A stretch of 64,000 bases of DNA from NCBI RefSeq assembly GCF_003205575.1, contig NZ_PYBW01000022.1:62001-126000 (forward strand), written 5' to 3'. Under the pieces are notes generated by a model. The model was not told where the DNA came from, searched no databases, and saw only the letters and a list, made by a program, of their open reading frames with translations. Each line of letters begins with the position of its first letter. Position 1 is the first letter of the stretch. Source of the DNA: Streptomyces tateyamensis. Lineage in GTDB: Bacteria; Actinomycetota; Actinomycetes; Streptomycetales; Streptomycetaceae. Both the position numbers and the translations under genes were made by a program. Shown here one piece after another: positions 1 through 64,000 of this stretch.

Positions 1-79
1 CGACCGCTGCCTGCCTGGCGAGTTCGACGGCCTCGGCACAGAGCCGGTCGGGGGTACGGCTTCGCATCGCAGCACTCAC
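1..79 (-). CDS. DUF3027 family protein, N-terminal fragment (cut by window edge)
   Basis: Only the first 26 residues are inside the window, from a GTG at 79 reading toward the left edge. They begin MSAAMRSRTPDRLCAEAVEL. From memory this matches the start of the Streptomyces DUF3027 proteins, which lie near the futalosine genes; their function is unknown. It is divergent from the MFS gene at 408. An in-frame ATG at position 67 is an alternative start. Too little is visible to say more. Confidence 0.6.
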   Translation of the reverse strand, partial: MSAAMRSRTPDRLCAEAVELARQAAV

Positions 80-407
80 GGCGTCGGTTTTCTCCAGTCC
101 TCTTACCCTGCAGCCTAGTCGCCCGGTGGGTCACCCGGGCCGTTCGGGTCTTCCGCGGCCGCCGGTACCGCTCGTCCGGGTACCGTCCCATATTCTGCGC
201 GACCGGAAGGCCGCACCACCCTCAGGCGGGCCCAGCGATCCGTCGGACCTGGCCCTGACCGTCCTGGCCACGGCGGCACGCGGACAGCAGGCTACCCGCC
301 ACGACAGCTCCGGGGACAGCCCGAACCGGCCGCCGCGAGCTGGACGGGCCGCGCCGAGCGGGGCCAATCCCTCGTCGCTCGCGCAATTGTCAGGCAGGAT
401 TGCCTGT
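80..407. other. Intergenic region between divergent genes
   Basis: These 328 bases separate the DUF3027 start from the MFS start and must hold both promoters. The plus strand stays open from 126, but codons 126-407 are Pro/Arg-rich without recognisable protein character. I therefore read them as non-coding and place the MFS start at 408. No strong hairpin or operator was seen. Confidence 0.5.
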
Positions 408-2105
408 GTGGCGGACGAGAACCCGTCGCAGCGCGCCCTGCACGAACCGACTGATTCCGATCCCGGCGGCGTGCCGCGACAGCAGCACCCGGTCCTCCCT
501 GTGGACGGCGAGCCTCCACAGCCGGCGGACGGATCGCAGCTGCCCCAGACCTCCGACGGGGTCACCGAGGCCGCGGGCACGGACGCCGCCGGCACGGACG
601 CCCCGGCCGACGGCCCGCTCGGCGAGGACGCCCCCGGCGAGGGCGCCCCGCGCGAGCAGGGTGCGGCCGAGGCCGCCCCCGTGCACCTGCCGCCGCGCCG
701 CAACCTGCTGGTCCGCGGCGCCTCCGCGGCGGGCCTGGGGACCGGCCGGGTGGTGCACGGCACCGGCCGCCGGATCCGCCGGGCCACCTCGGCCGACGGC
801 GCCGGCGAGTCCGGCCTGGCCAAGCTGATCGAGTTGCACGCGCTGAACTCCTTCGGCGACATGCTGATCACCATCGCGCTGGCCTCCACCATCTTCTTCT
901 CGGTCCCCACCGGCGAGGCGCGCGGCCGGGTGGCGCTCTACCTGCTGATCACCATGGCCCCGTTCGCCCTGCTCGCCCCGGTGATCGGGCCGCTGCTGGA
1001 CCGGCTGCCGCACGGGCGCCGGGCCGCGATGGCGATGTCGATGCTGGTCCGCGCGGTGCTCGCCTGGACCATGGCCGGATCGATCGGCGGCGCCGACCTG
1101 ACGCTCTATCCGGAGGCGCTGGGCTGCCTGGTCGCCTCCAAGGCCTACGGGGTGGTCCGCTCGGTGGTGGTGCCCCGGCTCAAGCCGGCCCGGGTCACCC
1201 TGGTGAAGGCCAACTCCCGGGTCACCCTGGCCGGCCTGCTGGCCACCGGGCTGGCCGCGGCGGTGGGCGGCGGCCTGCACCTGCTCGGGCCGTCCTGGCC
1301 ACTGCGCGGGGCCTTCCTGGTCTTCGTGATCGGCACCCTGATGGCCTTTCACCTGCCGCACCAGGTGGACTCGGCCAAGGGCGAGCAGCGGGCCGTGCTG
1401 CACGCCCGCCCGGACCCGGCCGCCGCGCAGCCGGTGCGGGGTGCCGCAGAGCCGGGCCGGGCCGCCGCGGAGCCGGTGCAGGCCGCCAAGCCGGCCCGGC
1501 CCAAGGCCAGCCTGCGCACGGTCGGCCCCGCCGTGGTGCTGGGCCTGCGGGCGGTGGCCGCGCTGCGCGGGCTGAGCGGCTTCCTCACCCTCTTCCTGGC
1601 CTTCCTGCTGCGGGTGGACCCGGTCGGCGGGCTGGCCCCGACGGCCGCACTGGGCCTGCTGGCCATCGCGGCCGGCGGCGGCAACGCGCTCGGCTCGGTC
1701 CTCGGCTCCTGGCTGCGCACCCGCGGTTCGGAGGTCACCATCACCGCGATGCTGCTGCTGGCCACCGCGGCCGCCGCGGCCGCCGCGCTCTGGTACGGGC
1801 TGGCCACCGTGCTGGTGGTGGCGGCGGTGGCCGGGATCGCCGGCTCGCTGGCCAAGCTGGCGCTGGACGCGCTGATCCAGCGGGACGTGCCGGAGGCGGT
1901 GCGCACCTCCACGTTCGCCCGTTCGGAGACCCTGATGCAGCTGTCCTGGGTGGCGGGCGGCTCGCTCGGCATCCTGCTGCCGCTCGACGGTGCGCTGGGC
2001 CTGTCGATCGCGGCCGCGGTGCTCGGGGTGGCCCTGGTGTGGACGCTGCTGGCGCTGGTCCGTCTCGGGGTTCGCAGCGGCGCACCGCACCCCCGCGTAG
2101 CGTGA
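408..2105 (+). CDS. MFS transporter
   Basis: About 565 residues. The first roughly 100 residues are a hydrophilic Asp/Gly/Pro/Ala-rich tail that looks disordered and cytoplasmic. From about residue 140 the protein is a series of long hydrophobic segments, around 12, with a charged Ala/Pro-rich linker in the middle (near residues 330-370). This is the two-bundle plan of the major facilitator superfamily. The GTG at 408 is chosen because an AGGA lies 8 nt upstream (396-399) and the protein-like composition begins there. The substrate is unknown. It precedes the DUF2771-mqnB-mqnD genes on the same strand, but nothing ties it to menaquinone synthesis. Confidence 0.8.
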   Translation: MADENPSQRALHEPTDSDPGGVPRQQHPVLPVDGEPPQPADGSQLPQTSDGVTEAAGTDAAGTDAPADGPLGEDAPGEGAPREQGAAEAAPVHLPPRRNLLVRGASAAGLGTGRVVHGTGRRIRRATSADGAGESGLAKLIELHALNSFGDMLITIALASTIFFSVPTGEARGRVALYLLITMAPFALLAPVIGPLLDRLPHGRRAAMAMSMLVRAVLAWTMAGSIGGADLTLYPEALGCLVASKAYGVVRSVVVPRLKPARVTLVKANSRVTLAGLLATGLAAAVGGGLHLLGPSWPLRGAFLVFVIGTLMAFHLPHQVDSAKGEQRAVLHARPDPAAAQPVRGAAEPGRAAAEPVQAAKPARPKASLRTVGPAVVLGLRAVAALRGLSGFLTLFLAFLLRVDPVGGLAPTAALGLLAIAAGGGNALGSVLGSWLRTRGSEVTITAMLLLATAAAAAAALWYGLATVLVVAAVAGIAGSLAKLALDALIQRDVPEAVRTSTFARSETLMQLSWVAGGSLGILLPLDGALGLSIAAAVLGVALVWTLLALVRLGVRSGAPHPRVA

Positions 2106-2131
2106 CGGGCAGAGTTGGATAGCCTTCGTCC

Positions 2132-2722
2132 ATGAGCCTCAGCACCCCTGTCATCGCCGCCCTCGGCGCCGTGGCCGTGATCGGCGCCGGCACGCTCGGG
2201 GGCTCCATCGCCTTCGCGTCCACCAAGGACAAGCCCCTGACGAGTCAGGCGACCGTCACGGTCGGCCGGAACTCGTTCCACCTCGAGCCGACCTGCTACA
2301 ACGCAGGCAAGCCGTTCGACGACAACGCCACCAAGGCCTGCGGCCTGGCCGCAGCACAGACCGACAAGCTCAAGTCGATCTCGGTGTCCTCCGTGGACCG
2401 GATCGGCGTCGGCGTCGACAAGCAGACCGCGGCCAACGGCTGGCGTGCCGACACCAACGGCGGCAACAGCCAGAGCGGCGCCCCGATCGCGGCCTACCAG
2501 AAGGACAACACGTTCTCCGGCATGCAGCCGGCGGTCAACGTGCTGAGCCAGGTGCGCAACACCCGGCTGACCGTGGTGGAGTTCGACCCGAAGACGGCCG
2601 ACAGCAACAAGCCGGGCATCCTGGCGGTCTGGTTCGTCAACCTGAAGAACTCCGCCGCGCCGGCCGCCCCGGCCCAGTCGCAGGACGCCAGCCAGGGCCA
2701 GGGCCCCAGCCAGGGCCAGTGA
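2132..2722 (+). CDS. DUF2771 family secreted or anchored protein
   Basis: 196 residues. A hydrophobic segment at about residues 6-29 (TPVIAALGAVAVIGAGTLGG) should export or anchor the protein. The outer part has a Cys pair (CYNAGKPF...KACGLAA) and ends in a low-complexity Gln/Ser/Gly tail with SQGQ repeats. From memory, DUF2771 proteins sit next to futalosine hydrolase in Streptomyces; their role is unknown. TAGCCT at 2120-2125 lies 6 nt before the ATG, so the transcript may be leaderless. The stop codon overlaps the GTG of mqnB, suggesting translational coupling. Confidence 0.7.
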   Translation: MSLSTPVIAALGAVAVIGAGTLGGSIAFASTKDKPLTSQATVTVGRNSFHLEPTCYNAGKPFDDNATKACGLAAAQTDKLKSISVSSVDRIGVGVDKQTAANGWRADTNGGNSQSGAPIAAYQKDNTFSGMQPAVNVLSQVRNTRLTVVEFDPKTADSNKPGILAVWFVNLKNSAAPAAPAQSQDASQGQGPSQGQ

Positions 2723-3408
2723 CCCGGGTTTCGACCACCGACGAGCAGCCGGCCCCGCACGGGGGCCGGCTGCTCGTCGTCGTCGCGGTGGCCACCGAGG
2801 CCGAGGCGGTGCTGCGCGGGGCCGGTGCGGACCGGGTCCGGGTGGTGACCGCCGGGGTCGGCCCCGCCGCCGCGGCCGCCGCCACCGCGTTCGCGCTGGC
2901 CGAGCAGCCGCACCCGCTGGTGCTCTCCGCCGGGATCGCCGGCGGCTTCGCCCCCCGCGCCCCGATCGGCGCCGTGGTGGTCGCCGACGCGATCCTGGCC
3001 GCCGATCTGGGCGCGCAGACCCCGGACGGCTTCCAGGACGTGGCCGAGCTCGGCTTCGGCACCGTCGCGCGCCGCCCGCCGCCCGCCGCGGTGGCGCTGC
3101 TGGCCGGCGCCACCGGTGCGGTGGTCGGCCCGGTGCTCACCGTCTCCACCGTGACCGGCAGCGCCGAGCGCGCGGCCGAGCTGGCGGCCCGTCACCCGGG
3201 CGCGGCGGCGGAGGCGATGGAGGGGTTCGGGGTGGCCGAGGCGGCCGCCCGGTTCGGGGTGCCGGCCCTGGAGCTGCGCACCGTGTCCAACGCCGTCGGG
3301 CCGCGCGACCGGGCCGCCTGGCGGATCGGCGAGGCGCTGGGGGCGCTGGAGCGCGCCTTCTCGGCGCTGCCCCACCACCGACTGCTTGAGGAGGCCCTGA
3401 ATGGCTGA
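2719..3408 (+). CDS. mqnB: Futalosine hydrolase
   Basis: 229 residues, nucleoside phosphorylase (MTAN-like) fold. It would cleave futalosine to dehypoxanthinyl futalosine and hypoxanthine in the cytoplasmic futalosine route to menaquinone. Family features are the early V-A-V-A-T-E-A-E stretch, the Gly-rich LSAGIAGGFAPRAPIG segment and the A-E-A-M-E-G-F motif near residue 170 that binds the nucleoside. It starts at a GTG overlapping the previous stop (GTGA) and overlaps mqnD by 8 nt, so the three genes look like one operon. The pairing with mqnD makes this assignment firmer than sequence alone. Confidence 0.9.
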   Translation: MTRVSTTDEQPAPHGGRLLVVVAVATEAEAVLRGAGADRVRVVTAGVGPAAAAAATAFALAEQPHPLVLSAGIAGGFAPRAPIGAVVVADAILAADLGAQTPDGFQDVAELGFGTVARRPPPAAVALLAGATGAVVGPVLTVSTVTGSAERAAELAARHPGAAAEAMEGFGVAEAAARFGVPALELRTVSNAVGPRDRAAWRIGEALGALERAFSALPHHRLLEEALNG

Positions 3409-4264
3409 GCCGCTGCGGATCGCCTACTCCCCCTGCCCGAACGACACCTTCACCTTCCACGCCTGGGCGCACGGCCTGGTCCCCGGCGCGGAGGCACCCG
3501 AGGTGACCTTCGCCGACATCGACGTGACCAACTCGCTGGCCGAGGACGGCGAGCTGGACATCCTGAAGATCAGCTACGCGGCGCTGCCCTGGGTGCTGGA
3601 CGAGTACGCGCTGCTGCCCTGCGGCGGTGCGCTCGGCCGCGGCTGCGGCCCGCTGGTGCTCACCCGGCCCGGGGCGGACGGCGACCTGACCGGCAAGGTG
3701 GTCGCGGTGCCCAGCGAGCGGTCCACCGCCTACCTGCTGTTCCGGCTCTGGGCCGCCACGGCGGTGCCCGGCGGGCTGGGCGAGGTGGTGGTGCTGCCGT
3801 TCCACGAGATCATGCCGGCGGTGCGCGACGGCCGGGTGGAAGCCGGGCTGGTGATCCACGAGGCGCGGTTCACCTACCAGAACTACGGGCTGGTCAAGCT
3901 GGCCGACATGGGCGAGGCCTGGGAGGCCGCGACCGGGCTGCCGATCCCGCTGGGTGCGATCATCGCCAAGCGCTCCCTGGGCGCGGCGCGGCTGCGCGAG
4001 CTGGCGGCGGCGGTGCGGGCCTCGGTGCGGGCGGCCTGGGCGGACCCGGCCGCCTCCCGGGAGTACGTGCTGGCGCACGCGCAGGAGCTCGACCCGGCGG
4101 TGGCGGACCAGCACATCGCGCTGTACGTCAACGAGTTCACCGCCGAGCTGGGCGAGGAGGGGTACGCCGCCGTCCGGGCACTGCTCGCCCGGGCGGCGGC
4201 CGAAGGCCTGGTGCCGGCGGTCCCGCCGGAGGCACTGGCCTTCCCCTCGACCGACCAGGACTAG
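3401..4264 (+). CDS. mqnD: 1,4-dihydroxy-6-naphthoate synthase
   Basis: 287 residues, periplasmic-binding-protein-like fold used as an enzyme. MqnD converts cyclic dehypoxanthinyl futalosine into 1,4-dihydroxy-6-naphthoate, a late step of the futalosine menaquinone pathway. The N-terminal AYSPCPNDTFTFHAW signature and the IHEARFTYQNYGL segment are characteristic. Length is normal for the family. It overlaps mqnB by 8 nt, so it is probably translated from the same mRNA. Downstream it converges on the cold-shock-domain gene with about 44 nt between stops. Confidence 0.93.
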   Translation: MAEPLRIAYSPCPNDTFTFHAWAHGLVPGAEAPEVTFADIDVTNSLAEDGELDILKISYAALPWVLDEYALLPCGGALGRGCGPLVLTRPGADGDLTGKVVAVPSERSTAYLLFRLWAATAVPGGLGEVVVLPFHEIMPAVRDGRVEAGLVIHEARFTYQNYGLVKLADMGEAWEAATGLPIPLGAIIAKRSLGAARLRELAAAVRASVRAAWADPAASREYVLAHAQELDPAVADQHIALYVNEFTAELGEEGYAAVRALLARAAAEGLVPAVPPEALAFPSTDQD

Positions 4265-4308
4265 GTACCAGGACCTGTCCGGCCGGTCTTGCAGGCATTA
4301 GTGCCGCA

Positions 4309-4692
4309 CTAGACGTCGAACTGGTCGGCCACCGCGCGCAGGGCGGTGGCCAGCTTCTGGCCGGTGGGCTTGGCCGGGTAGCGGCCGTGCTGCAGACCGG
4401 GCAGCACGGCGTCCAGCATGGTGATCAGGTCCTGCACGATCGGTGCCATGTCGTCGGCGCTGCGGCGCTGGGCCGCGGCGACCGAGGGCAGCGCGTCGAG
4501 CAGGGTGACCCCCATCGCCTGCTCGCCGCGGTGGCCCGCGACCACGCCGAACTCCACCCGTTGCCCCGGCTTGAGCGCCGTCAGCCCGGCGGGCAGCGCC
4601 TTGCTGTGCACGAAGACGTCCTCACCGTCGTCCCGCGACAGGAAGCCGAAACCCTTCGTCTCGTTGAACCATTTGACCTGGCCGGTGGGCAT
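4309..4692 (-). CDS. Cold-shock-domain protein with C-terminal extension
   Basis: 127 residues. Residues 1-65 are a cold shock domain (MPTGQVKWFNETKGFGF, then DVFVHSKAL) with the RNP-1-like KGFGF and RNP-2-like VFVH motifs, so it should bind single-stranded RNA or DNA. Unlike the 67-residue CspA at 28888, it carries about 60 extra residues, mostly helical, ending in a region with PAKPTGQKLATAL. The ATG at 4692 is chosen because the domain begins exactly there. Longer cold-shock proteins of this kind occur in Streptomyces; the tail's role is unknown. Confidence 0.88.
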   Translation of the reverse strand: MPTGQVKWFNETKGFGFLSRDDGEDVFVHSKALPAGLTALKPGQRVEFGVVAGHRGEQAMGVTLLDALPSVAAAQRRSADDMAPIVQDLITMLDAVLPGLQHGRYPAKPTGQKLATALRAVADQFDV

Positions 4693-5177
4693 CTCGAATG
4701 TCCTCGGTGTGGTGTGGTGGCAACCCGACGCACTTGTCGGGGCCTCGGGTGGAGGGAAGAAGTGTCCGGGTGCCGCCGCACGGCGACCCGGACCGGAGGT
4801 GGGACGGGCGGTCAGCGGGGCTGGCGGCCGGTCAGGGGTTTCACTCGCACACGCTCCCCGCTCGCCGCCGGCCTCTGGCACGGCAGCCCGGGCAGGGCGC
4901 GGCGCGACCGCACGACAACGAAGCGTCGGTCGTCATGGCGCACACCCCCTGCCTGGATGCGGGGTCGGGCAACCCCATGCGAAAACCTGCATACCCCCGG
5001 CGCGGGGAGGTCGAAACTCGCTGTCCCCACTGAACCGCAAGCAGTGACGAGCCACACATCCGCGCAGGTGACGAGGGGTCAGTTTACGCGGGTTCCAGGC
5101 CGCGGGGCGGGAGATTTCCGGCTTCTGCGAGACTGGACCGCGGCAGAACGGGCAGCGCGGGCGGCTAAGGAGTCAGC
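4693..5177. other. Long intergenic region upstream of the cold-shock-domain gene
   Basis: 485 bases between the divergent cold-shock-domain gene and the small membrane protein. It probably carries a long cold-shock-type 5' leader and both promoters. On the minus strand a tiny ATG frame of 31 codons with a Cys-rich PCPGC stretch has a GGGGG 8 nt before its start, near 4940. I cannot support it as a gene. No other structure was recognised. Confidence 0.4.
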
Positions 5178-5402
5178 ATGAGGGAAACCGGCGAGGGCCT
5201 GGTCCGGGGCGGGGCGGTGGTCTTCGTGCTGGGCGCGGTCGCCACCGTGGTGACCTTCGTCCCGCTCTTCCTCCACCTCACCCCGCTGCCCAGCGCGGCC
5301 TACGCGGCCTGCATGCTGATGCCGCTCGGCTTCCTGCTGGCGCTGCTCGGCCTCTTCCGCTCGGCCCGCGCCCAGCGCCGCCGGGCCAACGCGCAGCACT
5401 AG
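5178..5402 (+). CDS. Small membrane protein, unknown function
   Basis: 74 residues. Two hydrophobic segments (about residues 10-34 and 42-64) are separated by a short Pro-containing loop, and the C-terminus is Arg-rich (SARAQRRRANAQH), so the positive-inside rule puts the tail in the cytoplasm. AAGGAG lies 6 nt before the ATG. The stop overlaps the stop of the convergent HAD gene by 4 bases. I do not recognise a family and propose no function. Confidence 0.7.
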   Translation: MRETGEGLVRGGAVVFVLGAVATVVTFVPLFLHLTPLPSAAYAACMLMPLGFLLALLGLFRSARAQRRRANAQH

Positions 5403-6016
5403 ACCTCGGTCGCCCGGTACTGCGCCAGCCAGGCCGGGAAGGCGGTCAGGTCGGCCAGCACCACGTCCGCGCCCGCCGCGGTCAGCTCCGCCGCGCCGTA
5501 CGGGCCGGTGGTGACGCCGACCGCGAGGGCGCCCGCGGCCCGGGCGCCCAGGATGTCGCCCAGGTGGTCGCCGACGTAGACCTGTGCGCCCAGCTCGCGC
5601 AGCGCCGCGCCCTTGGTCTCCGCCCACAGGTCGCCGACCAGCGCGTCGTAGGGGATCTCGGCGTGCTCCAGGTGCAGCCGCGCGTTCGGCTCGTACTTGC
5701 CGGTGATCACCGCGACCCGGCCGCCCGCCGCCCGCACCGCGCCGACCGCAGCCAGCGCCCCCGGCAGCGGCACGGTCGGCGCGAAGGCGTGCTCGCGGTA
5801 GAGCACGCGGTAGCGGTCGGCGGCGCGCTCCACCTGCTCGGCCGGGAACCAGTTGGCCAGCTCGTGGGTGAGCGGCGGGCCCAGCCGGGTGACCGCCAGG
5901 TCGGCGTCGATGTAGGTTCCGGTCTCCGCGGACAGGGCCAGGTGGGTGGCCCTGATCCCCGGCCGGGTGTCGAGCAGGGTCATGTCGAGGTCGAAACCGA
6001 TGGTGAGAGCGGGCAT
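5399..6016 (-). CDS. HAD family hydrolase (phosphoglycolate phosphatase-like)
   Basis: 205 residues with the full haloacid dehalogenase signature: motif I FDLDMTLLDT near residue 8 (Asp nucleophile and DxD), motif II as VITGKY near residue 105, the conserved Lys in AETKGAAL, and motif III YVGDHLGDI near residue 147. A helical cap lies between motifs I and II, as in Gph-like phosphatases. It should dephosphorylate a small cytoplasmic metabolite; the substrate cannot be read from sequence. It is divergent from the binding lipoprotein at 6050 with only 33 bp between start codons. Confidence 0.85.
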   Translation of the reverse strand: MPALTIGFDLDMTLLDTRPGIRATHLALSAETGTYIDADLAVTRLGPPLTHELANWFPAEQVERAADRYRVLYREHAFAPTVPLPGALAAVGAVRAAGGRVAVITGKYEPNARLHLEHAEIPYDALVGDLWAETKGAALRELGAQVYVGDHLGDILGARAAGALAVGVTTGPYGAAELTAAGADVVLADLTAFPAWLAQYRATEV

Positions 6017-6049
6017 GCCGACAGCCTAGAACCCGCCGGGAGGAACCCG

Positions 6050-7012
6050 ATGCGCCGCCGGACCCTGCTCACCGCCCCCCTGGCCGCCCTGCCGCTGGCC
6101 GCCCTCCCGCTGGCCGGCTGCGGCCCGCGCGGCAACCGCCCGCTGCCGCAGGCGGACCCGCCCGTGCCCGGCGCGACGGTGACCGCGGCCACCGGCCCGG
6201 TGCCGGTGGCCGGCCGGCCGGTGCGGGTGGTGGTGCTGGACACCGCCGAGCTGGACTCGGCGATGACGCTGGGGATCACCCCGCTCGGCGCGAGCCGCCC
6301 GGGCGCCGACCCCGGTCCGCCGGACTACTGGCCCGCCTCCCGGCTGGCCGAGGTGGCCGACACCGGGACCGTGGGCGCGCCCGACCACCAGCGGATCCGG
6401 GCGCTGCAGCCGCAGCTGATCCTGGGCAACCAGACCCGGGACGGTGCGCACTACGAGGCACTGCGGGCGATCGCGCCGACCGTGCTCACCGCGACCACCG
6501 GCCACCCGTGGAAGGAGAACTTCCAGCTGCACGCCCGGGCGCTGGGCCGGGAGGCGGCGGCCGAGCTGGTGGCGGAGGCGTACCGCGGGCACCTGGCCCA
6601 GGTCTCCCGGGCGCTCGGCGGTCCCGGCGCGCTGGGTGGGCGGCGGGTCAGCCTGGTGCGGTTCGTCGAGGGCGGCCGGGTGCGGCTGTACGCGCGGCAG
6701 AACTACCTCGGCACGATCCTGGCCGACCTGCAGCTGGGCCGCCCCGACGCGCAGAACACCGACCAGTTCGACGTCGAGGTCGCCCCGGACCAGCTGGCCG
6801 GGGCCGACGGCGACCTGCTGCTGTACGCCGCCTACGGCGACCCGGCCGCCTCGGGCGCCGCCGCGGTACTGGCCGGCGCCGCCTGGCGCGGGCTCGGGGC
6901 GGTGCGCGCCCACCGGGCGTACCAGGTGGACGACCGGCTCTGGTTCGAGGGGATCGGCTACACCGGCGCGAACCTGGTGCTCGGTCAACTCCAGTGCCTA
7001 CTCGGAGGCTGA
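6050..7012 (+). CDS. ABC transporter substrate-binding lipoprotein, iron-siderophore type
   Basis: 320 residues. The start has an Arg-rich n-region (MRRRTLL), a hydrophobic core and the lipobox L-A-G-C at about residues 22-25, so it is a lipoprotein on the outer face of the membrane. The mature part has the class III (FecB/FhuD-like) layout: VRVVVLDTAELDSAMTLGI, then LGNQTRDGAHYEALRAIAPTV, then a long helix and a C-terminal lobe with ANLVLGQLQ. It likely delivers a ferric siderophore. No permease or ATPase gene is adjacent. GGGAGGA 5-6 nt before the ATG supports the start. Confidence 0.85.
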   Translation: MRRRTLLTAPLAALPLAALPLAGCGPRGNRPLPQADPPVPGATVTAATGPVPVAGRPVRVVVLDTAELDSAMTLGITPLGASRPGADPGPPDYWPASRLAEVADTGTVGAPDHQRIRALQPQLILGNQTRDGAHYEALRAIAPTVLTATTGHPWKENFQLHARALGREAAAELVAEAYRGHLAQVSRALGGPGALGGRRVSLVRFVEGGRVRLYARQNYLGTILADLQLGRPDAQNTDQFDVEVAPDQLAGADGDLLLYAAYGDPAASGAAAVLAGAAWRGLGAVRAHRAYQVDDRLWFEGIGYTGANLVLGQLQCLLGG

Positions 7013-7056
7013 CCGCCCTCTTGTGACCTGGGACACACCGGGACCACCATGACAGT

Positions 7057-7911
7057 ATGACGAACACTCAGTTCCGAGGTGAGTCAACCAAGCGGGCGGT
7101 GGCGCACGCGTTCTCGCTGGCCGCCGAGGAGTACGACCAGGTCAACGGCGGTTTCTTCAACCCGATCGGCGCCCGGCTGGCCAGGCTGGCCGGGCTGCGC
7201 CCCGGCGACCGGGTGCTGGACATCGGCTGCGGGCGCGGGGCGGTGCTGTTCGCGGCGCTGGCCGAGGTCGGCCCGCAGGGGTACGTGGTCGGGGTGGACC
7301 TGGCCGACGGGATGGTGCGGGCCACCGCCGCGGAGGCGGCCGGGCGCGGGCTGCGCAACGTGCGGGTGCAGCAGGACGACGCGGAGGCGCTCGGGTTCCC
7401 GGACCGGTCCTTCGAGGCGGCGCTCTCCTCGTTCGCGGTGATCTTCACCCCCGACCCGGCGGCCGCACTGGCCGAGGTCGGGCGGGTCCTGGTGCCGGGC
7501 GGGCGGTTCGGGTTCACCGCCTTCGGCGCGGACGAGCCGGGGTGGGACCGGCCCGGGGCGGCGCTGAACGCGTTCCTGCCGCCGCAGGCCGCCCGGCGGC
7601 GGCAGAGCCGGGCCGCGCGCTACAACGAGCTGGGGCGCAGTCCGGAGGAGGCGGCCGAGCTGCTGCACCGGGCGGGCTTCACCGACGTGCGGACGGTGGA
7701 GTACCCGGCGGTGACCCACTACCCGGACCCGGAGAGCTGGTGGCGGGCGCAGCGGGCCGGCGGCTGGCGGGCGGTGCTGGAGGCGATCCCGGCGGCCCGG
7801 CTGGACGAGGCGCGCGCGGCTGCCCAGGCCGCCCTGGCCGCGCTGGCGGGCCCGGACGGTTCCCTGGTGCGGCGCACGGCGATCCGGTACACCACGGCGC
7901 TGCGCGAGTAA
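7057..7911 (+). CDS. Class I SAM-dependent methyltransferase (UbiE/Methyltransf_11 type)
   Basis: 284 residues. Motif I VLDIGCGRGAVLF lies near residue 51, followed by the acidic VVGVDLADGMV, the DDAEALGFPDRSFEA motif II region and the post-III VLVPGGRFGFT. This is a Rossmann-fold methyltransferase for a small molecule. An N-terminal helix typical of UbiE-like enzymes precedes the fold. No biosynthetic neighbour indicates the substrate. The gene ends at a 17-bp perfect hairpin shared with the convergent membrane-protein gene. Confidence 0.85.
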   Translation: MTNTQFRGESTKRAVAHAFSLAAEEYDQVNGGFFNPIGARLARLAGLRPGDRVLDIGCGRGAVLFAALAEVGPQGYVVGVDLADGMVRATAAEAAGRGLRNVRVQQDDAEALGFPDRSFEAALSSFAVIFTPDPAAALAEVGRVLVPGGRFGFTAFGADEPGWDRPGAALNAFLPPQAARRRQSRAARYNELGRSPEEAAELLHRAGFTDVRTVEYPAVTHYPDPESWWRAQRAGGWRAVLEAIPAARLDEARAAAQAALAALAGPDGSLVRRTAIRYTTALRE

Positions 7912-7992
7912 CCTCCGCGGCAGCCCCCGAGAGCCCCCACAACGGGGTGTCCCCCACCACCCCGTCCCGCGGCCCCACCCGCGGGCAGCGGT

Positions 7993-8035
7993 GTGCTGCG
8001 GGGTCACGGATGAGTCAGCCGTGACCCCGCAGCAC
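7993..8035. terminator. Bidirectional hairpin terminator
   Basis: A perfect 17-bp inverted repeat with a 9-nt loop: the left arm 7993-8009 begins GTGCTGCGGGG and the right arm 8019-8035 is its exact complement. It lies between the convergent methyltransferase and membrane-protein genes. There is no clear U-run, as is common in streptomycetes. Confidence 0.8.
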
Positions 8036-8143
8036 GCCACCCCGCCAAGCCGAGCCGCTCACGCCGCAACTGCCGCACCGACCGCTCACGCCACAGCTCG
8101 CGCTCCGACCCGCTCCGACCCACTTCGACCCGCTGCGACGCCC

Positions 8144-9013
8144 TCACGCCACCTTGCGGCGCCGCATCGCTATCGCCAGCAGCAACAGCGCCGACAGCAC
8201 CCCCGCCAGCCGGAGCACCCCGGGGGCGGCGGCGAAGACCGCGTGCGAGGTGGCGCCCTTGGCCAGCGGCTGGCCCCAGCGGCCCTCGCTGCGGCCCCAG
8301 AACCAGAGCGAGGAGCCGCTCATGGTGATCAGCGGGATCCCGAAGACCACGAACTTCTTGGTCAGGTCGCCGAGCCGGGCGGACAGGTACGCCAGACCCC
8401 AGCCCGCCAGCAGCACCAGGATCAGCCCGGTCACCGCGCCGCCCACCAGCACGCCGGAGGCGAGCAGCAGCAACGGCGAGGGCCGCCGCCCGGCCAGCAG
8501 GCCGCGGCTGCCGCGGCCGACGCCCCCGGCCTCCTCCGCCGGCTCCTCGACCGCGTCCGCCTCGCCGGCCCGCTGGTCGGGGATCGCCTTCGCGGCCGGC
8601 TCCTCGGGCACCAGCGTGTCGTCCGGCGGGAACTCGATCCGCACCTCGCTCCAGCCGGGGAAGTCGGCCAGGGTGGGCGTCCGCCCGGCGCCCGGGGCGG
8701 CCGGCGCGATCAGCCGGCCCGGCCTCTCCTGGGGTGCCGCGGCGGCGGTCGCCGAGGCCGGGGCGGCCGGCGCCGGGGCGGCAGGTACCGGGGTCTGCAC
8801 CGGCACCTGCGGGCCGTCGGCGTACACCCCGTCGTCGGACTCGGCGCCGCCCCGGGCCGCCCTGGGTGCGGGCCGGCCCAGCACCCGCCAGGGCCCGTCC
8901 ACCCGCCACCACTCCGCACCGGACAACCCGCCGGACAGACCGCCCCGCTCCGACCCGCCGGCGCCGCCCGGCCCGTCCGGTCCGCCCGACCTGCCCGACC
9001 GCTCTGCCGCCAT
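8144..9013 (-). CDS. Conserved membrane protein with long disordered N-terminal half
   Basis: 289 residues. The first about 165 residues are rich in Gly, Pro and Ala, with a short ordered motif (GWSEVRIEFPPDDTLVPEE) around residue 120. The C-terminal half has two strong hydrophobic stretches (PLLLLASGVLVGGAVTGLIL and VFGIPLITMSGSS), then LAGVLSALLLLAIAMRRRK at the end. The Arg/Lys tail should face the cytoplasm. I recognise the general pattern from streptomycete genomes but no named family. It is divergent from the large helicase-associated gene, with 176 bp between starts. Confidence 0.65.
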   Translation of the reverse strand: MAAERSGRSGGPDGPGGAGGSERGGLSGGLSGAEWWRVDGPWRVLGRPAPRAARGGAESDDGVYADGPQVPVQTPVPAAPAPAAPASATAAAAPQERPGRLIAPAAPGAGRTPTLADFPGWSEVRIEFPPDDTLVPEEPAAKAIPDQRAGEADAVEEPAEEAGGVGRGSRGLLAGRRPSPLLLLASGVLVGGAVTGLILVLLAGWGLAYLSARLGDLTKKFVVFGIPLITMSGSSLWFWGRSEGRWGQPLAKGATSHAVFAAAPGVLRLAGVLSALLLLAIAMRRRKVA

Positions 9014-9189
9014 CGCCCCGCCACCCTGTTCCGCGTTCCAGGCCCCGCCGAGACCCGACGCTATCCGAGTCCGACCCGGTCGCGGCCCCGCGGGTTACCC
9101 GCCCTATGCCCCACCGTGACACCGGTCATCCCCGCACCGGCCCGATCACCCGTCCCCCAACGCCACCGAGTCCGACTACTCTGGATCGG

Positions 9190-11700
9190 ATGACCACCGA
9201 GCCGACCGGACAGCCCGGCAGGAGCCGCACCCGCACCCTGGCCGACGAGCTGCGCGCCGGGAGCGACCAAGCGCTCGCCACCCTGCTGCGACTTCGACCC
9301 GATCTGCTCAACCCGGTGCCCGCCGACCTGACCCAGCTGAGCTCCCGGCTGTCCGGCCGGGCCTCGGCGCTGCGCGCGCTGGAGCGGCTGGACCGGTTCA
9401 CCCTGCAGGTGGCCGAGGCGCTGGCCGCCGCCCCGGACGGGAGCCCGGAGAGTGTGCTGCGCGACCTGCTGGCCGGCCCGGCCAAGGTGGCCGCGCACCC
9501 GGGCGCCGAGCCGGTGGACCGCAAGGCGGTGCTGGCCGCGCTGCCCCGGGCGCTCACGGCGCTGCGCGAGCGGGCCCTGGTCTGGGGTCCGGCGAACGCG
9601 CCGCGGCTGGTGATCGCGGTCCGCGAGGCGCTCGCCCCGACCGCCGCCAACCCGGGCGGCACCGGCCTGGGCCCGACGGTGGCCGAGGCGACCGTCGGCA
9701 TGTCCCCGGCCCGGCTGCAGCAGCTGCTGGCCGGCGCCGGCCTGCCGGGCACCCCGGACCCGGTGACGGGGGTGGCCGCCCTCACCGACCTGCTGAACGA
9801 CCGCGGGCAGCTGGCCGCGCTGCTGGCCAAGGCGCCGGCGCCGGCCCTCGGGCTGCTGGAGAAGCTGGTCTGGGGCCCGCCCACCGGCACCGTGCCGGAC
9901 GCCGCCCGTCCGGTCACCGCCGAGACCGCGCACAGCCCGGTGGAGTGGCTGCTGGCCCGCGGGCTGCTACTGCCGAGCGGGCAGGGCACCGTGGTGGTGC
10001 CGCGCGAGCTGGCGCTGCACCTGCGCGGCGGGCGCAGCCACCGGGTGCTCGAACCGGCGCCGCCCGAGCTCACCGCGAGCACCGTGCGCGATCCACAGGC
10101 TGTGGACAACGCGGCGGCCGGCCAGGCCTACACCGCGGTGCGCACCCTGGAGGAGCTGCTCGACCAGTGGGGCCTGCAGCCGCCGCCGGTGCTGCGGGCC
10201 GGCGGCCTGGGGGTGCGCGACCTCAAGCGGGCCGCGCTGACCGTGGAGTGCACCGAGTCGCAGGCCGCGTTCTGGCTCGAACTCGCCTACGGCGCGGGGC
10301 TGCTGGCACCTGACGGGGAGTCGATCGAGCTGCCGGGGCGGACCGGCGAGGTGTGGGCGCCCACCCCCGCCTACGACCTGTGGCTGCAGCAGCCGGTACC
10401 CGAGCGGTGGACCCTGCTGGCCCGCACCTGGCTGACCGCCACCCGGGTCCCGGGGCTGGTCGGCCTCCCGGACGGCAAGGGCAAACCGCGCGCCGTGCTC
10501 GGTCCCGAGCTGGACCGGGTGCTGGCCCCGACCACCCGGCGCGCCGTGCTCAGCCTGCTGGCCGACCTGGCACCCGGCTCGGTGGCGGGCAGCGCCGAAC
10601 TGCTGCCGGTGCAGCGCTGGTACCGGCCGCTGCGCGGCGGCGCGGTCGGCCCGGACGGGCGCGAGCTGCGCGACCAACTGACCGACTGGACGCTGGCCGA
10701 GGCCGAACTGCTCGGCATCACCGGCCGCGGCGCGCTGGCCACCCCCGCCCGGCAGCTGCTGGCCGGCGCCGACCCGGGACCGGCGCTGGCCCCGCTACTG
10801 CCCCAGCCGCTGAACCACGTGATCCTGCAGCCGGACCTGACGGCGATCGCCCCCGGCCCGCTGCTCACGCCGCTCGCCCAGGCCCTCGCGCTCTGCGCGG
10901 ACATCGAGTCCAAGGGCGGCGCGACCGTCTACCGGTTCACCCCGGAGTCGGTGCGCCGCGCGCTGGACGCCGGGCGCAGCGCCGCCGACCTGCACGGGTT
11001 CCTGGCCCAGCACTCGCGCACGGCCGTCCCGCAGCCGCTCGCCTACCTGATCGACGACGTGGCCCGCCGGCACGGCGTGCTGCGGGTCGGCGCCGCCTCC
11101 GCCTACCTGCGCTGCGACGACCCCGCGCTGCTGAACGAGGTGCTCGCCGACCGCCGGGCCCTGGAACTGCGGCTGCGGCTGCTGGCCCCCACCGTGCTGG
11201 CCGCCCAGGCCGCGCCGGACACGGTGCTCGCCGTGCTCCGTTCCATGGGCTACGCGCCGGCCGCCGAGTCCGCCGACGGCGATCTGCTGATCACCCGGCC
11301 GGACAGCCACCGGACCCCGCCGCGCACCCCGCCCGCCCCGGTGGCCGACGGACCGGCCAGCCCGGACGAGGTGCTGCTGGGCGCCGCCGTGAAGGCGATC
11401 CGGGCCGGCGACCACGCGGCCACCGCCGTCCGCCGCGAGACCGTCCCGGGCCCGGCCGCCGCCCGCACCCTGCCGCGCACGGCCTCGGCCGACACCCTCG
11501 CGGCCCTCCAGACGGCGGTGCTGCTCGGTGAGCGGATGTGGATCGGCTACATCAACGCCGAAGGCATCGCCTCGCAGCGGGTGATCGACCCGGTGAAGGT
11601 GGAGGGCGGCTTCGTCACCGCCTTCGACCACCACGCGGAGAAGCTCAACACCTTCGCCCTGCACCGGATCACCGGCGTGGCCGAACTGGACGGAGACTAG
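9190..11700 (+). CDS. Helicase-associated (Helicase_C_3-like) protein with C-terminal WYL-like domain
   Basis: 836 residues, largely Leu/Ala-rich helical repeats with no Walker A motif, so not itself an ATPase. The middle to C-terminal part contains LNHVILQPDLTAIAPGPL near residue 540, the signature of the XPB-associated helicase C-terminal family. The last about 65 residues (LLGERMWIGYINAEG ... HRITGVAEL) resemble a WYL ligand- or nucleic-acid-sensing domain. From memory such proteins neighbour xpb in actinobacteria, which fits here: xpb originally began at 12578, before the element inserted. TACTCT 7 nt before the ATG suggests a leaderless start. Confidence 0.78.
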   Translation: MTTEPTGQPGRSRTRTLADELRAGSDQALATLLRLRPDLLNPVPADLTQLSSRLSGRASALRALERLDRFTLQVAEALAAAPDGSPESVLRDLLAGPAKVAAHPGAEPVDRKAVLAALPRALTALRERALVWGPANAPRLVIAVREALAPTAANPGGTGLGPTVAEATVGMSPARLQQLLAGAGLPGTPDPVTGVAALTDLLNDRGQLAALLAKAPAPALGLLEKLVWGPPTGTVPDAARPVTAETAHSPVEWLLARGLLLPSGQGTVVVPRELALHLRGGRSHRVLEPAPPELTASTVRDPQAVDNAAAGQAYTAVRTLEELLDQWGLQPPPVLRAGGLGVRDLKRAALTVECTESQAAFWLELAYGAGLLAPDGESIELPGRTGEVWAPTPAYDLWLQQPVPERWTLLARTWLTATRVPGLVGLPDGKGKPRAVLGPELDRVLAPTTRRAVLSLLADLAPGSVAGSAELLPVQRWYRPLRGGAVGPDGRELRDQLTDWTLAEAELLGITGRGALATPARQLLAGADPGPALAPLLPQPLNHVILQPDLTAIAPGPLLTPLAQALALCADIESKGGATVYRFTPESVRRALDAGRSAADLHGFLAQHSRTAVPQPLAYLIDDVARRHGVLRVGAASAYLRCDDPALLNEVLADRRALELRLRLLAPTVLAAQAAPDTVLAVLRSMGYAPAAESADGDLLITRPDSHRTPPRTPPAPVADGPASPDEVLLGAAVKAIRAGDHAATAVRRETVPGPAAARTLPRTASADTLAALQTAVLLGERMWIGYINAEGIASQRVIDPVKVEGGFVTAFDHHAEKLNTFALHRITGVAELDGD

Positions 11701-11710
11701 GCTCGCCGCC

Positions 11711-12433
11711 ATGGACGTCTCGCAGCTCGCCCCGGGGATCAGCTACGCCGTCACCGACCGCACCGGCGGCGTCAGCCCGGCGCCCTACGACGGGCGCAAC
11801 CTCGGCGGGCTCACCGGCGACGACTACGCGAACGTTCTGCGCAACCGTCAGCTGACCGCCGCTCAACTCGGCCTCGCCCCGGACCGGGTGGTCTTCATGC
11901 ACCAGGTCCACAGCGCCACCGTGGCCCGGGTGGCCGCCCCCTTCACCGCCGCGGCCCCCGACCTGGACGGCATCTGGACCACCGAACCCGGCCTGGCGCT
12001 CGCCTCGTTGGGCGCCGACTGCGCCGCGGTGTTGGTGGCCGACCCGGTCGCCCGCATCATCGGCGCCGCCCACTCCGGCCGCGCGGGCACCATGTCCGGC
12101 GTCGCCACCAACCTGGTCACCGCGATGTCCGAGGCCGGCGCCGACCCCGCCCGCATGACCGCCTACATCGGCCCCGCCGCCTGCGGCCGCTGCTACGAAG
12201 TCCCGGAAGCCATGCGCGCCGAGTCCGCCGCCCTGCTCCCCGAGACCTACGCCACCACCTCCTGGGGCACCCCGTCCCTCGACCTCCCGGCCGGCATCGC
12301 CGCCCAGCTTCGAAAGGCCGGCCTCACCGACGTCCACCGCGACCCCCGCTGCACCATCGAGACGGCGGACCTGTACTCCCACCGCCGCGACGCCCCCACC
12401 GGCCGCTTCGCCGCGTACATCTGGCTGGCCTGA
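11711..12433 (+). CDS. PgeF/YfiH family protein (polyphenol oxidase/laccase-like, peptidoglycan editing factor)
   Basis: 240 residues of the YfiH family. Visible motifs are FMHQVHSATVARV near residue 58, LGADCAAVLVAD near residue 98, AAHSGRAGT near residue 117, GPAACGRCYEV near residue 156 and C-terminal YSHRRDAPTGR; the His and Cys residues form the metal-binding active site. Family members have been described both as polyphenol or purine-nucleoside-active enzymes and as peptidoglycan editing factors, so function is only approximate. The -10-like TAGGCT (11698-11703) overlaps the stop of the previous gene and lies 7 nt before the ATG, suggesting its own leaderless transcript. Confidence 0.85.
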   Translation: MDVSQLAPGISYAVTDRTGGVSPAPYDGRNLGGLTGDDYANVLRNRQLTAAQLGLAPDRVVFMHQVHSATVARVAAPFTAAAPDLDGIWTTEPGLALASLGADCAAVLVADPVARIIGAAHSGRAGTMSGVATNLVTAMSEAGADPARMTAYIGPAACGRCYEVPEAMRAESAALLPETYATTSWGTPSLDLPAGIAAQLRKAGLTDVHRDPRCTIETADLYSHRRDAPTGRFAAYIWLA

Positions 12434-12503
12434 CCGCCCGCGGCCTTCTACGAAGCAGCTCCGTCACTCACCGCGATGCCCCACCATGGACGCGGTGCGC
12501 AGA

Positions 12504-12532
12504 GCATCCGGGACAGCTTTCCTCCCGGATGC
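12504..12532. terminator. Short hairpin between pgeF-like gene and xpb stub
   Basis: A perfect 10-bp inverted repeat (GCATCCGGGA with its complement) and a 9-nt loop, 71 nt after the pgeF-like stop and 46 nt before the original xpb start. It may end the upstream transcript or be part of the native xpb leader. There is no U-run. Confidence 0.4.
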
Positions 12533-12577
12533 GAGACACTGGAAAGTCTGCGACTGGACCTACGGAGGGCTCCTCGC

Positions 12578-12637
12578 GTGAACGACGGACCGCTGATCGT
12601 ACAGACGATTAAGCCTGATGCACATCGTAGACGCTGA
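12578..12637 (+). pseudogene. xpb: Truncated 5' end of the XPB helicase gene (left junction stub)
   Basis: The GTG at 12578 has GGAGGG 8 nt upstream and reads V-N-D-G-P-L-I-V-Q before running into foreign sequence and a TGA at 12635-12637. The first nine residues match what I recall of the streptomycete XPB start (M-N-G-P-L-I-V-Q-S-D-K). The missing continuation, L-I-V-Q-S-D-K-T-L-L-L-E, is found intact at 20412. This is the original start of xpb, severed by the element. A 19-residue peptide could still be made from the native ribosome binding site. Confidence 0.85.
12590..12610. other. attL: left junction of the integrated element
   Basis: The core ATCGT lies at 12596-12600, inside a larger match to the right junction (ATCGTnCAGA, 12596-12605). 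Left of the core is xpb coding sequence; right of it is element sequence. A reconstructed empty site would read ccgctgATCGTccagagcg. It encodes P-L-I-V-Q-S whichever of the shared bases is the true crossover point. Confidence 0.75.
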
Positions 12638-12779
12638 GTAGCCTTCGGAGGCACCCCGCCCGCAGCGCGGAAGTCCTCACGCGCCTGGTCAGCTGCACCA
12701 TCCCCGCACTGTCGGCCTACTCTGCCGGGTACTGTCCCTGCTGTAGGCCGAAGCGGTCCGACCGGTGGGAGGGACGACG

Positions 12780-14009
12780 GTGTTGGAGGAGCGGGAGTCG
12801 ATCGGGAAGCGCGTTCGTCGGCAGCGACTCCGACTTGGCATGCCTCAGGCCGATCTGGCAGCAACGCTCGGGCGGTCTCAGGGGTGGGTCTCGAAGGTCG
12901 AGAAGGGGCACATCGAACTCGACCGGGCCAGCCTCATCAATGAGGTTGCGGCTGCGCTGCACTGCCACCCGAACAACCTGATCGAGCGTCCGTTCGTTGC
13001 GGGCAAGGCATCCGAGAACCAGTGGCAGGTGGCCGCCGCGTCGATCCTGCGCGAGCTGCGGCGCTACGATCTAACGCCCGTCTTCGACGGCCGGCCCCGG
13101 ACCTCCCAGCACTTGTGGCAGGAGACGGAGCGCCTGCACCGCCTGCGCGACTCTGCGGCGAACGTCGCCATCCTGCGTGTCCTGCCCGACCTGCTGAGGG
13201 AGGCGCGGGCACTGGCCGAGATCTCCGAGGGTCACGAGCGCGAGGAAGCGTTCGGCATCTACGCCGTGTGCTGCAAGTTCGCCCACACGGCAGCGCACAC
13301 CCTCGGTCATCCGGAATTGATCGCCATGGCGTGCGAGCGCGCTGCCTGGGCTGCGGAGCGTTCTGGTGACGTGGTCCTGCCTGCGGTGGCCAACTGGATG
13401 CGTGTCTGGGACATGTGGGCCACCGCGGACTGGGCGGACTCGCTGGCTCTGTCGGACAAGGCCCTTCGGTCGATCGAGGATGAGTACGACGCGGGAGAGC
13501 CGCTGGCCATCCGGGCTTGGGGGACGCTCCAACTGCGCGCCGCCGTCTCGGCAGCAAGGGCCGGCCGGGCGGAGGAGACCGAGGGCCGCATCCGGCTGGC
13601 CCAGGTAGCCGCTGAGCGCATGGACGCCGACGAAGCGCCGGTGTTCGATCGCCACTCGCTGACCTTCTCCGCCGGGAACGTCCAAATCCACTCCATCTCA
13701 GTCCAGTTGGAAATGGGCGACCACGCCAAGGCCCTCGTGCTCCACGAGCGGGCCGACCATGAGCAGGTCGACATACTGCCGAACTCGCGGCGCGGCCATC
13801 ACCACATGGACCTGGCACGAGCCTGGCTCTGGGATGGCAACCGGGACAAAGCCCTCACAGAGTTGGAGAAGGCAGAGCACATCGCCCCCCAGCTCGTAAG
13901 GAACCATCCGATCGCTCGTGCCACATTGCGCAAGATCGTCTATGCGGAGCGGGCCACCACCCGGGAGAAACTGCGCCGCATGTCCGACCGCTTCCACCTG
14001 GACGGATAG
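12780..14009 (+). CDS. XRE-family regulator with TPR-like C-terminal domain
   Basis: 409 residues from the GTG at 12780. An N-terminal helix-turn-helix (about residues 8-62, with QADLAATLGRSQGWVSKVEKG) would bind DNA. The remaining about 330 residues are helical pairs of tetratricopeptide type (for example EEAFGIYAVCCKFAHTAAH and KALTELEKAEHIAPQL), a layout common in streptomycete regulators that sense peptides or partners. GGAGGG at 12768-12773 lies 6 nt before this GTG, so I prefer it to the in-frame GTG at 12765. It is the first gene inside the element and reads into the cassette. It likely controls the peptide operon or the element. Confidence 0.85.
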   Translation: MLEERESIGKRVRRQRLRLGMPQADLAATLGRSQGWVSKVEKGHIELDRASLINEVAAALHCHPNNLIERPFVAGKASENQWQVAAASILRELRRYDLTPVFDGRPRTSQHLWQETERLHRLRDSAANVAILRVLPDLLREARALAEISEGHEREEAFGIYAVCCKFAHTAAHTLGHPELIAMACERAAWAAERSGDVVLPAVANWMRVWDMWATADWADSLALSDKALRSIEDEYDAGEPLAIRAWGTLQLRAAVSAARAGRAEETEGRIRLAQVAAERMDADEAPVFDRHSLTFSAGNVQIHSISVQLEMGDHAKALVLHERADHEQVDILPNSRRGHHHMDLARAWLWDGNRDKALTELEKAEHIAPQLVRNHPIARATLRKIVYAERATTREKLRRMSDRFHLDG

Positions 14010-14062
14010 CGGTATTCCCCTGATTCATATTCAGCTGTAGTTGTCCGCCTACCTTCTGTTGC

Positions 14063-14317
14063 ATGAGCGGACGACGCATCACCCGCCAAGACGCGGACGA
14101 GCCCGCAACACCCTGGACTCCCCGCCTTGGTGACCTCGCACACGACACGAACACCGGGACCGTTGGCGTGATCGTTGACGTTCCCGGTGAGGGTGTCTAC
14201 TCCTACCACCTGCGCCCGCCCGAGGGCGGAGAGGAATGGACGGCCCCTCGGGACGCGACCACCCTGCACCCCGCCGACGGCACACCCTTCAACTCGCAGG
14301 GTGGTGGCCGCCTATGA
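14063..14317 (+). CDS. Small cassette protein, unknown function
   Basis: 84 residues, hydrophilic. A central beta-like stretch reads LGDLAHDTNTGTVGVIVDV, followed by YSYHLRPPEGGEEW. The pattern recalls small proteins that accompany XRE regulators and HATPase genes in Streptomyces, but I can name no family. There is no clear ribosome binding site before the ATG, so the message may be leaderless. Its stop overlaps the ATG of the HATPase gene (ATGA), so the two are probably co-translated. Confidence 0.7.
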   Translation: MSGRRITRQDADEPATPWTPRLGDLAHDTNTGTVGVIVDVPGEGVYSYHLRPPEGGEEWTAPRDATTLHPADGTPFNSQGGGRL

Positions 14318-14799
14318 GCGACACGGCTTCGTTTCCGGTGCCGTATGAGTGGGCTGGGGAGCCGGATGCGGCTGCGGTGCCGACGGCGCGGCGGTTGATC
14401 ATCGAGCTTGTGCGGTTCTGGAAGGTCCCGATGTCGGATGACGCGCTGCGCGATGTGGAGCTGTGCGCGAGCGAGTTGCTGGCGAACGCGGTTGAGCACA
14501 CGAAGGCACGGTGTCACGTGACCGTGCGGTGGACGGGCCAGCGCCTTCGTGTGGAAGTCGCCGACACCAGTCTTCATCTCCCGGACCCGGACACCGCCCA
14601 GGACACGACCACGGGCGGGCGGGGGCTACTCCTGGTGGCGGGGCTGGCGCACGCGTGGGGCTGGGAGCCGGCCGGTGCGGGCAAGGTGGTCTGGTTCGAG
14701 TGCGCGGCCGATCAGATGGTGACGGGTGATCGGCGCCTGACGGTCCTCGTGGGTGCCGCACATGCCAAGGTCACGGAACGCCTGTCGCGTTCGGCCTGA
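14314..14799 (+). CDS. HATPase-domain protein (RsbW/SpoIIAB-like anti-sigma or regulatory kinase)
   Basis: 161 residues, a single GHKL ATPase domain. The N-box is ELLANAVEH at about residues 53-61. The G-box region is VADTSLHLPDPD followed by TGGRGLLLVAGLAHAWGWEP at about residues 98-119. There is no histidine dimerisation domain, so it resembles streptomycete RsbW-like proteins that act as anti-sigma factors or Ser kinases. Its target is unknown; the XRE protein or a chromosomal sigma factor are possibilities. It overlaps the preceding small gene by ATGA and is followed by the micropeptides after 138 nt. Confidence 0.85.
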   Translation: MSDTASFPVPYEWAGEPDAAAVPTARRLIIELVRFWKVPMSDDALRDVELCASELLANAVEHTKARCHVTVRWTGQRLRVEVADTSLHLPDPDTAQDTTTGGRGLLLVAGLAHAWGWEPAGAGKVVWFECAADQMVTGDRRLTVLVGAAHAKVTERLSRSA

Positions 14800-14937
14800 C
14801 CGCTCCTTTGTCTCCGCCCGTGCACGTCGCTGGCGCACTGGCCGGGCGGATGGGTGCCGGTCGCTCCGATCCCCCGCGCGGGCGGCCGGCACCGCCCAAG
14901 TTCTCGACCCGGATCACCGATCGAAGGGAGAACTGTC

Positions 14938-14997
14938 GTGAGTACGCCCACACCCGGCCCGCCGACCCCGGGCCCGATGCCCCCGGACGGGGCCTGA
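14938..14997 (+). CDS. Micropeptide 1, proline-rich (candidate RiPP precursor)
   Basis: A 19-codon frame, GTG to TGA, reading MSTPTPGPPTPGPMPPDGA. A GGGAG at about 14924-14928 is 9 nt before the start, which is the best evidence that it is translated. Eight of 19 residues are Pro, and it ends P-P-D-G-A: Asp-Gly is the classic site for aspartimide or isoaspartate formation. It is followed by a stable hairpin and then a second Pro-rich micropeptide coupled to a PIMT-like methyltransferase. It could be a precursor peptide, a leader peptide for attenuation, or chance; coding status is not proven. Confidence 0.5.
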   Translation: MSTPTPGPPTPGPMPPDGA

Positions 14998-15001
14998 GAC
15001 T

Positions 15002-15047
15002 CCCGTGCGGGCCGGGCCTCGTTGTCCTGGTGTCCGGCCCACACGGG
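15002..15047. terminator. Intra-operon hairpin between the two micropeptides
   Basis: A 14-bp stem (left arm 15002-15015 starting CCCGTGCGGG, right arm 15034-15047) with one G-U type mismatch and an 18-nt loop, not followed by a U-run. It begins 4 nt after micropeptide 1 stops and ends 33 nt before micropeptide 2 starts. It could partly terminate transcription or stabilise the upstream mRNA, giving more micropeptide 1 than downstream enzyme. Confidence 0.5.
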
Positions 15048-15080
15048 TCCAACTGTTCCACTTGAGAAGGGAGATCAGAG

Positions 15081-15200
15081 ATGGGGAAGCACGGAGGGAG
15101 TCCGGCGCCGATCACGCCGCCGACTCCGTCGAACCCGCCGTCCGGGCCGCCGTCGCCTGACAGCGGGCCCCCGCCCGGCAATGGAGGGCACCGTAAGTGA
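15081..15200 (+). CDS. Micropeptide 2, proline-rich, coupled to PIMT-like methyltransferase (candidate RiPP precursor)
   Basis: 39 residues, beginning MGKHGGSPAPITPPTPSNPP, continuing with Ser/Pro/Gly repeats and ending GNGGHRK. AAGGGAG (15067-15073) lies 7 nt before the ATG. The TGA overlaps the GTG of the methyltransferase (GTGA), so the two are translated together. It contains Pro-Asp-Ser near residue 27 and Asn-Gly at residues 34-35, both favoured sites of succinimide or isoaspartate formation, matching the enzyme type next door. There is no signal peptide or lanthipeptide-like Cys/Ser pattern. Precursor status is an inference from size, coupling and neighbours. Confidence 0.6.
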   Translation: MGKHGGSPAPITPPTPSNPPSGPPSPDSGPPPGNGGHRK

Positions 15201-16396
15201 CGCTCGATCCTGATCGGGAGGGCCGCCCCGGCACCACTGCGGGGCGGCACCTTCCCGGCGACTCGTCCCCGGCCGCTGACTCCGGTCGCACGCCTGAGCA
15301 GTGGTGGTCGGTGGTGTTCGGCGCGGTGCCGCGCTCGCTGTTCCTGCCGGATGTGATCTGGGCTCACGACATGGCCACCGGCACGAACGTGGCCCTGGAC
15401 CGCACGACGGACCCCGATGGCTGGGCTGAGGCCGCAAACGCCCCGCATGCGCCGATTGTGACGCAGTGGGACGACGGCGACCACGAGGGCCTGGAGCCCG
15501 GCCGGGTGCCCACCTCGTCCGCATCCCAGCCGACCTTGGTCTACTCGATGCTGCTGGATCTCGATGTGCTGTCGGGGATGCGGGTGCTGGAGATCGGCAC
15601 CGGAACGGGGTGGAACGCGGCCTTGCTGTCGTGCCGACTGGGCGACGCGAACGTGACCACGGTCGAGGTGGACCCCGAGGTGTCCGCCCGTGCCCGTGCG
15701 GCCTTGAAGGCGTCGGGGTACACGCCCGAGGTGGTGTGTGCGGACGGCTCGCTCGGCTGGCTCGCCTCCGCTCCATATGACCGGATCATCGTCACGTGCG
15801 GGGTGCGGGAGATCCCGCCCGCGTGGCTGAGCCAGACCCGGGTGGGCGGGCTGATCCTGGCCCCGTTCGGCACGCACTACGGTCACCAGGACGCCTTGGT
15901 GAAGCTGACGGTCCAGCTCGACGGCACAGCGTCGGGTCCGTTCCTCGGGCCGGTGCAGTTCATGAAGATGCGCTCGCAGCGCCTGGTGCGCCCTGCGCAT
16001 CCGGACTTCCCCGGGGACTCGGTGGAGACCTCCACCCGGGTGCGGGTGCCGCTGGGGGACTGGGAGCCGTTCACGTTCGCGGCGAGTCTGCTGGTGCCCG
16101 GTGTCACGCACCTGGTCCACGAGCGGGACGACGGGGTGACGGTGCTGTGGCTCTACAGTCTCGCCGACACGTCGTGGGCTGCGGTCTTCTACGACGAAGA
16201 GGCCGAGTGGGAGGTGTACCAGTCGGGTCCCCGGAAGCTGTGGGACCTGGTGGAAGCCGCCCATGCCTGGTGGCAGTCGGCCGGTGAGCCGGACTTCGAC
16301 CGCTTCGGGATGACCGTGGGCCATACCGCCGGCCGAACGTTCTGGCTCGACGGCCCCGAGCAGCCGTTGCCGGTCCTGGGGGTGGGTCCGCGGTGA
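15197..16396 (+). CDS. PIMT-like (protein-L-isoaspartate methyltransferase family) SAM-dependent methyltransferase
   Basis: 399 residues. It has a PIMT-like catalytic core: TSSASQPTLVYSML at about residues 106-119 (counterpart of the substrate/SAM loop of isoaspartyl methyltransferases), SAM motif I VLEIGTGTGWNAALL at about 130-144, acidic VTTVEVDP near 153, then YDRIIVTCGVREIPPAW and LILAPFG. About 100 residues before the core (with VPRSLFLPDVIW) and about 180 after it are extra compared with a housekeeping Pcm enzyme. That resembles methyltransferases found beside ATP-grasp or other RiPP genes. Translation is coupled to micropeptide 2 and, by GTGA overlap, to the next gene. Predicted role: methyl ester or aspartimide formation on the micropeptides. 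Confidence 0.82.
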   Translation: MTLDPDREGRPGTTAGRHLPGDSSPAADSGRTPEQWWSVVFGAVPRSLFLPDVIWAHDMATGTNVALDRTTDPDGWAEAANAPHAPIVTQWDDGDHEGLEPGRVPTSSASQPTLVYSMLLDLDVLSGMRVLEIGTGTGWNAALLSCRLGDANVTTVEVDPEVSARARAALKASGYTPEVVCADGSLGWLASAPYDRIIVTCGVREIPPAWLSQTRVGGLILAPFGTHYGHQDALVKLTVQLDGTASGPFLGPVQFMKMRSQRLVRPAHPDFPGDSVETSTRVRVPLGDWEPFTFAASLLVPGVTHLVHERDDGVTVLWLYSLADTSWAAVFYDEEAEWEVYQSGPRKLWDLVEAAHAWWQSAGEPDFDRFGMTVGHTAGRTFWLDGPEQPLPVLGVGPR

Positions 16397-16683
16397 GGCT
16401 GCGCGACGCCGCCACCCGCCTGGACATGTGGTGGCACCTGCACGGGCAGTTCTCGTGGCCGGTGCGCATGGTGTGGCCCAGCAGGCGCCGGGTCTACGCG
16501 CAGGTGGGTGAGTGGCTGGCCGAACCTGGCTACCAGCGCGCGTCTCTGGAGCGGGTAACCGCGAGGGTGGCTGAGCGGCAAGCCCTCCACGAGCGCCTGG
16601 CCGCCGAGCTCGATCAAATGCCTCTGCCTTCCGAGGCGGAGTTGTTCGAGCGGATCTTCGGCCGTCCGCCGGCCGACCTGTGA
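16393..16683 (+). CDS. Hypothetical 96-residue cassette protein
   Basis: Starts at a GTG overlapping the methyltransferase stop (GTGA) and ends in another GTGA overlap, so it lies inside the cassette operon. It is basic at the N-terminus, with Trp-rich MWWHLHGQFSWPVRMVW around residues 12-28. A helical, coiled-coil-like middle (SLERVTARVAERQALHERLAAELDQM) follows, then a conserved-looking LFERIFGRPPADL end. The aromatic patch could be membrane-associated or a peptide-binding site. I recognise no family and assign no function. Confidence 0.7.
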   Translation: MRLRDAATRLDMWWHLHGQFSWPVRMVWPSRRRVYAQVGEWLAEPGYQRASLERVTARVAERQALHERLAAELDQMPLPSEAELFERIFGRPPADL

Positions 16684-16853
16684 CCGACCGGGGTCCACTC
16701 GGGGACGACAGTCAGAGCGAGTACCACGATGCCGCCGAACGGGACCGCTGCGGGGTGCCCGATCCGCCGTCCCTGACGGCCGCCTTCGGGGTCTCGATCG
16801 CCGCGCTGGTGCTGGTGTGCGCGGTGTTGCTGGCGGCGGGCCTGGGCCGCTGA
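16680..16853 (+). CDS. Small single-pass membrane protein of the cassette
   Basis: 57 residues from a GTG that overlaps the previous stop (GTGA). A hydrophilic acidic N-terminal half (MTDRGPLGDDSQSEYHDAAE) is followed by a hydrophobic helix at about residues 36-54 (TAAFGVSIAALVLVCAVLLAAG) and a terminal Arg. This predicts a C-tail-anchored or single-TM protein. Operon position is the main evidence. It could help export or anchor the modified peptide, or serve immunity; this is not shown by sequence. Confidence 0.6.
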   Translation: MTDRGPLGDDSQSEYHDAAERDRCGVPDPPSLTAAFGVSIAALVLVCAVLLAAGLGR

Positions 16854-16882
16854 CTCCACAACAAGGAAGGGAGCCTGTCGCG

Positions 16883-17278
16883 GTGGCTTCTGCCGAACTC
16901 GACCGCACCATGGTCGTGGACCTCTACCGCCAGGGCGAGAGCATGAAGGCGATCGCGGCCCTGATGGGCGTCTCGCCAAGCACCATCTCGAAGCGCCTGG
17001 ACGGCTGGGGCGAGCGCAAGCGTGATGTCCGGGAGGTGGGCCGCCTGCACGCCACCTCGGGGACCAAGCGCGGCAAGGCTTTGGGGCGCAAGCCGTGGGC
17101 TGAGGCGTTCGTCAACGCGGGCGGGCGTCAGCACTGCCCGACCTGCCGGGAGATGTCCGCTGACCATCAACGGGCCCGCTCCCGCGCGGATTCCGATGCC
17201 ATGGCCGAGATCGTGGAGCGCTTCGCCGCGCACGCCGTCCAGTCGCATCCGCACATGCGCCGTCTGTACGGGGACTGA
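16883..17278 (+). CDS. Helix-turn-helix protein with CxxC motif (resolvase-HTH/InsE-like)
   Basis: 131 residues from a GTG with AAGGAAGGGAG about 9 nt upstream. The N-terminal part LYRQGESMKAIAALMGVSPSTISKRLDGWG (about residues 10-40) is a Hin/InsE-type helix-turn-helix. A Lys/Arg-rich stretch and a single CPTC motif (HCPTCREM near residue 90) follow; one CxxC alone is only half a typical zinc knuckle. It may be a DNA-binding regulator of the element or its excision. It is the last gene of the cassette and is followed by a strong hairpin. Confidence 0.75.
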   Translation: MASAELDRTMVVDLYRQGESMKAIAALMGVSPSTISKRLDGWGERKRDVREVGRLHATSGTKRGKALGRKPWAEAFVNAGGRQHCPTCREMSADHQRARSRADSDAMAEIVERFAAHAVQSHPHMRRLYGD

Positions 17279-17309
17279 CCCGGTCACTGGCGCATACAGC
17301 TGAAGAAGA

Positions 17310-17353
17310 GCCGGACCACCCCTTGACCTTGGCGGGAAGCGGGGTGGTCCGGC
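17310..17353 (+). terminator. Hairpin terminator after the cassette operon
   Basis: A perfect 13-bp stem (GCCGGACCACCCC at 17310-17322 and its complement at 17341-17353) with an 18-nt loop, 32 nt after the HTH/CxxC stop. It closes the rightward operon. Confidence 0.75.
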
Positions 17354-18215
17354 AGCGGGCTAATGATCAACCCTGGTGCCGATGGTACTGGGGTCTTCGG
17401 CATGTTCCGAACACATTTGCTGACGAAGGGTCACAGAGCTTGCTGAACAGTTACGGGGCGGACTGTCTGGGGCGGCTGGCGCTGGGGCGGGGACCACTCC
17501 GGCCGGGCTCCCCGATAGCTGCCGAGAGTAGGAGCGGGCGGGTTCGGTCAAGCCCGCACTACGGGCCTCAGCTTGGCGACGGTGGCGAGCGGTGCGGGCT
17601 TGACGGGTTCCGTCCGCCCCGGATCATCGAGCAGCGGGGAGCCTGGACGAACGGCGAGCAACCATCGGCTTTGACCCATGCCGCGTACGGCCGGACAGCC
17701 TGTCCGGATTCTTCGGGCCCTGCTCGACCGCCATCCTCGTCCTTGCGCCGCCAGCGGGGCCGCCCATAGCGGGGCGGAGACAGGAGCGGCGAGCGGAAAC
17801 GCGGCGGCGCGCGGCCCGCCTCTGGCGGGCCGCCCTTGATCCAGTAAAGAAACTTTCGACACGCCTCCCCCTGCCCTCCTCGTTGATCTGGATTCGGGCC
17901 TTCTGCTGCTGGTCGTGGGATGCGTGCTGACCAACTGCCCTGATGGTCCGTCGGCAGTGTGGAGCCGGGTCCTGTCCTCACCGGCTTGCCCACCATCGGC
18001 CCGGTAGCCGGCCGCACCGCTGAGGGCTTGCCCAAGGGGCTGCCCGGCGGCTTGCCCTGAGTCGGCGCCGCGAGTGGGCAAGCCTCGGAGCTGGTCCGTT
18101 CGCGCTGCGGGCAAGCCTTTGGGCAAGCCGTGCTGAGGAGAGTTGGTCACCAGCGCCCCGGCCACTGCGGATCGCTGCCGCTCGCTGTCACACCGATGGC
18201 GTCGCGGGCACCTCT
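17354..18215. other. Non-coding, repeat-rich stretch of the element
   Basis: About 860 bases with no convincing gene. Open frames exist on both strands (for example 17548-18165 minus), but their translations are Arg/Pro/Ser-rich without protein character. Visible structure includes a cluster of 9-bp GGGCAAGCC repeats (17983-18129) and a short inverted repeat near 17810-17835 (GGCCCGCC...GGCGGGCC). The region may hold an origin or control locus, or be debris from deletion of transfer or phage genes. Confidence 0.5.
17983..18129. repeat. Cluster of six 9-bp GGGCAAGCC repeats in mirrored orientation
   Basis: Exact copies of GGCTTGCCC, the reverse orientation, at 17983-17991, 18025-18033 and 18049-18057. 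Exact copies of GGGCAAGCC at 18076-18084, 18109-18117 and 18121-18129. Three copies point one way and the next three the other, around a centre near 18066. Start-to-start spacings are 42, 24, 27, 33 and 12. This is an iteron-like or operator-like arrangement. Confidence 0.7.
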
Positions 18216-18716
18216 ATGTCCGATCCGCGAAAGGCCGGCCTCGTGTGCGCTGCACCCCTATCACAGCTTCGGCCTGACGCGTCCGGCCGAAGACCGCCGA
18301 AGTTTGTTCCACCGCGCGGTCACACCACGCCTTGGGCCGCCATCTATGGAGGGCAACACGGCGGACCGCAGAGAAGTTCGCCGCAGATGTCACACGGCGG
18401 CTCAAAACCGGGCCTGTATCAGGTGACAGGGCGCCCACCCCGAACACACGTGGCAACCAGCACCCTGGTGCCGAGCACAACTGTCCGCTTCCGGCTCGCC
18501 CAGGCCGATCAACTCGGTGTGTTCCGCTTTCAGTCCACGTCCTGGGACCTCGCCGAGACGGTCATGGACGTACAGCAAGAACTCGCCGCGTCCGACGGCC
18601 CCTCACTCTGCAAACTCTCGCTTCAACTGGTCCGTTTTTCGACTCGCAACGGCACTGCCATGGCGTTCCGCAAACCGGCGCTAACGGTTCTTCGAACCAC
18701 CGATGAACAGGACTGA
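18216..18716 (+). pseudogene. Remnant of a gp3-like recombination directionality factor
   Basis: From about 18459 to the stop the frame encodes PSTTVRFRLAQADQLGVFRF, STSWDLAETV, LSLQLVRFSTRNG and FRKPALTVL. By memory this closely follows the C-terminal half of phiC31 gp3-like directionality factors (pattern T-V-T-F-R-L-A...L-G-x-F-R-F...S-W-L...Y-K-P-V-V). The 80 codons before it show none of the expected N-terminal sequence, and no other frame upstream supplies it. It therefore looks truncated. It lies convergent to the serine integrase, as such partners often do. If non-functional, the element could no longer be excised by its own factor. Confidence 0.65.
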
Positions 18717-18733
18717 CTGCCCAGTCCGGAGCA

Positions 18734-18772
18734 GAGCGGCCCGCCTTCGAAAATCTCGAAGGCGGGCCGCTC
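18734..18772. terminator. Bidirectional hairpin between directionality-factor remnant and integrase
   Basis: A perfect 17-bp stem (GAGCGGCCCGCCTTCGA at 18734-18750 and its complement at 18756-18772) with loop AAATC. It lies between the convergent stops at 18716 and 18780. Confidence 0.85.
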
Positions 18773-18779
18773 ATGTTTG

Positions 18780-20375
18780 TCAGTCCGTCGCAGTGCTCTT
18801 CCCTGCTGCGGACCGGCGCATGAGTCCCTCCTCGCCGAAGTGAACGGCAAGCCGAGACAGGTCCAGTACCTTGCCCGCCTTTTCCGCAGGGGCCACTTCG
18901 ACATATGCGCCCGTACTGAGCAACAGGTCCCGCTTCCCTGCCGCGTCGGCGTCCCGCCAGACCTCCGCGTGGGTCTTGCCGGTCGGAACCACCTCTACTC
19001 CCGCTGGCCTCGCGTGCTGCTGCCGCTCCTTCAACTCGGCAAGCCGCTCCTCAAGGCGCGCGTACTGCACCGTGTACCGCTGTGCACCGTCGGCGCCTTT
19101 GAACAGGCCGCGCTCGTACCGGTCCTTCTCCAGATCGCTCAGCGCCTCCTCGGCCTGGCGGATCTGCGGCCGATAATTCTCCCCGGCGTGCTCGACCATC
19201 CGCACCACCGGCAGGCGCCCGAACTTCCGCAGGAACTCGGACTCCACGTGGTCCTCCATCCCCTGCCCCGCGATGCTCACGCCGTAGCAGTCGATCGCCT
19301 CGCCGCCCTGGCGCTTCTTGAGCCGACCGATGCAGCGGTACCGGGTCCGCCCACCGGCCACGTAGGTGTACATCCGGAACCCGCAGAGTGCGCAGTGCAC
19401 CACTCCACGCAGTAGCGAGGTAGCTTCGCGCCGCCGCTCCCCAGGGTTGGCCCGTCGCGTCAGCTCGTCCTGGAGCGCCTGCCAGGTGTCCATGTCCAGG
19501 ATAGGCGGCCGGTTCACCAGGGGCAGCCCATCCGTCCGCAGGATGGGCTTGCCGTCCTCGATCACCTGGCCCAGCAACTGCGGGTTGGTGAGCAGACTCC
19601 GAAGCGAGGTCGTGTACCACTTCTTCGAGGCACTGCGCTTGCCCGTGGTCTGGCGCGAGGTGTGCCCTGGCGACGGGACTCCGGCCTTGGTGAGGTCATT
19701 CGCGATCTGGATCAGCGAATCCTTCGCCAGGACCCGTGTCACGATCGCCTGAATGATCTCTGCTTCCTCCTGGTTGACGACCAGCACCTTCCCGGCCCCG
19801 TCCGGGTTCGGCACCACCTTGTACCCGTACGGCACGCGTCCGCCGGTGTACCGCCCTTCCCGTCGCAGATGCTCGTGGGCGCCCGAGACCCGCATGCCGA
19901 TGGTGTCCGACTCCAGCTCGGCGAACACGGCGATCACCTTCGCCATCGCCCGTCCCATGGACGACGTGAGGTCCAGCGGCTCGGTCGCCGACGCCAGCGC
20001 AACGCTCTGCGCCTCGGTGATCTTCATGATCTCGGCGAAGTCCACCGTCGACCGCGCAAGCCGGTCGATCTTGAAGAAGACGATCACGTCGAACTCGTCG
20101 AGTCGGGCCAGGATCCTCTGCAGCCCCGGGCGCTCCAGCCCCCGAGAGAAGCCCGAAACGTCGATGTCCTCCTCGACCACCACCACGCGCCACCCGCGCG
20201 CCGCACACAACTGCTCGCAGGCCGCGCGCTGCCTCTCAGGGGAAGTGGTCTCCTCTGTTTCGCGCGATAGGCGAACATAGATAGCGGCGCGCATGCCAGG
20301 CGCGCTCGCCGGGACGCCCTTGCGCCGCCGGGCTCGGGGCATCGCCCTGGGGATTTCAACGGTTGGGTCAGTCAC
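18780..20375 (-). CDS. int: Large serine integrase
   Basis: 531 residues. The resolvase catalytic domain starts AAIYVRLSRETEET, with nucleophile Ser near residue 37, then ERQRAACEQL, DIDVSGFSRGLERPGL and FFKIDRLARS. A recombinase domain follows (YTGGRVPYGYKV ... GVPSPG ... WYTTSLRSLLTNPQLLGQV), then a zinc ribbon (CALCGFRMYTYVAGGRTRYRC ... IDC) near residues 345-380 and a coiled coil. All catalytic-domain signatures look intact. The GTG at 20375 has AGGA 7 nt upstream; an in-frame ATG at 20294 would begin right at the catalytic domain. It is divergent from the resumed xpb, so each gene's promoter must lie in or near the other's 5' end. Confidence 0.93.
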   Translation of the reverse strand: MTDPTVEIPRAMPRARRRKGVPASAPGMRAAIYVRLSRETEETTSPERQRAACEQLCAARGWRVVVVEEDIDVSGFSRGLERPGLQRILARLDEFDVIVFFKIDRLARSTVDFAEIMKITEAQSVALASATEPLDLTSSMGRAMAKVIAVFAELESDTIGMRVSGAHEHLRREGRYTGGRVPYGYKVVPNPDGAGKVLVVNQEEAEIIQAIVTRVLAKDSLIQIANDLTKAGVPSPGHTSRQTTGKRSASKKWYTTSLRSLLTNPQLLGQVIEDGKPILRTDGLPLVNRPPILDMDTWQALQDELTRRANPGERRREATSLLRGVVHCALCGFRMYTYVAGGRTRYRCIGRLKKRQGGEAIDCYGVSIAGQGMEDHVESEFLRKFGRLPVVRMVEHAGENYRPQIRQAEEALSDLEKDRYERGLFKGADGAQRYTVQYARLEERLAELKERQQHARPAGVEVVPTGKTHAEVWRDADAAGKRDLLLSTGAYVEVAPAEKAGKVLDLSRLAVHFGEEGLMRRSAAGKSTATD

Positions 20376-20390
20376 GTGGCGATCCTAATC

Positions 20391-20424
20391 ACGGAGGTAT
20401 GTGTGTCCTGCCTAATCGTCCAGA
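20391..20424. other. attR and substitute translation start for xpb
   Basis: The right core ATCGT is at 20415-20419 within ATCGTcCAGA. Just before it, inside element sequence, GGAGG (20393-20397) is followed 5 nt later by GTG (20403). The element end therefore supplies a new ribosome binding site and start codon in frame with the severed xpb. A reconstructed element site would read tgcctaATCGTacagacga. Confidence 0.75.
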
Positions 20425-22034
20425 GCGACAAGACGCTGCTCCTGGAGATCGACCACCCCAAGGCCGCCGAGTGCCGGCGGGCCATCGCGCCGTTCGCCGA
20501 GTTGGAGCGGGCTCCCGAGCACGTGCACACCTACCGGGTCACCCCGCTGGGGCTGTGGAACGCGCGCGCGGCCGGCCATGACGCGGAGCAGGTGGTGGAC
20601 GCGCTGGTGAACTACTCGCGCTACCCGGTGCCGCACGCGCTGCTGGTGGACGTGGCCGACACGATGGCGCGGTACGGGCGTTTGCAGTTGGTCAAGCACC
20701 CCACCCACGGGCTGGTGATGAGCACCACCGACCGGCCGGTTCTCGAGGAGGTGCTCAAGTCCAAGAAGATCGCCCCGCTGGTGGGGGCCCGGGTGGACCC
20801 GGACACCGTGGTCGTGCACCCGTCCGAGCGCGGGCAGATCAAGCAGGTGCTGCTCAAGCTGGGCTGGCCGGCCGAGGACCACGCCGGGTACGTGGACGGC
20901 GAGGCGCACCCGATCGAGCTGGAGCAGGACGGCTGGCAGCTGCGCCCCTACCAGCAGCAGGCGGTGGAGGGGTTCTGGCACGGCGGCAGCGGCGTCGTGG
21001 TGCTGCCCTGCGGGGCCGGCAAGACGCTGGTCGGCGCGGCGGCGATGGCCGAGGCCAAGTCGACCACGCTGATCCTGGTCACCAACACCGTCTCGGCCCG
21101 GCAGTGGAAGCACGAGCTGGTCAAGCGGACCTCGTTGACCGAGGACGAGATCGGCGAGTACAGCGGGACCAAGAAGGAGATCCGCCCGGTCACCATCGCC
21201 ACCTACCAGGTGATGACGACCAAGCGGAAGGGCAGCTACGCGCACCTGGAGCTGTTCGACGCCCGCAACTGGGGCCTGGTGGTCTACGACGAGGTGCACC
21301 TGCTGCCGGCCCCGGTGTTCAAGTTCACCGCTGACCTGCAGGCGCGCCGCCGGCTCGGCCTGACCGCGACCCTGGTGCGCGAGGACGGCCGGGAGGGGGA
21401 CGTGTTCAGCCTGATCGGCCCCAAGCGGTTCGACGCGCCGTGGAAGGAGATCGAGGCGCAGGGCTACATCGCGCCGGCCGACTGCTGCGAGGTCCGGGTC
21501 ACCCTCACCGACTCCGAGCGGCTGGCGTACGCCACCGCGGAGCCGGAGGAGCGCTACCGGTTCTGCTCCACCACCGCGACCAAGCGGCGGGTGGTGGAGG
21601 CGCTGGTGAAGAAGCACGAGAAGGACCAGACGCTGGTCATCGGCCAGTACATCGACCAGTTGGACGAGCTGGGCGAGGTGCTGGACGCCCCGGTGATCAA
21701 GGGCGAGACCAGCAATCTCCAGCGCGAGAAGCTGTTCGAGGCGTTCCGGAACAAGGAGATCAGCGTGCTGGTGGTCTCCAAGGTGGCGAACTTCTCGATC
21801 GACCTGCCGGAGGCCACGGTGGCGATCCAGGTCTCCGGGACCTTCGGCTCCCGCCAGGAGGAGGCCCAGCGGCTGGGCCGGGTGCTGCGGCCCAAGGCGG
21901 ACGGGCACATGGCCCACTTCTACTCGGTGGTCGCCCGGGACACGGTGGACCAGGACTTCGCGGCCCACCGCCAGCGCTTCCTCGCCGAGCAGGGGTACTC
22001 CTACCGCATCATCGACGCCGACGAGGTGCTGTAA
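20403..22034 (+). CDS. xpb: XPB/Ssl2-type DNA repair helicase, restarted by element-derived start codon
   Basis: 543 residues from the GTG at 20403 (an upstream in-frame GTG at 20376 would add nine). It is a superfamily 2 DNA helicase acting in DNA repair or remodelling. It has an N-terminal XPB-specific domain, Walker A LPCGAGKTLVGAA near residue 200, DEVH box (VVYDEVHLLPAP) near 295, SGTFGSRQEEAQRLGRVLRPK motif VI near 480 and a thumb-like insert. Conserved host sequence begins L-I-V-Q-S-D-K, where the stub at 12578 ends. Only the first few residues changed (V-S-C in place of V-N-D-G-P), so the protein should remain active, but its promoter is now element-derived. Confidence 0.92.
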   Translation: MSCLIVQSDKTLLLEIDHPKAAECRRAIAPFAELERAPEHVHTYRVTPLGLWNARAAGHDAEQVVDALVNYSRYPVPHALLVDVADTMARYGRLQLVKHPTHGLVMSTTDRPVLEEVLKSKKIAPLVGARVDPDTVVVHPSERGQIKQVLLKLGWPAEDHAGYVDGEAHPIELEQDGWQLRPYQQQAVEGFWHGGSGVVVLPCGAGKTLVGAAAMAEAKSTTLILVTNTVSARQWKHELVKRTSLTEDEIGEYSGTKKEIRPVTIATYQVMTTKRKGSYAHLELFDARNWGLVVYDEVHLLPAPVFKFTADLQARRRLGLTATLVREDGREGDVFSLIGPKRFDAPWKEIEAQGYIAPADCCEVRVTLTDSERLAYATAEPEERYRFCSTTATKRRVVEALVKKHEKDQTLVIGQYIDQLDELGEVLDAPVIKGETSNLQREKLFEAFRNKEISVLVVSKVANFSIDLPEATVAIQVSGTFGSRQEEAQRLGRVLRPKADGHMAHFYSVVARDTVDQDFAAHRQRFLAEQGYSYRIIDADEVL

Positions 22035-22105
22035 GCCGTCGCGTGCCGTGAGCCGTCGACGTGCCGTAAGCCGCCGACGTACTGCAGGCCGCCAACGTGC
22101 TGTAA
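22029..22105 (+). repeat. Imperfect 18-bp tandem repeats spanning the xpb stop codon
   Basis: Four units of about 18 bp of the type C(C/T)GTAAGCCG(T/C)CGACGTG at 22029-22045, 22046-22063, 22064-22081 and 22082-22099, plus a partial unit CTGTAA. The xpb TAA lies in the first unit. Units two to four are diverged copies just downstream. Confidence 0.7.
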
Positions 22106-22119
22106 CGGGCCGGACCCGC

Positions 22120-22344
22120 TCAGTACTTGACGCCGTCGCGCCCGAGGAAGACCACGCGCGCGGCGGTGTCGAGCGCGATGCCGACGTTGCGCACCGCGGT
22201 GGCCAGCGGGCGGCGGCGGCGCGGGTTCGGGGCCAGGGTGGCGCCGGCCGGGGCGTCGAGGGTGTCGGGGGCGGATTCGTCGGTGGTGCGCGCCCGGGGG
22301 GTCTTGGCCGCTGCCGGGGGCGCCGTACGGTGAACGGTGCTCAT
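22120..22344 (-). CDS. Small conserved actinobacterial protein, unknown function
   Basis: 74 residues, starting MSTVHRTAPPAAAKTPRART. The first half is disordered and Ala/Pro/Arg-rich. The second half (LATAVRNVGIALDTAARVVFLGRDGVKY) is a compact amphipathic segment ending in a conserved-looking LGRDGVKY. I recall similar small proteins beside xpb and HelD-like genes in streptomycetes but know no function. It is convergent with xpb and divergent from the HelD-like gene. Confidence 0.7.
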   Translation of the reverse strand: MSTVHRTAPPAAAKTPRARTTDESAPDTLDAPAGATLAPNPRRRRPLATAVRNVGIALDTAARVVFLGRDGVKY

Positions 22345-22616
22345 GTGTTCCACGGTAGTTTTCGCGGCGCCCGAACGGCATCGGTCGAAAGGTCCGAACC
22401 CCCGGGACCGAGGTCGTTCGCACGGCGTACCCGACCCCGAGACGCTTATCAGGCGAATACCCGTTGGCTCCGGCACGAACGACAGGTCTAAGCTGTCCGG
22501 TCTGCCCCCTCCCGATCAAGGGGAGGTCCTGACCGCTCGGCAACCGGTCAGGTGTATCCACCGTGAGCTCCTGACGAGACCGCCGCGCCCGGACGGCGCG
22601 GCCGGGAAGGTTCGCC

Positions 22617-24689
22617 GTGCACTCCCCCGCCACCCCCACCACTGCCGCCGACGCCGACGATCCGCTGCGGCGCGAGCGCGACCACCTCCACAGCTCCCGC
22701 GCCGCGCTGCGCACGATGCGCGAGGACGCCGAGTCGCTGGACATCTCCGACGTCGCCGGCACCTGGGTCACCCAGCAGGTGCTGCACGACCAGATCCAGC
22801 GCCGGATCGCCGCCCTGGCCGACCTGGCCCACACCCCGCTGTTCTTCGGCCGGCTGGACTTCCTGCACGCCGTCTCCGGCGACGAGTCGGAAGGCGCCGG
22901 CGGCGAGCGGTTCTACATCGGCCGTCGGCACGTGCACGACGCCGTGGGCGACCCGATGGTGATCGACTGGCGCGCGCCGGTCTCCCAGACCTTCTACCGG
23001 GCCAGCCGCAAGGACCCGATGGACATCGCGAAGCGGCGCCGGTTCGGCTACACCGGGGGTGAGTTGACCGCCTACGAGGACGAGAACCTGAGCGACCCGG
23101 CCGAGCACCAGCAGGCCTCCGCGCTGCTGGCGGCCGAGATCGAGAAGCCCCGCGTCGGTCCGATGCGCGACATCGTGGCCACCATCCAGCCCGAGCAGGA
23201 CGAGATCGTCCGGGCCGACGTGAGCGGCACGGTCTGCGTGCAGGGCGCACCCGGCACCGGGAAGACCGCGGTCGGCCTGCACCGGGTCGCCTACCTGCTG
23301 TACGCGCACCGGGAGCGGCTGGCCAAGGCCGGCACCCTGGTGATCGGTCCGAACAGCTCCTTCCTCTCCTACATCGAGCAGGTGCTGCCGGCCCTGGGCG
23401 AGCTGGAGGTGGCCCAGGCCACCGTGCAGGAGCTGGTGGCGCACGTCGAGGTGCGCGGCACCGACAGCGCCGAGGCAGCCCGGATCAAGGGCGACGCCCG
23501 GCTGGCCGAGGTACTCCGGCGCGCCGTGCGGGACGGCATCACGCTGCCCACCGAGCCGCTGGTGGTCACCCGCGGGTCCCGCCGCTGGCGCCTTCCGGTC
23601 TACGAACTCACGGAGATCATCGAGGAGTTGGCCGGGCGCGAGGTGCGCTACGGGGCGGCCATGGAGTCCCTGCCGCAGCGGATCGCGCACGCGGTGCTGG
23701 TGAAGATGGAGCACGCCGGCGAGGCACCCGACGACCGGGTGCAGGACGCGGTGGCCCGGGCCCGCGAGGTCAGGGCGCTGGTCAAGGCCTGCTGGCCGCC
23801 CGTCGACCCGGCCAAGCTGGTACTGCGCCTGCTGAGCGAGCCGGAGTTCCTGGCCCGCTGCGCCGAGGGGATCCTCGACGAGCAGGAGCAGCGGGCGATC
23901 GCCCGGCCCAAGCCGGCCCGCTCGGTGAAGACCGCCCCGTGGACCGCGGCGGACGCGGTGCTGGTGGACGAGGCCCGCGACCTGGTCCAGCGCACCCCCT
24001 CGCTGGGCCACGTGGTGCTGGACGAGGCCCAGGACCTGTCCCCCATGCAGTACCGCGCGGTCGGCCGGCGCTGCACCACCGGCTCGGCCACCGTGCTCGG
24101 CGACCTGGCCCAGGGCACCACACCGTGGGCCACCGCGAGCTGGCCCGAGGCGCTGCACCACCTGGGCAAGGCGGGCGCCCACGTGGAGGAGCTGACCACC
24201 GGCTTCCGGGTGCCCGAGCAGGTGATCGCCTACGCCTCGCGGCTGCTGCCGGCCATCGCCCCCGGCCTGGCCCCGGCCACCTCGATCCGCACCGGGCAGG
24301 ACAGCCTGACGATCCGCCATGTCGGCGCCGACGAACTGGTGGCGGCGGTGCTGACGGCCTGTCGGGAGGCCCTGGCGCGCGAGGGGTCGACCGGTCTGAT
24401 CGTGGCCGACGCCCGGGTGCCGCTCTTCGAGGCGGCGCTGGCCGGGGCGGGGCTGGCGTTCCTGACCCCGGGCACCGAGACCACCGCGGAGGCCCGGCTC
24501 ACGCTGGTGCCGGCCTCGCTGGCCAAGGGCCTGGAGTACGACTACGTGGTGCTGGACGAGCCGGCCGCCGTGGTGGCCGGCGAGCCGGACGGGCGCACCG
24601 GGCTGCGCCGGCTGTACGTGGCGCTGACCCGCGCGGTCTCGGGCCTGACGGTGCTGCACGAGCAGCCGCTGCCGGCCCAACTGGCCTGA
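22617..24689 (+). CDS. HelD-like UvrD-family ATPase (RNA polymerase recycling type)
   Basis: 690 residues. A helical N-terminal arm (about residues 10-60) and a DWRAPVSQTFY segment near residue 122 are typical of HelD-class proteins. These belong to helicase superfamily 1 but act on stalled RNA polymerase rather than unwinding DNA. Walker A is QGAPGTGKTAVGLH near residue 210; Walker B is VVLDEAQDLSPMQY near 467; later motifs are ELTTGFRVPEQV, LAKGLEYDYVVLDEP and RRLYVALTRAV. The GTG is preceded by GAAGG. The 270-bp upstream region has two short hairpins but no rifamycin-associated-element palindrome that I can recognise. HelR-like rifamycin protection is possible but unproven. Confidence 0.87.
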   Translation: MHSPATPTTAADADDPLRRERDHLHSSRAALRTMREDAESLDISDVAGTWVTQQVLHDQIQRRIAALADLAHTPLFFGRLDFLHAVSGDESEGAGGERFYIGRRHVHDAVGDPMVIDWRAPVSQTFYRASRKDPMDIAKRRRFGYTGGELTAYEDENLSDPAEHQQASALLAAEIEKPRVGPMRDIVATIQPEQDEIVRADVSGTVCVQGAPGTGKTAVGLHRVAYLLYAHRERLAKAGTLVIGPNSSFLSYIEQVLPALGELEVAQATVQELVAHVEVRGTDSAEAARIKGDARLAEVLRRAVRDGITLPTEPLVVTRGSRRWRLPVYELTEIIEELAGREVRYGAAMESLPQRIAHAVLVKMEHAGEAPDDRVQDAVARAREVRALVKACWPPVDPAKLVLRLLSEPEFLARCAEGILDEQEQRAIARPKPARSVKTAPWTAADAVLVDEARDLVQRTPSLGHVVLDEAQDLSPMQYRAVGRRCTTGSATVLGDLAQGTTPWATASWPEALHHLGKAGAHVEELTTGFRVPEQVIAYASRLLPAIAPGLAPATSIRTGQDSLTIRHVGADELVAAVLTACREALAREGSTGLIVADARVPLFEAALAGAGLAFLTPGTETTAEARLTLVPASLAKGLEYDYVVLDEPAAVVAGEPDGRTGLRRLYVALTRAVSGLTVLHEQPLPAQLA

Positions 24690-24691
24690 GG

Positions 24692-24760
24692 GCGACGGGC
24701 CCGCCCCCACAGCGGGCCCGTCGCTCCCCCCGGTTCGGGCCCGCCCCCACAGCGGGCCCG
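24692..24760. terminator. Tandem duplicated hairpin terminator
   Basis: The first hairpin has arms 24692-24704 and 24712-24724 (13 bp, GCGACGGGCCCGC). The second has arms 24736-24744 and 24752-24760 (9 bp, CGGGCCCGC). Both have the identical 7-nt loop CCCCACA. The pair lies between the convergent HelD-like gene and cutC. Confidence 0.8.
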
Positions 24761-24762
24761 GC

Positions 24763-25449
24763 TCATCCCCCGATCAGCGCCCGCCAGTGCGCCACCTTGG
24801 CGGGGTCCACCGGGGTGTCCCAGCCGGCCGCCCGGACCGCGCCGCCGACGTGGAAGGCGTCGAAGCCCTCCGCGAGCAGCTCGCCCAGGTGCTCCTCGCG
24901 CAGGCCGCCGCCGATCAGGATCCGCTGCCGGTAGCCCGGCTCGCCGGCCTTGGCCAACTCGCCCGCCAGCACGGCCCGTCCGGCCTCCACTCCGGCCGCG
25001 GCGCCGGAGGTGAGGAAGGTGTCCAGGCCCGGCAGGTCGGCGACCGCGGCGCGCACCGCTGACCGGTCGGCGCTGTGGTCGATCGCCCGGTGGAAGGTCC
25101 AGCGGCAGCCGGCCACCGCCTGGGCCACCGCCTGGACGGCAGGCAGGTCCACCGCGCCGTCGGCGTCCAGGAAGCCGAAGACGAACTCCTCGGCGCCCTC
25201 GGCCCGCAGCTGCCCGGCCAGGGCGCACAGCTCGTCCAGGCTGCCGGGCGCGAAGCCGTCGCGGATCCGCAGCATCACCCGCAGCGGCAGGTCCACCGCG
25301 GCCCGGATCGCGGCGAATTCGGCCCGCCCGGGGGTCAGGCCGTCGGCCGCCATGTCCGTGACCAGTTCGAGGCGGTCGGCGCCACCTGACTGCGCGGCGC
25401 GGGCATCCTGCGCGGTCAGCGCGATGACTTCGAAGATTGGTCTAGACAT
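24763..25449 (-). CDS. cutC: CutC family copper homeostasis protein
   Basis: 228 residues with the CutC TIM-barrel signature: FEVIALTAQDARAAQSGGADRLELV at the start, GLTPG near residue 38, VMLRIRDGF near 57, FHRAIDH near 119, LTSGAA near 147, LIGGGLREEH and C-terminal AFHVGGAVR. CutC was named for copper tolerance but its biochemical role is still unclear. The ATG at 25449 opens the conserved fold directly. It is convergent with the HelD-like gene and divergent from the HD-domain gene. Confidence 0.9.
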   Translation of the reverse strand: MSRPIFEVIALTAQDARAAQSGGADRLELVTDMAADGLTPGRAEFAAIRAAVDLPLRVMLRIRDGFAPGSLDELCALAGQLRAEGAEEFVFGFLDADGAVDLPAVQAVAQAVAGCRWTFHRAIDHSADRSAVRAAVADLPGLDTFLTSGAAAGVEAGRAVLAGELAKAGEPGYRQRILIGGGLREEHLGELLAEGFDAFHVGGAVRAAGWDTPVDPAKVAHWRALIGG

Positions 25450-25545
25450 ATCGCTACCCTGCCACAACATCCTTCCCCGCCGCGAGCCCCCCGCACCCGA
25501 AAGGCGGCCGCTGCCCACCCGTGGGGGTGGGCCACAATGAGCCCC

Positions 25546-26178
25546 ATGCCGACCGACGAGTTGCTGGCCCGCTGGAACCAGGTGCTGACCCGCTGCGGCG
25601 CCACCACCGACCCCGAGCCGGCCGGGCGGGAACTGCTGCGCCGCTGGGCCGAGCCGCAGCGCCGCTACCACACCGCCGAGCACCTGGCGGCGGTGCTGGA
25701 CCGGGTGGACGAACTGGCCGGGCACGCCGCCGATCCCGACACCGTGCGGCTGGCCGCCTGGTTCCACGATGCGGTCTACAAGCCGGACCGCAGCGAGAAC
25801 GAGGAGCGCAGCGCCGAGCTGGCGGTGCGCGCACTGCGCGAGGCGGGGCTGGCCGAGCAGCGGATCGCCGAGGTGGCCAGGCTGGTCCGACTGACCGTCA
25901 GCCACCACCCCGAGCCGGGCGACCGGGACGGCGAGGTGCTGTGCGACGCGGACCTGGCGGTGCTGGGCGGCGAGCCGGACCGGTACGCCGCCTACGCGGC
26001 CGCGGTGCGCGAGGAGTACGCCTTCGTCCCGGAGCCGGACTTCCGCGCGGGCCGGGCGGCGATCCTGCGCCAACTGCTCGCGCTGCCCGCTCTCTACCGC
26101 ACCCCCACCGCCACCGCCCGCTACACCGCGCGGGCCCGCACCAACCTGGCCGCCGAACTCGGCTCGCTCGAAAGCTAG
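25546..26178 (+). CDS. HD-domain metal-dependent phosphohydrolase
   Basis: About 210 residues. The motif order is RRYHTAEHLAAVLD near residue 40, AAWFHDAVYKPDRSENEE (the HD pair) near 71, LVRLTVSHHP near 111 and CDADLAVLGGEPDRY near 129. This matches the predicted HD-superfamily hydrolases that act on phosphorylated small molecules; the substrate is unknown. CACAAT lies 7 nt before the ATG at 25546, suggesting a leaderless start there; an in-frame ATG at 25537 is an alternative. The last codons run into 16-bp tandem repeats, and the stop overlaps the end of the DUF4031 frame on the other strand. Confidence 0.82.
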   Translation: MPTDELLARWNQVLTRCGATTDPEPAGRELLRRWAEPQRRYHTAEHLAAVLDRVDELAGHAADPDTVRLAAWFHDAVYKPDRSENEERSAELAVRALREAGLAEQRIAEVARLVRLTVSHHPEPGDRDGEVLCDADLAVLGGEPDRYAAYAAAVREEYAFVPEPDFRAGRAAILRQLLALPALYRTPTATARYTARARTNLAAELGSLES

Positions 26179-26223
26179 CGCCGTCGAAAGCTAGCGCCCT
26201 CGAAAGCTAGCGCCCTCGAAAGC
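26168..26223. repeat. 16-bp tandem repeats at converging gene ends
   Basis: Three and a half copies of TCGAAAGCTAGCGCC(C/G): 26168-26183, 26184-26199, 26200-26215 and partial 26216-26223. The repeats contain the stop of the HD gene and both the original and shifted stops of the DUF4031 frame. Each unit carries GCTAGC, which supplies a TAG on both strands. Confidence 0.85.
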
Positions 26224-26504
26224 CGGCCTTGCGCACCCGCAGGCCGGCCGCGGTCAGCCGGGCGACCAGTTCCTTGCTGCCCACCGGCACCGCGCCGGCC
26301 GCCAGCGCGTCGCGGTAGCGGCTCTCCGGCAGGTCGATGGGGGCACCTCCCGGCCGAAGGCTGGGGGAGATCGCGCTCGAAGCCCCGCTCCGGCACCCCG
26401 AGGCGGGCCGCGAAGGCGTGCAGCTCCTGGTACGACACGTCGCTGACCAGGTGCGACCAGAGGCGTCCGTGGCCGGGCCAGGAGGGAGGGTCGATCAGGA
26501 TCAC
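26175..26504 (-). pseudogene. DUF4031 gene frameshifted by a 31-bp repeat insertion
   Basis: From the GTG at 26504 the frame reads ILIDPPSWPGHGRLWSHLVS and on to GVPERGFERD, the standard DUF4031 N-terminal half. It then enters a 31-bp foreign repeat (26339-26369) and goes out of frame. After the repeat the expected second half is present in another frame: I-D-L-P-E-S-R-Y, then ALAAGAVPVGSKELVARLTAAGLRVRKAGF, ending at a TAG at 26207-26209. The shifted frame continues with Pro/Arg/Gly-rich sequence to 26175. The start overlaps the stop of the upstream gene (GTGA). DUF4031 function is unknown. Confidence 0.82.
26339..26369. repeat. 31-bp hairpin-forming interspersed repeat inside the DUF4031 gene
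   Basis: On the plus strand it begins GGGGGCACCTCCCGGCCG and ends AAGGCTGGGGGAG. CTCCC and GGGAG arms plus GGCC/GGCT can pair around a GAA loop. I recall near-identical short repeats scattered through streptomycete genomes. Flanking GAT (26336-26338) and ATC (26370-26372) may mark the insertion point. Its length, not a multiple of three, breaks the host frame. Confidence 0.75.
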
Positions 26505-26854
26505 GCCAGCGACCCGACGGGTGCCACCGCGACGCCCTCCTTGCCGCACACCCAGTGCGGGTCGGGCCCCAGCTCCGGCTCCACGCTCAGCGCGTGCAAC
26601 TCCCCGTCGCCCGCCGCGCAGGCCTCGCAGAGCGGCCAGCGCCCGTACCCCTCCAGCAGCGCGTCCTGCACGTCCTGGGCGACCAGCCCGACCACGAACT
26701 CCGCGCCCTGCGGCCACTGCTCGACCCACCAGCGGCGCTGCGCGACCGCCTCCTCCACCAGCGAGACCACGGCGGCGTCCGCCACGTCCCGGGCGGCCAG
26801 GTCGGCGAGGATCAGGGCGCGGGCGGCGTGCAGGGCGGTTTCGGTGTCGGCCAT
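26501..26854 (-). CDS. Conserved hypothetical protein (cassette partner of DUF4031)
   Basis: 117 residues starting MADTETALHAARALILADLA. It is mostly helical in the first half (VVSLVEEAVAQRRWWVEQWP). It then has two Cys (PLCEACAAGDGELHA) and a PHWVCGKEGVAV end, giving three Cys that could bind a metal. Its TGA overlaps the GTG of the DUF4031 frame, so the pair was a translationally coupled unit. I do not recognise a function. Confidence 0.7.
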   Translation of the reverse strand: MADTETALHAARALILADLAARDVADAAVVSLVEEAVAQRRWWVEQWPQGAEFVVGLVAQDVQDALLEGYGRWPLCEACAAGDGELHALSVEPELGPDPHWVCGKEGVAVAPVGSLA

Positions 26855-26894
26855 CCGTCCATTGTCCCGCATCCGCTGCCGTGGCCGGCATGCG

Positions 26895-26926
26895 AAAGGG
26901 CGGCCTCCCGAAGGAGGCCGCCCTTT
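26895..26926 (-). terminator. groEL terminator
   Basis: A perfect 14-bp stem (AAAGGGCGGCCTCC and its complement) closed by a CGAA (UUCG on the minus strand) tetraloop, with terminal U residues. It lies 26 nt after the groEL stop. Confidence 0.9.
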
Positions 26927-26951
26927 CAGAACACCCGATCCTGAATCAGGA

Positions 26952-29624
<2,673 letters not shown>

Positions 29625-29903
29625 TCAGCAGCCCCCGGCCACCGCCGGGATGATCGAGATCTTGGCGCCGTCCTTGAGCTCGGTGGCCAGGCCCTCGGCG
29701 AAGCGCACGTCGTCGTCGTCCACGTAGACGTTGACGAAACGGCGCAGCTTGCCGGCGTCGTCCAGAATCCGGGCGCTGATGCCGGTGTAGTTCTGCTCCA
29801 GGTCGGCCACCACCTCGGCGAGGGTGGCGCCCTCGGCACTCACCTCGGCCGCGCCGTCGGTGTAGGGGCGCAGGATGGTCGGAATGCGGACGGTGGCAGT
29901 CAT
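29625..29903 (-). CDS. MoaD/ThiS-like small sulfur carrier, C-terminal Gly-Gly-Cys
   Basis: 92 residues, ubiquitin-like beta-grasp fold: VRIPTILRPYTDGAAEVSAEG, ARILDDAGKLRRFVNVYVDDDDVRFAEGL, and ISIIPAVAGGC at the end. Sulfur carriers need a free C-terminal Gly-Gly for adenylation; here a single Cys follows it. Either the Cys is removed by a protease or the protein is used differently. It lies 38 nt downstream of thrC on the same strand, a link I recall in other streptomycetes, so it may serve amino-acid sulfur metabolism (CysO-like). Both should be under the SAM-I riboswitch. Confidence 0.85.
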   Translation of the reverse strand: MTATVRIPTILRPYTDGAAEVSAEGATLAEVVADLEQNYTGISARILDDAGKLRRFVNVYVDDDDVRFAEGLATELKDGAKISIIPAVAGGC

Positions 29904-29941
29904 GCGGGGTTACTCCTTCGGGTGGGGGCTTGCGGGCGGAC

Positions 29942-31216
29942 TCAGCCGAGGCCGGCGGCGCGGAACGAGTCCAGGGTGGGCCGGATGGTCGCGGAGAAAC
30001 CGGCGTCGGCCACCGCGTCCAGGGTCTTCAGCCCGTCCCCGGTGTTGATCGCCACGGTCTCCTTCGACGGGTCCAGCACTCCGTTCTCGACCAACTTCTT
30101 GAGCACGCCGACGGTCACGCCGCCGGCCGTCTCGGCGAAGATGCCCTCGGTGCGGGCCAGCAGCTTGATCGCCTCGACCACCTCGGCGTCGGTGACGTCC
30201 TCCACCGCGCCGCCGGTGCGCCGGGCGATGTCCAGCACGTAGGGGCCGTCGGCCGGGTTGCCGATCGCCAGCGACTTGGCGATGGTGTCCGGCTTGACCG
30301 GGCGGATCACGTCCTGGCCGGCCTTGAAGGCGGTGGCCACCGGCGAGCAGCCGCTGGCCTGGGCGCCGAAGACCTTGTACGGGCGGTCCTCCACCAGGCC
30401 GAGCTTGATCAGCTCCTGCAGCCCCTTGTCGATCTTGGTGAGCTGGGAGCCCGAGGCGATCGGGATCACGATCTGCTCCGGCAGCCGCCAGCCGAGCTGC
30501 TCGCAGATCTCGAAGGCCAGGGTCTTGGAGCCCTCGCCGTAGTACGGGCGCAGGTTGACGTTGACGAAGCCCCAGCCCTCGCCGCTCGGATCGCCGATCA
30601 GCTCCGAGCAGAACCGGTTCACGTCGTCGTAGTTGCCCTCGATGCCGACCAGTTCGCCGCCGTACACCCCGGCCATCACCACCTTGGGCTGCTCCAGGTC
30701 GTGCGGGATGAAGACGCAGGAGCGCAGGCCCGCGCGGGCCGCCGCCGCGCCCACCGCACCGGCCAGGTTGCCGGTGGAGGAGCAGGACAGGGTGGTGAAG
30801 CCGAACACCCGGGCCGCCTCGATCGCGCAGGCCACCACCCGGTCCTTGAACGAGTGGGTCGGGTTGCCGGAGTCGTCCTTGATGTGCAGCTGGGCGGTGA
30901 AGCCCAGCTCGCGGCCCAGGTTGTCGGCCTTGACCAGCGGGGTCCAGCCCGGGTTCAGGTTCGGCTTGGCCGCCACGTCGGCCGGCACCGGCAGCAGCGG
31001 GGCGTAGCGCCAGATCGAGGCGGGACCGGCCTCGATCCGCTTGCGCAGCTCCTCGGCCTGGTAGCCGCTGTAGTCGTAGGAGATCTCCAGCGGGCCGAAA
31101 CACTCGAGGCAGGCGAAGCTCGGGCCGAGCGGGAAGGTGGTGCCGCACTCGCGACAGGACAGCCGGGCGGCGGGGCCGAGGTCGACGGACAGCTCGGCGG
31201 GGGTAGCGGTAGCCAT
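29942..31216 (-). CDS. thrC: Threonine synthase
   Basis: 424 residues, a PLP-dependent fold-type II enzyme converting O-phosphohomoserine to threonine. Near the start are two CxxC motifs (SCRECGTTF and CLECFGP) that may bind zinc. The PLP lysine is in NPTHSFKDRVV near residue 120. The phosphate loop SCSSTGNLAGAVGAAAARAG follows near 142, and AINTGDGLKTL lies near the C-terminus. The ATG at 31216 lies about 19 nt downstream of a SAM-I riboswitch. That fits the branch point: O-phosphohomoserine or homoserine feeds both threonine and methionine/SAM. Confidence 0.95.
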   Translation of the reverse strand: MATATPAELSVDLGPAARLSCRECGTTFPLGPSFACLECFGPLEISYDYSGYQAEELRKRIEAGPASIWRYAPLLPVPADVAAKPNLNPGWTPLVKADNLGRELGFTAQLHIKDDSGNPTHSFKDRVVACAIEAARVFGFTTLSCSSTGNLAGAVGAAAARAGLRSCVFIPHDLEQPKVVMAGVYGGELVGIEGNYDDVNRFCSELIGDPSGEGWGFVNVNLRPYYGEGSKTLAFEICEQLGWRLPEQIVIPIASGSQLTKIDKGLQELIKLGLVEDRPYKVFGAQASGCSPVATAFKAGQDVIRPVKPDTIAKSLAIGNPADGPYVLDIARRTGGAVEDVTDAEVVEAIKLLARTEGIFAETAGGVTVGVLKKLVENGVLDPSKETVAINTGDGLKTLDAVADAGFSATIRPTLDSFRAAGLG

Positions 31217-31235
31217 GATGGCGGAGGCCTCTCTC

Positions 31236-31363
31236 CTCATCTTCCCCGTGACGCGGGCGCGCCACAGGCCGGAATTGGCACCTGTCCTGCCGGGGCCTGC
31301 TACAGGCCGGTAGGAAGGTTGCCGGGACGTCAACGGGCCGTTCCCTCAGTCCCTCTGGATGAG
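31236..31363 (-). promoter_or_regulatory. SAM-I (S-box) riboswitch upstream of thrC
   Basis: Read on the minus strand from 31363: P1 strand CUCAUC, then CAGAGGGACUGAGGGA, the GGCCC kink-turn side, UUGACG, CCCGGCAACC, later GGUGCCAAUUCC, and closing AGAUGAG that pairs with the start. These are the conserved core elements of SAM-I in the correct order. The closing strand runs straight into the GAGGAGAGAGG ribosome-binding region, so SAM binding could block translation of thrC. No tool was used; the call rests on the conserved blocks. Confidence 0.92.
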
Positions 31364-31501
31364 CTCTGTGAAGTTGTGGTCCGCGCTCTGGTCGACCCCG
31401 CCGTGCGAAGGTCGGAACGCAGTACGAAGACTGTAACGGAAGGGCGGAAGGGTGGGGCCTTCCGTCCGAGGTGCGAGACGCGACGAACGAGGAGCGAGAC
31501 A

Positions 31502-32545
31502 TTGGCCGCCGTGGATCCTGGGGACGCGCTGCTGCCCGAGGCCGCCGACTGGCTGCGCCGCCGGTCCTGGACCGCGGACCGGTGGCCTGTCGAACGGCTG
31601 CTGGCCGCCAAGCGGGCGGCCGGCGCGGCCGGGACGGTCAGCGTGGTGCTGCCCGCGCTGGACGAGGAGACCACGGTGGGCGCGATCGTCGAGGTGGTCC
31701 GGCGCGAGCTGATGGAGAAGGTGCCGCTGGTGGACGAGCTGGTGGTGGTCGACTCCGGCTCGGCGGACGGCACCGCCGCGGCGGCGGCCGCGGCCGGGGC
31801 CGCGGTGGTGCACCGGGACGCGGTGCTGCCGCGGCTGGCACCGGTGCCCGGCAAGGGCGAGGTGCTGTGGCGCTCGCTGCTGGTGACCCGCGGCTCGATC
31901 GTCTGCTTCATCGACGCCGACCTGCGCGAGTTCGACCCGGCCTTCGTCACCGGGATCGTCGGGCCGCTGCTCACCGACCCCGGGCTGCAGCTGGTCAAGG
32001 CGATGTACGACCGGCCGCTGGAGGCGGACGGCGCGGTGGTGGCGGCCGGCGGCGGCCGGGTGACCGAGCTGGTCGCCCGCCCGCTGCTCAACCTGCACTG
32101 GCCGCGGCTGGCCGGCTTCGTGCAGCCGCTCGGCGGGGAGTACGCGGCCCGCCGCTCGCTGCTGGAGCGGCTGCACTTCCCCACCGGCTACGGGGTGGAA
32201 CTGGGCCTGCTGGTGGACGCGCTGGAGCTGGTCGGGCTGGACGCACTGGCCCAGGTGGACGTCGGGGTGCGCCACCACCGCCACCAGGACAGCCAGGCGC
32301 TGGGCCGGATGGCCGCCACCATCTATCGCACCGCACTGGAGCGGCTGGACCGCACCCACCGCCTCAAGGCCGCCGAGGACCTGGCCCGCCCGGTGCTCAC
32401 CCAGTTCTCCCGGGACCCCGACTCCGGCGGCTTCCGGGCCCACAGCCACGCGGTGTCGGCCACCGAGCGGCCCCCGATGATCGAGGTGCCCGAGTACTCG
32501 GCCTCCCGTACCGGGTTTGCCACCGGAGATCCCCGGCAAGGTTGA
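31502..32545 (+). CDS. gpgS: Glucosyl-3-phosphoglycerate synthase
   Basis: About 347 residues, a GT-A (GT81-type) glycosyltransferase that transfers glucose from a nucleotide sugar to 3-phosphoglycerate, making a precursor of glucosylglycerate or methylglucose polysaccharides. Visible are VSVVLPALDEETTVGAIVEVV near residue 40, VVDSGSADGT near 83, the metal-binding IDADLREFDP near 138 and FVQPLGGEYAARRSLLERL near 207. GGAG at 31491-31494 is 7 nt before a TTG at 31502, which I choose; a GTG at 31511 is possible. otsA follows after 4 nt, linking it to trehalose synthesis. Confidence 0.85.
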   Translation: MAAVDPGDALLPEAADWLRRRSWTADRWPVERLLAAKRAAGAAGTVSVVLPALDEETTVGAIVEVVRRELMEKVPLVDELVVVDSGSADGTAAAAAAAGAAVVHRDAVLPRLAPVPGKGEVLWRSLLVTRGSIVCFIDADLREFDPAFVTGIVGPLLTDPGLQLVKAMYDRPLEADGAVVAAGGGRVTELVARPLLNLHWPRLAGFVQPLGGEYAARRSLLERLHFPTGYGVELGLLVDALELVGLDALAQVDVGVRHHRHQDSQALGRMAATIYRTALERLDRTHRLKAAEDLARPVLTQFSRDPDSGGFRAHSHAVSATERPPMIEVPEYSASRTGFATGDPRQG

Positions 32546-32549
32546 GGAC

Positions 32550-33998
32550 ATGGCCGATCTCACGAGCGCGCGCATCCTGGTGGCTTCCAACCGGGGGCCG
32601 GTCTCGTTCAGCAGCGGCCCTGACGGTGCGCTGACGCTCAAGCGCGGCGGCGGCGGGCTGGTCTCGGGGCTCTCCGCGATCGACGACCCGAACGCCGTGT
32701 GGGTCTGCGCCGCGCTGAGCGAGGCGGACCGGCAGGCGGCCCGGCAGTCGCCGCAGGGCCGGCTGGACCGCGGCGGCTTCGACGTCGGCGGGCAGGCCGT
32801 GCGGATGCTGGACCTGGACCCGGAGGTCTTCGACCAGGCCTACAACGGGGTGGCCAACTCGACCCTGTGGTTCCTGCACCACCAGCTCTACAACACCCCC
32901 GTCGCCCCGGCCTTCGACGCCGAGGCCGCGCAGCGCTGGCAGGGCTTCACCGCCTACAACCGGGCCTTCGCCGAGGCGCTGGCCGCCGAGGCCGCACCGG
33001 GCGCCGCCGTGCTGGTGCAGGACTACCACCTGAGCCTGGTCCCCGAGCTGCTCCGGGAGCTGCGCCCGGACCTGCGGATCAGCTACTTCCTGCACATCCC
33101 GTGGGCCCCGGCGGACTACTTCCGGCTGCTGCCCGAGGAGCAGGCCCGCGCGGTGCTCACCGGCGTGCTCGGTGCCGACCGGGCCGGCTTCCACACCCGC
33201 CGCTGGGCGCTGGCCTTCGCCGAGTGCTGCGCCGAGGTGCTGGACGCCGAGGTGGACCGCACCGGGCTGACGGTCCGCCACCAGGGCCGCACCACCCGGC
33301 TCGGCGTGCACAGCCTGGGCGCGGACGGCGAGTTCCTGCGCGAGCGGGCGCACCGCCCCGACGTGGACGAGCGGCTGGCGGCGCTGCGCGCGGCGGTCGG
33401 GCCCCGGCGCACCATCGTGCGGGTGGACCGCACCGAGCTGAGCAAGAACATCGTGCGCGGCCTGCTCGCCTACCGGCACCTGCTGCGCAGCCGGCCCGAG
33501 TGGCGGGGCAAGGTGGTGCACGTTGCCTTCGCCTACCCGTCCCGGCAGGACCTGGTGGAGTACCGCGACTACACCGCGGCGGTGCGCCGGATCAGCGAGG
33601 AGATCAACGCCGAGTTCGCCACCGCCGACTGGCAGCCGCTGATACTCCAGGTCGAGGACGACTTCGCCCGTTCGCTGGCCGCCTACCGGCTGGCCGACGT
33701 GGCGCTGGTCAACCCGATCCGGGACGGGATGAACCTGGTGGCCAAGGAGGTCCCGGTGGTCTCGGAGGCGGGCTGCGCGCTGGTGCTCTCCCGGGAGGCG
33801 GGCGCCTGGGCGGAGCTGGCCGAGGACGCGATCGGGATCAACCCGTACGACGTGCTGGGCACCGCCGACGCGCTGCACCGGGCGCTGACCATGCCGGCGG
33901 ACGAGCGCACCGAGCGGACCAAGCGGCTGGCCGCGGCGGCCACCGCGCTGCCGCCGCAGCAGTGGTTCCTGGATCAGCTGGCGGCGCTGAGCTCCTGA
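32550..33998 (+). CDS. otsA: Trehalose-6-phosphate synthase
   Basis: 482 residues, a GT20 retaining glycosyltransferase making trehalose 6-phosphate from a nucleotide-glucose donor and glucose 6-phosphate. Signatures are [12 protein letters not shown] at the start, the GGGLVSGL loop, [22 protein letters not shown] near residue 155, YFLHIPWAP near 180, [10 protein letters not shown] near 293 and [13 protein letters not shown] near 390. It begins 4 nt after gpgS stops and overlaps the convergent otsB by 25 bp at the 3' ends. Both trehalose genes are therefore present but on opposite strands. Confidence 0.95.
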
Positions 33999-34828
33999 GC
34001 CAGCTCCTCCAGCAGCGCGACCACCCCGCCGGGCCCGGGCACCACCAGGTCGGCCCGCTCGGCCACCTCGCGCACCGGCGGCTCGCCGGTGACCGGGCCG
34101 CTGGCCACCAGCAGGCCGGGCAGGCCCTGCCCGCGCAGCCGCTCCACGGCAGCGAAGGCGGCCAGGTCGCCCAGGTCGTCGCCGGCGTAGAGCACCGCGC
34201 GGGCGCCGCGCTCGGCGAGCAGTCCGGTCAGCGCCGCCCCCTTGTCCACGCCGGGCGGGCGCAGCTCCAGCACCATCCGGCCCGGCTCGACCACCAGGCC
34301 GTGCGCGGCGGCCAGCTCCGCCAGCGGGGCGCGCAGCAGCTCGAGCACCGCGTCGGGGTCGTCGGTGCGCCGGGTGTGCACCGCCAGCGAGCGCTCCTTG
34401 TCCTCGACCGCGATGCCCGGCGGCAGCGCCAGCCCGGCCAGCAGGCCCGGCAGGTCGGCGCGGAGCGCGGCCACCCCGGCGGGCGGCGGCGGGGCGGTCA
34501 GCTTGCCGGTGGCGCCCTCCCAGCGCTCGGCGCCGTAGTGGCCGAGCACCACCAGGTCGGCCAGGCCCGGCTGGTCGGCGAAGCCGCCGAGCCGCACCGC
34601 GCCGAGCGCCGGGCGGCCGGTGACCACCGCCAGGCCGCCGGTCAGCGGGGCCAGCCGGGCCAGGGCCGCCGCCGCGCCGGGGTGGGCGCGGGCCTGCTCG
34701 GGGTCGGTGACGATCGGTGCCAGGGTGCCGTCGAAGTCGAAGGCCAGCACGGCGCCGGCCGGGTCGGCCAGCAGTGCCGCCAGGCCCGCTCGGCCTGCGG
34801 GGGTGGTCGGTTCCAGCGCGATGCCCAT
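33974..34828 (-). CDS. otsB: Trehalose-6-phosphate phosphatase
   Basis: 284 residues, HAD superfamily. Motif I is LAFDFDGTLAPIV near residue 30, motif II VVTGRP near 70, the catalytic Lys region HTRRTDDPD near 153 followed by DKGAAL, and YAGDDLGDLAAF near 213. It removes phosphate from trehalose 6-phosphate. The ATG at 34828 is chosen; a TTG at 34837 could add three residues. It is convergent with otsA, and the coding ends overlap. Confidence 0.92.
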   Translation of the reverse strand: MGIALEPTTPAGRAGLAALLADPAGAVLAFDFDGTLAPIVTDPEQARAHPGAAAALARLAPLTGGLAVVTGRPALGAVRLGGFADQPGLADLVVLGHYGAERWEGATGKLTAPPPPAGVAALRADLPGLLAGLALPPGIAVEDKERSLAVHTRRTDDPDAVLELLRAPLAELAAAHGLVVEPGRMVLELRPPGVDKGAALTGLLAERGARAVLYAGDDLGDLAAFAAVERLRGQGLPGLLVASGPVTGEPPVREVAERADLVVPGPGGVVALLEELAQELSAAS

Positions 34829-34864
34829 GGCCGCCAACCTACCCAGGACCCCGGGGCGGCTAAC

Positions 34865-35092
34865 TCACCGCGCCGCGCGGCGCGCCGCGCGGAGCCGGCG
34901 CAGCCGGTTGACCAGCACCGGCTGGGCGGCGAGCGCCTCGGGGCGGTCCAGCAGGGCGTTCAGCAGCTGGTAGTAGCGGGTCGCCGAGACGCCCAGCTGC
35001 TCGCGCACCGCCTGCTCCTTGGCCCCCTGGGTGCGCCAGGGCCGGGCCTCCAGGGCCAGCACCGCCTGCTCGCGTTCGGTCAGTTCCGTCAC
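34865..35092 (-). CDS. DUF3263 family protein (small HTH-like)
   Basis: 75 residues from a GTG at 35092: VTELTEREQAVLALEARPWR, then EQAVREQLGVSATRYYQLLNALLDRPEAL and an Arg-rich end. The pattern of two helices with SATRYYQLLN resembles a sigma-region-4 or HTH fold, and DUF3263 proteins are short actinobacterial proteins of this kind. They usually sit next to otsB in my recollection. A DNA-binding role is likely but not shown. Confidence 0.85.
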   Translation of the reverse strand: MTELTEREQAVLALEARPWRTQGAKEQAVREQLGVSATRYYQLLNALLDRPEALAAQPVLVNRLRRLRAARRAAR

Positions 35093-35145
35093 CCGGCCAT
35101 TGTCCGCGAGCCGGGCGCCGCGACAAGCCGCGCCACCCGCCGCGG

Positions 35146-36465
35146 CTACAAGCCGCGCTGGCGCTTGGAGGCGTCCTCGGCGAACTGCTGCAGTTCGCCC
35201 AGGACCGGCGCCGGGTCGCTGGTGACGGCCTTGCCGATGTCGGTCTTCACCTTCCCGCTGACGGTGTCCCAGGCCGGGTCGCCCAGCGGGTAGAAGTTGG
35301 CGGCCGGCAGCGCGTCCAGGAAGGGCTTGAGGTCGGGGTGCTTGCCGCTGTTGGTCATGTCCTCCAGGGTGTCCTGGGTGACCGGGAGCAGGTTGTACTG
35401 CTCGTCGAAGGCGAGGGTGTTCTCCTTCGTGTAGGCGAAGTTGAGGAACTCCCGGATCTGGCTGCGGTGGTTGTTGGCCTTGAAGGCCAGCATCCAGTCG
35501 GCCACGCCCAGGGTGCGGTTCTTGGCCTGCGGATCCTTGCGCGGGATCTGCGCGGTGCCGTAGTCGATGTGGCCGCCGGTGGCCTTCTGGACCAGCGCGG
35601 GGTGGCCGTTGAGCATCGCGACCCTGCCCTTGGCGAAGTCGTCGAAAGCGGTGGCCCGGCCGACCGTGCCCGGGTCGGGGTAGGTCAGCCGGGTGTCGAC
35701 CAGGTTGGCCTTGAGCCAGCCGAAGGTGTCCTCGTTGGCCTGGCTGTCCAGGGTGTAGAGGCCGGCGTCGTCGGTCAGGCCGCCGCCGCCGCTCATCGTC
35801 CACATCATCGACTCGGCCTGGGCCTCCTCGGGCCCCAGCGGCAGGCCGTACGGGATCACCCCGGGGACCTTGGCCTTGATCAGTGCGGCGTCCGCCTTCA
35901 GCTCGGACCAGGTGGCGGGCGGCTGGGCGATGCCGGCCTTGGCGAAGATCGCCTTGTTGTAGAAGAAGGTCCGCGAGGAGGAGACGAACGGGATCCCGTA
36001 CTGGGTGCCCATCACCTGCCCGGCCCGGCTGAAGGCGTCCAGCAGATTGGCCTCGGTGTCCATCGAGAGCACCTCGCTGGCCTCGTAGAGCCGGTCGGCC
36101 GCGACCTGGTCCGCGTAGCCGCCGGTCTGCACCAGGTCGGGGGTGTGGCCGTTCTTGACCATCTCGGCGACCCGCTTGTCGATGTCGGTCCAGTTGATCA
36201 CCTGGACGTCGATCCTGATCTTGGGGTGGTCGGCCTGGAACCGCCGGGCCAGGTCGTCCCAGTAGTGCTGGGAGCTGTTGGTGGGGTTGTCCCCGTAGTC
36301 GGCGGCCACCAGCTTGAGGGTGACCGGGCCGTCGCTGCCGATACCGAGGACGCCGCAGCCGGAGAGCAGCAGCGCGCTGCTCGCCAGGGCGGCACTGAGC
36401 CGGGACTTCAAGGAACGGACCGCCTTAGCGCGCGGGTGAGGGGAAGGTGGCGAGAAGGTTGCCAA
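35146..36465 (-). CDS. Sugar ABC transporter substrate-binding lipoprotein (DasR-site associated)
   Basis: About 439 residues. A basic n-region and hydrophobic core end in lipobox LLSGC near residue 37, so it is an extracellular lipoprotein. The mature part is a class I carbohydrate-binding protein: VTLKLVAADYGDNPTNSS, PDLVQTGGYADQVA, GIPFVSSSRTFFYNKAIFAKAG and C-terminal AAWDTVSG-like lobes. The annotated start is a TTG at 36465 with a poor ribosome binding site, so the start is uncertain. No permease genes are adjacent. A DasR-type dre sequence lies just upstream, suggesting a GlcNAc- or chitooligosaccharide-related ligand. Confidence 0.88.
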   Translation of the reverse strand: MATFSPPSPHPRAKAVRSLKSRLSAALASSALLLSGCGVLGIGSDGPVTLKLVAADYGDNPTNSSQHYWDDLARRFQADHPKIRIDVQVINWTDIDKRVAEMVKNGHTPDLVQTGGYADQVAADRLYEASEVLSMDTEANLLDAFSRAGQVMGTQYGIPFVSSSRTFFYNKAIFAKAGIAQPPATWSELKADAALIKAKVPGVIPYGLPLGPEEAQAESMMWTMSGGGGLTDDAGLYTLDSQANEDTFGWLKANLVDTRLTYPDPGTVGRATAFDDFAKGRVAMLNGHPALVQKATGGHIDYGTAQIPRKDPQAKNRTLGVADWMLAFKANNHRSQIREFLNFAYTKENTLAFDEQYNLLPVTQDTLEDMTNSGKHPDLKPFLDALPAANFYPLGDPAWDTVSGKVKTDIGKAVTSDPAPVLGELQQFAEDASKRQRGL

Positions 36466-36476
36466 ACCCGCGGCCC

Positions 36477-36492
36477 ACTGGTCTACACCAAG
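36477..36492 (-). promoter_or_regulatory. DasR-responsive element (dre) upstream of the sugar-binding lipoprotein
   Basis: ACTGGTCTACACCAAG matches the dre consensus ACTGGTCTAGACCAGT at 13 of 16 positions, including the TGGTCTA-ACCA core. It ends 11 nt upstream of the proposed TTG start. DasR is the GlcNAc-6-phosphate/GlcN-6-phosphate-responsive GntR repressor of streptomycetes. Confidence 0.75.
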
Positions 36493-36518
36493 ATGACGGA
36501 CCGTTACCGAAGTGCCCG

Positions 36519-36545
36519 CCGCCGTTGCGCGATGCGCAACGGCGG
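36519..36545 (-). terminator. Terminator after the DeoR-family gene
   Basis: A perfect 12-bp stem (CCGCCGTTGCGC with its complement) and a 3-nt loop GAT, 65 nt beyond the stop of the DeoR-family gene. Confidence 0.75.
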
Positions 36546-36609
36546 TCTCGGCCGGCTGTCGGACCGTCAGGCCCCCGGGCTGCTCAGGCCGTCGGACCCC
36601 GCGGGCTCC

Positions 36610-37404
36610 TCAGACCGTCAGGACCTGTATTCCCGACTCGGCGAAGGAAGCGGCCAGGTCCTCGTCCACCGCCTCGTCGGTGACCAGCACGTCGATCCCG
36701 TCCAGCGGGCAGATCCGGGCGAAGGCCCGCCGGCCGAGCTTGGAGGAGTCGGCCGCCACCACCACCCGGCGGGCCCGCTCGGCCAGCAGGCGGTTGACGC
36801 TGGCCTCGCCCTCGTGGTGCGCGGTGGCGCCGGCCGCCACGTCCAGCGCGTCCACCCCGAGCACGGTGACGTCCAGGGTCAGCTCGGTCAGCACGGTGGC
36901 GGCCAGCGGGCCGATCAGCTCGTAGGACTGCGGGCGGGCCACCCCGCCGGTGACCACGATCTTCACGGACGGACGGACCGTCAGTTCGTTGGCGATGTTG
37001 AGCGCGTTGGTCACCACGGTGAGCGGCTGGCCGGCCCCGGCCTCGGCCCGCTCGGTCAGCTCGGGTCGCACCGCGAGCGCCCGCGCCACCTCGGTGGTGG
37101 TGGTGCCGCCGTTCAGCCCGACCACCTCGCCGGGGGCGATCAGCTCGGCCACCGCCCGGCCGATCCGCTGCTTGGCACCGGCGTTGCGGGCGGTCTTGTA
37201 GCGCAGCGGCAGGTCGTAGGAGACGTTGTGCGCCACCGCGCCGCCACGGGTGCGGGTGACCATCTGCTGGCGGGCCAGCTGGTCCAGGTCCCGGCGGATC
37301 GTGGCAGCCGACACGCCGAGCGCGGCGGCTGCCTCCTCGACCTCCAACTTGCCATGCTCGGCGAGGAGTTCAAGAAGTCCGTTCCACCGCTCGTATCTGG
37401 ACAC
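36610..37404 (-). CDS. DeoR/AgaR-family transcriptional regulator
   Basis: 264 residues from a GTG at 37404, with GGGAAGG 6-7 nt upstream. The N-terminal winged helix (RYERWNGLLELLAEHGKLEV then LGVSAATIRRDLDQLARQQMV) is the DeoR signature. The C-terminal sugar-phosphate sensor has GLNGGTTTTEVARAL, VVTNALNIANEL, IVVTGGVARP and VAADSSKLGRRAFA. It is divergent from the SIS-domain gene and probably represses it, releasing on binding an amino-sugar phosphate. Palindromic sequences in the shared intergenic region are candidate operators. Confidence 0.92.
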   Translation of the reverse strand: MSRYERWNGLLELLAEHGKLEVEEAAAALGVSAATIRRDLDQLARQQMVTRTRGGAVAHNVSYDLPLRYKTARNAGAKQRIGRAVAELIAPGEVVGLNGGTTTTEVARALAVRPELTERAEAGAGQPLTVVTNALNIANELTVRPSVKIVVTGGVARPQSYELIGPLAATVLTELTLDVTVLGVDALDVAAGATAHHEGEASVNRLLAERARRVVVAADSSKLGRRAFARICPLDGIDVLVTDEAVDEDLAASFAESGIQVLTV

Positions 37405-37498
37405 GCAGCGCCTTCCCTCACGCTCGACCGGCAGGTATCGAGACAGCGTCGCACAGCCCCGCCGCAGTGCGGCCGGGTCAGTTGGATCCGGTCCAGGG

Positions 37499-37530
37499 GA
37501 TTGCGCAATCATGCGCGAAAGAGCTATAAA
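37499..37530 (+). promoter_or_regulatory. Promoter/operator of the SIS-domain gene
   Basis: TTGCGC (37501-37506) and TATAAA (37525-37530) are separated by 18 nt, a sigma-70-like promoter reading toward the SIS gene. The 12-bp palindrome GATTGCGCAATC (37499-37510) overlaps the -35. GAAAG (37517-37521) and GTTTC (37538-37542) flank the -10 as an inverted pair, good candidates for DeoR-family binding. Confidence 0.6.
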
Positions 37531-37570
37531 TCAATCAGTTTCAAGCAGAGACGAGAGGGGCGCCACCGGC

Positions 37571-38500
37571 ATGACCGCGACCGACAGCTCACTGACCGCC
37601 GAGGAACTGGCCACCCAGCCGGACTGCTGGCGCCGCGCCGCCGCCCTGGCCGGCTCAGCCGCCGCCGCCCTGCCGCAGCGCGGCGAACGGGCGGCCGTGG
37701 TCGGCTGCGGCACCTCCTGGTTCATGGCGCAGGCCTACGCGGCACTGCGCGAGGCCGGCGGCCACGGCGAGACGGACGCCTTCGCGGCCTCCGAGTTCCC
37801 CTACGCCCGGCGCTACGACCGGGTGCTGACGATCACCCGCTCGGGCACCACCACGGAGGTGCTGGCCCTGCTGGAACGGCTGCGCGGCACGGTGGCCACC
37901 ACCTCCCTCACCGGCGACCCGGCCACCCCGGTGATGACCGCCGCCGACCAGGTGGTGGTGCTGGACTTCGCCGACGAGCGCTCGGTGGTGCAGACCCGGT
38001 TCGCCACCACCGCGCTGGCCCTGCTCCGCGCCCACCTGGAGGCCGAGGGCGCACTGCCGGCCGGCGTGGCCACCGTGGCCGAAGCGGCCGCCGACGCCGA
38101 GCGGGCGCTGGCCGAGCCGCTGCCCGAGGGCGTGGTGACGGCCGACCAGATCACCTTCCTGGGCGCCGGTTGGACCAACGGCCTGGCCCAGGAGGCCGGC
38201 CTGAAGATGCGCGAGGCGGCGGGCTTCTGGACCGAGTCCTACCCGGCGATGGAGTACCGGCACGGCCCGATCGCGATCACCTCGCCCGGCCGCGCCGCCT
38301 GGATGTTCGGCGCCCTGCCGGACGGCCTGGCCCAGGACATCGCCCGCACCGGCGGCCTGCTGGTGGCCGGTTCGCAGGACGGCGGCCTGGACCCGCTGGC
38401 CGACCTGGTCCGGGTGCACCGGCTCGCGGTGGCGGTCGCGGCCGCCCGCGGACTGGACGCGGACAACCCGCGCTCGCTGACCCGCTCGGTGCAGCTGTGA
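37571..38500 (+). CDS. SIS-domain sugar-phosphate isomerase/deaminase-like protein (AgaS type)
   Basis: 309 residues with two SIS domains: VVGCGTSWFMAQAYAALREAGG near residue 45 and ITRSGTTTEVLALLERL near 90, then LGAGWTNGLAQEAGLKMREAAG near 198 and ESYPAMEYRHGPIAI near 222. This is the isomerase half of GlmS-like enzymes without the glutaminase domain, as in AgaS (galactosamine-6-phosphate deaminase/isomerase). Next to nagK, nagA and a class II aldolase, it likely deaminates or isomerises an amino-sugar phosphate. It is transcribed divergently from the DeoR-family regulator. Confidence 0.88.
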   Translation: MTATDSSLTAEELATQPDCWRRAAALAGSAAAALPQRGERAAVVGCGTSWFMAQAYAALREAGGHGETDAFAASEFPYARRYDRVLTITRSGTTTEVLALLERLRGTVATTSLTGDPATPVMTAADQVVVLDFADERSVVQTRFATTALALLRAHLEAEGALPAGVATVAEAAADAERALAEPLPEGVVTADQITFLGAGWTNGLAQEAGLKMREAAGFWTESYPAMEYRHGPIAITSPGRAAWMFGALPDGLAQDIARTGGLLVAGSQDGGLDPLADLVRVHRLAVAVAAARGLDADNPRSLTRSVQL

Positions 38501-38559
38501 CCCCGGACGCAGTGACACCCTGAGAACCACCAGCACCCGGAGCGACCAAACTCACCCTT

Positions 38560-38597
38560 CGTGGATCAGACCAATACGAACACTGGACTAGACCTCT
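38560..38597 (+). promoter_or_regulatory. Two DasR-type dre sites upstream of nagK
   Basis: ACTGGACTAGACCTCT at 38582-38597 matches AGTGGTCTAGACCACT at 13 of 16 positions. A weaker copy, CGTGGATCAGACCAAT at 38560-38575, matches at 11 of 16. They lie 29-66 nt before the nagK GTG. nagKA is a known type of DasR target in Streptomyces. Confidence 0.72.
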
Positions 38598-38625
38598 CAT
38601 CCTCGGGCAAGGGAAACTGTCCCCC

Positions 38626-39558
38626 GTGAAGCACGTCATCGCACTCGATGTAGGCGGCACCGGCATGAAGGCCGCGCTGCTCGCCCAGGACGGCTCCGTG
38701 CTGTTCGAAGCACGCCGACCGACCGGGCGGGAGCACGGCACCGACGCCGTCGTCGCCACCATCCTCGACTTCGCCGCCGACCTCGCCGAGGAGGGCCGGC
38801 GCCGGTTCGACCACGGCCCGCTCGCGGCCGGGGTCGCGGTGCCGGGGACGATCGACGAGGCCAACGGGATCGCGGTCTTCTCCGCCAACCTGGGCTGGCG
38901 CGACCTGCCGATGCGCAAGCTGCTCGGCGAGCGCCTGGGCGGCCTGCCGGTCGCCCTCGGCCACGACGTCCGCTCCGGCGGGCTGGCCGAGGGGCGGATC
39001 GGGGCCGGCCAAGGGGTGGACCGGTTCCTGTTCATCGCGCTGGGCACCGGCATCGCCGGCGCGATCGGGATCGACGGCCGGATCGAGGCCGGCGCGCACG
39101 GCTACGGCGGGGAGATCGGCCACGTGGTGGTCCGCCCCGGCGGACCGGCCTGCGGCTGCGGCGCCCGCGGCTGCCTGGAGACGCTGGCCTCGGCCTCCGC
39201 GGTCTCCCGGGCCTGGGCCGAGGCCAGCGGTCGGCCGGCCGCCGACGCCGCCGACTGCGCGCTCGCGGTGGAGGCCGGCGACCCGGCCGCGCTGGCGGTC
39301 TGGCAGCGCGCGGTGGACGCCCTGGCGGACGGCATCGTGCTGGCGCAGAGCCTGCTCGACCCGTCGACGGTGATCGTCGGCGGCGGGCTGGCCGAGGCCG
39401 GCGACACGCTCTTCACTCCCCTGCGCGCGGCGGTGGCCGAGCGGTTGACCTTCCAGATGCCCCCGAAGGTCGTCCCCGCCATGCTCAAGGACACCGCCGC
39501 ATCCCTGGGTGCCGGCTTGCTCGCCTGGGACCTGCTGACGATGGAGGTGACCGCGTGA
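38626..39558 (+). CDS. nagK: ROK-family N-acetylglucosamine kinase
   Basis: 310 residues. ROK signatures are ALDVGGTGMKAALL at the start (phosphate loop), GHDVRSGGLAEGRIG near residue 107, LFIALGTGIAGAI near 130, the ROK signature with GGEIGHVVVRPGG near 159 and the zinc-binding CGCGARGCLE near 171. It phosphorylates an N-acetylhexosamine in the cytoplasm. The gene overlaps nagA by GTGA, forming the nagKA operon downstream of two dre sites. Confidence 0.92.
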   Translation: MKHVIALDVGGTGMKAALLAQDGSVLFEARRPTGREHGTDAVVATILDFAADLAEEGRRRFDHGPLAAGVAVPGTIDEANGIAVFSANLGWRDLPMRKLLGERLGGLPVALGHDVRSGGLAEGRIGAGQGVDRFLFIALGTGIAGAIGIDGRIEAGAHGYGGEIGHVVVRPGGPACGCGARGCLETLASASAVSRAWAEASGRPAADAADCALAVEAGDPAALAVWQRAVDALADGIVLAQSLLDPSTVIVGGGLAEAGDTLFTPLRAAVAERLTFQMPPKVVPAMLKDTAASLGAGLLAWDLLTMEVTA

Positions 39559-40721
39559 CCGCGGACGTGACGCGACTGGCCGGGGCCCGGCTGGTGCTGC
39601 CCGGCGGAGTCGTCGAGGACGGCCGGCTGGCCTTCTCGGGCACCACGATCAGCGAGATCGGCGGTGAGGGGGCGCCCGGCGAGCTGGACCTGACCGGGTA
39701 CACCGTGGTCCCCGGCTTCGTCGACCTGCACGTGCACGGCGGCGGCGGCGCGTCCTACGCCTCCGGCAGCGCCGAGGAGGCGCTGACCGCGGCCCGCACC
39801 CACCTGGAACACGGCACCACCACCACGATCGCCTCCACCGTCACCGGGGAGATCGACGAGGTGTGCCGGCAGGCCGCGGTCCTGTCCGAACTGGTCGAGG
39901 ACGGGGTGCTGGCCGGGGTGCACTTCGAGGGACCGTTCATCTCGCCGGGCCGGTGCGGCGCGCACCGCCCGGACCTGCTGCGCGACCCGGACCCGGCGCT
40001 GGTGCGCAAGCTGGTGGACGCCGCCCGCGGCACCGCCCGGATGGTCACCCTCGCCCCCGAACTGCCGGGCGGCCTGGAGTCGGTGCGGATGCTGGCCGAC
40101 CTCGGCGTGATCGCGGCCGTCGGCCACACCGACTCCGACTACGCCAAGGCGCTGGAGGCGATCGAGGCCGGCGCCACCGTCGCCACCCACCTGTTCAACG
40201 CGATGCCGGGGATCCAGCACCGCGCGCCGGGCCCGATCGTGGCCCTGCTGGAGGACGAGCGGGTCACCGTCGAGCTGATCAACGACGGCGTCCACCTGCA
40301 CCCCTCGGTGCTCGACCTGGCCTACGGCACGGCCGGCGCCGGGCGGGTCGCGCTGATCACCGACGCGATGGGCGCGGCCGGCATGGGCGACGGCCTCTAC
40401 CCGCTGGGCCCGCTGCAGGTCCGGGTCCAGGACGGGGTGGCCCGGCTGGTCGAGGGCGACTCGATCGCCGGCTCCACGCTCACCCTGGACGTCGCCTTCC
40501 AGCGCTCCGTGCTGGTCAACAAGCTGAGCCTGGCTCAGACCGTGCAGTCCGTCTCGACCACCCCGGCCGCCCTGCTCGGGCTGGCCGGCACCACCGGATC
40601 GCTGACCGTCGGCCACCACGCCGACCTGGCGATCCTCGACTCCCAGACGTACGACCTGGTCGCCGTGGTCCGCCGCGGCGAGTGGATCAAGGGCGCCGAG
40701 CGCTTCTCCCGCGCGGTCTGA
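39555..40721 (+). CDS. nagA: N-acetylglucosamine-6-phosphate deacetylase
   Basis: 388 residues, amidohydrolase fold. Metal and substrate motifs are PGFVDLHVHGGGG near residue 54, GVHFEGPFISPGRCGAH near 122, VGHTDSDYAKALEAIEAGATVATHLFNAM near 193, NDGVHLHPSV near 242 and the catalytic-Asp region LITDAMGAAGM near 266. It removes acetate from GlcNAc-6-phosphate to give GlcN-6-phosphate. It starts in a GTGA overlap with nagK, and a hairpin then precedes the aldolase gene. Confidence 0.95.
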   Translation: MTADVTRLAGARLVLPGGVVEDGRLAFSGTTISEIGGEGAPGELDLTGYTVVPGFVDLHVHGGGGASYASGSAEEALTAARTHLEHGTTTTIASTVTGEIDEVCRQAAVLSELVEDGVLAGVHFEGPFISPGRCGAHRPDLLRDPDPALVRKLVDAARGTARMVTLAPELPGGLESVRMLADLGVIAAVGHTDSDYAKALEAIEAGATVATHLFNAMPGIQHRAPGPIVALLEDERVTVELINDGVHLHPSVLDLAYGTAGAGRVALITDAMGAAGMGDGLYPLGPLQVRVQDGVARLVEGDSIAGSTLTLDVAFQRSVLVNKLSLAQTVQSVSTTPAALLGLAGTTGSLTVGHHADLAILDSQTYDLVAVVRRGEWIKGAERFSRAV

Positions 40722-40740
40722 GCCCGGCTCGGATTCCCCC

Positions 40741-40777
40741 GGGAGGCGTGCGGCGCCACCGCACCCGCACACCTCCC
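40741..40777 (+). terminator. Hairpin between nagA and the aldolase gene
   Basis: A 13-bp stem with one G-U pair (GGGAGGCGTGCGG at 40741-40753; right arm 40765-40777) and an 11-nt loop. It lies 11 nt before the aldolase start and overlaps its ribosome-binding region, so it may attenuate or modulate aldolase expression. Confidence 0.5.
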
Positions 40778-40788
40778 GAGGGACACCC

Positions 40789-41673
40789 ATGCCACTGGCC
40801 ACCACCGCCGAACTGCTCGCCCGGGCCGCCGCCGACCGCCGGGGCCTGCCCGCCTTCAACGTGATCACCCTGGAGCACGCCGAGGCGGTCGCCGCCGGAG
40901 CCGAGGTCGCCGGCACCCCGGTGGTGCTGCAGATCAGCCAGAACGCGGTCGCCTACCACGGCGGCCGGCTGCTGCCGCTGGCCCGGGCCTGCGCCGAGAT
41001 CGCCGTGGCCTGCGCGGTGCCCGCGGCCCTGCACCTGGACCACGTGGAGGACTTCGAGCTGCTGCGGGCCGCGCCCGCGGCCGGCTTCTCCTCCGCGATG
41101 TTCGACGCCTCCGCGCTGCCGCACGCCGAGAACGTCAAGGCCACCGCCGAGGCGGCGGCCTTCGCGCACCGGCACGGCCTGCACCTGGAGGCCGAGCTGG
41201 GCCGGGTCGGCGGCAAGGACGGCGAGCCCCCGCTGCCCGCGCACGCCCCCGGCGCCCGCACCGATCCCGCCGAGGCGGCCGACTACGTGGCCGCCACCGG
41301 GGTGGACGCGCTGGCCGTGGCGGTCGGCAGCTCGCACGCGATGACCAGCCGCACCGCCGCCCTGGACCTGGAGCTGGTCGCCCGGCTGACCGCCGCGGTC
41401 CCGGTGCCGCTGGTGCTGCACGGCAGCTCCGGGGTGCCGGACGGGCAGCTGCGGGCGGCGGTGGCGGCCGGCCTGGTCAAGATCAACATAGGCACGGCCC
41501 TGAACACCGCCTTCACCCCCGCGCTGCGGACCGCGCTGGCCGAGCTCCCGGAGGCGGTCGACCCGCGCAAGGTGCTGGCCCCGGCGCGCGCCGCGATGGC
41601 GGCCACCGTCGCACAACTGGCCGCGGTGGTGGCGCTGACGGAGGGTCAGCCGGCGGCTGCGGGGCTCGGGTAG
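40789..41673 (+). CDS. Class II aldolase (tagatose/fructose-1,6-bisphosphate type)
   Basis: 294 residues, zinc-dependent TIM barrel: LPAFNVITLEHAEA near residue 15, zinc-ligand region ALHLDHVEDFELL near 80, EAELGRVGGKDGE near 132, DALAVAVGSSHAM near 171, LVLHGSSGVPDGQL near 204 and VKINIGTALNTAF near 229. In this context (DeoR/AgaR regulator, AgaS-like SIS protein, nagK, nagA) it probably cleaves tagatose-1,6-bisphosphate or a related product, as KbaY/GatY do in amino-sugar catabolism. Its end overlaps the convergent carbohydrate-binding-like gene by 28 bp. Confidence 0.88.
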   Translation: MPLATTAELLARAAADRRGLPAFNVITLEHAEAVAAGAEVAGTPVVLQISQNAVAYHGGRLLPLARACAEIAVACAVPAALHLDHVEDFELLRAAPAAGFSSAMFDASALPHAENVKATAEAAAFAHRHGLHLEAELGRVGGKDGEPPLPAHAPGARTDPAEAADYVAATGVDALAVAVGSSHAMTSRTAALDLELVARLTAAVPVPLVLHGSSGVPDGQLRAAVAAGLVKINIGTALNTAFTPALRTALAELPEAVDPRKVLAPARAAMAATVAQLAAVVALTEGQPAAAGLG

Positions 41674-42584
41674 TCGCCGTTGGCGTCCATCCCGGTGACG
41701 GCGACCTGGTCCACCAGGACCGGGCCGCCGGCCGGGGAGACGGTGATCGCGTTGGTGCCGGCCTGCAGCTGCGGCCATATGTTCGTGTAGGACCAGGACT
41801 GCGACTGGTCGCCGCCCTTGCTCCAGCTCTTGAAGGTGGTGCCGCCCGGGTGGTCCTGGCCGTTGACGGTGACCGCGGTCTTCACCGCCTCGCCGTTGTT
41901 GCTGTAGTGGATCCAGAACTTGTACTGACCCGCCGTCGGCACGGTCACCGTCCAGGTGGCGGAGGTGCCCTGCTGGAGCGTCAGGTAGCTGCCGTCGGCG
42001 GAGATCGCGCCCTTCACGGTGGCGGCCAGCTGCGCGCCCTGGGCCTGGGCCTTGCTGGCGTCCAGGAAGCCGTTGCCCGGGGCACCGGTGCTGCTCGGGG
42101 CGGAGGCGGCCGGCGAGGGCGAGCTCGGCGCGCTCGACGAGGCGTGGCCCGCGCTGGGGGCCGGCCCGGGGCCGGCCTCGTTCTTGGCCTTGCCGTCGTT
42201 GCCGGACAGCGCGATGCCGGAGCCGATGGCGATGGCCGCGACCACCGCCACCACGCCGAACACCGGGGCCTTGCCGCGCCCGCGGGGCTCCACCTCGCCC
42301 GGCTGCGGGCGGGAGCGCTCGGCGTAGCGGGGCTGCTGGTGCGGCAGCTCGGTGGTGGCCTCGGCGCCCGGGCGGGGCGGGTGGGCGGCCTGGGGACGCG
42401 GCGGCTGCAGGCCGTAGGCCTGCTGCCCGTACTGGGCGCGGCCCACCTCCATCGGGCGGTAGGCGGTGCGCGGCTGGACTGCCGGGTCCTCGCCCTCGGC
42501 CGGGCGGTAGAGGTAGCCGAACGGGTCCTCTTCCTGCGGGGTGCGGCCCTTGGCCTCCTCGGGCTCCTGGCTGCTGGCCGTCAT
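41646..42584 (-). CDS. Membrane-anchored protein with CBM-like extracellular domain
   Basis: About 312 residues. The first about 105 residues are cytoplasmic, Pro/Gln-rich and disordered. One TM helix (APVFGVVAVVAAIAIGSGIAL) lies near residue 108. A Ser/Pro/Ala linker follows, then a beta-rich domain of about 130 residues (GTSATWTVTVPTAGQYKFWIHYSNNGEAVKT, VNGQDHPGGTTF, GTNAITVSPAGGPVLVDQVAV) of the CBM6/CBM35 type. It would bind a wall or environmental polysaccharide. The ATG at 42584 is chosen because GGGGAG lies about 10 nt upstream; a GTG at 42596 would abut it. It lies next to the amino-sugar genes but on the opposite strand. Confidence 0.78.
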   Translation of the reverse strand: MTASSQEPEEAKGRTPQEEDPFGYLYRPAEGEDPAVQPRTAYRPMEVGRAQYGQQAYGLQPPRPQAAHPPRPGAEATTELPHQQPRYAERSRPQPGEVEPRGRGKAPVFGVVAVVAAIAIGSGIALSGNDGKAKNEAGPGPAPSAGHASSSAPSSPSPAASAPSSTGAPGNGFLDASKAQAQGAQLAATVKGAISADGSYLTLQQGTSATWTVTVPTAGQYKFWIHYSNNGEAVKTAVTVNGQDHPGGTTFKSWSKGGDQSQSWSYTNIWPQLQAGTNAITVSPAGGPVLVDQVAVTGMDANGDYPSPAAAG

Positions 42585-42659
42585 CGCGCTGGTCACTCCC
42601 CACTGCCGGGCTTGGTCGCCGGGCCTGGCGACCCGCCGTCCACGGCACCCTACAGGGGT

Positions 42660-44528
42660 TCAGACCGCCCGCCGGTGCGAGCGTTCGCCGCGGGCGCCGC
42701 GCACCGCGCCGCCCCGGGCCCGCTTCTCGTCGTACATCCGCTTGTCGGCCTGGTGCAGCACCTCGTCGATGCTCATCCCGCAGCCGGCCCAGCCGATCCC
42801 CAGGCTCACCCCGACCCGCATCACCCGGCCGGCTATCCGCATCGGCGGCACGATCGCGGTGCGCAGCCGCACCGCCAGGTCGGCCGCCTCGCCCGGGTTG
42901 ATCCCGTCGGCCAGCACCACGAACTCGTCGCCGCCGAGCCGGGCCACCGTGTCGCCCTCGCGGACCGCCGCCTGCAGCCGCCGGGCCACCTCCACCAGCA
43001 CCGCGTCGCCGGCGTTGTGGCCGAACCGGTCGTTGACCGACTTGAAGCCGTCCAGGTCGCAGAAGAGCACCGCGAGCCCCTTCTGCGAGCCGCTGCGGGG
43101 GGCGGGCGGACCGGGCCAGGCCTGCTGCGGCGGCTCCTCGCCCTCGGGGGGCACCACCGCGTGCACGTGCTGCTCGCCGGGCGGACCGACCGCGGCGTGC
43201 GGCTGCCCGGGCACCTGGGCGCCGCGCTCGGCGTAGCCGTGCACCAGGGTGGAGCGGTGGCCGGCCCCCGGATCGCCGTAACCGCCCTCCTGCGGCCCGC
43301 CGACCCAGGACGGGAGGTCGGACCCCGCCCGCTGCCCGTGCGGCCCGTAGAAGCCCGCCGAGGCGTGCGCCGGGGCGGCGCCCTCCAGCGCGCAGCCGGC
43401 TGGTCCGGCCGCCCCGTGCGCCGCCGCGCCGCCCGGGCCCTGCGGCAGCGCGCACAGCCGCCGGCCCAGCCGGGCCCGCAGCTCGGCGCCGTTGGGCAGG
43501 CCGGTGAGCGCGTCGTGGCTGGCCCGGTGGGCCAGCTGCTGCTCGTGCCGCTTGCGCTCCTCGATGTCCTCGACGTGGGTGAGCAGGAAGCTGGGGCCCT
43601 CGGCCGCGTCCGCCACGATCGAGTTGCGCAGGCAGACCCACTGGTAGCCGCCGTCGCGCCGGGCCAGCCGCAGCTCGGCCCGGCCGCTCTCGGCGCTGGT
43701 GCGCTCCAGCAGGCCGCGGTCCTCCGGGTGGACCAGGTCCAGGAAGCTCTGGTGGCGCAGGCTGGCCCTGGGGCGGCCGAGCAGCCGGCACAGCGCGTCG
43801 TTGACCCGGGTCAGCTGGCCGCGGGCGGAGCCGTGCAGCTCGGTGATCGCCATCCCGCTGGGGGCGTACTCGAAGGCCTGCCGGAAGCTCTCCTCGCTGG
43901 CCCGCAGCGCCTGCTGCTCCTTCTCCAGCCGGGCCAGCGCGCGCTGCATCTCCGCCCGCAGCCGGGCGTTGCCTATCGCGATCGAGGCCTGCAGCGAGAA
44001 CATCTCCAGCGCCTCGCGGGTCCAGGCGCCCGGGCGCTTGCCGCTGCGCGGGCGGTCCACGCTGAGCACCCCGAGCAGGTCGCCGCCGGCGCTGTACATC
44101 GGGGCCAGCAGGCCGTCCTCCGGGTGCCAGTCGTTGGCGTAGACCGGCAGCGGGCCGTCCCCGGTCCAGCGCGGGATGTCCGTGCCGACCGCCCAGCCGC
44201 GGTCGTGCGGCAGGAAGCGCAGGGTGCCCCAGTGATCGGCCACCGCGAGCAGCCGGTCCCAGGACTCCCGGGTGCCGATCTGGCCCAGCAGCACCGAGGG
44301 GCCGCCGTACTCGCGCTCCTCGTACTCCCACACGGCCGCCACCACCAGGTCGCCGTCGGGGCGCACCAGGCTCACCGCGGCGGCGTCGAAGCCGAGCCCG
44401 TGCACCGAGCCCTCGACCACCGCCTGCAGGGTGCCCGCCAGGCTGCGGGCAGCATTGAGGTCCGCCACGACCCGGTGCAAGGTGCGGAGGGTCGCCAGGC
44501 GGACGTAGGGCTCCGACTCGGCTTCCAT
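42660..44528 (-). CDS. cdgB: GAF-PAS-GGDEF diguanylate cyclase (CdgB-like)
   Basis: 622 residues. A GAF domain (about 15-195, with MYSAGGDLLGVLSVDRP) is followed by a short coiled coil, then a PAS domain (about 208-330, ending THVEDIEERKRHEQQL) and a GGDEF domain. The active loop RLGGDEFVVLADG is intact, so it should make c-di-GMP. The GGDEF domain is interrupted between DALTGLPNGAELRARLGRRL and LAVLFCDLDGFKSVNDRFGHNAGD by about 130 residues of Gly/Pro/Ala/His-rich low-complexity sequence. It resembles CdgB of S. coelicolor. c-di-GMP controls development through BldD and RsiG in streptomycetes; an RsiG gene is at 63296. Confidence 0.88.
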   Translation of the reverse strand: MEAESEPYVRLATLRTLHRVVADLNAARSLAGTLQAVVEGSVHGLGFDAAAVSLVRPDGDLVVAAVWEYEEREYGGPSVLLGQIGTRESWDRLLAVADHWGTLRFLPHDRGWAVGTDIPRWTGDGPLPVYANDWHPEDGLLAPMYSAGGDLLGVLSVDRPRSGKRPGAWTREALEMFSLQASIAIGNARLRAEMQRALARLEKEQQALRASEESFRQAFEYAPSGMAITELHGSARGQLTRVNDALCRLLGRPRASLRHQSFLDLVHPEDRGLLERTSAESGRAELRLARRDGGYQWVCLRNSIVADAAEGPSFLLTHVEDIEERKRHEQQLAHRASHDALTGLPNGAELRARLGRRLCALPQGPGGAAAHGAAGPAGCALEGAAPAHASAGFYGPHGQRAGSDLPSWVGGPQEGGYGDPGAGHRSTLVHGYAERGAQVPGQPHAAVGPPGEQHVHAVVPPEGEEPPQQAWPGPPAPRSGSQKGLAVLFCDLDGFKSVNDRFGHNAGDAVLVEVARRLQAAVREGDTVARLGGDEFVVLADGINPGEAADLAVRLRTAIVPPMRIAGRVMRVGVSLGIGWAGCGMSIDEVLHQADKRMYDEKRARGGAVRGARGERSHRRAV

Positions 44529-44853
44529 GCGGGGACTCCCCGGCTTCTTCGGATAGGTCTTGATGGTTATCGTCCGATTGCCAGAAGAACTGAATCACAG
44601 CGAGCACAGCGATCGGCACGCTCGGTCAGCAATAGGTCGTCACTTGTGACTCAAATCACAGGACGTATAGACGGGCAAACCCGGTTCATCTCGGTCATGC
44701 CCGGACACTATTCGGCGATGGCCCCCTTGCCGGCCGGTCCTGGGCGCCCCCGTCCGGGCCGCGGACCAGGACCCGGGCCGACCCGGCCCCGCCACAGGGC
44801 CTAGGACCACCGCCGGATGCCGCGGCCCTGGTCGGCGGGCTACCGTGCGGTAC
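44529..44853. other. Divergent regulatory region between cdgB and the flavin reductase
   Basis: 325 bases without a gene. It contains the TGTGA/TCACA palindrome described separately, an AT-richer stretch at 44550-44720 where the cdgB promoter should lie, and TACCGT (44841-44846) 7 nt before the flavin reductase GTG. Confidence 0.5.
44639..44660. promoter_or_regulatory. CRP/FNR-type palindrome upstream of cdgB
   Basis: TGTGA-N6-TCACA (44645-44660) is an exact match to the classical CRP half-sites. It overlaps a second palindrome GTCAC-TT-GTGAC (44639-44650). It lies 117 nt upstream of the cdgB start. Streptomyces Crp recognises GTG-N6-CAC-like sites, and BldD boxes also contain TCAC half-sites, so the regulator is not settled. 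Confidence 0.55.
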
Positions 44854-45387
44854 GTGTCCATGACGTCGCAGACCTCGCCGCAACCCGCCAGCAGCCCGCT
44901 CGCCACCCCGGACGAGTTCCGGGCCGCCCTGTCCCAGCTGGCCGCCGGGGTGGCACTGGTGACCGTCGACGACGAGGGGGAGCCGGCCGGGATGACCGCG
45001 ACCTCGTTCCTGTCGGTCTCGCTGGAGCCGCCGCTGGTGCTGGTCTCGGTGCGCGAGGACTCGCGGATGGACGAGCTGCTCTCCCGGGTGGACCGCTGGG
45101 CGGTCTCGCTGCTGGGCGAGGAGCACCGGGCGCTGGCCGGGCGGTTCGCCATGAAGGGGCGGCTGAGCGACCGGCTGCTGTTCGCCGACACCCCGCACAC
45201 CACGGGCGGGCTGAGCGGGGCGCCGCTGGTGACCGGGGCGCTGGCCACCGTGGAGTGCCGCACCGAGCAGCGGATACCCGCGGGCGACCACACCCTGGTG
45301 CTCGGCCGGGTGCTGCAGGCCCTGGTCCCCGACCCCGGCGGGCGCCCGCTGCTCTACTTCCGCGGCGACTACCGCCGGATCGGCTGA
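44854..45387 (+). CDS. Flavin reductase family (FMN-binding split-barrel) protein
   Basis: About 177 residues: FRAALSQLAAGVALVTVDDEGEPAGMTATSFLSVSLEPPLVLVSV, then RWAVSLLGEEHRALAGRFAMKGR and a C-terminal LLYFRGDYRRIG. This is the split beta-barrel of flavin reductases that supply reduced FMN to monooxygenases or act as flavin:NAD(P)H oxidoreductases. TACCGT 7 nt before the GTG at 44854 suggests a leaderless transcript; an ATG at 44860 is also possible. No partner monooxygenase is adjacent. Confidence 0.87.
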   Translation: MSMTSQTSPQPASSPLATPDEFRAALSQLAAGVALVTVDDEGEPAGMTATSFLSVSLEPPLVLVSVREDSRMDELLSRVDRWAVSLLGEEHRALAGRFAMKGRLSDRLLFADTPHTTGGLSGAPLVTGALATVECRTEQRIPAGDHTLVLGRVLQALVPDPGGRPLLYFRGDYRRIG

Positions 45388-45409
45388 CCGCACCGCGCCG
45401 GGCGCCCGG

Positions 45410-45847
45410 TCACTCCCCGCCGCGCGGCGGGGCCGAGCGCGAGCGCTTGAGGTCGGAGCGGCGCTTCTTGTCGGACAGCCGGCGCTCCACCAGACCGCGG
45501 CTGGGCTTGGTGGGCCGGCGGGTCTTGGGCGGCGGCGCCGTCGCCTCGCCGAGCAGCGAGGCCAGCCGGGCGGCGGCCACCTCGCGGTTGCGCCACTGCG
45601 AGCGGTGCTCGCTGGCCCGCACCACCAGCACCCGCCCGTCCACCAGGCGCCCGGCCAGCCGCTCCAGGGCGCGCTGCTTCCACACCTCGGGCAGCGCGGC
45701 GGAGGCGGCCAGGTCGTAGCGCAGCTCGACCTGGGTGTCGGAGGTGTTGACGTGCTGGCCACCGGGGCCGCTGGACCGGGAGAAGCGCCAGACGAGCTCG
45801 GCGTCGGGAACGACCACCGAGCCCCGCACGCGGATGGGCTCGGGCAT
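45410..45847 (-). CDS. arfB: Alternative ribosome-rescue factor ArfB (peptidyl-tRNA hydrolase)
   Basis: 145 residues. The catalytic GGQ motif is in RFSRSSGPGGQHVNTSDTQVELR near residue 25, and the C-terminal tail is highly basic (PTKPSRGLVERRLSDKKRRSDLKRSRS), as needed to enter the empty mRNA channel. ArfB/YaeJ releases peptides from ribosomes stalled on non-stop mRNA. The ATG at 45847 is chosen because the conserved IRVRGSVVVPDAEL follows directly. It is convergent with the flavin reductase gene. Confidence 0.93.
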   Translation of the reverse strand: MPEPIRVRGSVVVPDAELVWRFSRSSGPGGQHVNTSDTQVELRYDLAASAALPEVWKQRALERLAGRLVDGRVLVVRASEHRSQWRNREVAAARLASLLGEATAPPPKTRRPTKPSRGLVERRLSDKKRRSDLKRSRSAPPRGGE

Positions 45848-45899
45848 GCGCCCATCATCCCCGGGCGGGGCCGCCGGCGTCACGCGGTTAAATGAGCCC

Positions 45900-46385
45900 G
45901 TGATCGAGCTCGGCTACTCCCTCTCCCTGCGGATCCCCGACCCCCCGCAGACCGACTACCGCACGGCCTCGGTGCAGGCGCTGCGGCACGACCTGTTCTG
46001 CGGCGACGTGTACCTGGCCCAGGACGAGCTGGAGCTGTCCACCGCCTGGGGCTGGGTGCCGGTGCTGGACTTCGCCTGGGCCCTGTGCGACGTGGTCGAG
46101 CAGCTGGACGAGGACCCGCGCGGCAGCCGGGCCGCCGCGCTGCGCACGGTCGACCTGGACTTCACCCAGAACACCGAGCTGCTGCGGTTCGCCCGCCGGT
46201 TCGGCCACGTGGAGGTCATCGCGACCTGGGTGGACGAGGAGCCGCTGGTGGTCCGCCACCAGGAGCTGCGCAGGGAGGCCCGGGACTTCCTGCAGGACGT
46301 GCTGGCCGACCTGGTCGACCTGCACCCCGAGCTGGGCGACAACCCGCAGATCTGGACCGTGCAGGCCCGCTACCCGCGGATCTGA
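45900..46385 (+). CDS. Conserved hypothetical protein
   Basis: 161 residues from a GTG at 45900; TTAAAT 6 nt upstream suggests a leaderless mRNA. Acidic and soluble, it contains LQALRHDLFCGDVYLAQDELELST-like strands early, then LDFAWALCDVVEQLDEDP and DFTQNTELLRFARRFGHVEVIATW, and ends with LHPELGDNPQIWTVQARYP. The composition suggests a compact alpha/beta fold such as immunity- or contact-type small proteins, but I recognise no family. It is divergent from arfB by 52 bp. Confidence 0.7.
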   Translation: MIELGYSLSLRIPDPPQTDYRTASVQALRHDLFCGDVYLAQDELELSTAWGWVPVLDFAWALCDVVEQLDEDPRGSRAAALRTVDLDFTQNTELLRFARRFGHVEVIATWVDEEPLVVRHQELRREARDFLQDVLADLVDLHPELGDNPQIWTVQARYPRI

Positions 46386-46392
46386 GCCTGGC

Positions 46393-47493
46393 TCAGCTCC
46401 GCCCGGACCGGCCCTGGGTGCGGCCGCTGCGCAGCTCGCCCAGGTCCAGCAGCTCGGTGTCGTCCTCCGGGGTCAGGTCGACCACCCGGGTGTCGGCCAC
46501 CTCGTCGCCCAGCACGTCGGCCAGGTCCGGCTCCACCGGCTCGGGACGCTGCTCGGCCAGCTCGCGCACCGAACCGACCGCGGGCGCCGGCGCCGCCGCC
46601 CGCATCGCCGCGGTGCGGTCGAAGAAGCTGAAGCCCGGTCCCCGCCCGTGGCCCGCCTGCGGCCGGGGCCGCTGCCGCTGCCGCTCCATCGGAGCCGGCG
46701 CCGCCGCGGCCTCACTGCCCGGCGCGGCCAGCACCGGGCGCACCGGACTCGGCGCCACCGCCGCCCGCTCGCCCTCGGCCGCCCCGCGCGCGGCCACCGG
46801 CTCCAGCCGCCCGATCCGCGACTGCGGCACGGCCGGCGCGTGCGCCTGGCGCACCTCGGGCAGCGCCGCCGGGTCCGCCGAAGCCGTGGCCGGCAGCGCC
46901 GCCGCGGCCCGCCGGGCCGCCTGACGGCGCGCCAGGTGCTCGGCCTGCGCCTGGGCCAGCTCGGCCCGCCGCTCCAGCGCGCGCAGCGCGTTGGCCGCGC
47001 GCAGGAAGGTCACCGGGGTCACCGGGTGCTTGGGACGGGCCGCCTCGATCGCCCGCTGCGCCGCCTCGGCCTCCTTGAGCGCCTGCTCGGCGGCCTGCAC
47101 CGCGCGCTCCTTGAGCAGCCGGGCGATCTCGGTCTCCGCCTTGGCCAGCCGGGACTTCTCCGCCGTCAGCCGGCGGCCCAGCCGGGCCGCCCGCTCCTCG
47201 GCCACCTCGGCCGCGTACTCGGCCTCGGCCAACTGCTCCTCGTAACGCTCCTCGTCGCGCAGCCGGCGCACCGCGGCGGTCTCGGCCGCGGCCCGGGCGG
47301 CCCGGTCGCGCTGGCGCAGCACCATGGCGGTGCCCAGCACCGCGAGCACCGCGGCCACCCCGACCGAGCGGACCACCACCTGGTCCGGACTGACCAGCAG
47401 GGCGGCGAGCGCGGCCACCGTGAGGACCGCGGCCGCGGTCGGCAGCAGGGCCCGGCTGAGGAGCGAGGAGTGACGGTGGCGTCCGCGAGACAT
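46393..47493 (-). CDS. Membrane-anchored coiled-coil protein
   Basis: 366 residues. A basic start (MSRGRHRHSSLLSRALL) is followed by two TM helices (about residues 15-35 and 41-58). A long Ala/Glu/Arg coiled coil runs over about 60-190 (RRLRDEERYEEQLAEAEYAAEVAEERAARL and ERAVQAAEQALKEAEAAQRAIEAARP). A disordered Pro/Ala-rich region and an acidic end (VVDLTPEDDTELLDLGELR) follow. Such proteins may scaffold at the membrane or pole, but no function is known. It lies at the start of the minus-strand folate block. Confidence 0.7.
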   Translation of the reverse strand: MSRGRHRHSSLLSRALLPTAAAVLTVAALAALLVSPDQVVVRSVGVAAVLAVLGTAMVLRQRDRAARAAAETAAVRRLRDEERYEEQLAEAEYAAEVAEERAARLGRRLTAEKSRLAKAETEIARLLKERAVQAAEQALKEAEAAQRAIEAARPKHPVTPVTFLRAANALRALERRAELAQAQAEHLARRQAARRAAAALPATASADPAALPEVRQAHAPAVPQSRIGRLEPVAARGAAEGERAAVAPSPVRPVLAAPGSEAAAAPAPMERQRQRPRPQAGHGRGPGFSFFDRTAAMRAAAPAPAVGSVRELAEQRPEPVEPDLADVLGDEVADTRVVDLTPEDDTELLDLGELRSGRTQGRSGRS

Positions 47494-47581
47494 GGACAGA
47501 AAACTAGCGTGCGAATAGCGCCGCTGTCAGCCCGGGGTGACCCGTACCGCTACCGCCCAGCTCAACGCGCCTGACGCCCGG

Positions 47582-48073
47582 TCAGCGGGCCGAGGACGCC
47601 GTGCCCTTCCCGGAGGAGCCGCCGTCCTCCGGCAGCTTGCAGACGTGCTGCAGCCACAGCGCCGCGGCCACCACGGCGGCAGCCGCCAGCACGGCCAGCC
47701 CGGCGGTGATCACGGCCGTGCGGTGCGCGTCGAAGTCCGGCAGCGTCGCCAGCTCGATGCCCAGCCCCGCGTACACCCCGGCCACCACGGCCGACACCAG
47801 CGCACTGGCCTGGCCCAGCACCACCGCACGGGCCGCCATCAGCGGATCCACCCGCTTGGCGCCCGGCGCCCGGTCCCGGATCGCCTTCAACCGGGACCGC
47901 AGCGAGACCGCCGCGGCCAACAGCACCACCGCCACCACCGCCAGCACCACCGGAGCCGCCGCCGGGACTCCCGGCAGCGTGTCCAGCGAGTTCCACAGCT
48001 TGGCGCCGGCCCAGGCCAGCGCCGTGACGACCACGAAGATGCCCAGCAGCAGACGCACTCGCAGCGGCTTCAC
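47582..48073 (-). CDS. DUF3180 family membrane protein
   Basis: 163 residues from a GTG at 48073. Four hydrophobic helices: LLLGIFVVVTALAWAGAKL, AAAPVVLAVVAVVLLAAAVSL, AVVLGQASALVSAVVAGVYAG and AVITAGLAVLAAAAVVAAALWL, with a conserved middle motif RAPGAKRVDPLMAARAVVLGQ. DUF3180 proteins follow folK in actinobacterial folate operons, as here. Function is unknown; a transport or membrane role is possible. Confidence 0.85.
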   Translation of the reverse strand: MKPLRVRLLLGIFVVVTALAWAGAKLWNSLDTLPGVPAAAPVVLAVVAVVLLAAAVSLRSRLKAIRDRAPGAKRVDPLMAARAVVLGQASALVSAVVAGVYAGLGIELATLPDFDAHRTAVITAGLAVLAAAAVVAAALWLQHVCKLPEDGGSSGKGTASSAR

Positions 48074-48137
48074 TGGTTCGACGGTTCCCTTCTGGAGGCC
48101 GGCGGACGCCCATCGCCGCCACAGCGCCGGCTCGACC

Positions 48138-48737
48138 TTACTCCGGCAGGCGCAACTGGATGTCGGCGCGCCGGGCCACACCCTGCGCCCCCGGCCCGCC
48201 CAGCCCGGCCAGCAGCTCGGCCACCCGGCCGTGGCCAGGCAGCTCGGCCTGCGGGTCGGCGTCCTGCCACGGGGCGAGCACGAAAGCCCGCTCGTGCGCG
48301 CGCGGGTGCGGCAGCAGCAGCACCGGGTCCTCGCTCAGCACGTCCTGGTAGCTGACGATGTCCACGTCCAGGGTGCGGGCGCCCCAGCGCACCGTGCGCA
48401 CCCGGCCGAAGGCGTCCTCGACCGCGTTGGCCCGCTCCAGCAGGTCGCGCGGCGTCAGCGTGGTGCGCAGCAGCATTACCGCGTTGAAGTAGGCGGGCTG
48501 GTCCTGCGGACCGCCCACGGCGGCGGTCTCGAACACGCCGGAGACGGCCGTCACCTTCACCCCGGGGGTGTCGCCGAGCGCGTCCACCGCGCCCTGCAGG
48601 GTCTCCAGCCGGTTGCCCAGGTTGCTGCCCACGGCAAGCACCGCGGTACGCACCCGCGACAGGGTGTCGTCCACGCTGTCCACCCGGCGCTGCAGGTCGA
48701 ACGTGCTCGGGGTGGCAGTGGGGTCACTGGTGGTCAT
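48138..48737 (-). CDS. folK: 6-hydroxymethyl-7,8-dihydropterin pyrophosphokinase
   Basis: 199 residues. HPPK signatures are AVLAVGSNLGNRLETLQGAVDAL near residue 33, QPAYFNAVMLLRTTLTP near 83, RVRTVRWGARTLDVDIVSY near 113 (metal-binding DVD) and LPHPRAHERAFVLAPW near 140. It transfers pyrophosphate from ATP to the pterin in folate synthesis. A hydrophilic extension of about 30 residues precedes the core. The ATG overlaps the folB stop by ATGA, so the two are coupled. Confidence 0.95.
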   Translation of the reverse strand: MTTSDPTATPSTFDLQRRVDSVDDTLSRVRTAVLAVGSNLGNRLETLQGAVDALGDTPGVKVTAVSGVFETAAVGGPQDQPAYFNAVMLLRTTLTPRDLLERANAVEDAFGRVRTVRWGARTLDVDIVSYQDVLSEDPVLLLPHPRAHERAFVLAPWQDADPQAELPGHGRVAELLAGLGGPGAQGVARRADIQLRLPE

Positions 48738-49096
48738 CCGCGGCTCCGATGGATCGTGATGGTCACGTCGTCGAACGGCACCGTGATCGGCGCGTCCGGC
48801 TTGTGCACGGTGACCTCGACCTCCTCGACCGCCTGGTGCTTGAGGCACTGGTCGGCGATCCGCTGGGCCAAGGTCTCGATCAGGTCCACCGGCTCGCCCG
48901 AGATGATCGCGGTGACCTCCTCCGCGACGATCCCGTAGTGCGCCGTGCGGCTGAGATCGTCGCCGGACGCGGCCGGCCGGGTGTCCAGGTACAGCACCAG
49001 GTCGACCACGAAGGTCTGCCCCTCGATCCGCTCCCGCTCGAATACGCCGTGGTGGCCGCGGGCGCGCAGGCCTCGCAGGGTGACGCGGTCCAGCAC
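48734..49096 (-). CDS. folB: Dihydroneopterin aldolase
   Basis: 120 residues: LDRVTLRGLRARGHHGVFERERIEGQTFVVDLVL at the start, AHYGIVAEEVTAIISGEPVDLIETLAQRIAD in the middle and VEEVEVTVHKPDAPITVPFDDVTITIHR at the end. It cleaves dihydroneopterin to the hydroxymethyl pterin used by FolK. The GTG at 49096 is chosen because AGGAG is 11 nt upstream, while the GTG at 49105 has only 2 nt spacing. The stop overlaps folK by ATGA. Confidence 0.94.
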   Translation of the reverse strand: MLDRVTLRGLRARGHHGVFERERIEGQTFVVDLVLYLDTRPAASGDDLSRTAHYGIVAEEVTAIISGEPVDLIETLAQRIADQCLKHQAVEEVEVTVHKPDAPITVPFDDVTITIHRSRG

Positions 49097-49209
49097 CTGA
49101 ATCACTGCTCCTGATCGTGGCACGGCGGGCCCCGTCGCCCGCCGTCCGTCGAATCTACCCTCGCCACCGGACAGCACCGCGGCACGCCCTGCTGTTCCCG
49201 ACCGGACCG

Positions 49210-49716
49210 CTACTCCTCGTCCTCGTCGTCACCGCTGGTCAGCACCGGTGAACCGTGGTGCGACCAGAGCCGCCAGCCGTCCGCGGTCCGGCGGAACACG
49301 TTGGTGGAGACCACCTTCCCGCCGACCAGCGGGCCCAGCTCCCCCTCCTCGTCCGACTCCCCGCCGGACAGGATGTTCTCGGTGCAGGTGACCAGCGCCA
49401 CGTCCCCCTGCACCTCGACCTCGACGTCGGTCAGGAAGAACTGGATGTACTCCGTGTTCATCATGATCAGCAGGTAGGACCTGGTCACCTGGGCGCGGCC
49501 GCGCAACACCGGCCAGCCCGGGTGCACGCACACCACACCCGTCTTGTCGTCGGCGTCGGCGGCGGACAGCCAGACGTCCTCCACCGCCTCCAGGTCGCCG
49601 GTCTCCAGCGCCTCGTACAACCGCTGATTGGCCGCCAGCACCGCCTCGCGGTCGGCCTCCGGAGCGGAAGCGCCGTTGCCCGACGGCCCCTTGCCCAACG
49701 CGCCGTCACCAGTCAC
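49210..49716 (-). CDS. NTF2-like (SnoaL_3) protein in the folate cluster
   Basis: 168 residues from a GTG at 49716. A short disordered start precedes an NTF2-like cone fold: AVLAANQRLYEALETGDLEAVEDVWL, DDKTGVVCVHPGWPVLRGRAQVTRSYLLIM, VEVEVQGDVALVTCTENIL and a C-terminal TNVFRRTADGWRLWSHHGSPV. The HPGW...GR motif is typical of the SnoaL_3 group found beside folP in actinobacteria. It may bind a pterin-like molecule, but no activity is known. It lies between folP and folB, 20 nt from folP. Confidence 0.85.
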   Translation of the reverse strand: MTGDGALGKGPSGNGASAPEADREAVLAANQRLYEALETGDLEAVEDVWLSAADADDKTGVVCVHPGWPVLRGRAQVTRSYLLIMMNTEYIQFFLTDVEVEVQGDVALVTCTENILSGGESDEEGELGPLVGGKVVSTNVFRRTADGWRLWSHHGSPVLTSGDDEDEE

Positions 49717-49736
49717 GCCACCACCCACTTCCTCGC

Positions 49737-50591
49737 TCAGCTCGGCCCGGCCGCCTGCCAGGCGGCCACCACCCGGACCGCGTCGGCAGTGCCGGCCACG
49801 TCGTGCACCCGCACCGCCCAGGCACCGGCCCGGGCCGCCAGCACCGAGACCGCCGCCGTGGCGTCGTCCCGCTGCCGAGCCGGCCGCGGCTGCCCGGTTT
49901 CCGGGTTGGCGAGCAGCGTACCCAGGAACCGCTTGCGAGATGCGGCGACCAACACCGGGCGCCCCAAGCCGGTCAGCGCGCCCAAACCTCCCAGCAACGC
50001 CCAGTTGTGCTCGCTTGTCTTGGCGAAACCCAGCCCCGGATCCAGGACCAACTGCTCCTCCTTGACCCCCGCCGCCAGCAGCGCCTCGATCCGCACCGAC
50101 AGCTCGGCCACCACCTCGCGCACCACGTCCCCGTACACCGCCAGCGCGTCCATGTCCGCCGACTGCCCGCGCCAGTGCATCACCACGAACGGCGCTCCCG
50201 AGTCGGCCACCACCCGGGCCATGTCCGGGTCGGCCAGCCCGCCCGAGACGTCGTTCACCAGCAGCGCCCCCGCCGCCAGCGCCTGATCGGCGACCCGGGC
50301 CCGCATCGTGTCCACCGACACCACCACCCCGGCCGCCGCCAGCTCGCGCACCACCGGCAGCACCCGGCGCAGCTCCTCCGCCTCGGTGACCCGCTGCGAA
50401 CCCGGCCGGGTCGACTCCCCGCCCACGTCCACCAGGTCCGCGCCCAGCCCGGTCAGCCGCAGCCCGTGCGCCACCGCCGCCTGCGGGTCCAGCCACAGCC
50501 CGCCGTCCGAGAAGGAGTCGGGAGTGACGTTCACGACGCCCATCACGGCACAGCGGTCGAGGGCGGGCAGGCCGGGCAGCGGGTTGTTCAT
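49737..50591 (-). CDS. folP: Dihydropteroate synthase
   Basis: 284 residues, TIM barrel. Signatures are CAVMGVVNVTPDSFSDGGLWLD near residue 14, LVDVGGESTRPGSQRVTEAEEL near 53, VSVDTMRARVADQALAAGA near 91, LVNDVSGGLADPDM near 110, VLDPGLGFAKTSEHNW near 181 and VLVAASRKRFLG near 207. It condenses hydroxymethyl dihydropterin pyrophosphate with p-aminobenzoate and is the sulfonamide target. The core motifs look normal; the Ala-Ala in VAASRKRFLG replaces the commoner Gly-Ala. Confidence 0.95.
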   Translation of the reverse strand: MNNPLPGLPALDRCAVMGVVNVTPDSFSDGGLWLDPQAAVAHGLRLTGLGADLVDVGGESTRPGSQRVTEAEELRRVLPVVRELAAAGVVVSVDTMRARVADQALAAGALLVNDVSGGLADPDMARVVADSGAPFVVMHWRGQSADMDALAVYGDVVREVVAELSVRIEALLAAGVKEEQLVLDPGLGFAKTSEHNWALLGGLGALTGLGRPVLVAASRKRFLGTLLANPETGQPRPARQRDDATAAVSVLAARAGAWAVRVHDVAGTADAVRVVAAWQAAGPS

Positions 50592-50631
50592 GCGGCCATT
50601 ATCGGCCGCCCGCCGCCCGGCCCGCGCAGCC

Positions 50632-52476
50632 CTACGCCGCCGGAGCCACCTGGTCGGCCGTGCCGGCCGGCGCCGCCATCAGGCCCTGCCGCTGGCGCTT
50701 GCGGCCGAACCGCGGCATGCCCAGCGTGATGAACGCCTCCGCCTGCATCGCCGCGAACCCGATCCGCGGCAGGTCCCGGGTGTTCGGGTAGACCAGGAAC
50801 CGCGGCTCCCACTCCGGCTGGAACTTCGCGTTGAACTTGTACAGCGACTCGATCTGGAACCACCGCGACAGGAACACCAGCAGCCCGCGCCAGGCCCGCA
50901 GCACCGGCCCCGCACCGATCCGCTCGCCGCGCGCCAGCGCCGAACGGAACATGGCGAAGTTCAGCGAGACCCGCCGCACCCCCAGGTTCGGCACCTCCTG
51001 CAGCGCGGCCACGATCAGCAGCTCGTTCAGCCCCGGATCGGCGGCCCGGTCGCGACGCATCAGCTCGAGCGAGATGCCGTCAGCGCCCCAGGGCACGAAG
51101 TGCAGCACCGCCTTCAGGTCGTCACCCGCCGGCTCGCCCTCCTCCGGCGCCTTGTGCGCGGTCACCACCACGCAGCCGTCGTCACCCGGGTCGCCGAACC
51201 GGCCCAGCGCCATCGAGAACCCGCGCTCGGTGTCGGTACCGCGCCAACGGGCCGCCGCGTCAGCGATCCGCATCTTCTCCTCCAGCGTCAGGTCGCCGAC
51301 CCGGCGCACCTGGCAGGAGTACCCGTTGCGCTCGATCCGCTTCACCATCTGACGCACGTTGCGCATCGCCCGGCCGGACAGCGAGAAGGTGCTGGCGTCC
51401 ACGATCGCCTCGTCGCCCAGCTCCAGCGCGTCCAGCCCCGCCTCGCGGGTCCAGACCTCGCCGCCGACCTCGCTGCAGCCCATCACCGCCGGCACCCAGG
51501 CGTGCTCACGGGCGTGCGCCATGAACACCTTGATCGCGCCCGGCCAGGCCTCCACGTCACCCACCGGGTCACCCGAGGCCAGCATCACCCCGGACACCAC
51601 CCGGTAGGAGATCGCCGCCTTGCCGGTCGGCGAGAAGAGCACGCTCTTGTCCCGGCGCAGCGCGAAGTAGCCCAGCGAGTCGCGCGCACCGTGGCGCTCC
51701 AGCAGCGCCCGCACCCGCTCCTCGTCCTGCGGCGTCAGCTCCGGCTCCGGCTTGCCCGGCCGCAGCAGCAGGTACGCGGTCGAGAAGGCCGTCAGCAGAC
51801 CCAGCCCGGCCAGCGAGTAACCGACCGCGTCGGCGATCCGGTCCGGGTGGTAGCGCACCGGGCCGTCCAGCCCGAACAGGCCCCACACCGTCTCGTGCAG
51901 CCGGTCCCACAGGCTCGGCCGGCCCATCTCCCGGGCCGGGTGCGCGCTGACGATCAGGAAGCCCAGCCCCAGGCTGATCGCACCCATCACCACGAAGTTC
52001 AGCAGCGCCCGCCACCGGGTCCGCGGATCGGCCTTCGCGTAGAACTCGCGCCGGTGCACCAGCATCACCGCCAGCAGCACCAGCGACACCACCGCGGGAC
52101 CGACCTGGTGCCAGCGCAGCACGTGCAGCGCCGCACTGACCGGCAGCAGCACGCAGACCATCCGCCAGGCCCGGCTCTTGCGCCGGCGCAGCGCGTGCGC
52201 CAGCAGCACCAGCAGCAGGCCGATCACCAGTGTGCCCGCCGTGGCCAGCGTGGTCGTCATCCCCGGCAGCTGGCCCGCCCAGCTGTGCATCCGGGTGTGC
52301 CGCAGCTTGGGGAAGACCCCGCTGAGGATGTCCACCAGGCCGATCAGCAGACAGGCGTAACCCACCGCTCCTGGCAGCCAGGCGCGCGGAACGGCTGCGG
52401 CCTGGGTGCGCAACGTCTTCAGGCCCCGTCGGCGGGGCTGCTCCTGGGACGACTCAGCGGACACGGGAACCCTCAT
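50632..52476 (-). CDS. MprF-like lysyl-phosphatidylglycerol synthase/flippase family protein
   Basis: 614 residues. The N-terminal about 230 residues hold five to seven TM helices (for example LVDILSGVFP, TLVIGLLLVLLAHAL, AVVSLVLLAVMLVHR, LLNFVVMGAISLGLGFLIV). The C-terminal about 330 residues are a DUF2156 GNAT-like aminoacyl-transferase domain (FSPTGKAAISYRVVSGVMLASGDPVGD, LELGDEAIVDASTFSLSGRAMRNVRQMVKRI, DGISLELMRRDRAADPGLNELLIVAAL and SLYKFNAKFQPEWEPRFLVY). It would attach an amino acid to phosphatidylglycerol and lower membrane charge. The helix set is shorter than in full MprF. The gene sits between folP and folE. Confidence 0.85.
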   Translation of the reverse strand: MRVPVSAESSQEQPRRRGLKTLRTQAAAVPRAWLPGAVGYACLLIGLVDILSGVFPKLRHTRMHSWAGQLPGMTTTLATAGTLVIGLLLVLLAHALRRRKSRAWRMVCVLLPVSAALHVLRWHQVGPAVVSLVLLAVMLVHRREFYAKADPRTRWRALLNFVVMGAISLGLGFLIVSAHPAREMGRPSLWDRLHETVWGLFGLDGPVRYHPDRIADAVGYSLAGLGLLTAFSTAYLLLRPGKPEPELTPQDEERVRALLERHGARDSLGYFALRRDKSVLFSPTGKAAISYRVVSGVMLASGDPVGDVEAWPGAIKVFMAHAREHAWVPAVMGCSEVGGEVWTREAGLDALELGDEAIVDASTFSLSGRAMRNVRQMVKRIERNGYSCQVRRVGDLTLEEKMRIADAAARWRGTDTERGFSMALGRFGDPGDDGCVVVTAHKAPEEGEPAGDDLKAVLHFVPWGADGISLELMRRDRAADPGLNELLIVAALQEVPNLGVRRVSLNFAMFRSALARGERIGAGPVLRAWRGLLVFLSRWFQIESLYKFNAKFQPEWEPRFLVYPNTRDLPRIGFAAMQAEAFITLGMPRFGRKRQRQGLMAAPAGTADQVAPAA

Positions 52477-52907
52477 GGAAGCCCAGCGTAGAGGCTCCGG
52501 GCAACTGCCCGGCCACCCTGGGGAACGAGCCGTCAAGGTCCTGCATGTGTAGTTCCTTCCCTTGACCAAGACAACGTCAAGAGCGAGTAATCCGTGGTCC
52601 ACCGACGCCGGGCCGGTCCTCCCGCGGTCCGGCCCTGGCCCCCGTGCCAGTGGCGACGCCGAAGTCTAGGGCCTTGGTTCCTGTGGGTGAAGCCGGGCCG
52701 CCGCGACGCACCCGACCGTACCGCCCGCCGTTCGACCGGCGTTGCCCCGGTGGACAGCGACGGCTCCGGTGGCCGGCCCCCGATCCGTCTCCGATGATGG
52801 GTCAGCCGGGCCCGCCGCAGCCGCACCCGCACCGCACGATCGAAGCAGCCGCAGACCCACTGACGCTCCGACAGCCCGCACGGCGCTCGCCGAGGGGAGG
52901 CCCTGGG
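52477..52907. other. Divergent intergenic region between MprF-like and esterase genes
   Basis: 431 bases. Three CTTGAC/GTCAAG hexamers lie at 52532-52537, 52561-52566 and 52576-52581; the last two form CTTGAC-N9-GTCAAG, a candidate operator. An AT-richer stretch at 52540-52600 probably holds the promoters. The plus strand is open upstream of the esterase ATG but without protein-like character. Confidence 0.45.
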
Positions 52908-54092
52908 ATGGAACTGACCAGCAGCGCGCTGGTGTACCTGGTCGCCGGCCTCACCCTGCTGGCCCTGACCGCCACCGTGCTGCTCTGGCCCCGGCTGGCC
53001 GGCCGCCACCCGCTCCAGATCCTCGGCCGGATCGGCCTCCTGACGGTGAGCCAGCTGCTCGCGCTGGCCGTCTGCGCCCTCACCCTGAACGCCGCCTACG
53101 GTTTTTACTCCTCCTGGCACGACCTGCTCCAGCCGACCGGCGGACAGCTCGCCCTCGGCCCCGCGGGCCCCGGCGCCCGCTCCGGACCCCCGGTCGGCGA
53201 CGCCCTGGTCCGGCCCACCACCGAAGGCGGCCTCGACCAGGTCACCGACCTGCCGCAGGGCAAGCCCGAGGAGGTCGGACAGATCAGCTCCATCCGGGTC
53301 AACGGAAAGGAGAGCGGCCTGTCCGACCAGATGTTCATCTATCTGCCACCCGAGTACTTCAACCCGAAGTACGCCCGGGAGCGCTTCCCGGTGCTGCTCA
53401 CCCTGGCCGGCTACCCCGGGCCCGCCCTGCACCTGCTCAGCGAACTGCACACCCCGCAGACCGCCTGGGACCTGCAACGCACCGGCCGGATGGCCCCCAC
53501 CGTCGTCGTCATGGCCCGCCCCACCGTCGCCGCCCCCCGCAACACCGAATGCGTCGACGTCCCCGGCGGGCCCGCCACCGAGACCTGGTTCGCCAAGGAC
53601 CTGCCCAACGCCCTGCGCTCCGCCTACCGGGTCAGCCGCTCGCCCGCCTCCTGGGGCGTGCTCGGCTACTCCACCGGCGGCAGCTGCGCGCTGCGGCTGG
53701 CCCTGCGCGACCCGGGCTCCTACGGCTCCGCCGCCGCCCTGCACGCCGACTACCAGGTGCCGGAGGACTGGAGCACCGGCGACCTGTTCGGCGGCAGCCG
53801 GCAGCTGGCCCAGGGCTACGACCTCGCCTGGCGGCTGCAGAACCTGCCGGTGCCCAAGTCCCACCTGCTGCTGGTGAGCACCCGCACCGAGGAGGACTAC
53901 GCCGCCACCCAGCAGTTCCTGGCCACTGCCAGCAGCACCGCCCAGGCCCACCCCGACCTCACGGTCGACTCGCTCTTCCTCCCGGACGGCGGCCACAGCT
54001 TCGACACCTGGCGCCGCGAGCTCCCCGCCAGCCTGGAGTGGCTCAGCGACCACCTCTCGCCCGCCCCCGACCGCGAACCCCGCGCGGGCTGA
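52908..54092 (+). CDS. Membrane-anchored alpha/beta-hydrolase esterase (Esterase D/antigen 85-like)
   Basis: 394 residues from an ATG with GGGGAGG 8 nt upstream. Two TM helices (about residues 6-27 and 44-65) precede an outer catalytic domain: MFIYLPPEYFNPKYARERFPVLLTLAGYPG near 145, ETWFAKDLPNALRSAYRVS near 224, nucleophile elbow WGVLGYSTGGSCALRLAL (G-Y-S-T-G) near 248, and a late DGGHSFDTWRREL with the catalytic His. It resembles the esterase family that includes mycolyltransferases and feruloyl esterases; the natural substrate is unknown. It is divergent from the MprF-like gene and convergent with folE. Confidence 0.85.
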   Translation: MELTSSALVYLVAGLTLLALTATVLLWPRLAGRHPLQILGRIGLLTVSQLLALAVCALTLNAAYGFYSSWHDLLQPTGGQLALGPAGPGARSGPPVGDALVRPTTEGGLDQVTDLPQGKPEEVGQISSIRVNGKESGLSDQMFIYLPPEYFNPKYARERFPVLLTLAGYPGPALHLLSELHTPQTAWDLQRTGRMAPTVVVMARPTVAAPRNTECVDVPGGPATETWFAKDLPNALRSAYRVSRSPASWGVLGYSTGGSCALRLALRDPGSYGSAAALHADYQVPEDWSTGDLFGGSRQLAQGYDLAWRLQNLPVPKSHLLLVSTRTEEDYAATQQFLATASSTAQAHPDLTVDSLFLPDGGHSFDTWRRELPASLEWLSDHLSPAPDREPRAG

Positions 54093-54111
54093 CGCACCGC
54101 CCGGGAAGGCC

Positions 54112-54717
54112 TCAGCGGCCGATGATCAGGCTCATCGCCTCGGCCCGGGTCGCGGGGTCGCGCAGCTGGCCGCGCACCGCGGAGGTGAGGGTCTTGGCGC
54201 CGGGCTTGCGGATGCCGCGCACCGTCATGCACATGTGCTCGGCCTCGACCACCACGATGGCCCCGCGCGGCTCCAGGACCCGCATCAGCGAGTCCGCGAT
54301 CTGGGTGGTCAGGCGCTCCTGGACCTGCGGGCGGCGCGCGTAGACGTCCACCAGGCGGGCCAGCTTGGACAGGCCGGTGATCTTGCCACTGGTGGACGGG
54401 ATGTAGCCGATGTGGGCCACGCCGTGGAACGTCAGCAGGTGGTGCTCGCAGGTCGACACCAGTTCGATGTCCCTGACCAGCACCAGTTCGTCGTGCCCCA
54501 GGTCGAACGTCGTGGTCAGCACGTCCTCGGCCTGCTGCCAGAGGCCGGCGAATATCTCCTTGTAGGCCCGCGCCACCCGCGCCGGGGTCTCCCGCAGCCC
54601 CTCCCGCTCCGGGTCCTCGCCGACGGCTATCAGCAGTTCGCGGATCGCGTTCTCGGCCCGCTTCTGGTCGAAGGTGCCGACGGTGGCCTGTCCGTCGAGC
54701 GTCACCGGGTCGGTCAT
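54112..54717 (-). CDS. folE: GTP cyclohydrolase I
   Basis: 201 residues. It has all family motifs: [33 protein letters not shown] near residue 26, the zinc Cys/His set in [23 protein letters not shown] near 87, [22 protein letters not shown] near 117 and [26 protein letters not shown] near 158. It opens the pterin pathway from GTP. It follows ftsH on the same strand, as in other streptomycetes, but the MprF-like and esterase genes separate it from folP. Confidence 0.97.
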
Positions 54718-54763
54718 GCGGGCCTCGCAGTTGCTGAGTAGAGGGATACCTGAGCAGCACGAA

Positions 54764-54801
54764 TGCCGCGCCTCCAGGGTACAAACCCCGAGGGCGCGGC
54801 A
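54764..54801 (-). terminator. ftsH terminator
   Basis: A 9-bp outer stem (TGCCGCGCC at 54764-54772 and its complement at 54793-54801) with an inner GGGT/ACCC stem in the loop. It lies 28 nt after the ftsH stop. Confidence 0.7.
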
Positions 54802-54828
54802 CTCATTCCGCTTACCCCGCTGGGACGG

Positions 54829-56868
54829 TCAGCTCTCGGTCGACTCGCCGGTGACCGGGGGGAGCTTGAGGGTGTCCATCGGGCCGGTCTCCAGGGAGGC
54901 GGCGGCACCGTTGCTCAGGGCCAGCTCCTTGGGGGACTGGACCGGCGGGCGGGTGGACGGGGTGCGGCGGGCCGAGCCGGTCCAGGCGGGCCGGGCCGGG
55001 CGCTTCACCACGGGGGCGAAGATCTCGGCGATCTGCTCCTTGTTCAGGGTCTCCTTCTCCAGGAGCTCCAGGACCAGGTTGTCCAGCACGTCGCGGTTCT
55101 CGACCAGGATCTCCCACGCCTCGTTGTGGGCGTTCTCGATCAGCTTCTTGACCTCTTCGTCCACCAGCCCGGCGACCTCTTCCGAGTAGTCGCGCTGGTG
55201 GCCCATCTCACGGCCGAGGAACGGCTCGGAGTTGTCGCTGCCGAACTTGATGGCACCGAGGCGCTCGGTCATGCCGTACTGGGTCACCATCGCGCGGGCG
55301 GTGGCGGTGGCCTTCTCGATGTCGTTCGAGGCGCCGGTGGTCGGGTCGTGGAAGACCAGTTCCTCCGCCGCACGGCCGCCCAGCATGTACGCGAGCTGGT
55401 CGAGCATCTCGTTGCGGGTGGTCGAGTACTTGTCCTCCTCCGGCAGCACCATGGTGTAACCCAGGGCCCGGCCGCGGGACAGGATGGTGATCTTGTGCAC
55501 CGGGTCGGCGTTCGGGGAGGCCGCCGCGACCAGGGCGTGGCCGCCCTCGTGGTACGCGGTGATCTTCTTCTCCTTGTCCGACATGATCCGGGTGCGCTTC
55601 TGCGGCCCCGCGACCACGCGGTCGATCGCCTCGTCCAGGGTGACGTTGTCGACCAGCTTCTTGTCCGAGCGGGCGGTCAGCAGCGCGGCCTCGTTGAGCA
55701 CGTTCGCCAGGTCGGCACCGGTGAAGCCGGGGGTGCGCTTGGCGACGGCCTTGAGGTCGACGTCCGGGGCGACCGGCTTGCCCTTCTGGTGCACCTTGAG
55801 GATGTCCAGACGGCCCTGCAGGTCGGGGCGCTCGACGGCGATCTGCCGGTCGAAGCGGCCCGGGCGCAGCAGCGCCGGGTCGAGGATGTCGGGGCGGTTC
55901 GTGGCGGCGATCAGGATGACGCCGCCCTTCACGTCGAAGCCGTCCATCTCGACCAGCAGCTGGTTGAGGGTCTGCTCGCGCTCGTCGTGGCCGCCGCCGA
56001 GGCCCGCGCCGCGGTGCCGGCCGACGGCGTCGATCTCGTCGACGAAGACGATGGCGGGGGCGTTGGCCTTGGCCTGCTCGAACAGGTCGCGGACCCGGGA
56101 GGCACCGACACCGACGAACATCTCGACGAAGTCGGAGCCCGAGATGGAGTAGAACGGGACGCCGGCCTCGCCCGCGACGGCGCGCGCCAGCAGGGTCTTG
56201 CCGGTGCCGGGCGGGCCGTAGAGCAGCACGCCCTTGGGGATCTTGGCGCCGACGGCCTGGAACTTGGCCGGCTCCTGCAGGAACTCCTTGATCTCGTGGA
56301 GCTCCTCCACCGCCTCGTCGGCACCGGCCACGTCGGCGAAGGTGGTCTTCGGGGTGTCCTTGGTGAGCAGCTTGGCCTTGGACTTGCCGAACTGCATGAC
56401 CCGGGAGCCGCCGCCCTGCATCTGGTTCATCAGGAACAGGAAGACCAGCACGATGATCACGATCGGCAGCATGGAGAGCAGCAGGCTGACGAAGCCGCTC
56501 TGCTTCTCCGGGGTGATCGTGTAGCCCTGGGTGGGCATCTTCTTCGGGTCGTTGGACATCGCCTCGGCGATGTCCTTGCCCTGGTCGCCGATGTAGGAGG
56601 CCTGGAACTTGTTGCCCGAGGGGGCCTTGCCGTTGCTGCCGGGGCCCAGGCTCTGGCCGTCCTGCAGCTGGATCTTGATCGTGTTCGAGTCGCCAGTGGT
56701 GAGCTGTGCCTGCTTGACCTGGCCGCTATTGATCGCCTGGATCACCTGGCCGGTGTCCACCGTCTTGTAGCCGTTCGAATTCGAAACGACGTTCATCAGC
56801 ACAATGACGGCGACGACTGCCAGGAGGATCCATGCGATCGGCGCGCGGAAGTATCGCTTGACGTCCAT
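54829..56868 (-). CDS. ftsH: ATP-dependent zinc metalloprotease FtsH
   Basis: 679 residues from the ATG at 56868 (an in-frame GTG at 56904 would add 12). It has an N-terminal TM helix ([20 protein letters not shown]), a periplasmic-side domain, a second TM helix ([22 protein letters not shown]), an AAA+ domain with [22 protein letters not shown] near 205 and [15 protein letters not shown], the SRH region [20 protein letters not shown], and the zinc protease motif AYHEGGHAL. It degrades membrane and short-lived proteins. A GGGGCG-GCAA-CGCCCC hairpin lies between a GGAGGG and the ATG and may bring the two together or tune initiation. Confidence 0.96.
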
Positions 56869-57123
56869 CCATGCGGGGCGTTGCCGCCCCGTCCCTCCTG
56901 CCACTCAACGGCACCGCTCGGCCAAGGCCGTCGGCGCATCTGATTTGTGCGAGCGCACCCCGCCCGGTGTCCCGGCGGGGCCGGTACGAAGAGCGGGTAA
57001 TTTGACCGTACAGCAGTGATGCCGGGCTCCGCGGGAGCACGGCGGTACGGTCTGTTCAGTTGTCCGTCCGCCGACTCCAACGGGTGGAACCGGTGGGGTG
57101 TTCCCCGGTGTGACGGGTTCGGC

Positions 57124-57678
57124 TCAGCCGCCGTACACGTGTGGGGCGAGCGTACCGATGAACGGCAGGTTGCGGAGCTTCTCCGCGTAGTCCAGGCCGT
57201 ACCCGACCACGAACTCGTTGGGGATGTCGAAGCCCACGTACTTGACGTCGATCTCGACCTTGGCGGCGTCCGGCTTGCGCAGCAGGGTGCAGACCTCGAG
57301 CGAGGCGGGGCCGCGCGAGCCGAGGTTGCCGAGCAGCCAGGAGAGCGTGAGGCCGGAGTCGATGATGTCCTCGACGATCAGCACGTCGCGGTCGGCGATG
57401 TCGGTGTCGAGGTCCTTGAGGATCCGCACCACGCCGGAGGACTTGGTGCCCATCCCGTAGGAGGAGACCGCCATCCAGTCCATCGTGACCTTGGAGTGCA
57501 GGGCCCGGGCCAGGTCGGCCATGACCATCACCGCACCCTTGAGCACGCCGACGATCAGCAGGTCCTTCCCGGCGTAGTCCCCGTCGATCCGCTCGGCCAG
57601 CTCGGCCAGCTTGGCGTCGATCTCGTCCTTGCTGATGAGCACCTTCGCCAGGTCGGCGCCCATGTCCTTGTCGTCCAC
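57124..57678 (-). CDS. hpt: Hypoxanthine phosphoribosyltransferase
   Basis: 184 residues from a GTG at 57678 with GAGG about 10 nt upstream. The fold is a type I phosphoribosyltransferase: [22 protein letters not shown] near residue 42, [24 protein letters not shown] near 70, the PRPP-binding [22 protein letters not shown] near 99 and [24 protein letters not shown] near the C-terminus. It salvages hypoxanthine and guanine. It is 41 nt downstream of tilS, the usual tilS-hpt-ftsH order. Confidence 0.96.
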
Positions 57679-57719
57679 CGGGGATACGTCCTCAAGGGTT
57701 CGTGGTCCTGTGCCGGCGG

Positions 57720-58907
57720 TCAGTCGTTCCGCCGCCGAAACACCAGGTTGCCACACCGGCGGGTGACCTCGACCCCCCCGGGTAGCTGCAGCGGTCCCTG
57801 GCCGCGCCAACCGGTGACCAGCTGGTCCACCGACTCCAGGTGCCGGGCGAACAGGTCGCCGGCCGGGGCTCCGGTGCGCAGCGCGGCCCGGCGCAGCACC
57901 CGGCGGCGCACCGCGCTGGGCAGCTCGGCCAGGCCGGTCACGGGCAGGGCGCGGCTGCCGTCCTGCGGGTCGGCCCGGCCGAGGTCGAGCTCGGCGCGCT
58001 CGGCCCACTGGTCCAGAGCGTCGGCGTCGTCGCGGAAGAGGCGGGCGGTGCGGGCCAGGGCCTCGACCACGCCGGCGCCCAGGTGCTTCTCCAGCACCGG
58101 CAGCACCTCGTGGCGGACCCGGGCGCGGGTGTAGGCGGGGTCCAGGTTGTGCGGGTCGTCCCAGACGGGGATGGACTGGGCGGCGCAGGCCTGGCGGGTG
58201 GCAGCGCGGTCCAGGTCGAGCAGCGGGCGGCGGTAGCGGCCCTTGCGGCCCGGCATGCCGGCCAGCGAGCGGGCGCCGGAGCCGCGGGCGAGACCCAGCA
58301 GGACGGTTTCGGCCTGGTCGTCGCGGGTGTGGCCGAGGAAGACGGCCAGGGCCTGGTGGCGGGCGGCGGCGGCGTCCAGCGCGGCGTAGCGGGCGTCGCG
58401 GGCGGCGGCTTCGGGGCCGCCTTGGCGGCCGACGTGCACGGCGACGGCTTCGACCGGGTCCAGGCCGAGGGCGCGCAGGCGTTCGGCCACCTGCTGGGCG
58501 CGCTCGGCGGAGCCGTCCTGCAAGCCGTGGTCGACGGTGACGGCCCCGACCCGCAGGCCGAGCTTGGGGGCCTCGAAGGCGGTGGCGGTGGCCAGGGCCA
58601 TCGAGTCGGCGCCGCCGCTGACGGCGACCAGGACCAGCGGGGCGCCGGGGGCCGCGGGGGTGCGGGGCAGGCCGGAGGGGTGGCGGCGGGCGTTGCCGAT
58701 CAGCACGCCGACCGAGCCGGCGGCGGCCGCGGTGGCCGGCTGCGGGACGGGGGCGCTGGGGGCGGGGACGACGGCCTGGGCGATGGCGGCCGAGGCCGTG
58801 GCGGGGACCAGCGCGGGGGCGCCGGCCCGGCCGTGCTCGGCGACCAGGTCGAGCAGGGCGCGGCGGGCGGCCAGGCGTATCGCCGCGACGGCGGGGTGTG
58901 GGCCCAT
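57720..58907 (-). CDS. tilS: tRNA(Ile)-lysidine synthase with long N-terminal extension
   Basis: 395 residues. The PP-loop [20 protein letters not shown] identifies the ATP-binding site, followed by [43 protein letters not shown] and [28 protein letters not shown]. It converts C34 of tRNA-Ile(CAU) to lysidine. The PP-loop begins near residue 106, much later than usual, because about 60 Ala/Pro/Val-rich residues (for example [20 protein letters not shown]) separate it from the first helix. AGGAG 8 nt before the ATG at 58907 supports this start, so the extension seems real. Confidence 0.92.
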
Positions 58908-59087
58908 GGGGAACAGCTCCTGGTGGCAGGGAGGGACCGGGGGACGATCTCCGGGTGACCGGATGGTCACGGATCGTCGCAGGCAGATCGTCTCACTTCG
59001 GCGGGCACGGCCGACGCGTCCGCGCCACCGGTACGACCACCGTCCCACGGACGGGTGAATGAAGAAACGTTCCCTCGCCCCGCCCCC

Positions 59088-60266
59088 TCACTCGTCCGGG
59101 GGCTTGGGCTGGGACTGGCGTCCGACTCGGGCCACCCAGGCGGCCGGGTCGTGGACCTCCTCCTTGGTCGGCAGGGTGTTCGGCGAGGTCCAGACCAGGT
59201 TGAAGCCGTCCATCCCGATCCGGTCCAGCACCCCGCGCACGAACAGCGCGCCGTCCTGGTACTGGCGCAGCTTGGCGTCCATGCCGAGCAGCCGGCGCAG
59301 CATCAGGTCCAGGCGTCCGGCGCCCTTGTCACGACGGGTCTGGAACTTCTCCCGGATCTCCGCGACGCTGGGCACCACGGCCGGTCCGACCCCGTCCATC
59401 ACGACGTCGGCGTGGCCCTCCAGCAGCGACATGACGGCGGTCAGCCGGCCGAGGATCTCGCGCTGGCGCGGCGTCTGCACGAGGTCCAGCAGAGTGCCCG
59501 AACCGCCCGGCCGCTCCCCCGGAGCCAGCGCCTCACGCAGCCGCTCCAGCAGCGCGACGGGTTCCACGTCGGTCTCCGCGAGGAAGGACTGGACCTCGGA
59601 CTGGACATGGTCGCGCAGCCAGGGGACGGCGCTGAACTGGGTGCGGTGGGTCTCCTCGTGCAGGCAGACCCAGAGCCGGAAGTCGTGCGGATCGACGTCC
59701 AGTTCCCGCTCCACCTGGACGATGTTGGGTGCCACCAGCAGCAGCCGGCCGGGCCGGCCGGCCGACTCGGCGGCGCGGGGCTGGTCGAACAGTTCGGCGG
59801 GGCTGTCGGGGGTGCGGGGAGCCCGCGGTTCGGCGGCGGCGAAGGTCTCGTACTGGCCGAGCACCTTGCTGGAGAGCAGGGCCAGCACCGCGCCGATCTC
59901 CACCCCGGTGATCTTCTCGCCGAGCGAGCCGATCACCGCGCCGCCCGGGGTGTCGGCGCGGCGGGCGGCGAGCTTGCGGGTGAGCGGGCCGATCACGGTG
60001 CGAAAGCCCGCCACGTTGGCCCGCACCCAGCCCGGGCGGTCGACCACCAGGACGGGGGCGGCACCGTCGCCGCCCAGGCGGGCCGGGTTCATCCGGGTGT
60101 GCTCGCGCACGGCGTCCTGGGCGGTGAGCGCGTGTCGGCGCAACTCCGCGACCACCGCCCGGGCCTCCTCGCGGCTGACCTGCGGTCCGGGGCGGGCCAG
60201 CCTGGTCGCGGTGGAGACCGCGAGGTTCCAGTCGACCAGGTCCGCTCCGCTGCGCGCGCTCGTCAT
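59088..60266 (-). CDS. Zinc-dependent metalloprotease (DUF2342, F420-biosynthesis-associated type)
   Basis: 392 residues. The zinc motif is HEETH in LWVCLHEETHRTQFSAVPWL near residue 203, with a downstream glutamate in LLEGHADVVMDGVGP near 284. Other conserved pieces are VDWNLAVSTATRLARPGPQVS at the start, LLLVAPNIVQVERELDVDP just before the zinc motif and FNLVWTSPNTLPTKEEVHDP at the end. The family has been annotated as coenzyme F420 biosynthesis associated, but that role is not established. It lies between tilS and dacB on the same strand. Confidence 0.88.
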   Translation of the reverse strand: MTSARSGADLVDWNLAVSTATRLARPGPQVSREEARAVVAELRRHALTAQDAVREHTRMNPARLGGDGAAPVLVVDRPGWVRANVAGFRTVIGPLTRKLAARRADTPGGAVIGSLGEKITGVEIGAVLALLSSKVLGQYETFAAAEPRAPRTPDSPAELFDQPRAAESAGRPGRLLLVAPNIVQVERELDVDPHDFRLWVCLHEETHRTQFSAVPWLRDHVQSEVQSFLAETDVEPVALLERLREALAPGERPGGSGTLLDLVQTPRQREILGRLTAVMSLLEGHADVVMDGVGPAVVPSVAEIREKFQTRRDKGAGRLDLMLRRLLGMDAKLRQYQDGALFVRGVLDRIGMDGFNLVWTSPNTLPTKEEVHDPAAWVARVGRQSQPKPPDE

Positions 60267-60315
60267 GCCCTCACCGTACGTGCTGCGGTGGGCGGGTGGC
60301 AGCGCCTGGACCGCT

Positions 60316-61704
60316 TCAGTGGCAGCCGCAGGAGACCAGCTTGGCCACGATCCGGTCGACGGCCGCCCGGGTGTCGCCGGTACCGCCCTTGGTCATCAGG
60401 GCGAAGACCAGCAGCCGTCCGTCGGCGTCGACCACGGTGCCGGCCAGCGTGTTGACGCCGCTGAGGGTGCCGGTCTTGGCCCGCACGACGCCCGCGCCGT
60501 CGGCCGAGCCCTGGGCGGCGGTGAACCGCTTGTCGAGGGTGCCGGTCAGGCCGGCGATCGGCAGTCCGGTGAGCACCGGGCGCAGCTGCGGATGGTCGGG
60601 GGCGGCGGCCAGGGCCAGCAGGTCGGCCAGCACCAGGGGCGGGATCGCGTTGTGCGGGTTGAGACCGCTGGCGTCGTTGAGCGAGACGCCGGGCAGCGGG
60701 ATGCCGAGCTGGCCGACGGTCTGGCTGACGGCGGCGCCGGCGCCCTCGTAGCTGGCGGGCTGGTGCGCGGCGAGGGCGACCTGGCGGCCGACCGCCTCGG
60801 CCAGCGTGTTGTCGGAGTGGGTGAGCAGCCGTTCGACCAGCCGCGGCAGCGTGGGCGACTGGACGCGGCCGAGGGCGGCGGCGCCGGCGGGGGCGGGACC
60901 CTCCTTGGGCTTGCCGTCGACCTTGACGCCCTGGGCGCCGAGCAGGTCGGCGAACCGGCCGGCGGCCTGGGCGGCGGGGTCGGGCACCCGGACCGGGCCC
61001 TCCACGTCGTCGGCCGGGTTGTTGCGGCCCTCGTCGGACATCAGGGCGGACATCGGACCGATGTTGGTGCCGTCGTTGTTCTTGTGCGCGGCGGCGCCGG
61101 TGTAGAGCGAGGTGTCGTAGGACAGGTGGACGGTGCCGGTCCCGGCGGCCTTGAGGGCGGTGGCGGTCTGCTTGGCCAGGTCGATCAGCGAGGCGGGGGC
61201 GGTCTCGCTGTCCACCGGCAGGCCGCCGATCCGGATCTGGTCCTGCGGCAGGCCGGTCAGGGTGGGGTCGCCGCCGCCGACCAGCACGATGTCGGCGGGG
61301 GTGGCGCCCTGGACGACCTTGGTGGTGATCCGGGTGTCGGCGGGCAGCAGGGAGAGCGCGGCCACCGAGGTGGCCAGCTTGGTGGTGGAGGCCGGGGTGG
61401 CGGGGGTGCCCTCGCCGGAGCCGAGCAGCAGCTTGCCGGTGCTGCCGTCGGCGATCGCGTAGGTGAGCGTGCCGAGCGCCTTGTCCTGGGTCAACTGGCC
61501 CAGTGCCGCCTGGAGTCCGGCGGTGCTGGGCAGCGCGTCGGCGCCGGTGCTCGCGGCCGGTTGCAGCACCGGGGGCGCGGCGGGGGCCGGCCCGGCCTGC
61601 GGGTGTGCCGGTGTGCCCTGGGCCACCAGGGTGAACCCCGCCGCGGCGGCCACCACCACCGCCCGGCCCCTGCGCGTGCCTGCCACTGCCCAACCCCTTT
61701 CCAC
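60316..61704 (-). CDS. dacB: D-alanyl-D-alanine carboxypeptidase/endopeptidase (PBP4 family)
   Basis: 462 residues from a GTG at 61704 with GGAGGGA 6 nt upstream. A signal/anchor segment ([21 protein letters not shown]) directs it outside. Penicillin-binding motifs are [14 protein letters not shown] (SxxK) near residue 98, [10 protein letters not shown] (SxN) near 297 and [16 protein letters not shown] (KTG) near 408. It trims peptidoglycan stem peptides. It is divergent from ppa with only 58 bp between start codons, so the promoters overlap. Confidence 0.93.
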
Positions 61705-61762
61705 AGCACTCCCTCCGGTAGGAGACACTGGGATTCTGTCAGTCCCTACCTTGGAGGCACCG

Positions 61763-62257
61763 TTGGAGTTCGACGTCACCATCGAGATCCCGAAGGGCTC
61801 CCGCAACAAGTACGAGGTCGACCATGAGTCCGGTCGCCTCCGCCTGGACCGGATGCTCTTCACCTCGACCCGTTACCCGGCCGACTACGGCTTCGTCGAG
61901 GGCACTCTCGGCGAGGACGGCGACCCGCTGGACGCGCTGGTCATCCTGGACGAGCCGACCTTCCCCGGCTGCCTGATCAAGTGCCGGGCGATCGGCATGT
62001 TCAAGATGACCGACGAGGCGGGCGGCGACGACAAGCTGCTCTGCGTGCCGGCCACCGACCCGCGCTGGGAGCACCTGCGGGACATCCACCACGTGTCGGA
62101 GTTCGACCGCCTGGAGATCCAGCACTTCTTCGAGGTCTACAAGGACCTGGAGCCCGGCAAGTCGGTCGAGGGTGCCGAGTGGGTCGGCCGCCTGGAGGCG
62201 GAGACCGAGATCACCGCGTCGATCAAGCGCCTGGCCGAGTCCGGCGACGCCCACTGA
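61763..62257 (+). CDS. ppa: Inorganic pyrophosphatase
   Basis: 164 residues, family I soluble enzyme that hydrolyses pyrophosphate in the cytoplasm. Signatures are [57 protein letters not shown] with the metal-binding D-x-D-P-L-D, and [24 protein letters not shown]. The start is a TTG at 61763 with GGAGG 5 nt upstream. It is divergent from dacB and ends at a hairpin shared with the convergent asparaginase gene. Confidence 0.97.
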
Positions 62258-62266
62258 GGCGCCTGA

Positions 62267-62296
62267 CCGGGTCGGTGGGTGTGGCCACCGACCCGG
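62267..62296. terminator. Bidirectional hairpin terminator
   Basis: A perfect 12-bp stem (CCGGGTCGGTGG and its complement) with loop GTGTGG, 9 nt after the ppa stop and 24 nt past the convergent asparaginase stop. Confidence 0.85.
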
Positions 62297-62320
62297 CTCC
62301 CACCTCGCGCTGAGGGCTCG

Positions 62321-63283
62321 TCAGAGCACCGCGCGGACCTCGCCGACCACTGCCCCGCCGCCGTACAGCGGCGCGGCCGCCACCTGGGCCAGCGCCTGCG
62401 CCCGGTGGCCCAGGCGGACCAGCAGGGCCGCCAGCACCGGGCCGAGCGCCCGCCCGTTGCCGTCCTCGATCTTGACGGCCAGGGCCCGTCCGTCCGGCAG
62501 CGCCACCGCCTGCACCGCCTCCGCGCCGGCCTTGGAGAGCGCCCCGGGCACCGCCCGCATCAGCCAGGTGTCCAGCCGCGCGGTGCCGGCCACGTACTGC
62601 GGGTGGGCCCGCATCGCGTCGGCGACCCGGCGCGGCGCCGAGCCCTCGGGGGCCTGCAGCAGCGCGCGGAAGCCGCGGGCCAGGCCGAGCAGCGAGACCG
62701 CGATCAGCGGCGCTCCGCAGCCGTCGGTGCCCAGCGCGGCCGCCTCCTCCCCGGTCGCCTCCTGCACCGCCTCGCGGGCCAGCAGCTGGACCGGGTGCGC
62801 CGGGTCCAGGTAGTCCGCGGTGCTCCAGCCGCGGCCGGCGCCGGCGGCCAGCCAGCCGGCGTGCTTGCCGGAGCAGTTCATCAGCAGTGGCTGGCGGGTG
62901 CCGCCGGCCGCCAGGTGGCGCTCGGCGGCGTCCCGGTCCAGCGGCAGGTCGGGCGGCGTGCGCAGGTCGGCCGGGGAGAGGCCGGCGCCGGCCAGGATCG
63001 CCCGCACCCCGGCCAGGTGGAAGTCCTCGCCGGCGTGGCTGGCGGCGGCCAGCGCGAGCAGTTCGCCGGGCAGCTCGAGGCCGGCCCGCAGGGTGGCCAC
63101 CGCCTGGAAGGGCTTGTTGCTGGAGCGCGGGAAGACCGGGCGCTCGGGGGTGCCCAGGGCCAGCTCGACCGTGCCGTCCGGGGCCAGCAGGACCAGCGAG
63201 CCGCGGTGGTACCCCTCGACGAAGCCGGAGCGGACCACCTCCGCCAGGACCGGGGCCGGGGGTATCGGGGTGCTGCTGTTCAT
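62321..63283 (-). CDS. Asparaginase II family protein (Rhizobium AnsA type)
   Basis: 320 residues: VLAEVVRSGFVEGYHRGSLVLL at the start, PVFPRSSNKPFQAVATLRAGLELPGELLALAAASHAGE near residue 49, LLMNCSGKHAGWLAAG near 132, EEAAALGTDGCGAPLIAVSLLGLARGF near 178 and EDGNGRALGPVLAALL near the C-terminus. Ser-Ser-Asn-Lys-Pro and Cys-Ser-Gly-Lys are the counterparts of the catalytic Ser-Lys pairs of this zinc-containing asparaginase class. It likely hydrolyses asparagine in the cytoplasm. rsiG lies 12 nt upstream on the same strand, so they may be co-transcribed. Confidence 0.9.
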   Translation of the reverse strand: MNSSTPIPPAPVLAEVVRSGFVEGYHRGSLVLLAPDGTVELALGTPERPVFPRSSNKPFQAVATLRAGLELPGELLALAAASHAGEDFHLAGVRAILAGAGLSPADLRTPPDLPLDRDAAERHLAAGGTRQPLLMNCSGKHAGWLAAGAGRGWSTADYLDPAHPVQLLAREAVQEATGEEAAALGTDGCGAPLIAVSLLGLARGFRALLQAPEGSAPRRVADAMRAHPQYVAGTARLDTWLMRAVPGALSKAGAEAVQAVALPDGRALAVKIEDGNGRALGPVLAALLVRLGHRAQALAQVAAAPLYGGGAVVGEVRAVL

Positions 63284-63295
63284 GCGGTCCTCCGC

Positions 63296-63847
63296 TCAGT
63301 CGGCCAGCAGGTCCTCGACCCGCGCCTCGCCCTCACGGTAGCGCCGGGTGATCTCGGCGCTGCACCCGTCGGCGGTGCGCTGCAGCAGCTGGCGGCGGCC
63401 GGAGACCTCGCGCTCGTGCGCGGTGAGCCGGTCCAGCGCGGCCAGCAGTTCGGCGGGGGCGTGCGCGGCCAGGTCGGCCAGCTGGACGTCGCCCATCAGG
63501 GCGTCCGCCTGGGTCTGGTACTGCTCGCCGCGCGGGGTGCCGAGCGTGACGTGGCGGGCCGACTGGCGGATGTGGGAGGGCGCGTCGGCGAGGATCTGCG
63601 GCAGCTGGTGCAGCAGGGTGTCCGGGGAGGCGGGGCGGGGTCGGCCGGCCAGGGTGCGGCGGTCCAGTTCGGCCCGCAGGATGTCCACCCGGCCCTGCAG
63701 CAGGCGGCGCAGGTAGGACAGGTCGGCCTCCTGCTCCAGGGCGTCCCTGCGCAGGGTGCGCAGCTCGTCGAGGCCGAGCGCCGCGATCCGCGGTTGCGCG
63801 GGGTCGGTACCCGCCAGGCTCTCGCGGGGCATCCCGTTCGTCTCCAT
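63296..63847 (-). CDS. rsiG: RsiG-type c-di-GMP-dependent anti-sigma(WhiG) factor
   Basis: 183 residues, mostly two long helices forming an antiparallel coiled coil. The signature E(x3)S(x2)R(x3)Q(x3)D occurs twice and complete: E40-S44-R47-Q51-D55 in EADLSYLRRLLQGRVD, and E145-S149-R152-Q156-D160 in EREVSGRRQLLQRTAD. In Streptomyces RsiG each helix uses this motif to hold c-di-GMP, and the loaded protein sequesters the sporulation sigma factor WhiG. The position beside ppa and asparaginase matches other streptomycetes from memory. An ATG at 63832 with GGAG 9 nt upstream is an alternative start. It links functionally with the diguanylate cyclase at 42660. Confidence 0.93.
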   Translation of the reverse strand: METNGMPRESLAGTDPAQPRIAALGLDELRTLRRDALEQEADLSYLRRLLQGRVDILRAELDRRTLAGRPRPASPDTLLHQLPQILADAPSHIRQSARHVTLGTPRGEQYQTQADALMGDVQLADLAAHAPAELLAALDRLTAHEREVSGRRQLLQRTADGCSAEITRRYREGEARVEDLLAD

Positions 63848-64000
63848 CGGCCAACCACCTGCACTCGCGTCCTGGTCCCGCCCTTGCGCCCCCGGCTGCC
63901 GGATGCACGCCTGACGGCCGCTCAGGGGTTCCCCACCGGACCGCTTGCACCCACCCGGGCGAGCCGCCCCGGCACTGGTGTGCGATCCGGGCGAACGGCC

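Follow-up and report, generated by a model that had tools for sequence, protein, structure and literature searches.

Imiditides, or type I pamtides, are a RiPP class described in 2023 (PMC13001092) and, in the accounts given of them, defined by a precursor and a PAMT (a PIMT-like methyltransferase with a C-terminal domain) alone (PMC10787088, PMC13001092). Their known representatives, NmaA–NmaM from Nonomuraea maritima and SpaA–SpaM from Streptomyces sparsogenes, are two-gene systems, in which NmaA and SpaA are by description linear Pro/Gly-rich peptides with a conserved Asp and a basic C-terminus, and the NmaM and SpaM enzymes have a C-terminal domain and a WXXXGXP motif, with no cyclase. As these accounts describe them, most precursors of the class carry conserved acidic N-terminal and basic C-terminal residues (PMC10787088, PMC13001092), and WXXXGXP is the PAMT motif given by a review (PMC13001092). 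Homologous methyltransferases belong to Group 13 graspetides (graspimiditides; TIGR04187/TIGR04188), and a homologous methyltransferase domain to FxLD lanthipeptides (TIGR04364). We know of no biological role for imiditides.

We analysed a stretch of 64,000 nucleotides from Streptomyces tateyamensis (contig NZ_PYBW01000022.1; hereafter the window), in which a short Pro-rich frame, peptide 2, directly precedes and overlaps a PAMT gene. Comparison with related loci (given by L numbers) and protein models suggest that peptide 2 and the PAMT very probably constitute an imiditide (type I pamtide) pair. The locus comprises the following features:

12528–12605 (+), left remnant, matching the XPB helicase gene from its upstream sequence into the first codons
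12765–14009 (+), XRE-type regulator, 414 aa (Pfam HTH_31, 6e-07; weak TPR, 0.05)
14063–14317 (+), p84, a small protein usually found behind the XRE gene; no Pfam or NCBIfam match
14314–14799 (+), HATPase_c_2, anti-sigma-like ATPase, 161 aa (Pfam HATPase_c_2, 6e-15)
14938–14997 (+), peptide 1, GTG start, 19 aa, RBS AAGGGAG, MSTPTPGPPTPGPMPPDGA; probable leader or regulatory micropeptide
15002–15051 (+), GC-rich hairpin between peptides 1 and 2, from folding energy
15081–15200 (+), peptide 2, ATG start, 39 aa, RBS AAGGGAG, MGKHGGSPAPITPPTPSNPPSGPPSPDSGPPPGNGGHRK; candidate imiditide-type precursor
15197–16396 (+), PAMT, PIMT-like methyltransferase with C-terminal domain, GTG start, 399 aa
16393–16683 (+), 96-aa protein, accessory; no Pfam or NCBIfam match
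16680–16853 (+), 57-aa protein with one hydrophobic segment (by eye); no Pfam or NCBIfam match
16883–17278 (+), small HTH protein, 131 aa, accessory (Pfam HTH_38, 5e-08)
18216–18716 (+), frame with a weak, partial match to a phage Gp3-like recombination directionality factor (PF18897)
18780–20375 (-), large serine integrase at the right end of the putative element (Pfam Resolvase, 7e-34; Recombinase; Zn ribbon)
20412–22034 (+), right flank, where the XPB helicase gene resumes; similarity to the intact gene begins at 20412

The original prediction, made from the DNA alone, described two Pro-rich frames of 19 and 39 residues, each with a ribosome binding site, ahead of a 399-residue PIMT-like methyltransferase, and GTGA overlaps joining peptide 2, the enzyme and the 96-aa and 57-aa frames; checking the frames confirmed this layout, with the 4-base overlap present at all three junctions. 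Peptide 1, said to end in Asp-Gly, actually terminates in Asp-Gly-Ala, and the genes that belong together extend past the proposed limits of 14938–16853.

Peptide 2 has the properties of a class precursor. All 29 related loci L005–L033 have, ahead of the enzyme, a frame of 39–54 residues with the same 4-base overlap; these frames were chosen by the overlap together with Asp-Gly or Asp-Ser anywhere in the frame. One Asp column, near Pro/Gly, is invariant in all 29 aligned precursors and in 30 of 30 once the window's Asp27, the sole Asp of peptide 2, is counted; Asp27 is thus the predicted modified residue. It is followed by Ser28, where 28 of the 29 relatives have Gly. HMMs built from the 29 precursors gave matches adjacent to the enzyme gene in 63 of 80 other loci and none away from it (up to 1.7 kb searched on both strands of the 80 loci). 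Among the 17 loci missed by the HMMs, nine carry a clear motif by eye, L091 is partial, L095 is doubtful, L052 offers just 59 bases of upstream sequence, and five (L065, L088, L089, L094 and L101) have no clear precursor by eye. Over the last 13 codons of 25 precursors (L005–L029), pN/pS is 0.28; a value of 0.23 is biased, as it comes from 21 sequences chosen by amino-acid motif. This conservation of the peptide 2 frame goes beyond chance. Peptide 2 ends in the basic tail GGHRK, including a C-terminal HRK, and unlike many class precursors its N-terminus, MGKHGG, has no acidic residue. Candidate precursors of S. sparsogenes were also seen, in L114, L115 and L117.

The enzyme likewise fits the description of NmaM and SpaM. 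Its Pfam PCMT match (3e-26) ends at residue 256 of 399, leaving a C-terminal extension of more than 100 residues that is modelled as a domain. In Foldseek searches, the AF2 model (pLDDT 87.7) has as its top PDB match 1DL5, the PIMT of Thermotoga maritima, which is not known to be a peptide-cluster enzyme; 1DL5 chains rank first and third, and the alignment includes the C-terminal domain (363–372 columns, 20–22% identity, TM 0.48–0.61, rmsd 7.9–8.6). Residues W359–P365 (WQSAGEP) fit WXXXGXP, with W359 and P365 invariant in 30 aligned sequences; the motif is not diagnostic, because 17 of 95 relatives, including L014 and L016 of the window's own clade, lack it in their last 90 residues. Searches of eight proteins of the element and of peptide 2 (Pfam, NCBIfam) gave no ATP-grasp, LanB/C or YcaO match, and six further frames at 17.3–18.7 kb gave no RiPP cyclase (Pfam), in agreement with the predicted lack of a cyclase partner; the ATP-grasp ligase of control locus L122 was detected at 398.8 bits. 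The locus had been called uncharacterised and a minimal version of a RiPP system, descriptions that are unsupported because a precursor and a PAMT alone define imiditides in the published accounts and are the norm of the class (PMC10787088, PMC13001092).

Two other origins of the enzyme have to be weighed. It could be the remnant of a graspetide or lanthipeptide system, in which the PAMT originally acted on a cyclised peptide before the cyclase disappeared, and relatives of the XRE gene do precede ATP-grasp-like and PAMT genes in L247, L276 and L279 (by eye). Yet the PAMT belongs to a 21-member clade (support 0.989) with enzymes from loci that carry its type of precursor, and its TIGR04188 score of 322.1 bits lies below the cut-off of 380 and within the range of four other PAMTs without a known cyclase (273.7, 316.7, 324.1 and 337.2); a graspetide-type enzyme of the same genome (C429), beside a TIGR04187 ATP-grasp gene, reaches 435.7. 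The score against the FxLD lanthipeptide methyltransferase model TIGR04364 is 121.4 bits (cut-off 320). The proteins tested include neither an ATP-grasp ligase, as expected of a Group 13 graspetide locus, nor a lanthipeptide enzyme, and unlike FxLD lanthipeptides neither peptide contains Cys. We therefore consider a remnant very improbable. Still more improbable is an ordinary protein-repair PIMT next to an unrelated upstream frame: the PCMT domain would fit, but the C-terminal extension and the conserved peptide with its 4-base overlap would not, and the repair-PIMT models score far below their cut-offs (NF001453, 98 against 188; TIGR00080, 78 against 159).

For the imiditide pair, the described systems suggest by analogy a plausible course of modification. 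Peptide 2 and the PAMT would be made from one message by coupled translation, and the PAMT would bind peptide 2 in its linear form, with the basic GGHRK tail and the C-terminal domain of the enzyme as the probable contacts, and methylate the Asp27 side chain with SAM. The ester could then close unaided to an aspartimide with Ser28, which would hydrolyse to isoAsp or Asp. The Asp-Ser site, where relatives here mostly have Asp-Gly, would be a natural case for testing how the residue following Asp affects what becomes of the methyl ester and aspartimide.

The original prediction regarded both peptides as substrates of the PIMT homologue; precursor features and the conserved Asp support this for peptide 2. 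For peptide 1, whose Asp varies among relatives, a leader frame is the more likely role. In L175, L176 and L178 the interval from HATPase to precursor holds a frame that ends in PGPM(P/V)P and a short tail; L180 retains a decayed version. This retention, an Asp-Gly that is intact in the window and L175, and two precursor-like frames in locus L299 would be compatible with a locus making two RiPP products. Against this, the Asp is replaced by Arg in L176 and by Gly in a second copy from L176, and L178 has none. The basic tail shared by peptide 2 and its relatives is also absent from peptide 1; replacing the last five residues of SpaA by Ala is described as abolishing modification (PMC13001092). 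On these grounds a substrate role of peptide 1 through its Asp-Gly is poorly supported, and two products seem unlikely to us. A ribosome-stalling leader, in which the poly-Pro run PGPMPPD and the hairpin behind it set peptide 2 and PAMT expression, is a possibility to which we give slightly less than an even chance. PPD and PPG motifs stall ribosomes without EF-P, and PGPM.P is conserved near the C-terminus of peptide 1, with only synonymous, third-position changes over PGPMPPD between the window, L175 and L180. The hairpin at 15002–15051 adds to this (MFE -37.5 kcal/mol for 14995–15075; z -2.08, 6 of 200 shuffles as good), but a longer stretch containing it does not fold unusually (z -0.79), PPD is absent in L176 and L178, and the spacers of L175, L176 and L178 are only 38–46 bases with no obvious hairpin by eye. 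A similar inverted repeat occurs in L180 (by eye), and the stretch with a stem-loop before peptide 1 has z -0.99. A further PGPMPP match, some 1 kb upstream of the L078 PAMT, has no start in frame and was not assigned to this group.

Downstream, the 96-aa, 57-aa and HTH genes were considered as conserved parts of a RiPP operon and rejected. They lie outside the conserved unit because relatives of them occur in 0 of 112 other PAMT loci, a count covering about 1.5 kb on each side for L002–L033, with some others cut by contig ends. Counting its own genome, 18 of 70 genomes of the genus encode a relative of the 96-aa protein, with a PAMT in one of 11 such loci fetched (L151); relatives of the 131-aa HTH protein at E<=1e-15 occur in 3 of 70 (own included). 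L151 alone repeats the order HATPase–precursor–PAMT–p96–HTH, with a different PAMT type (40%), and its cassette adjoins an uninterrupted XPB 5′ region.

In the window the XPB 5′ end is split between 12605 and 20412, while it is contiguous in L194–L199. A 79-base alignment of the left remnant with the unbroken XPB 5′ region of L197/L198/L199 shows 80–81% identity, and matches 80% identical to the serine integrase adjoin XPB in L209 and L210. The PF18897 match at 18216–18716 is weak and partial (1.6e-4, 22.0 bits against a cut-off of 23.6, 57 residues). From this arrangement we infer that the pair and the XRE, p84 and HATPase genes would be cargo of a serine-integrase element of about 7.8 kb in the XPB gene. 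A defence system was also considered and set aside, with only partial PADLOC matches (mad2 over 118 residues, HTH models).

The novelty lies in the genomic setting. The pair shares a stretch of about 7.8 kb with a serine integrase and is preceded by XRE, p84 and HATPase genes. This setting, together with the extra conserved micropeptide, sets the locus apart from the described imiditides, as do Asp-Ser in place of the Asp-Gly of most relatives here and the missing acidic N-terminus. The XRE gene has relatives of 66–95% identity (E<=1e-150) in 59 of 394 genomes of the family, its own among them, and p84 accompanies XRE in 53 of 61 XRE-bearing stretches (the window and two overlapping pairs included). 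Some XRE relatives stand before ATP-grasp-like and PAMT genes, as seen by eye in the three loci named above. HATPase relatives (66–83% identity) stand before other PAMT types or before JmjC, radical-SAM or TauD genes; a possible exchange of cassettes behind the complete XRE–p84–HATPase set is suggested by the window, L175 and L183. Expression may be controlled by peptide 1 and by the three genes of this set. Varied PAMT types and other enzymes behind one HATPase type could serve as a search handle for small peptide systems, of which the JmjC–peptide cassettes are an example.

Temperate Streptomyces phages encode the same kind of precursor–enzyme pair. The phage PAMT family phrog_13505 (Austintatiousvirus phages) is about 45% identical to the window PAMT, and in PapayaSalad a precursor-like peptide lies directly upstream of the PAMT, although of another sequence type, with an 8-base gap instead of an overlap, and no HATPase is annotated near the phage PAMT. 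We found no reports of phage-borne or element-borne imiditides in the literature searched. A broader proposal, in our judgement rather doubtful, is that imiditide pairs are cargo of Streptomyces mobile elements and temperate phages, in some of which a portable control module (HATPase and a Pro-rich leader micropeptide, in certain copies joined by XRE and p84) stands ahead of exchanged peptide-modifying cassettes, and that the product serves the element or lysogen, for example in competition or signalling. The position of the pair beside a serine integrase, the PAMT genes observed on plasmids and the occurrence of the pair in isolated S. venezuelae temperate phages would together provide a direct route to the role of imiditides.

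The frames set out in the original prediction are present, both peptides are preceded by good ribosome binding sites, and three 4-base GTGA overlaps occur.

14938-14997, peptide 1 (19 residues)
15081-15200, peptide 2 (39 residues), candidate imiditide-type precursor
15197-16396, PAMT, PIMT-like methyltransferase (399 residues)

Peptide 2, MGKHGGSPAPITPPTPSNPPSGPPSPDSGPPPGNGGHRK, contains a single Asp, Asp27. At 29 of 29 other loci (L005-L033), whose frames were chosen by a 4-base overlap and the presence of Asp-Gly or Asp-Ser anywhere, a frame of 39-54 residues closes in the same 4-base overlap with PAMT. Alignment of these frames revealed a single invariant Asp column (29/29; 30/30 with the window included), followed by Gly in 28 precursors and by Ser in one (L029). 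An HMM built on all 29 precursors matched next to the adjoining PAMT in 47 of 80 loci from named genomes (L034-L113, the best 80 of 372 further loci; E<=1e-3), and two class HMMs jointly found a precursor beside PAMT in 63 of the 80, with no matches elsewhere in the same stretches on either strand. Among the 17 loci missed by the HMMs, nine have a clear motif by eye (L044, L053, L054, L067, L069, L075-L077, L083), one a partial (L091) and one a doubtful motif (L095), one has 59 bases of upstream DNA (L052), and five show no clear precursor by eye. The pN/pS ratio is 0.28 over the last 13 codons of 25 precursors (L005-L029). Judged from sequence, the peptide 2 frame is a protein-coding gene retained together with PAMT, because its relatives share the overlap, the invariant Asp, the HMM matches and the low pN/pS. 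Short coupled frames upstream of related methyltransferases, which the proposed cassette led one to expect, are thus conserved.

The enzyme belongs to the PCMT family (Pfam, 3e-26), and relatives were detected in 57 of 70 genus genomes, its own included (E<=1e-30). Its best NCBIfam match is the graspetide methyltransferase model TIGR04188, at 322 bits, under the cut-off of 380; four PAMTs of the window's type (L034, L114, L115 and phage L295) score similarly (273.7-337.2). As a control, an ATP-grasp gene (TIGR04187, 398.8 bits) on another contig of the same genome, C429, overlaps a PAMT gene scoring 435.7 with TIGR04188, above the cut-off; this contig carries a graspetide-type cluster with candidate precursor, ATP-grasp and PAMT (L122, 3968-6437). 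Searches in the window of eight proteins of the surrounding element and peptide 2, and of six more frames between 17.3 and 18.7 kb, turned up no ATP-grasp, YcaO or lanthipeptide enzyme. In a phylogeny of 95 PAMTs, the window enzyme groups with loci from the L005-L026 set in a clade of 21 members (support 0.989), at distances of 1.16-1.33 from own-clade loci and 3.5-4.0 from six graspetide-labelled PAMTs, whose labels were confirmed by HMM for L122 and assigned by eye for the other five. Among solved structures, the AF2 model of the enzyme (pLDDT 87.7, low for residues 1-28) best matches 1DL5, a PIMT that has a C-terminal domain; the scores are moderate (TM 0.48-0.61). Residues 359-365 read WQSAGEP, and W359 and P365 are invariant when the enzyme is aligned with those of 29 of the 80 loci; WXXXGXP is the motif given for these enzymes in a review (PMC13001092).

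Peptide 2 and PAMT match a published class, the imiditides or type I pamtides, and the system is not uncharacterised as originally proposed, since the type is described in PMC10787088. There, Lee et al. define the class by a two-gene cluster in which a ~45-residue precursor rich in Gly, Pro and Asp is paired with a PAMT that has a C-terminal domain. For SpaA/SpaM they report methyl ester (+14), aspartimide (-18) and unchanged-mass species, direct confirmation of isoAsp not having been achieved (PMC10787088). The review treats imiditides as the same class as type I pamtides, of which 1414 are cited, names charge interactions and the precursor's C-terminal tail as important, and gives His after Asp in NmaA (PMC13001092). 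The window differs from the usual class member in the Ser after Asp27, found likewise among the 29 relatives only in L029 (PSPDSGPPPGNGGHRK), and in the non-acidic N-terminus of peptide 2; we judge both to be minor for class membership. The peptide 2-PAMT pair adds a member to a known class, and its precursor and predicted site are well supported. The novelty lies in the setting: the pair sits in what looks like a serine-integrase element, a like pair occurs in phages, and there are hints of an exchangeable regulator module.

Among 112 other PAMT loci (E<=1e-4), matches to the upstream XRE regulator were found in eight and to the HATPase in six, and none to the small proteins p84, p96 and p57 or the HTH protein. 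Most of these XRE- and HATPase-like matches are distant (22-43%) or far away, except for an XRE relative with 65% identity ~1.6 kb upstream of PAMT in L057. The conserved unit is therefore the precursor-PAMT pair alone.

We examined 19 places besides the window with HATPase relatives (66-83% identity), one listed place (G016:C64) being left out. Behind the HATPase lies a PAMT in five (L151, L175-L178), a JmjC-like enzyme preceded by a 44-56-residue peptide in seven (L181, L183, L185, L187, L189-L191; Pfam JmjC_2 was run on L181 and L183), a radical SAM gene in two (L186, L188), TauD in one (L184), and nothing recognisable or decayed genes in four (L179, L180, L182, L192). An XRE relative precedes the HATPase in only five (L175, L179, L180, L182, L183), four with p84, and 14 gave no XRE match. 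Three places combine all of XRE, p84 and HATPase with an intact cassette behind them: the window, where the cassette is an imiditide pair, L175, where it holds another PAMT type, and L183 (JmjC), the last having an XRE 95% and a p84 83% identical to those of the window. Since differing genes, including PAMTs outside the window's clade (L151, L175-L178), follow related HATPases, these few loci point to a shared regulator behind which cassettes are exchanged. Relatives of the XRE gene (66-95%) are present in 59 of 394 family genomes, own included; by eye, some precede ATP-grasp-like and PAMT genes (L247, L276, L279) or FxLD-like precursors (L246, L286). PMC13097080 describes DUF397/DUF5753 pairs of the XRE type in the vicinity of group 13 graspetides, a pairing related to, yet different from, that of the window.

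The peptides linked to the seven JmjC-like genes (e.g. MVQDT..GGLLVA..SDGND) represent a candidate RiPP family, and some of these genes are followed by an aldo/keto reductase-looking gene, by eye. In L186 and L188 the genes that follow this type of HATPase encode CYTH-domain and radical SAM proteins, as assigned by Pfam for L186 and by similarity for L188, and G094 carries tandem full XRE-p84-HATPase sets without PAMT (L241/L293).

Frames resembling peptide 1, ending PGPMPPDGNRTAA (L175), PGPMPPRGNRTAA (L176) and PGPMVPNRSDAAA (L178), sit between HATPase and precursor. L180 retains PGPMPPDFG, but lacks a start codon upstream of an internal ATG, and L176 has an extra PGPMPPG frame ~0.3 kb upstream of its second PAMT. 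The PGPMPPD codons of the window, L175 and L180 differ at third positions only, which speaks for translation of peptide 1. Its Asp is not kept among relatives, and we infer a leader or regulatory peptide. A hairpin ahead of the precursor is not obvious in L175, L176 and L178; in the window a strong GC-rich hairpin (15002-15051) separates the two peptides, and L180 has a similar inverted repeat by eye.

L194-L199 have an unbroken XPB helicase 5' region. In the window the XPB start (12528-12605) and remainder (from 20412) lie ~7.8 kb apart, separated by the XRE through HTH genes and a large serine integrase, and CT(G/A)ATCGT(A/C)CAGA is common to both junctions. L210 shows the same XPB split with an 80% identical integrase; in L209 the same 80% integrase lies beside XPB, whose homology begins at the same point, and the left XPB remnant was not found in the stretch examined. 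Related genes lie upstream of XPB in L151 and L204, which is not the same event because the 5' region is uninterrupted there. L204 has XRE-p84 and a 45% HATPase match next to XPB, and a short frame resembling joined N- and C-terminal PAMT parts, by eye a decayed cassette. Frame 18216-18716 gives a weak partial match to a Gp3-like phage recombination directionality factor (1.6e-4, under cut-off), which fits the neighbouring serine integrase.

PAMT relatives, counted without regard to precursors, occur on 68 of 72,556 plasmid records (E<=1e-30). Nine of 50,697 phage records matched PAMT, eight of them representing five S. venezuelae phages (PapayaSalad, Bioscum, Ididsumtinwong, Austintatious, Alderaan). 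PapayaSalad gene 25, MSGKHGGGSGSGSGGSQQDDSSSGRQHGGGGSETSGGNSSDGSGPSKK, lies directly upstream of PAMT gene 24 (L295, 4768-6107), with a tRNA gene, a regulator and a serine integrase nearby; Alderaan has a similar peptide frame upstream of PAMT. Viral contigs yielded 18 PAMT relatives, with a precursor match in nine of 17 searched (E<=1e-3; L298, L299 twice, L301-L307), one just above this threshold (L300), precursor-like frames by eye in L308, L309 and L311, and no precursor in four. L304 and L305, among the nine, are probably the same phages as Ididsumtinwong and Austintatious; other viral contigs may be prophages inside bacterial genomes. Temperate Streptomyces phages and viral contigs carry an imiditide-type precursor directly before PAMT (L295, L296, L298, L299, L301-L307). 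The frame upstream of PAMT in L309, a viral metagenome contig, has CxxCxGxG-like motifs resembling those of type II pamtides (cysimiditides), and L299 has two precursor-like frames ahead of a single PAMT.
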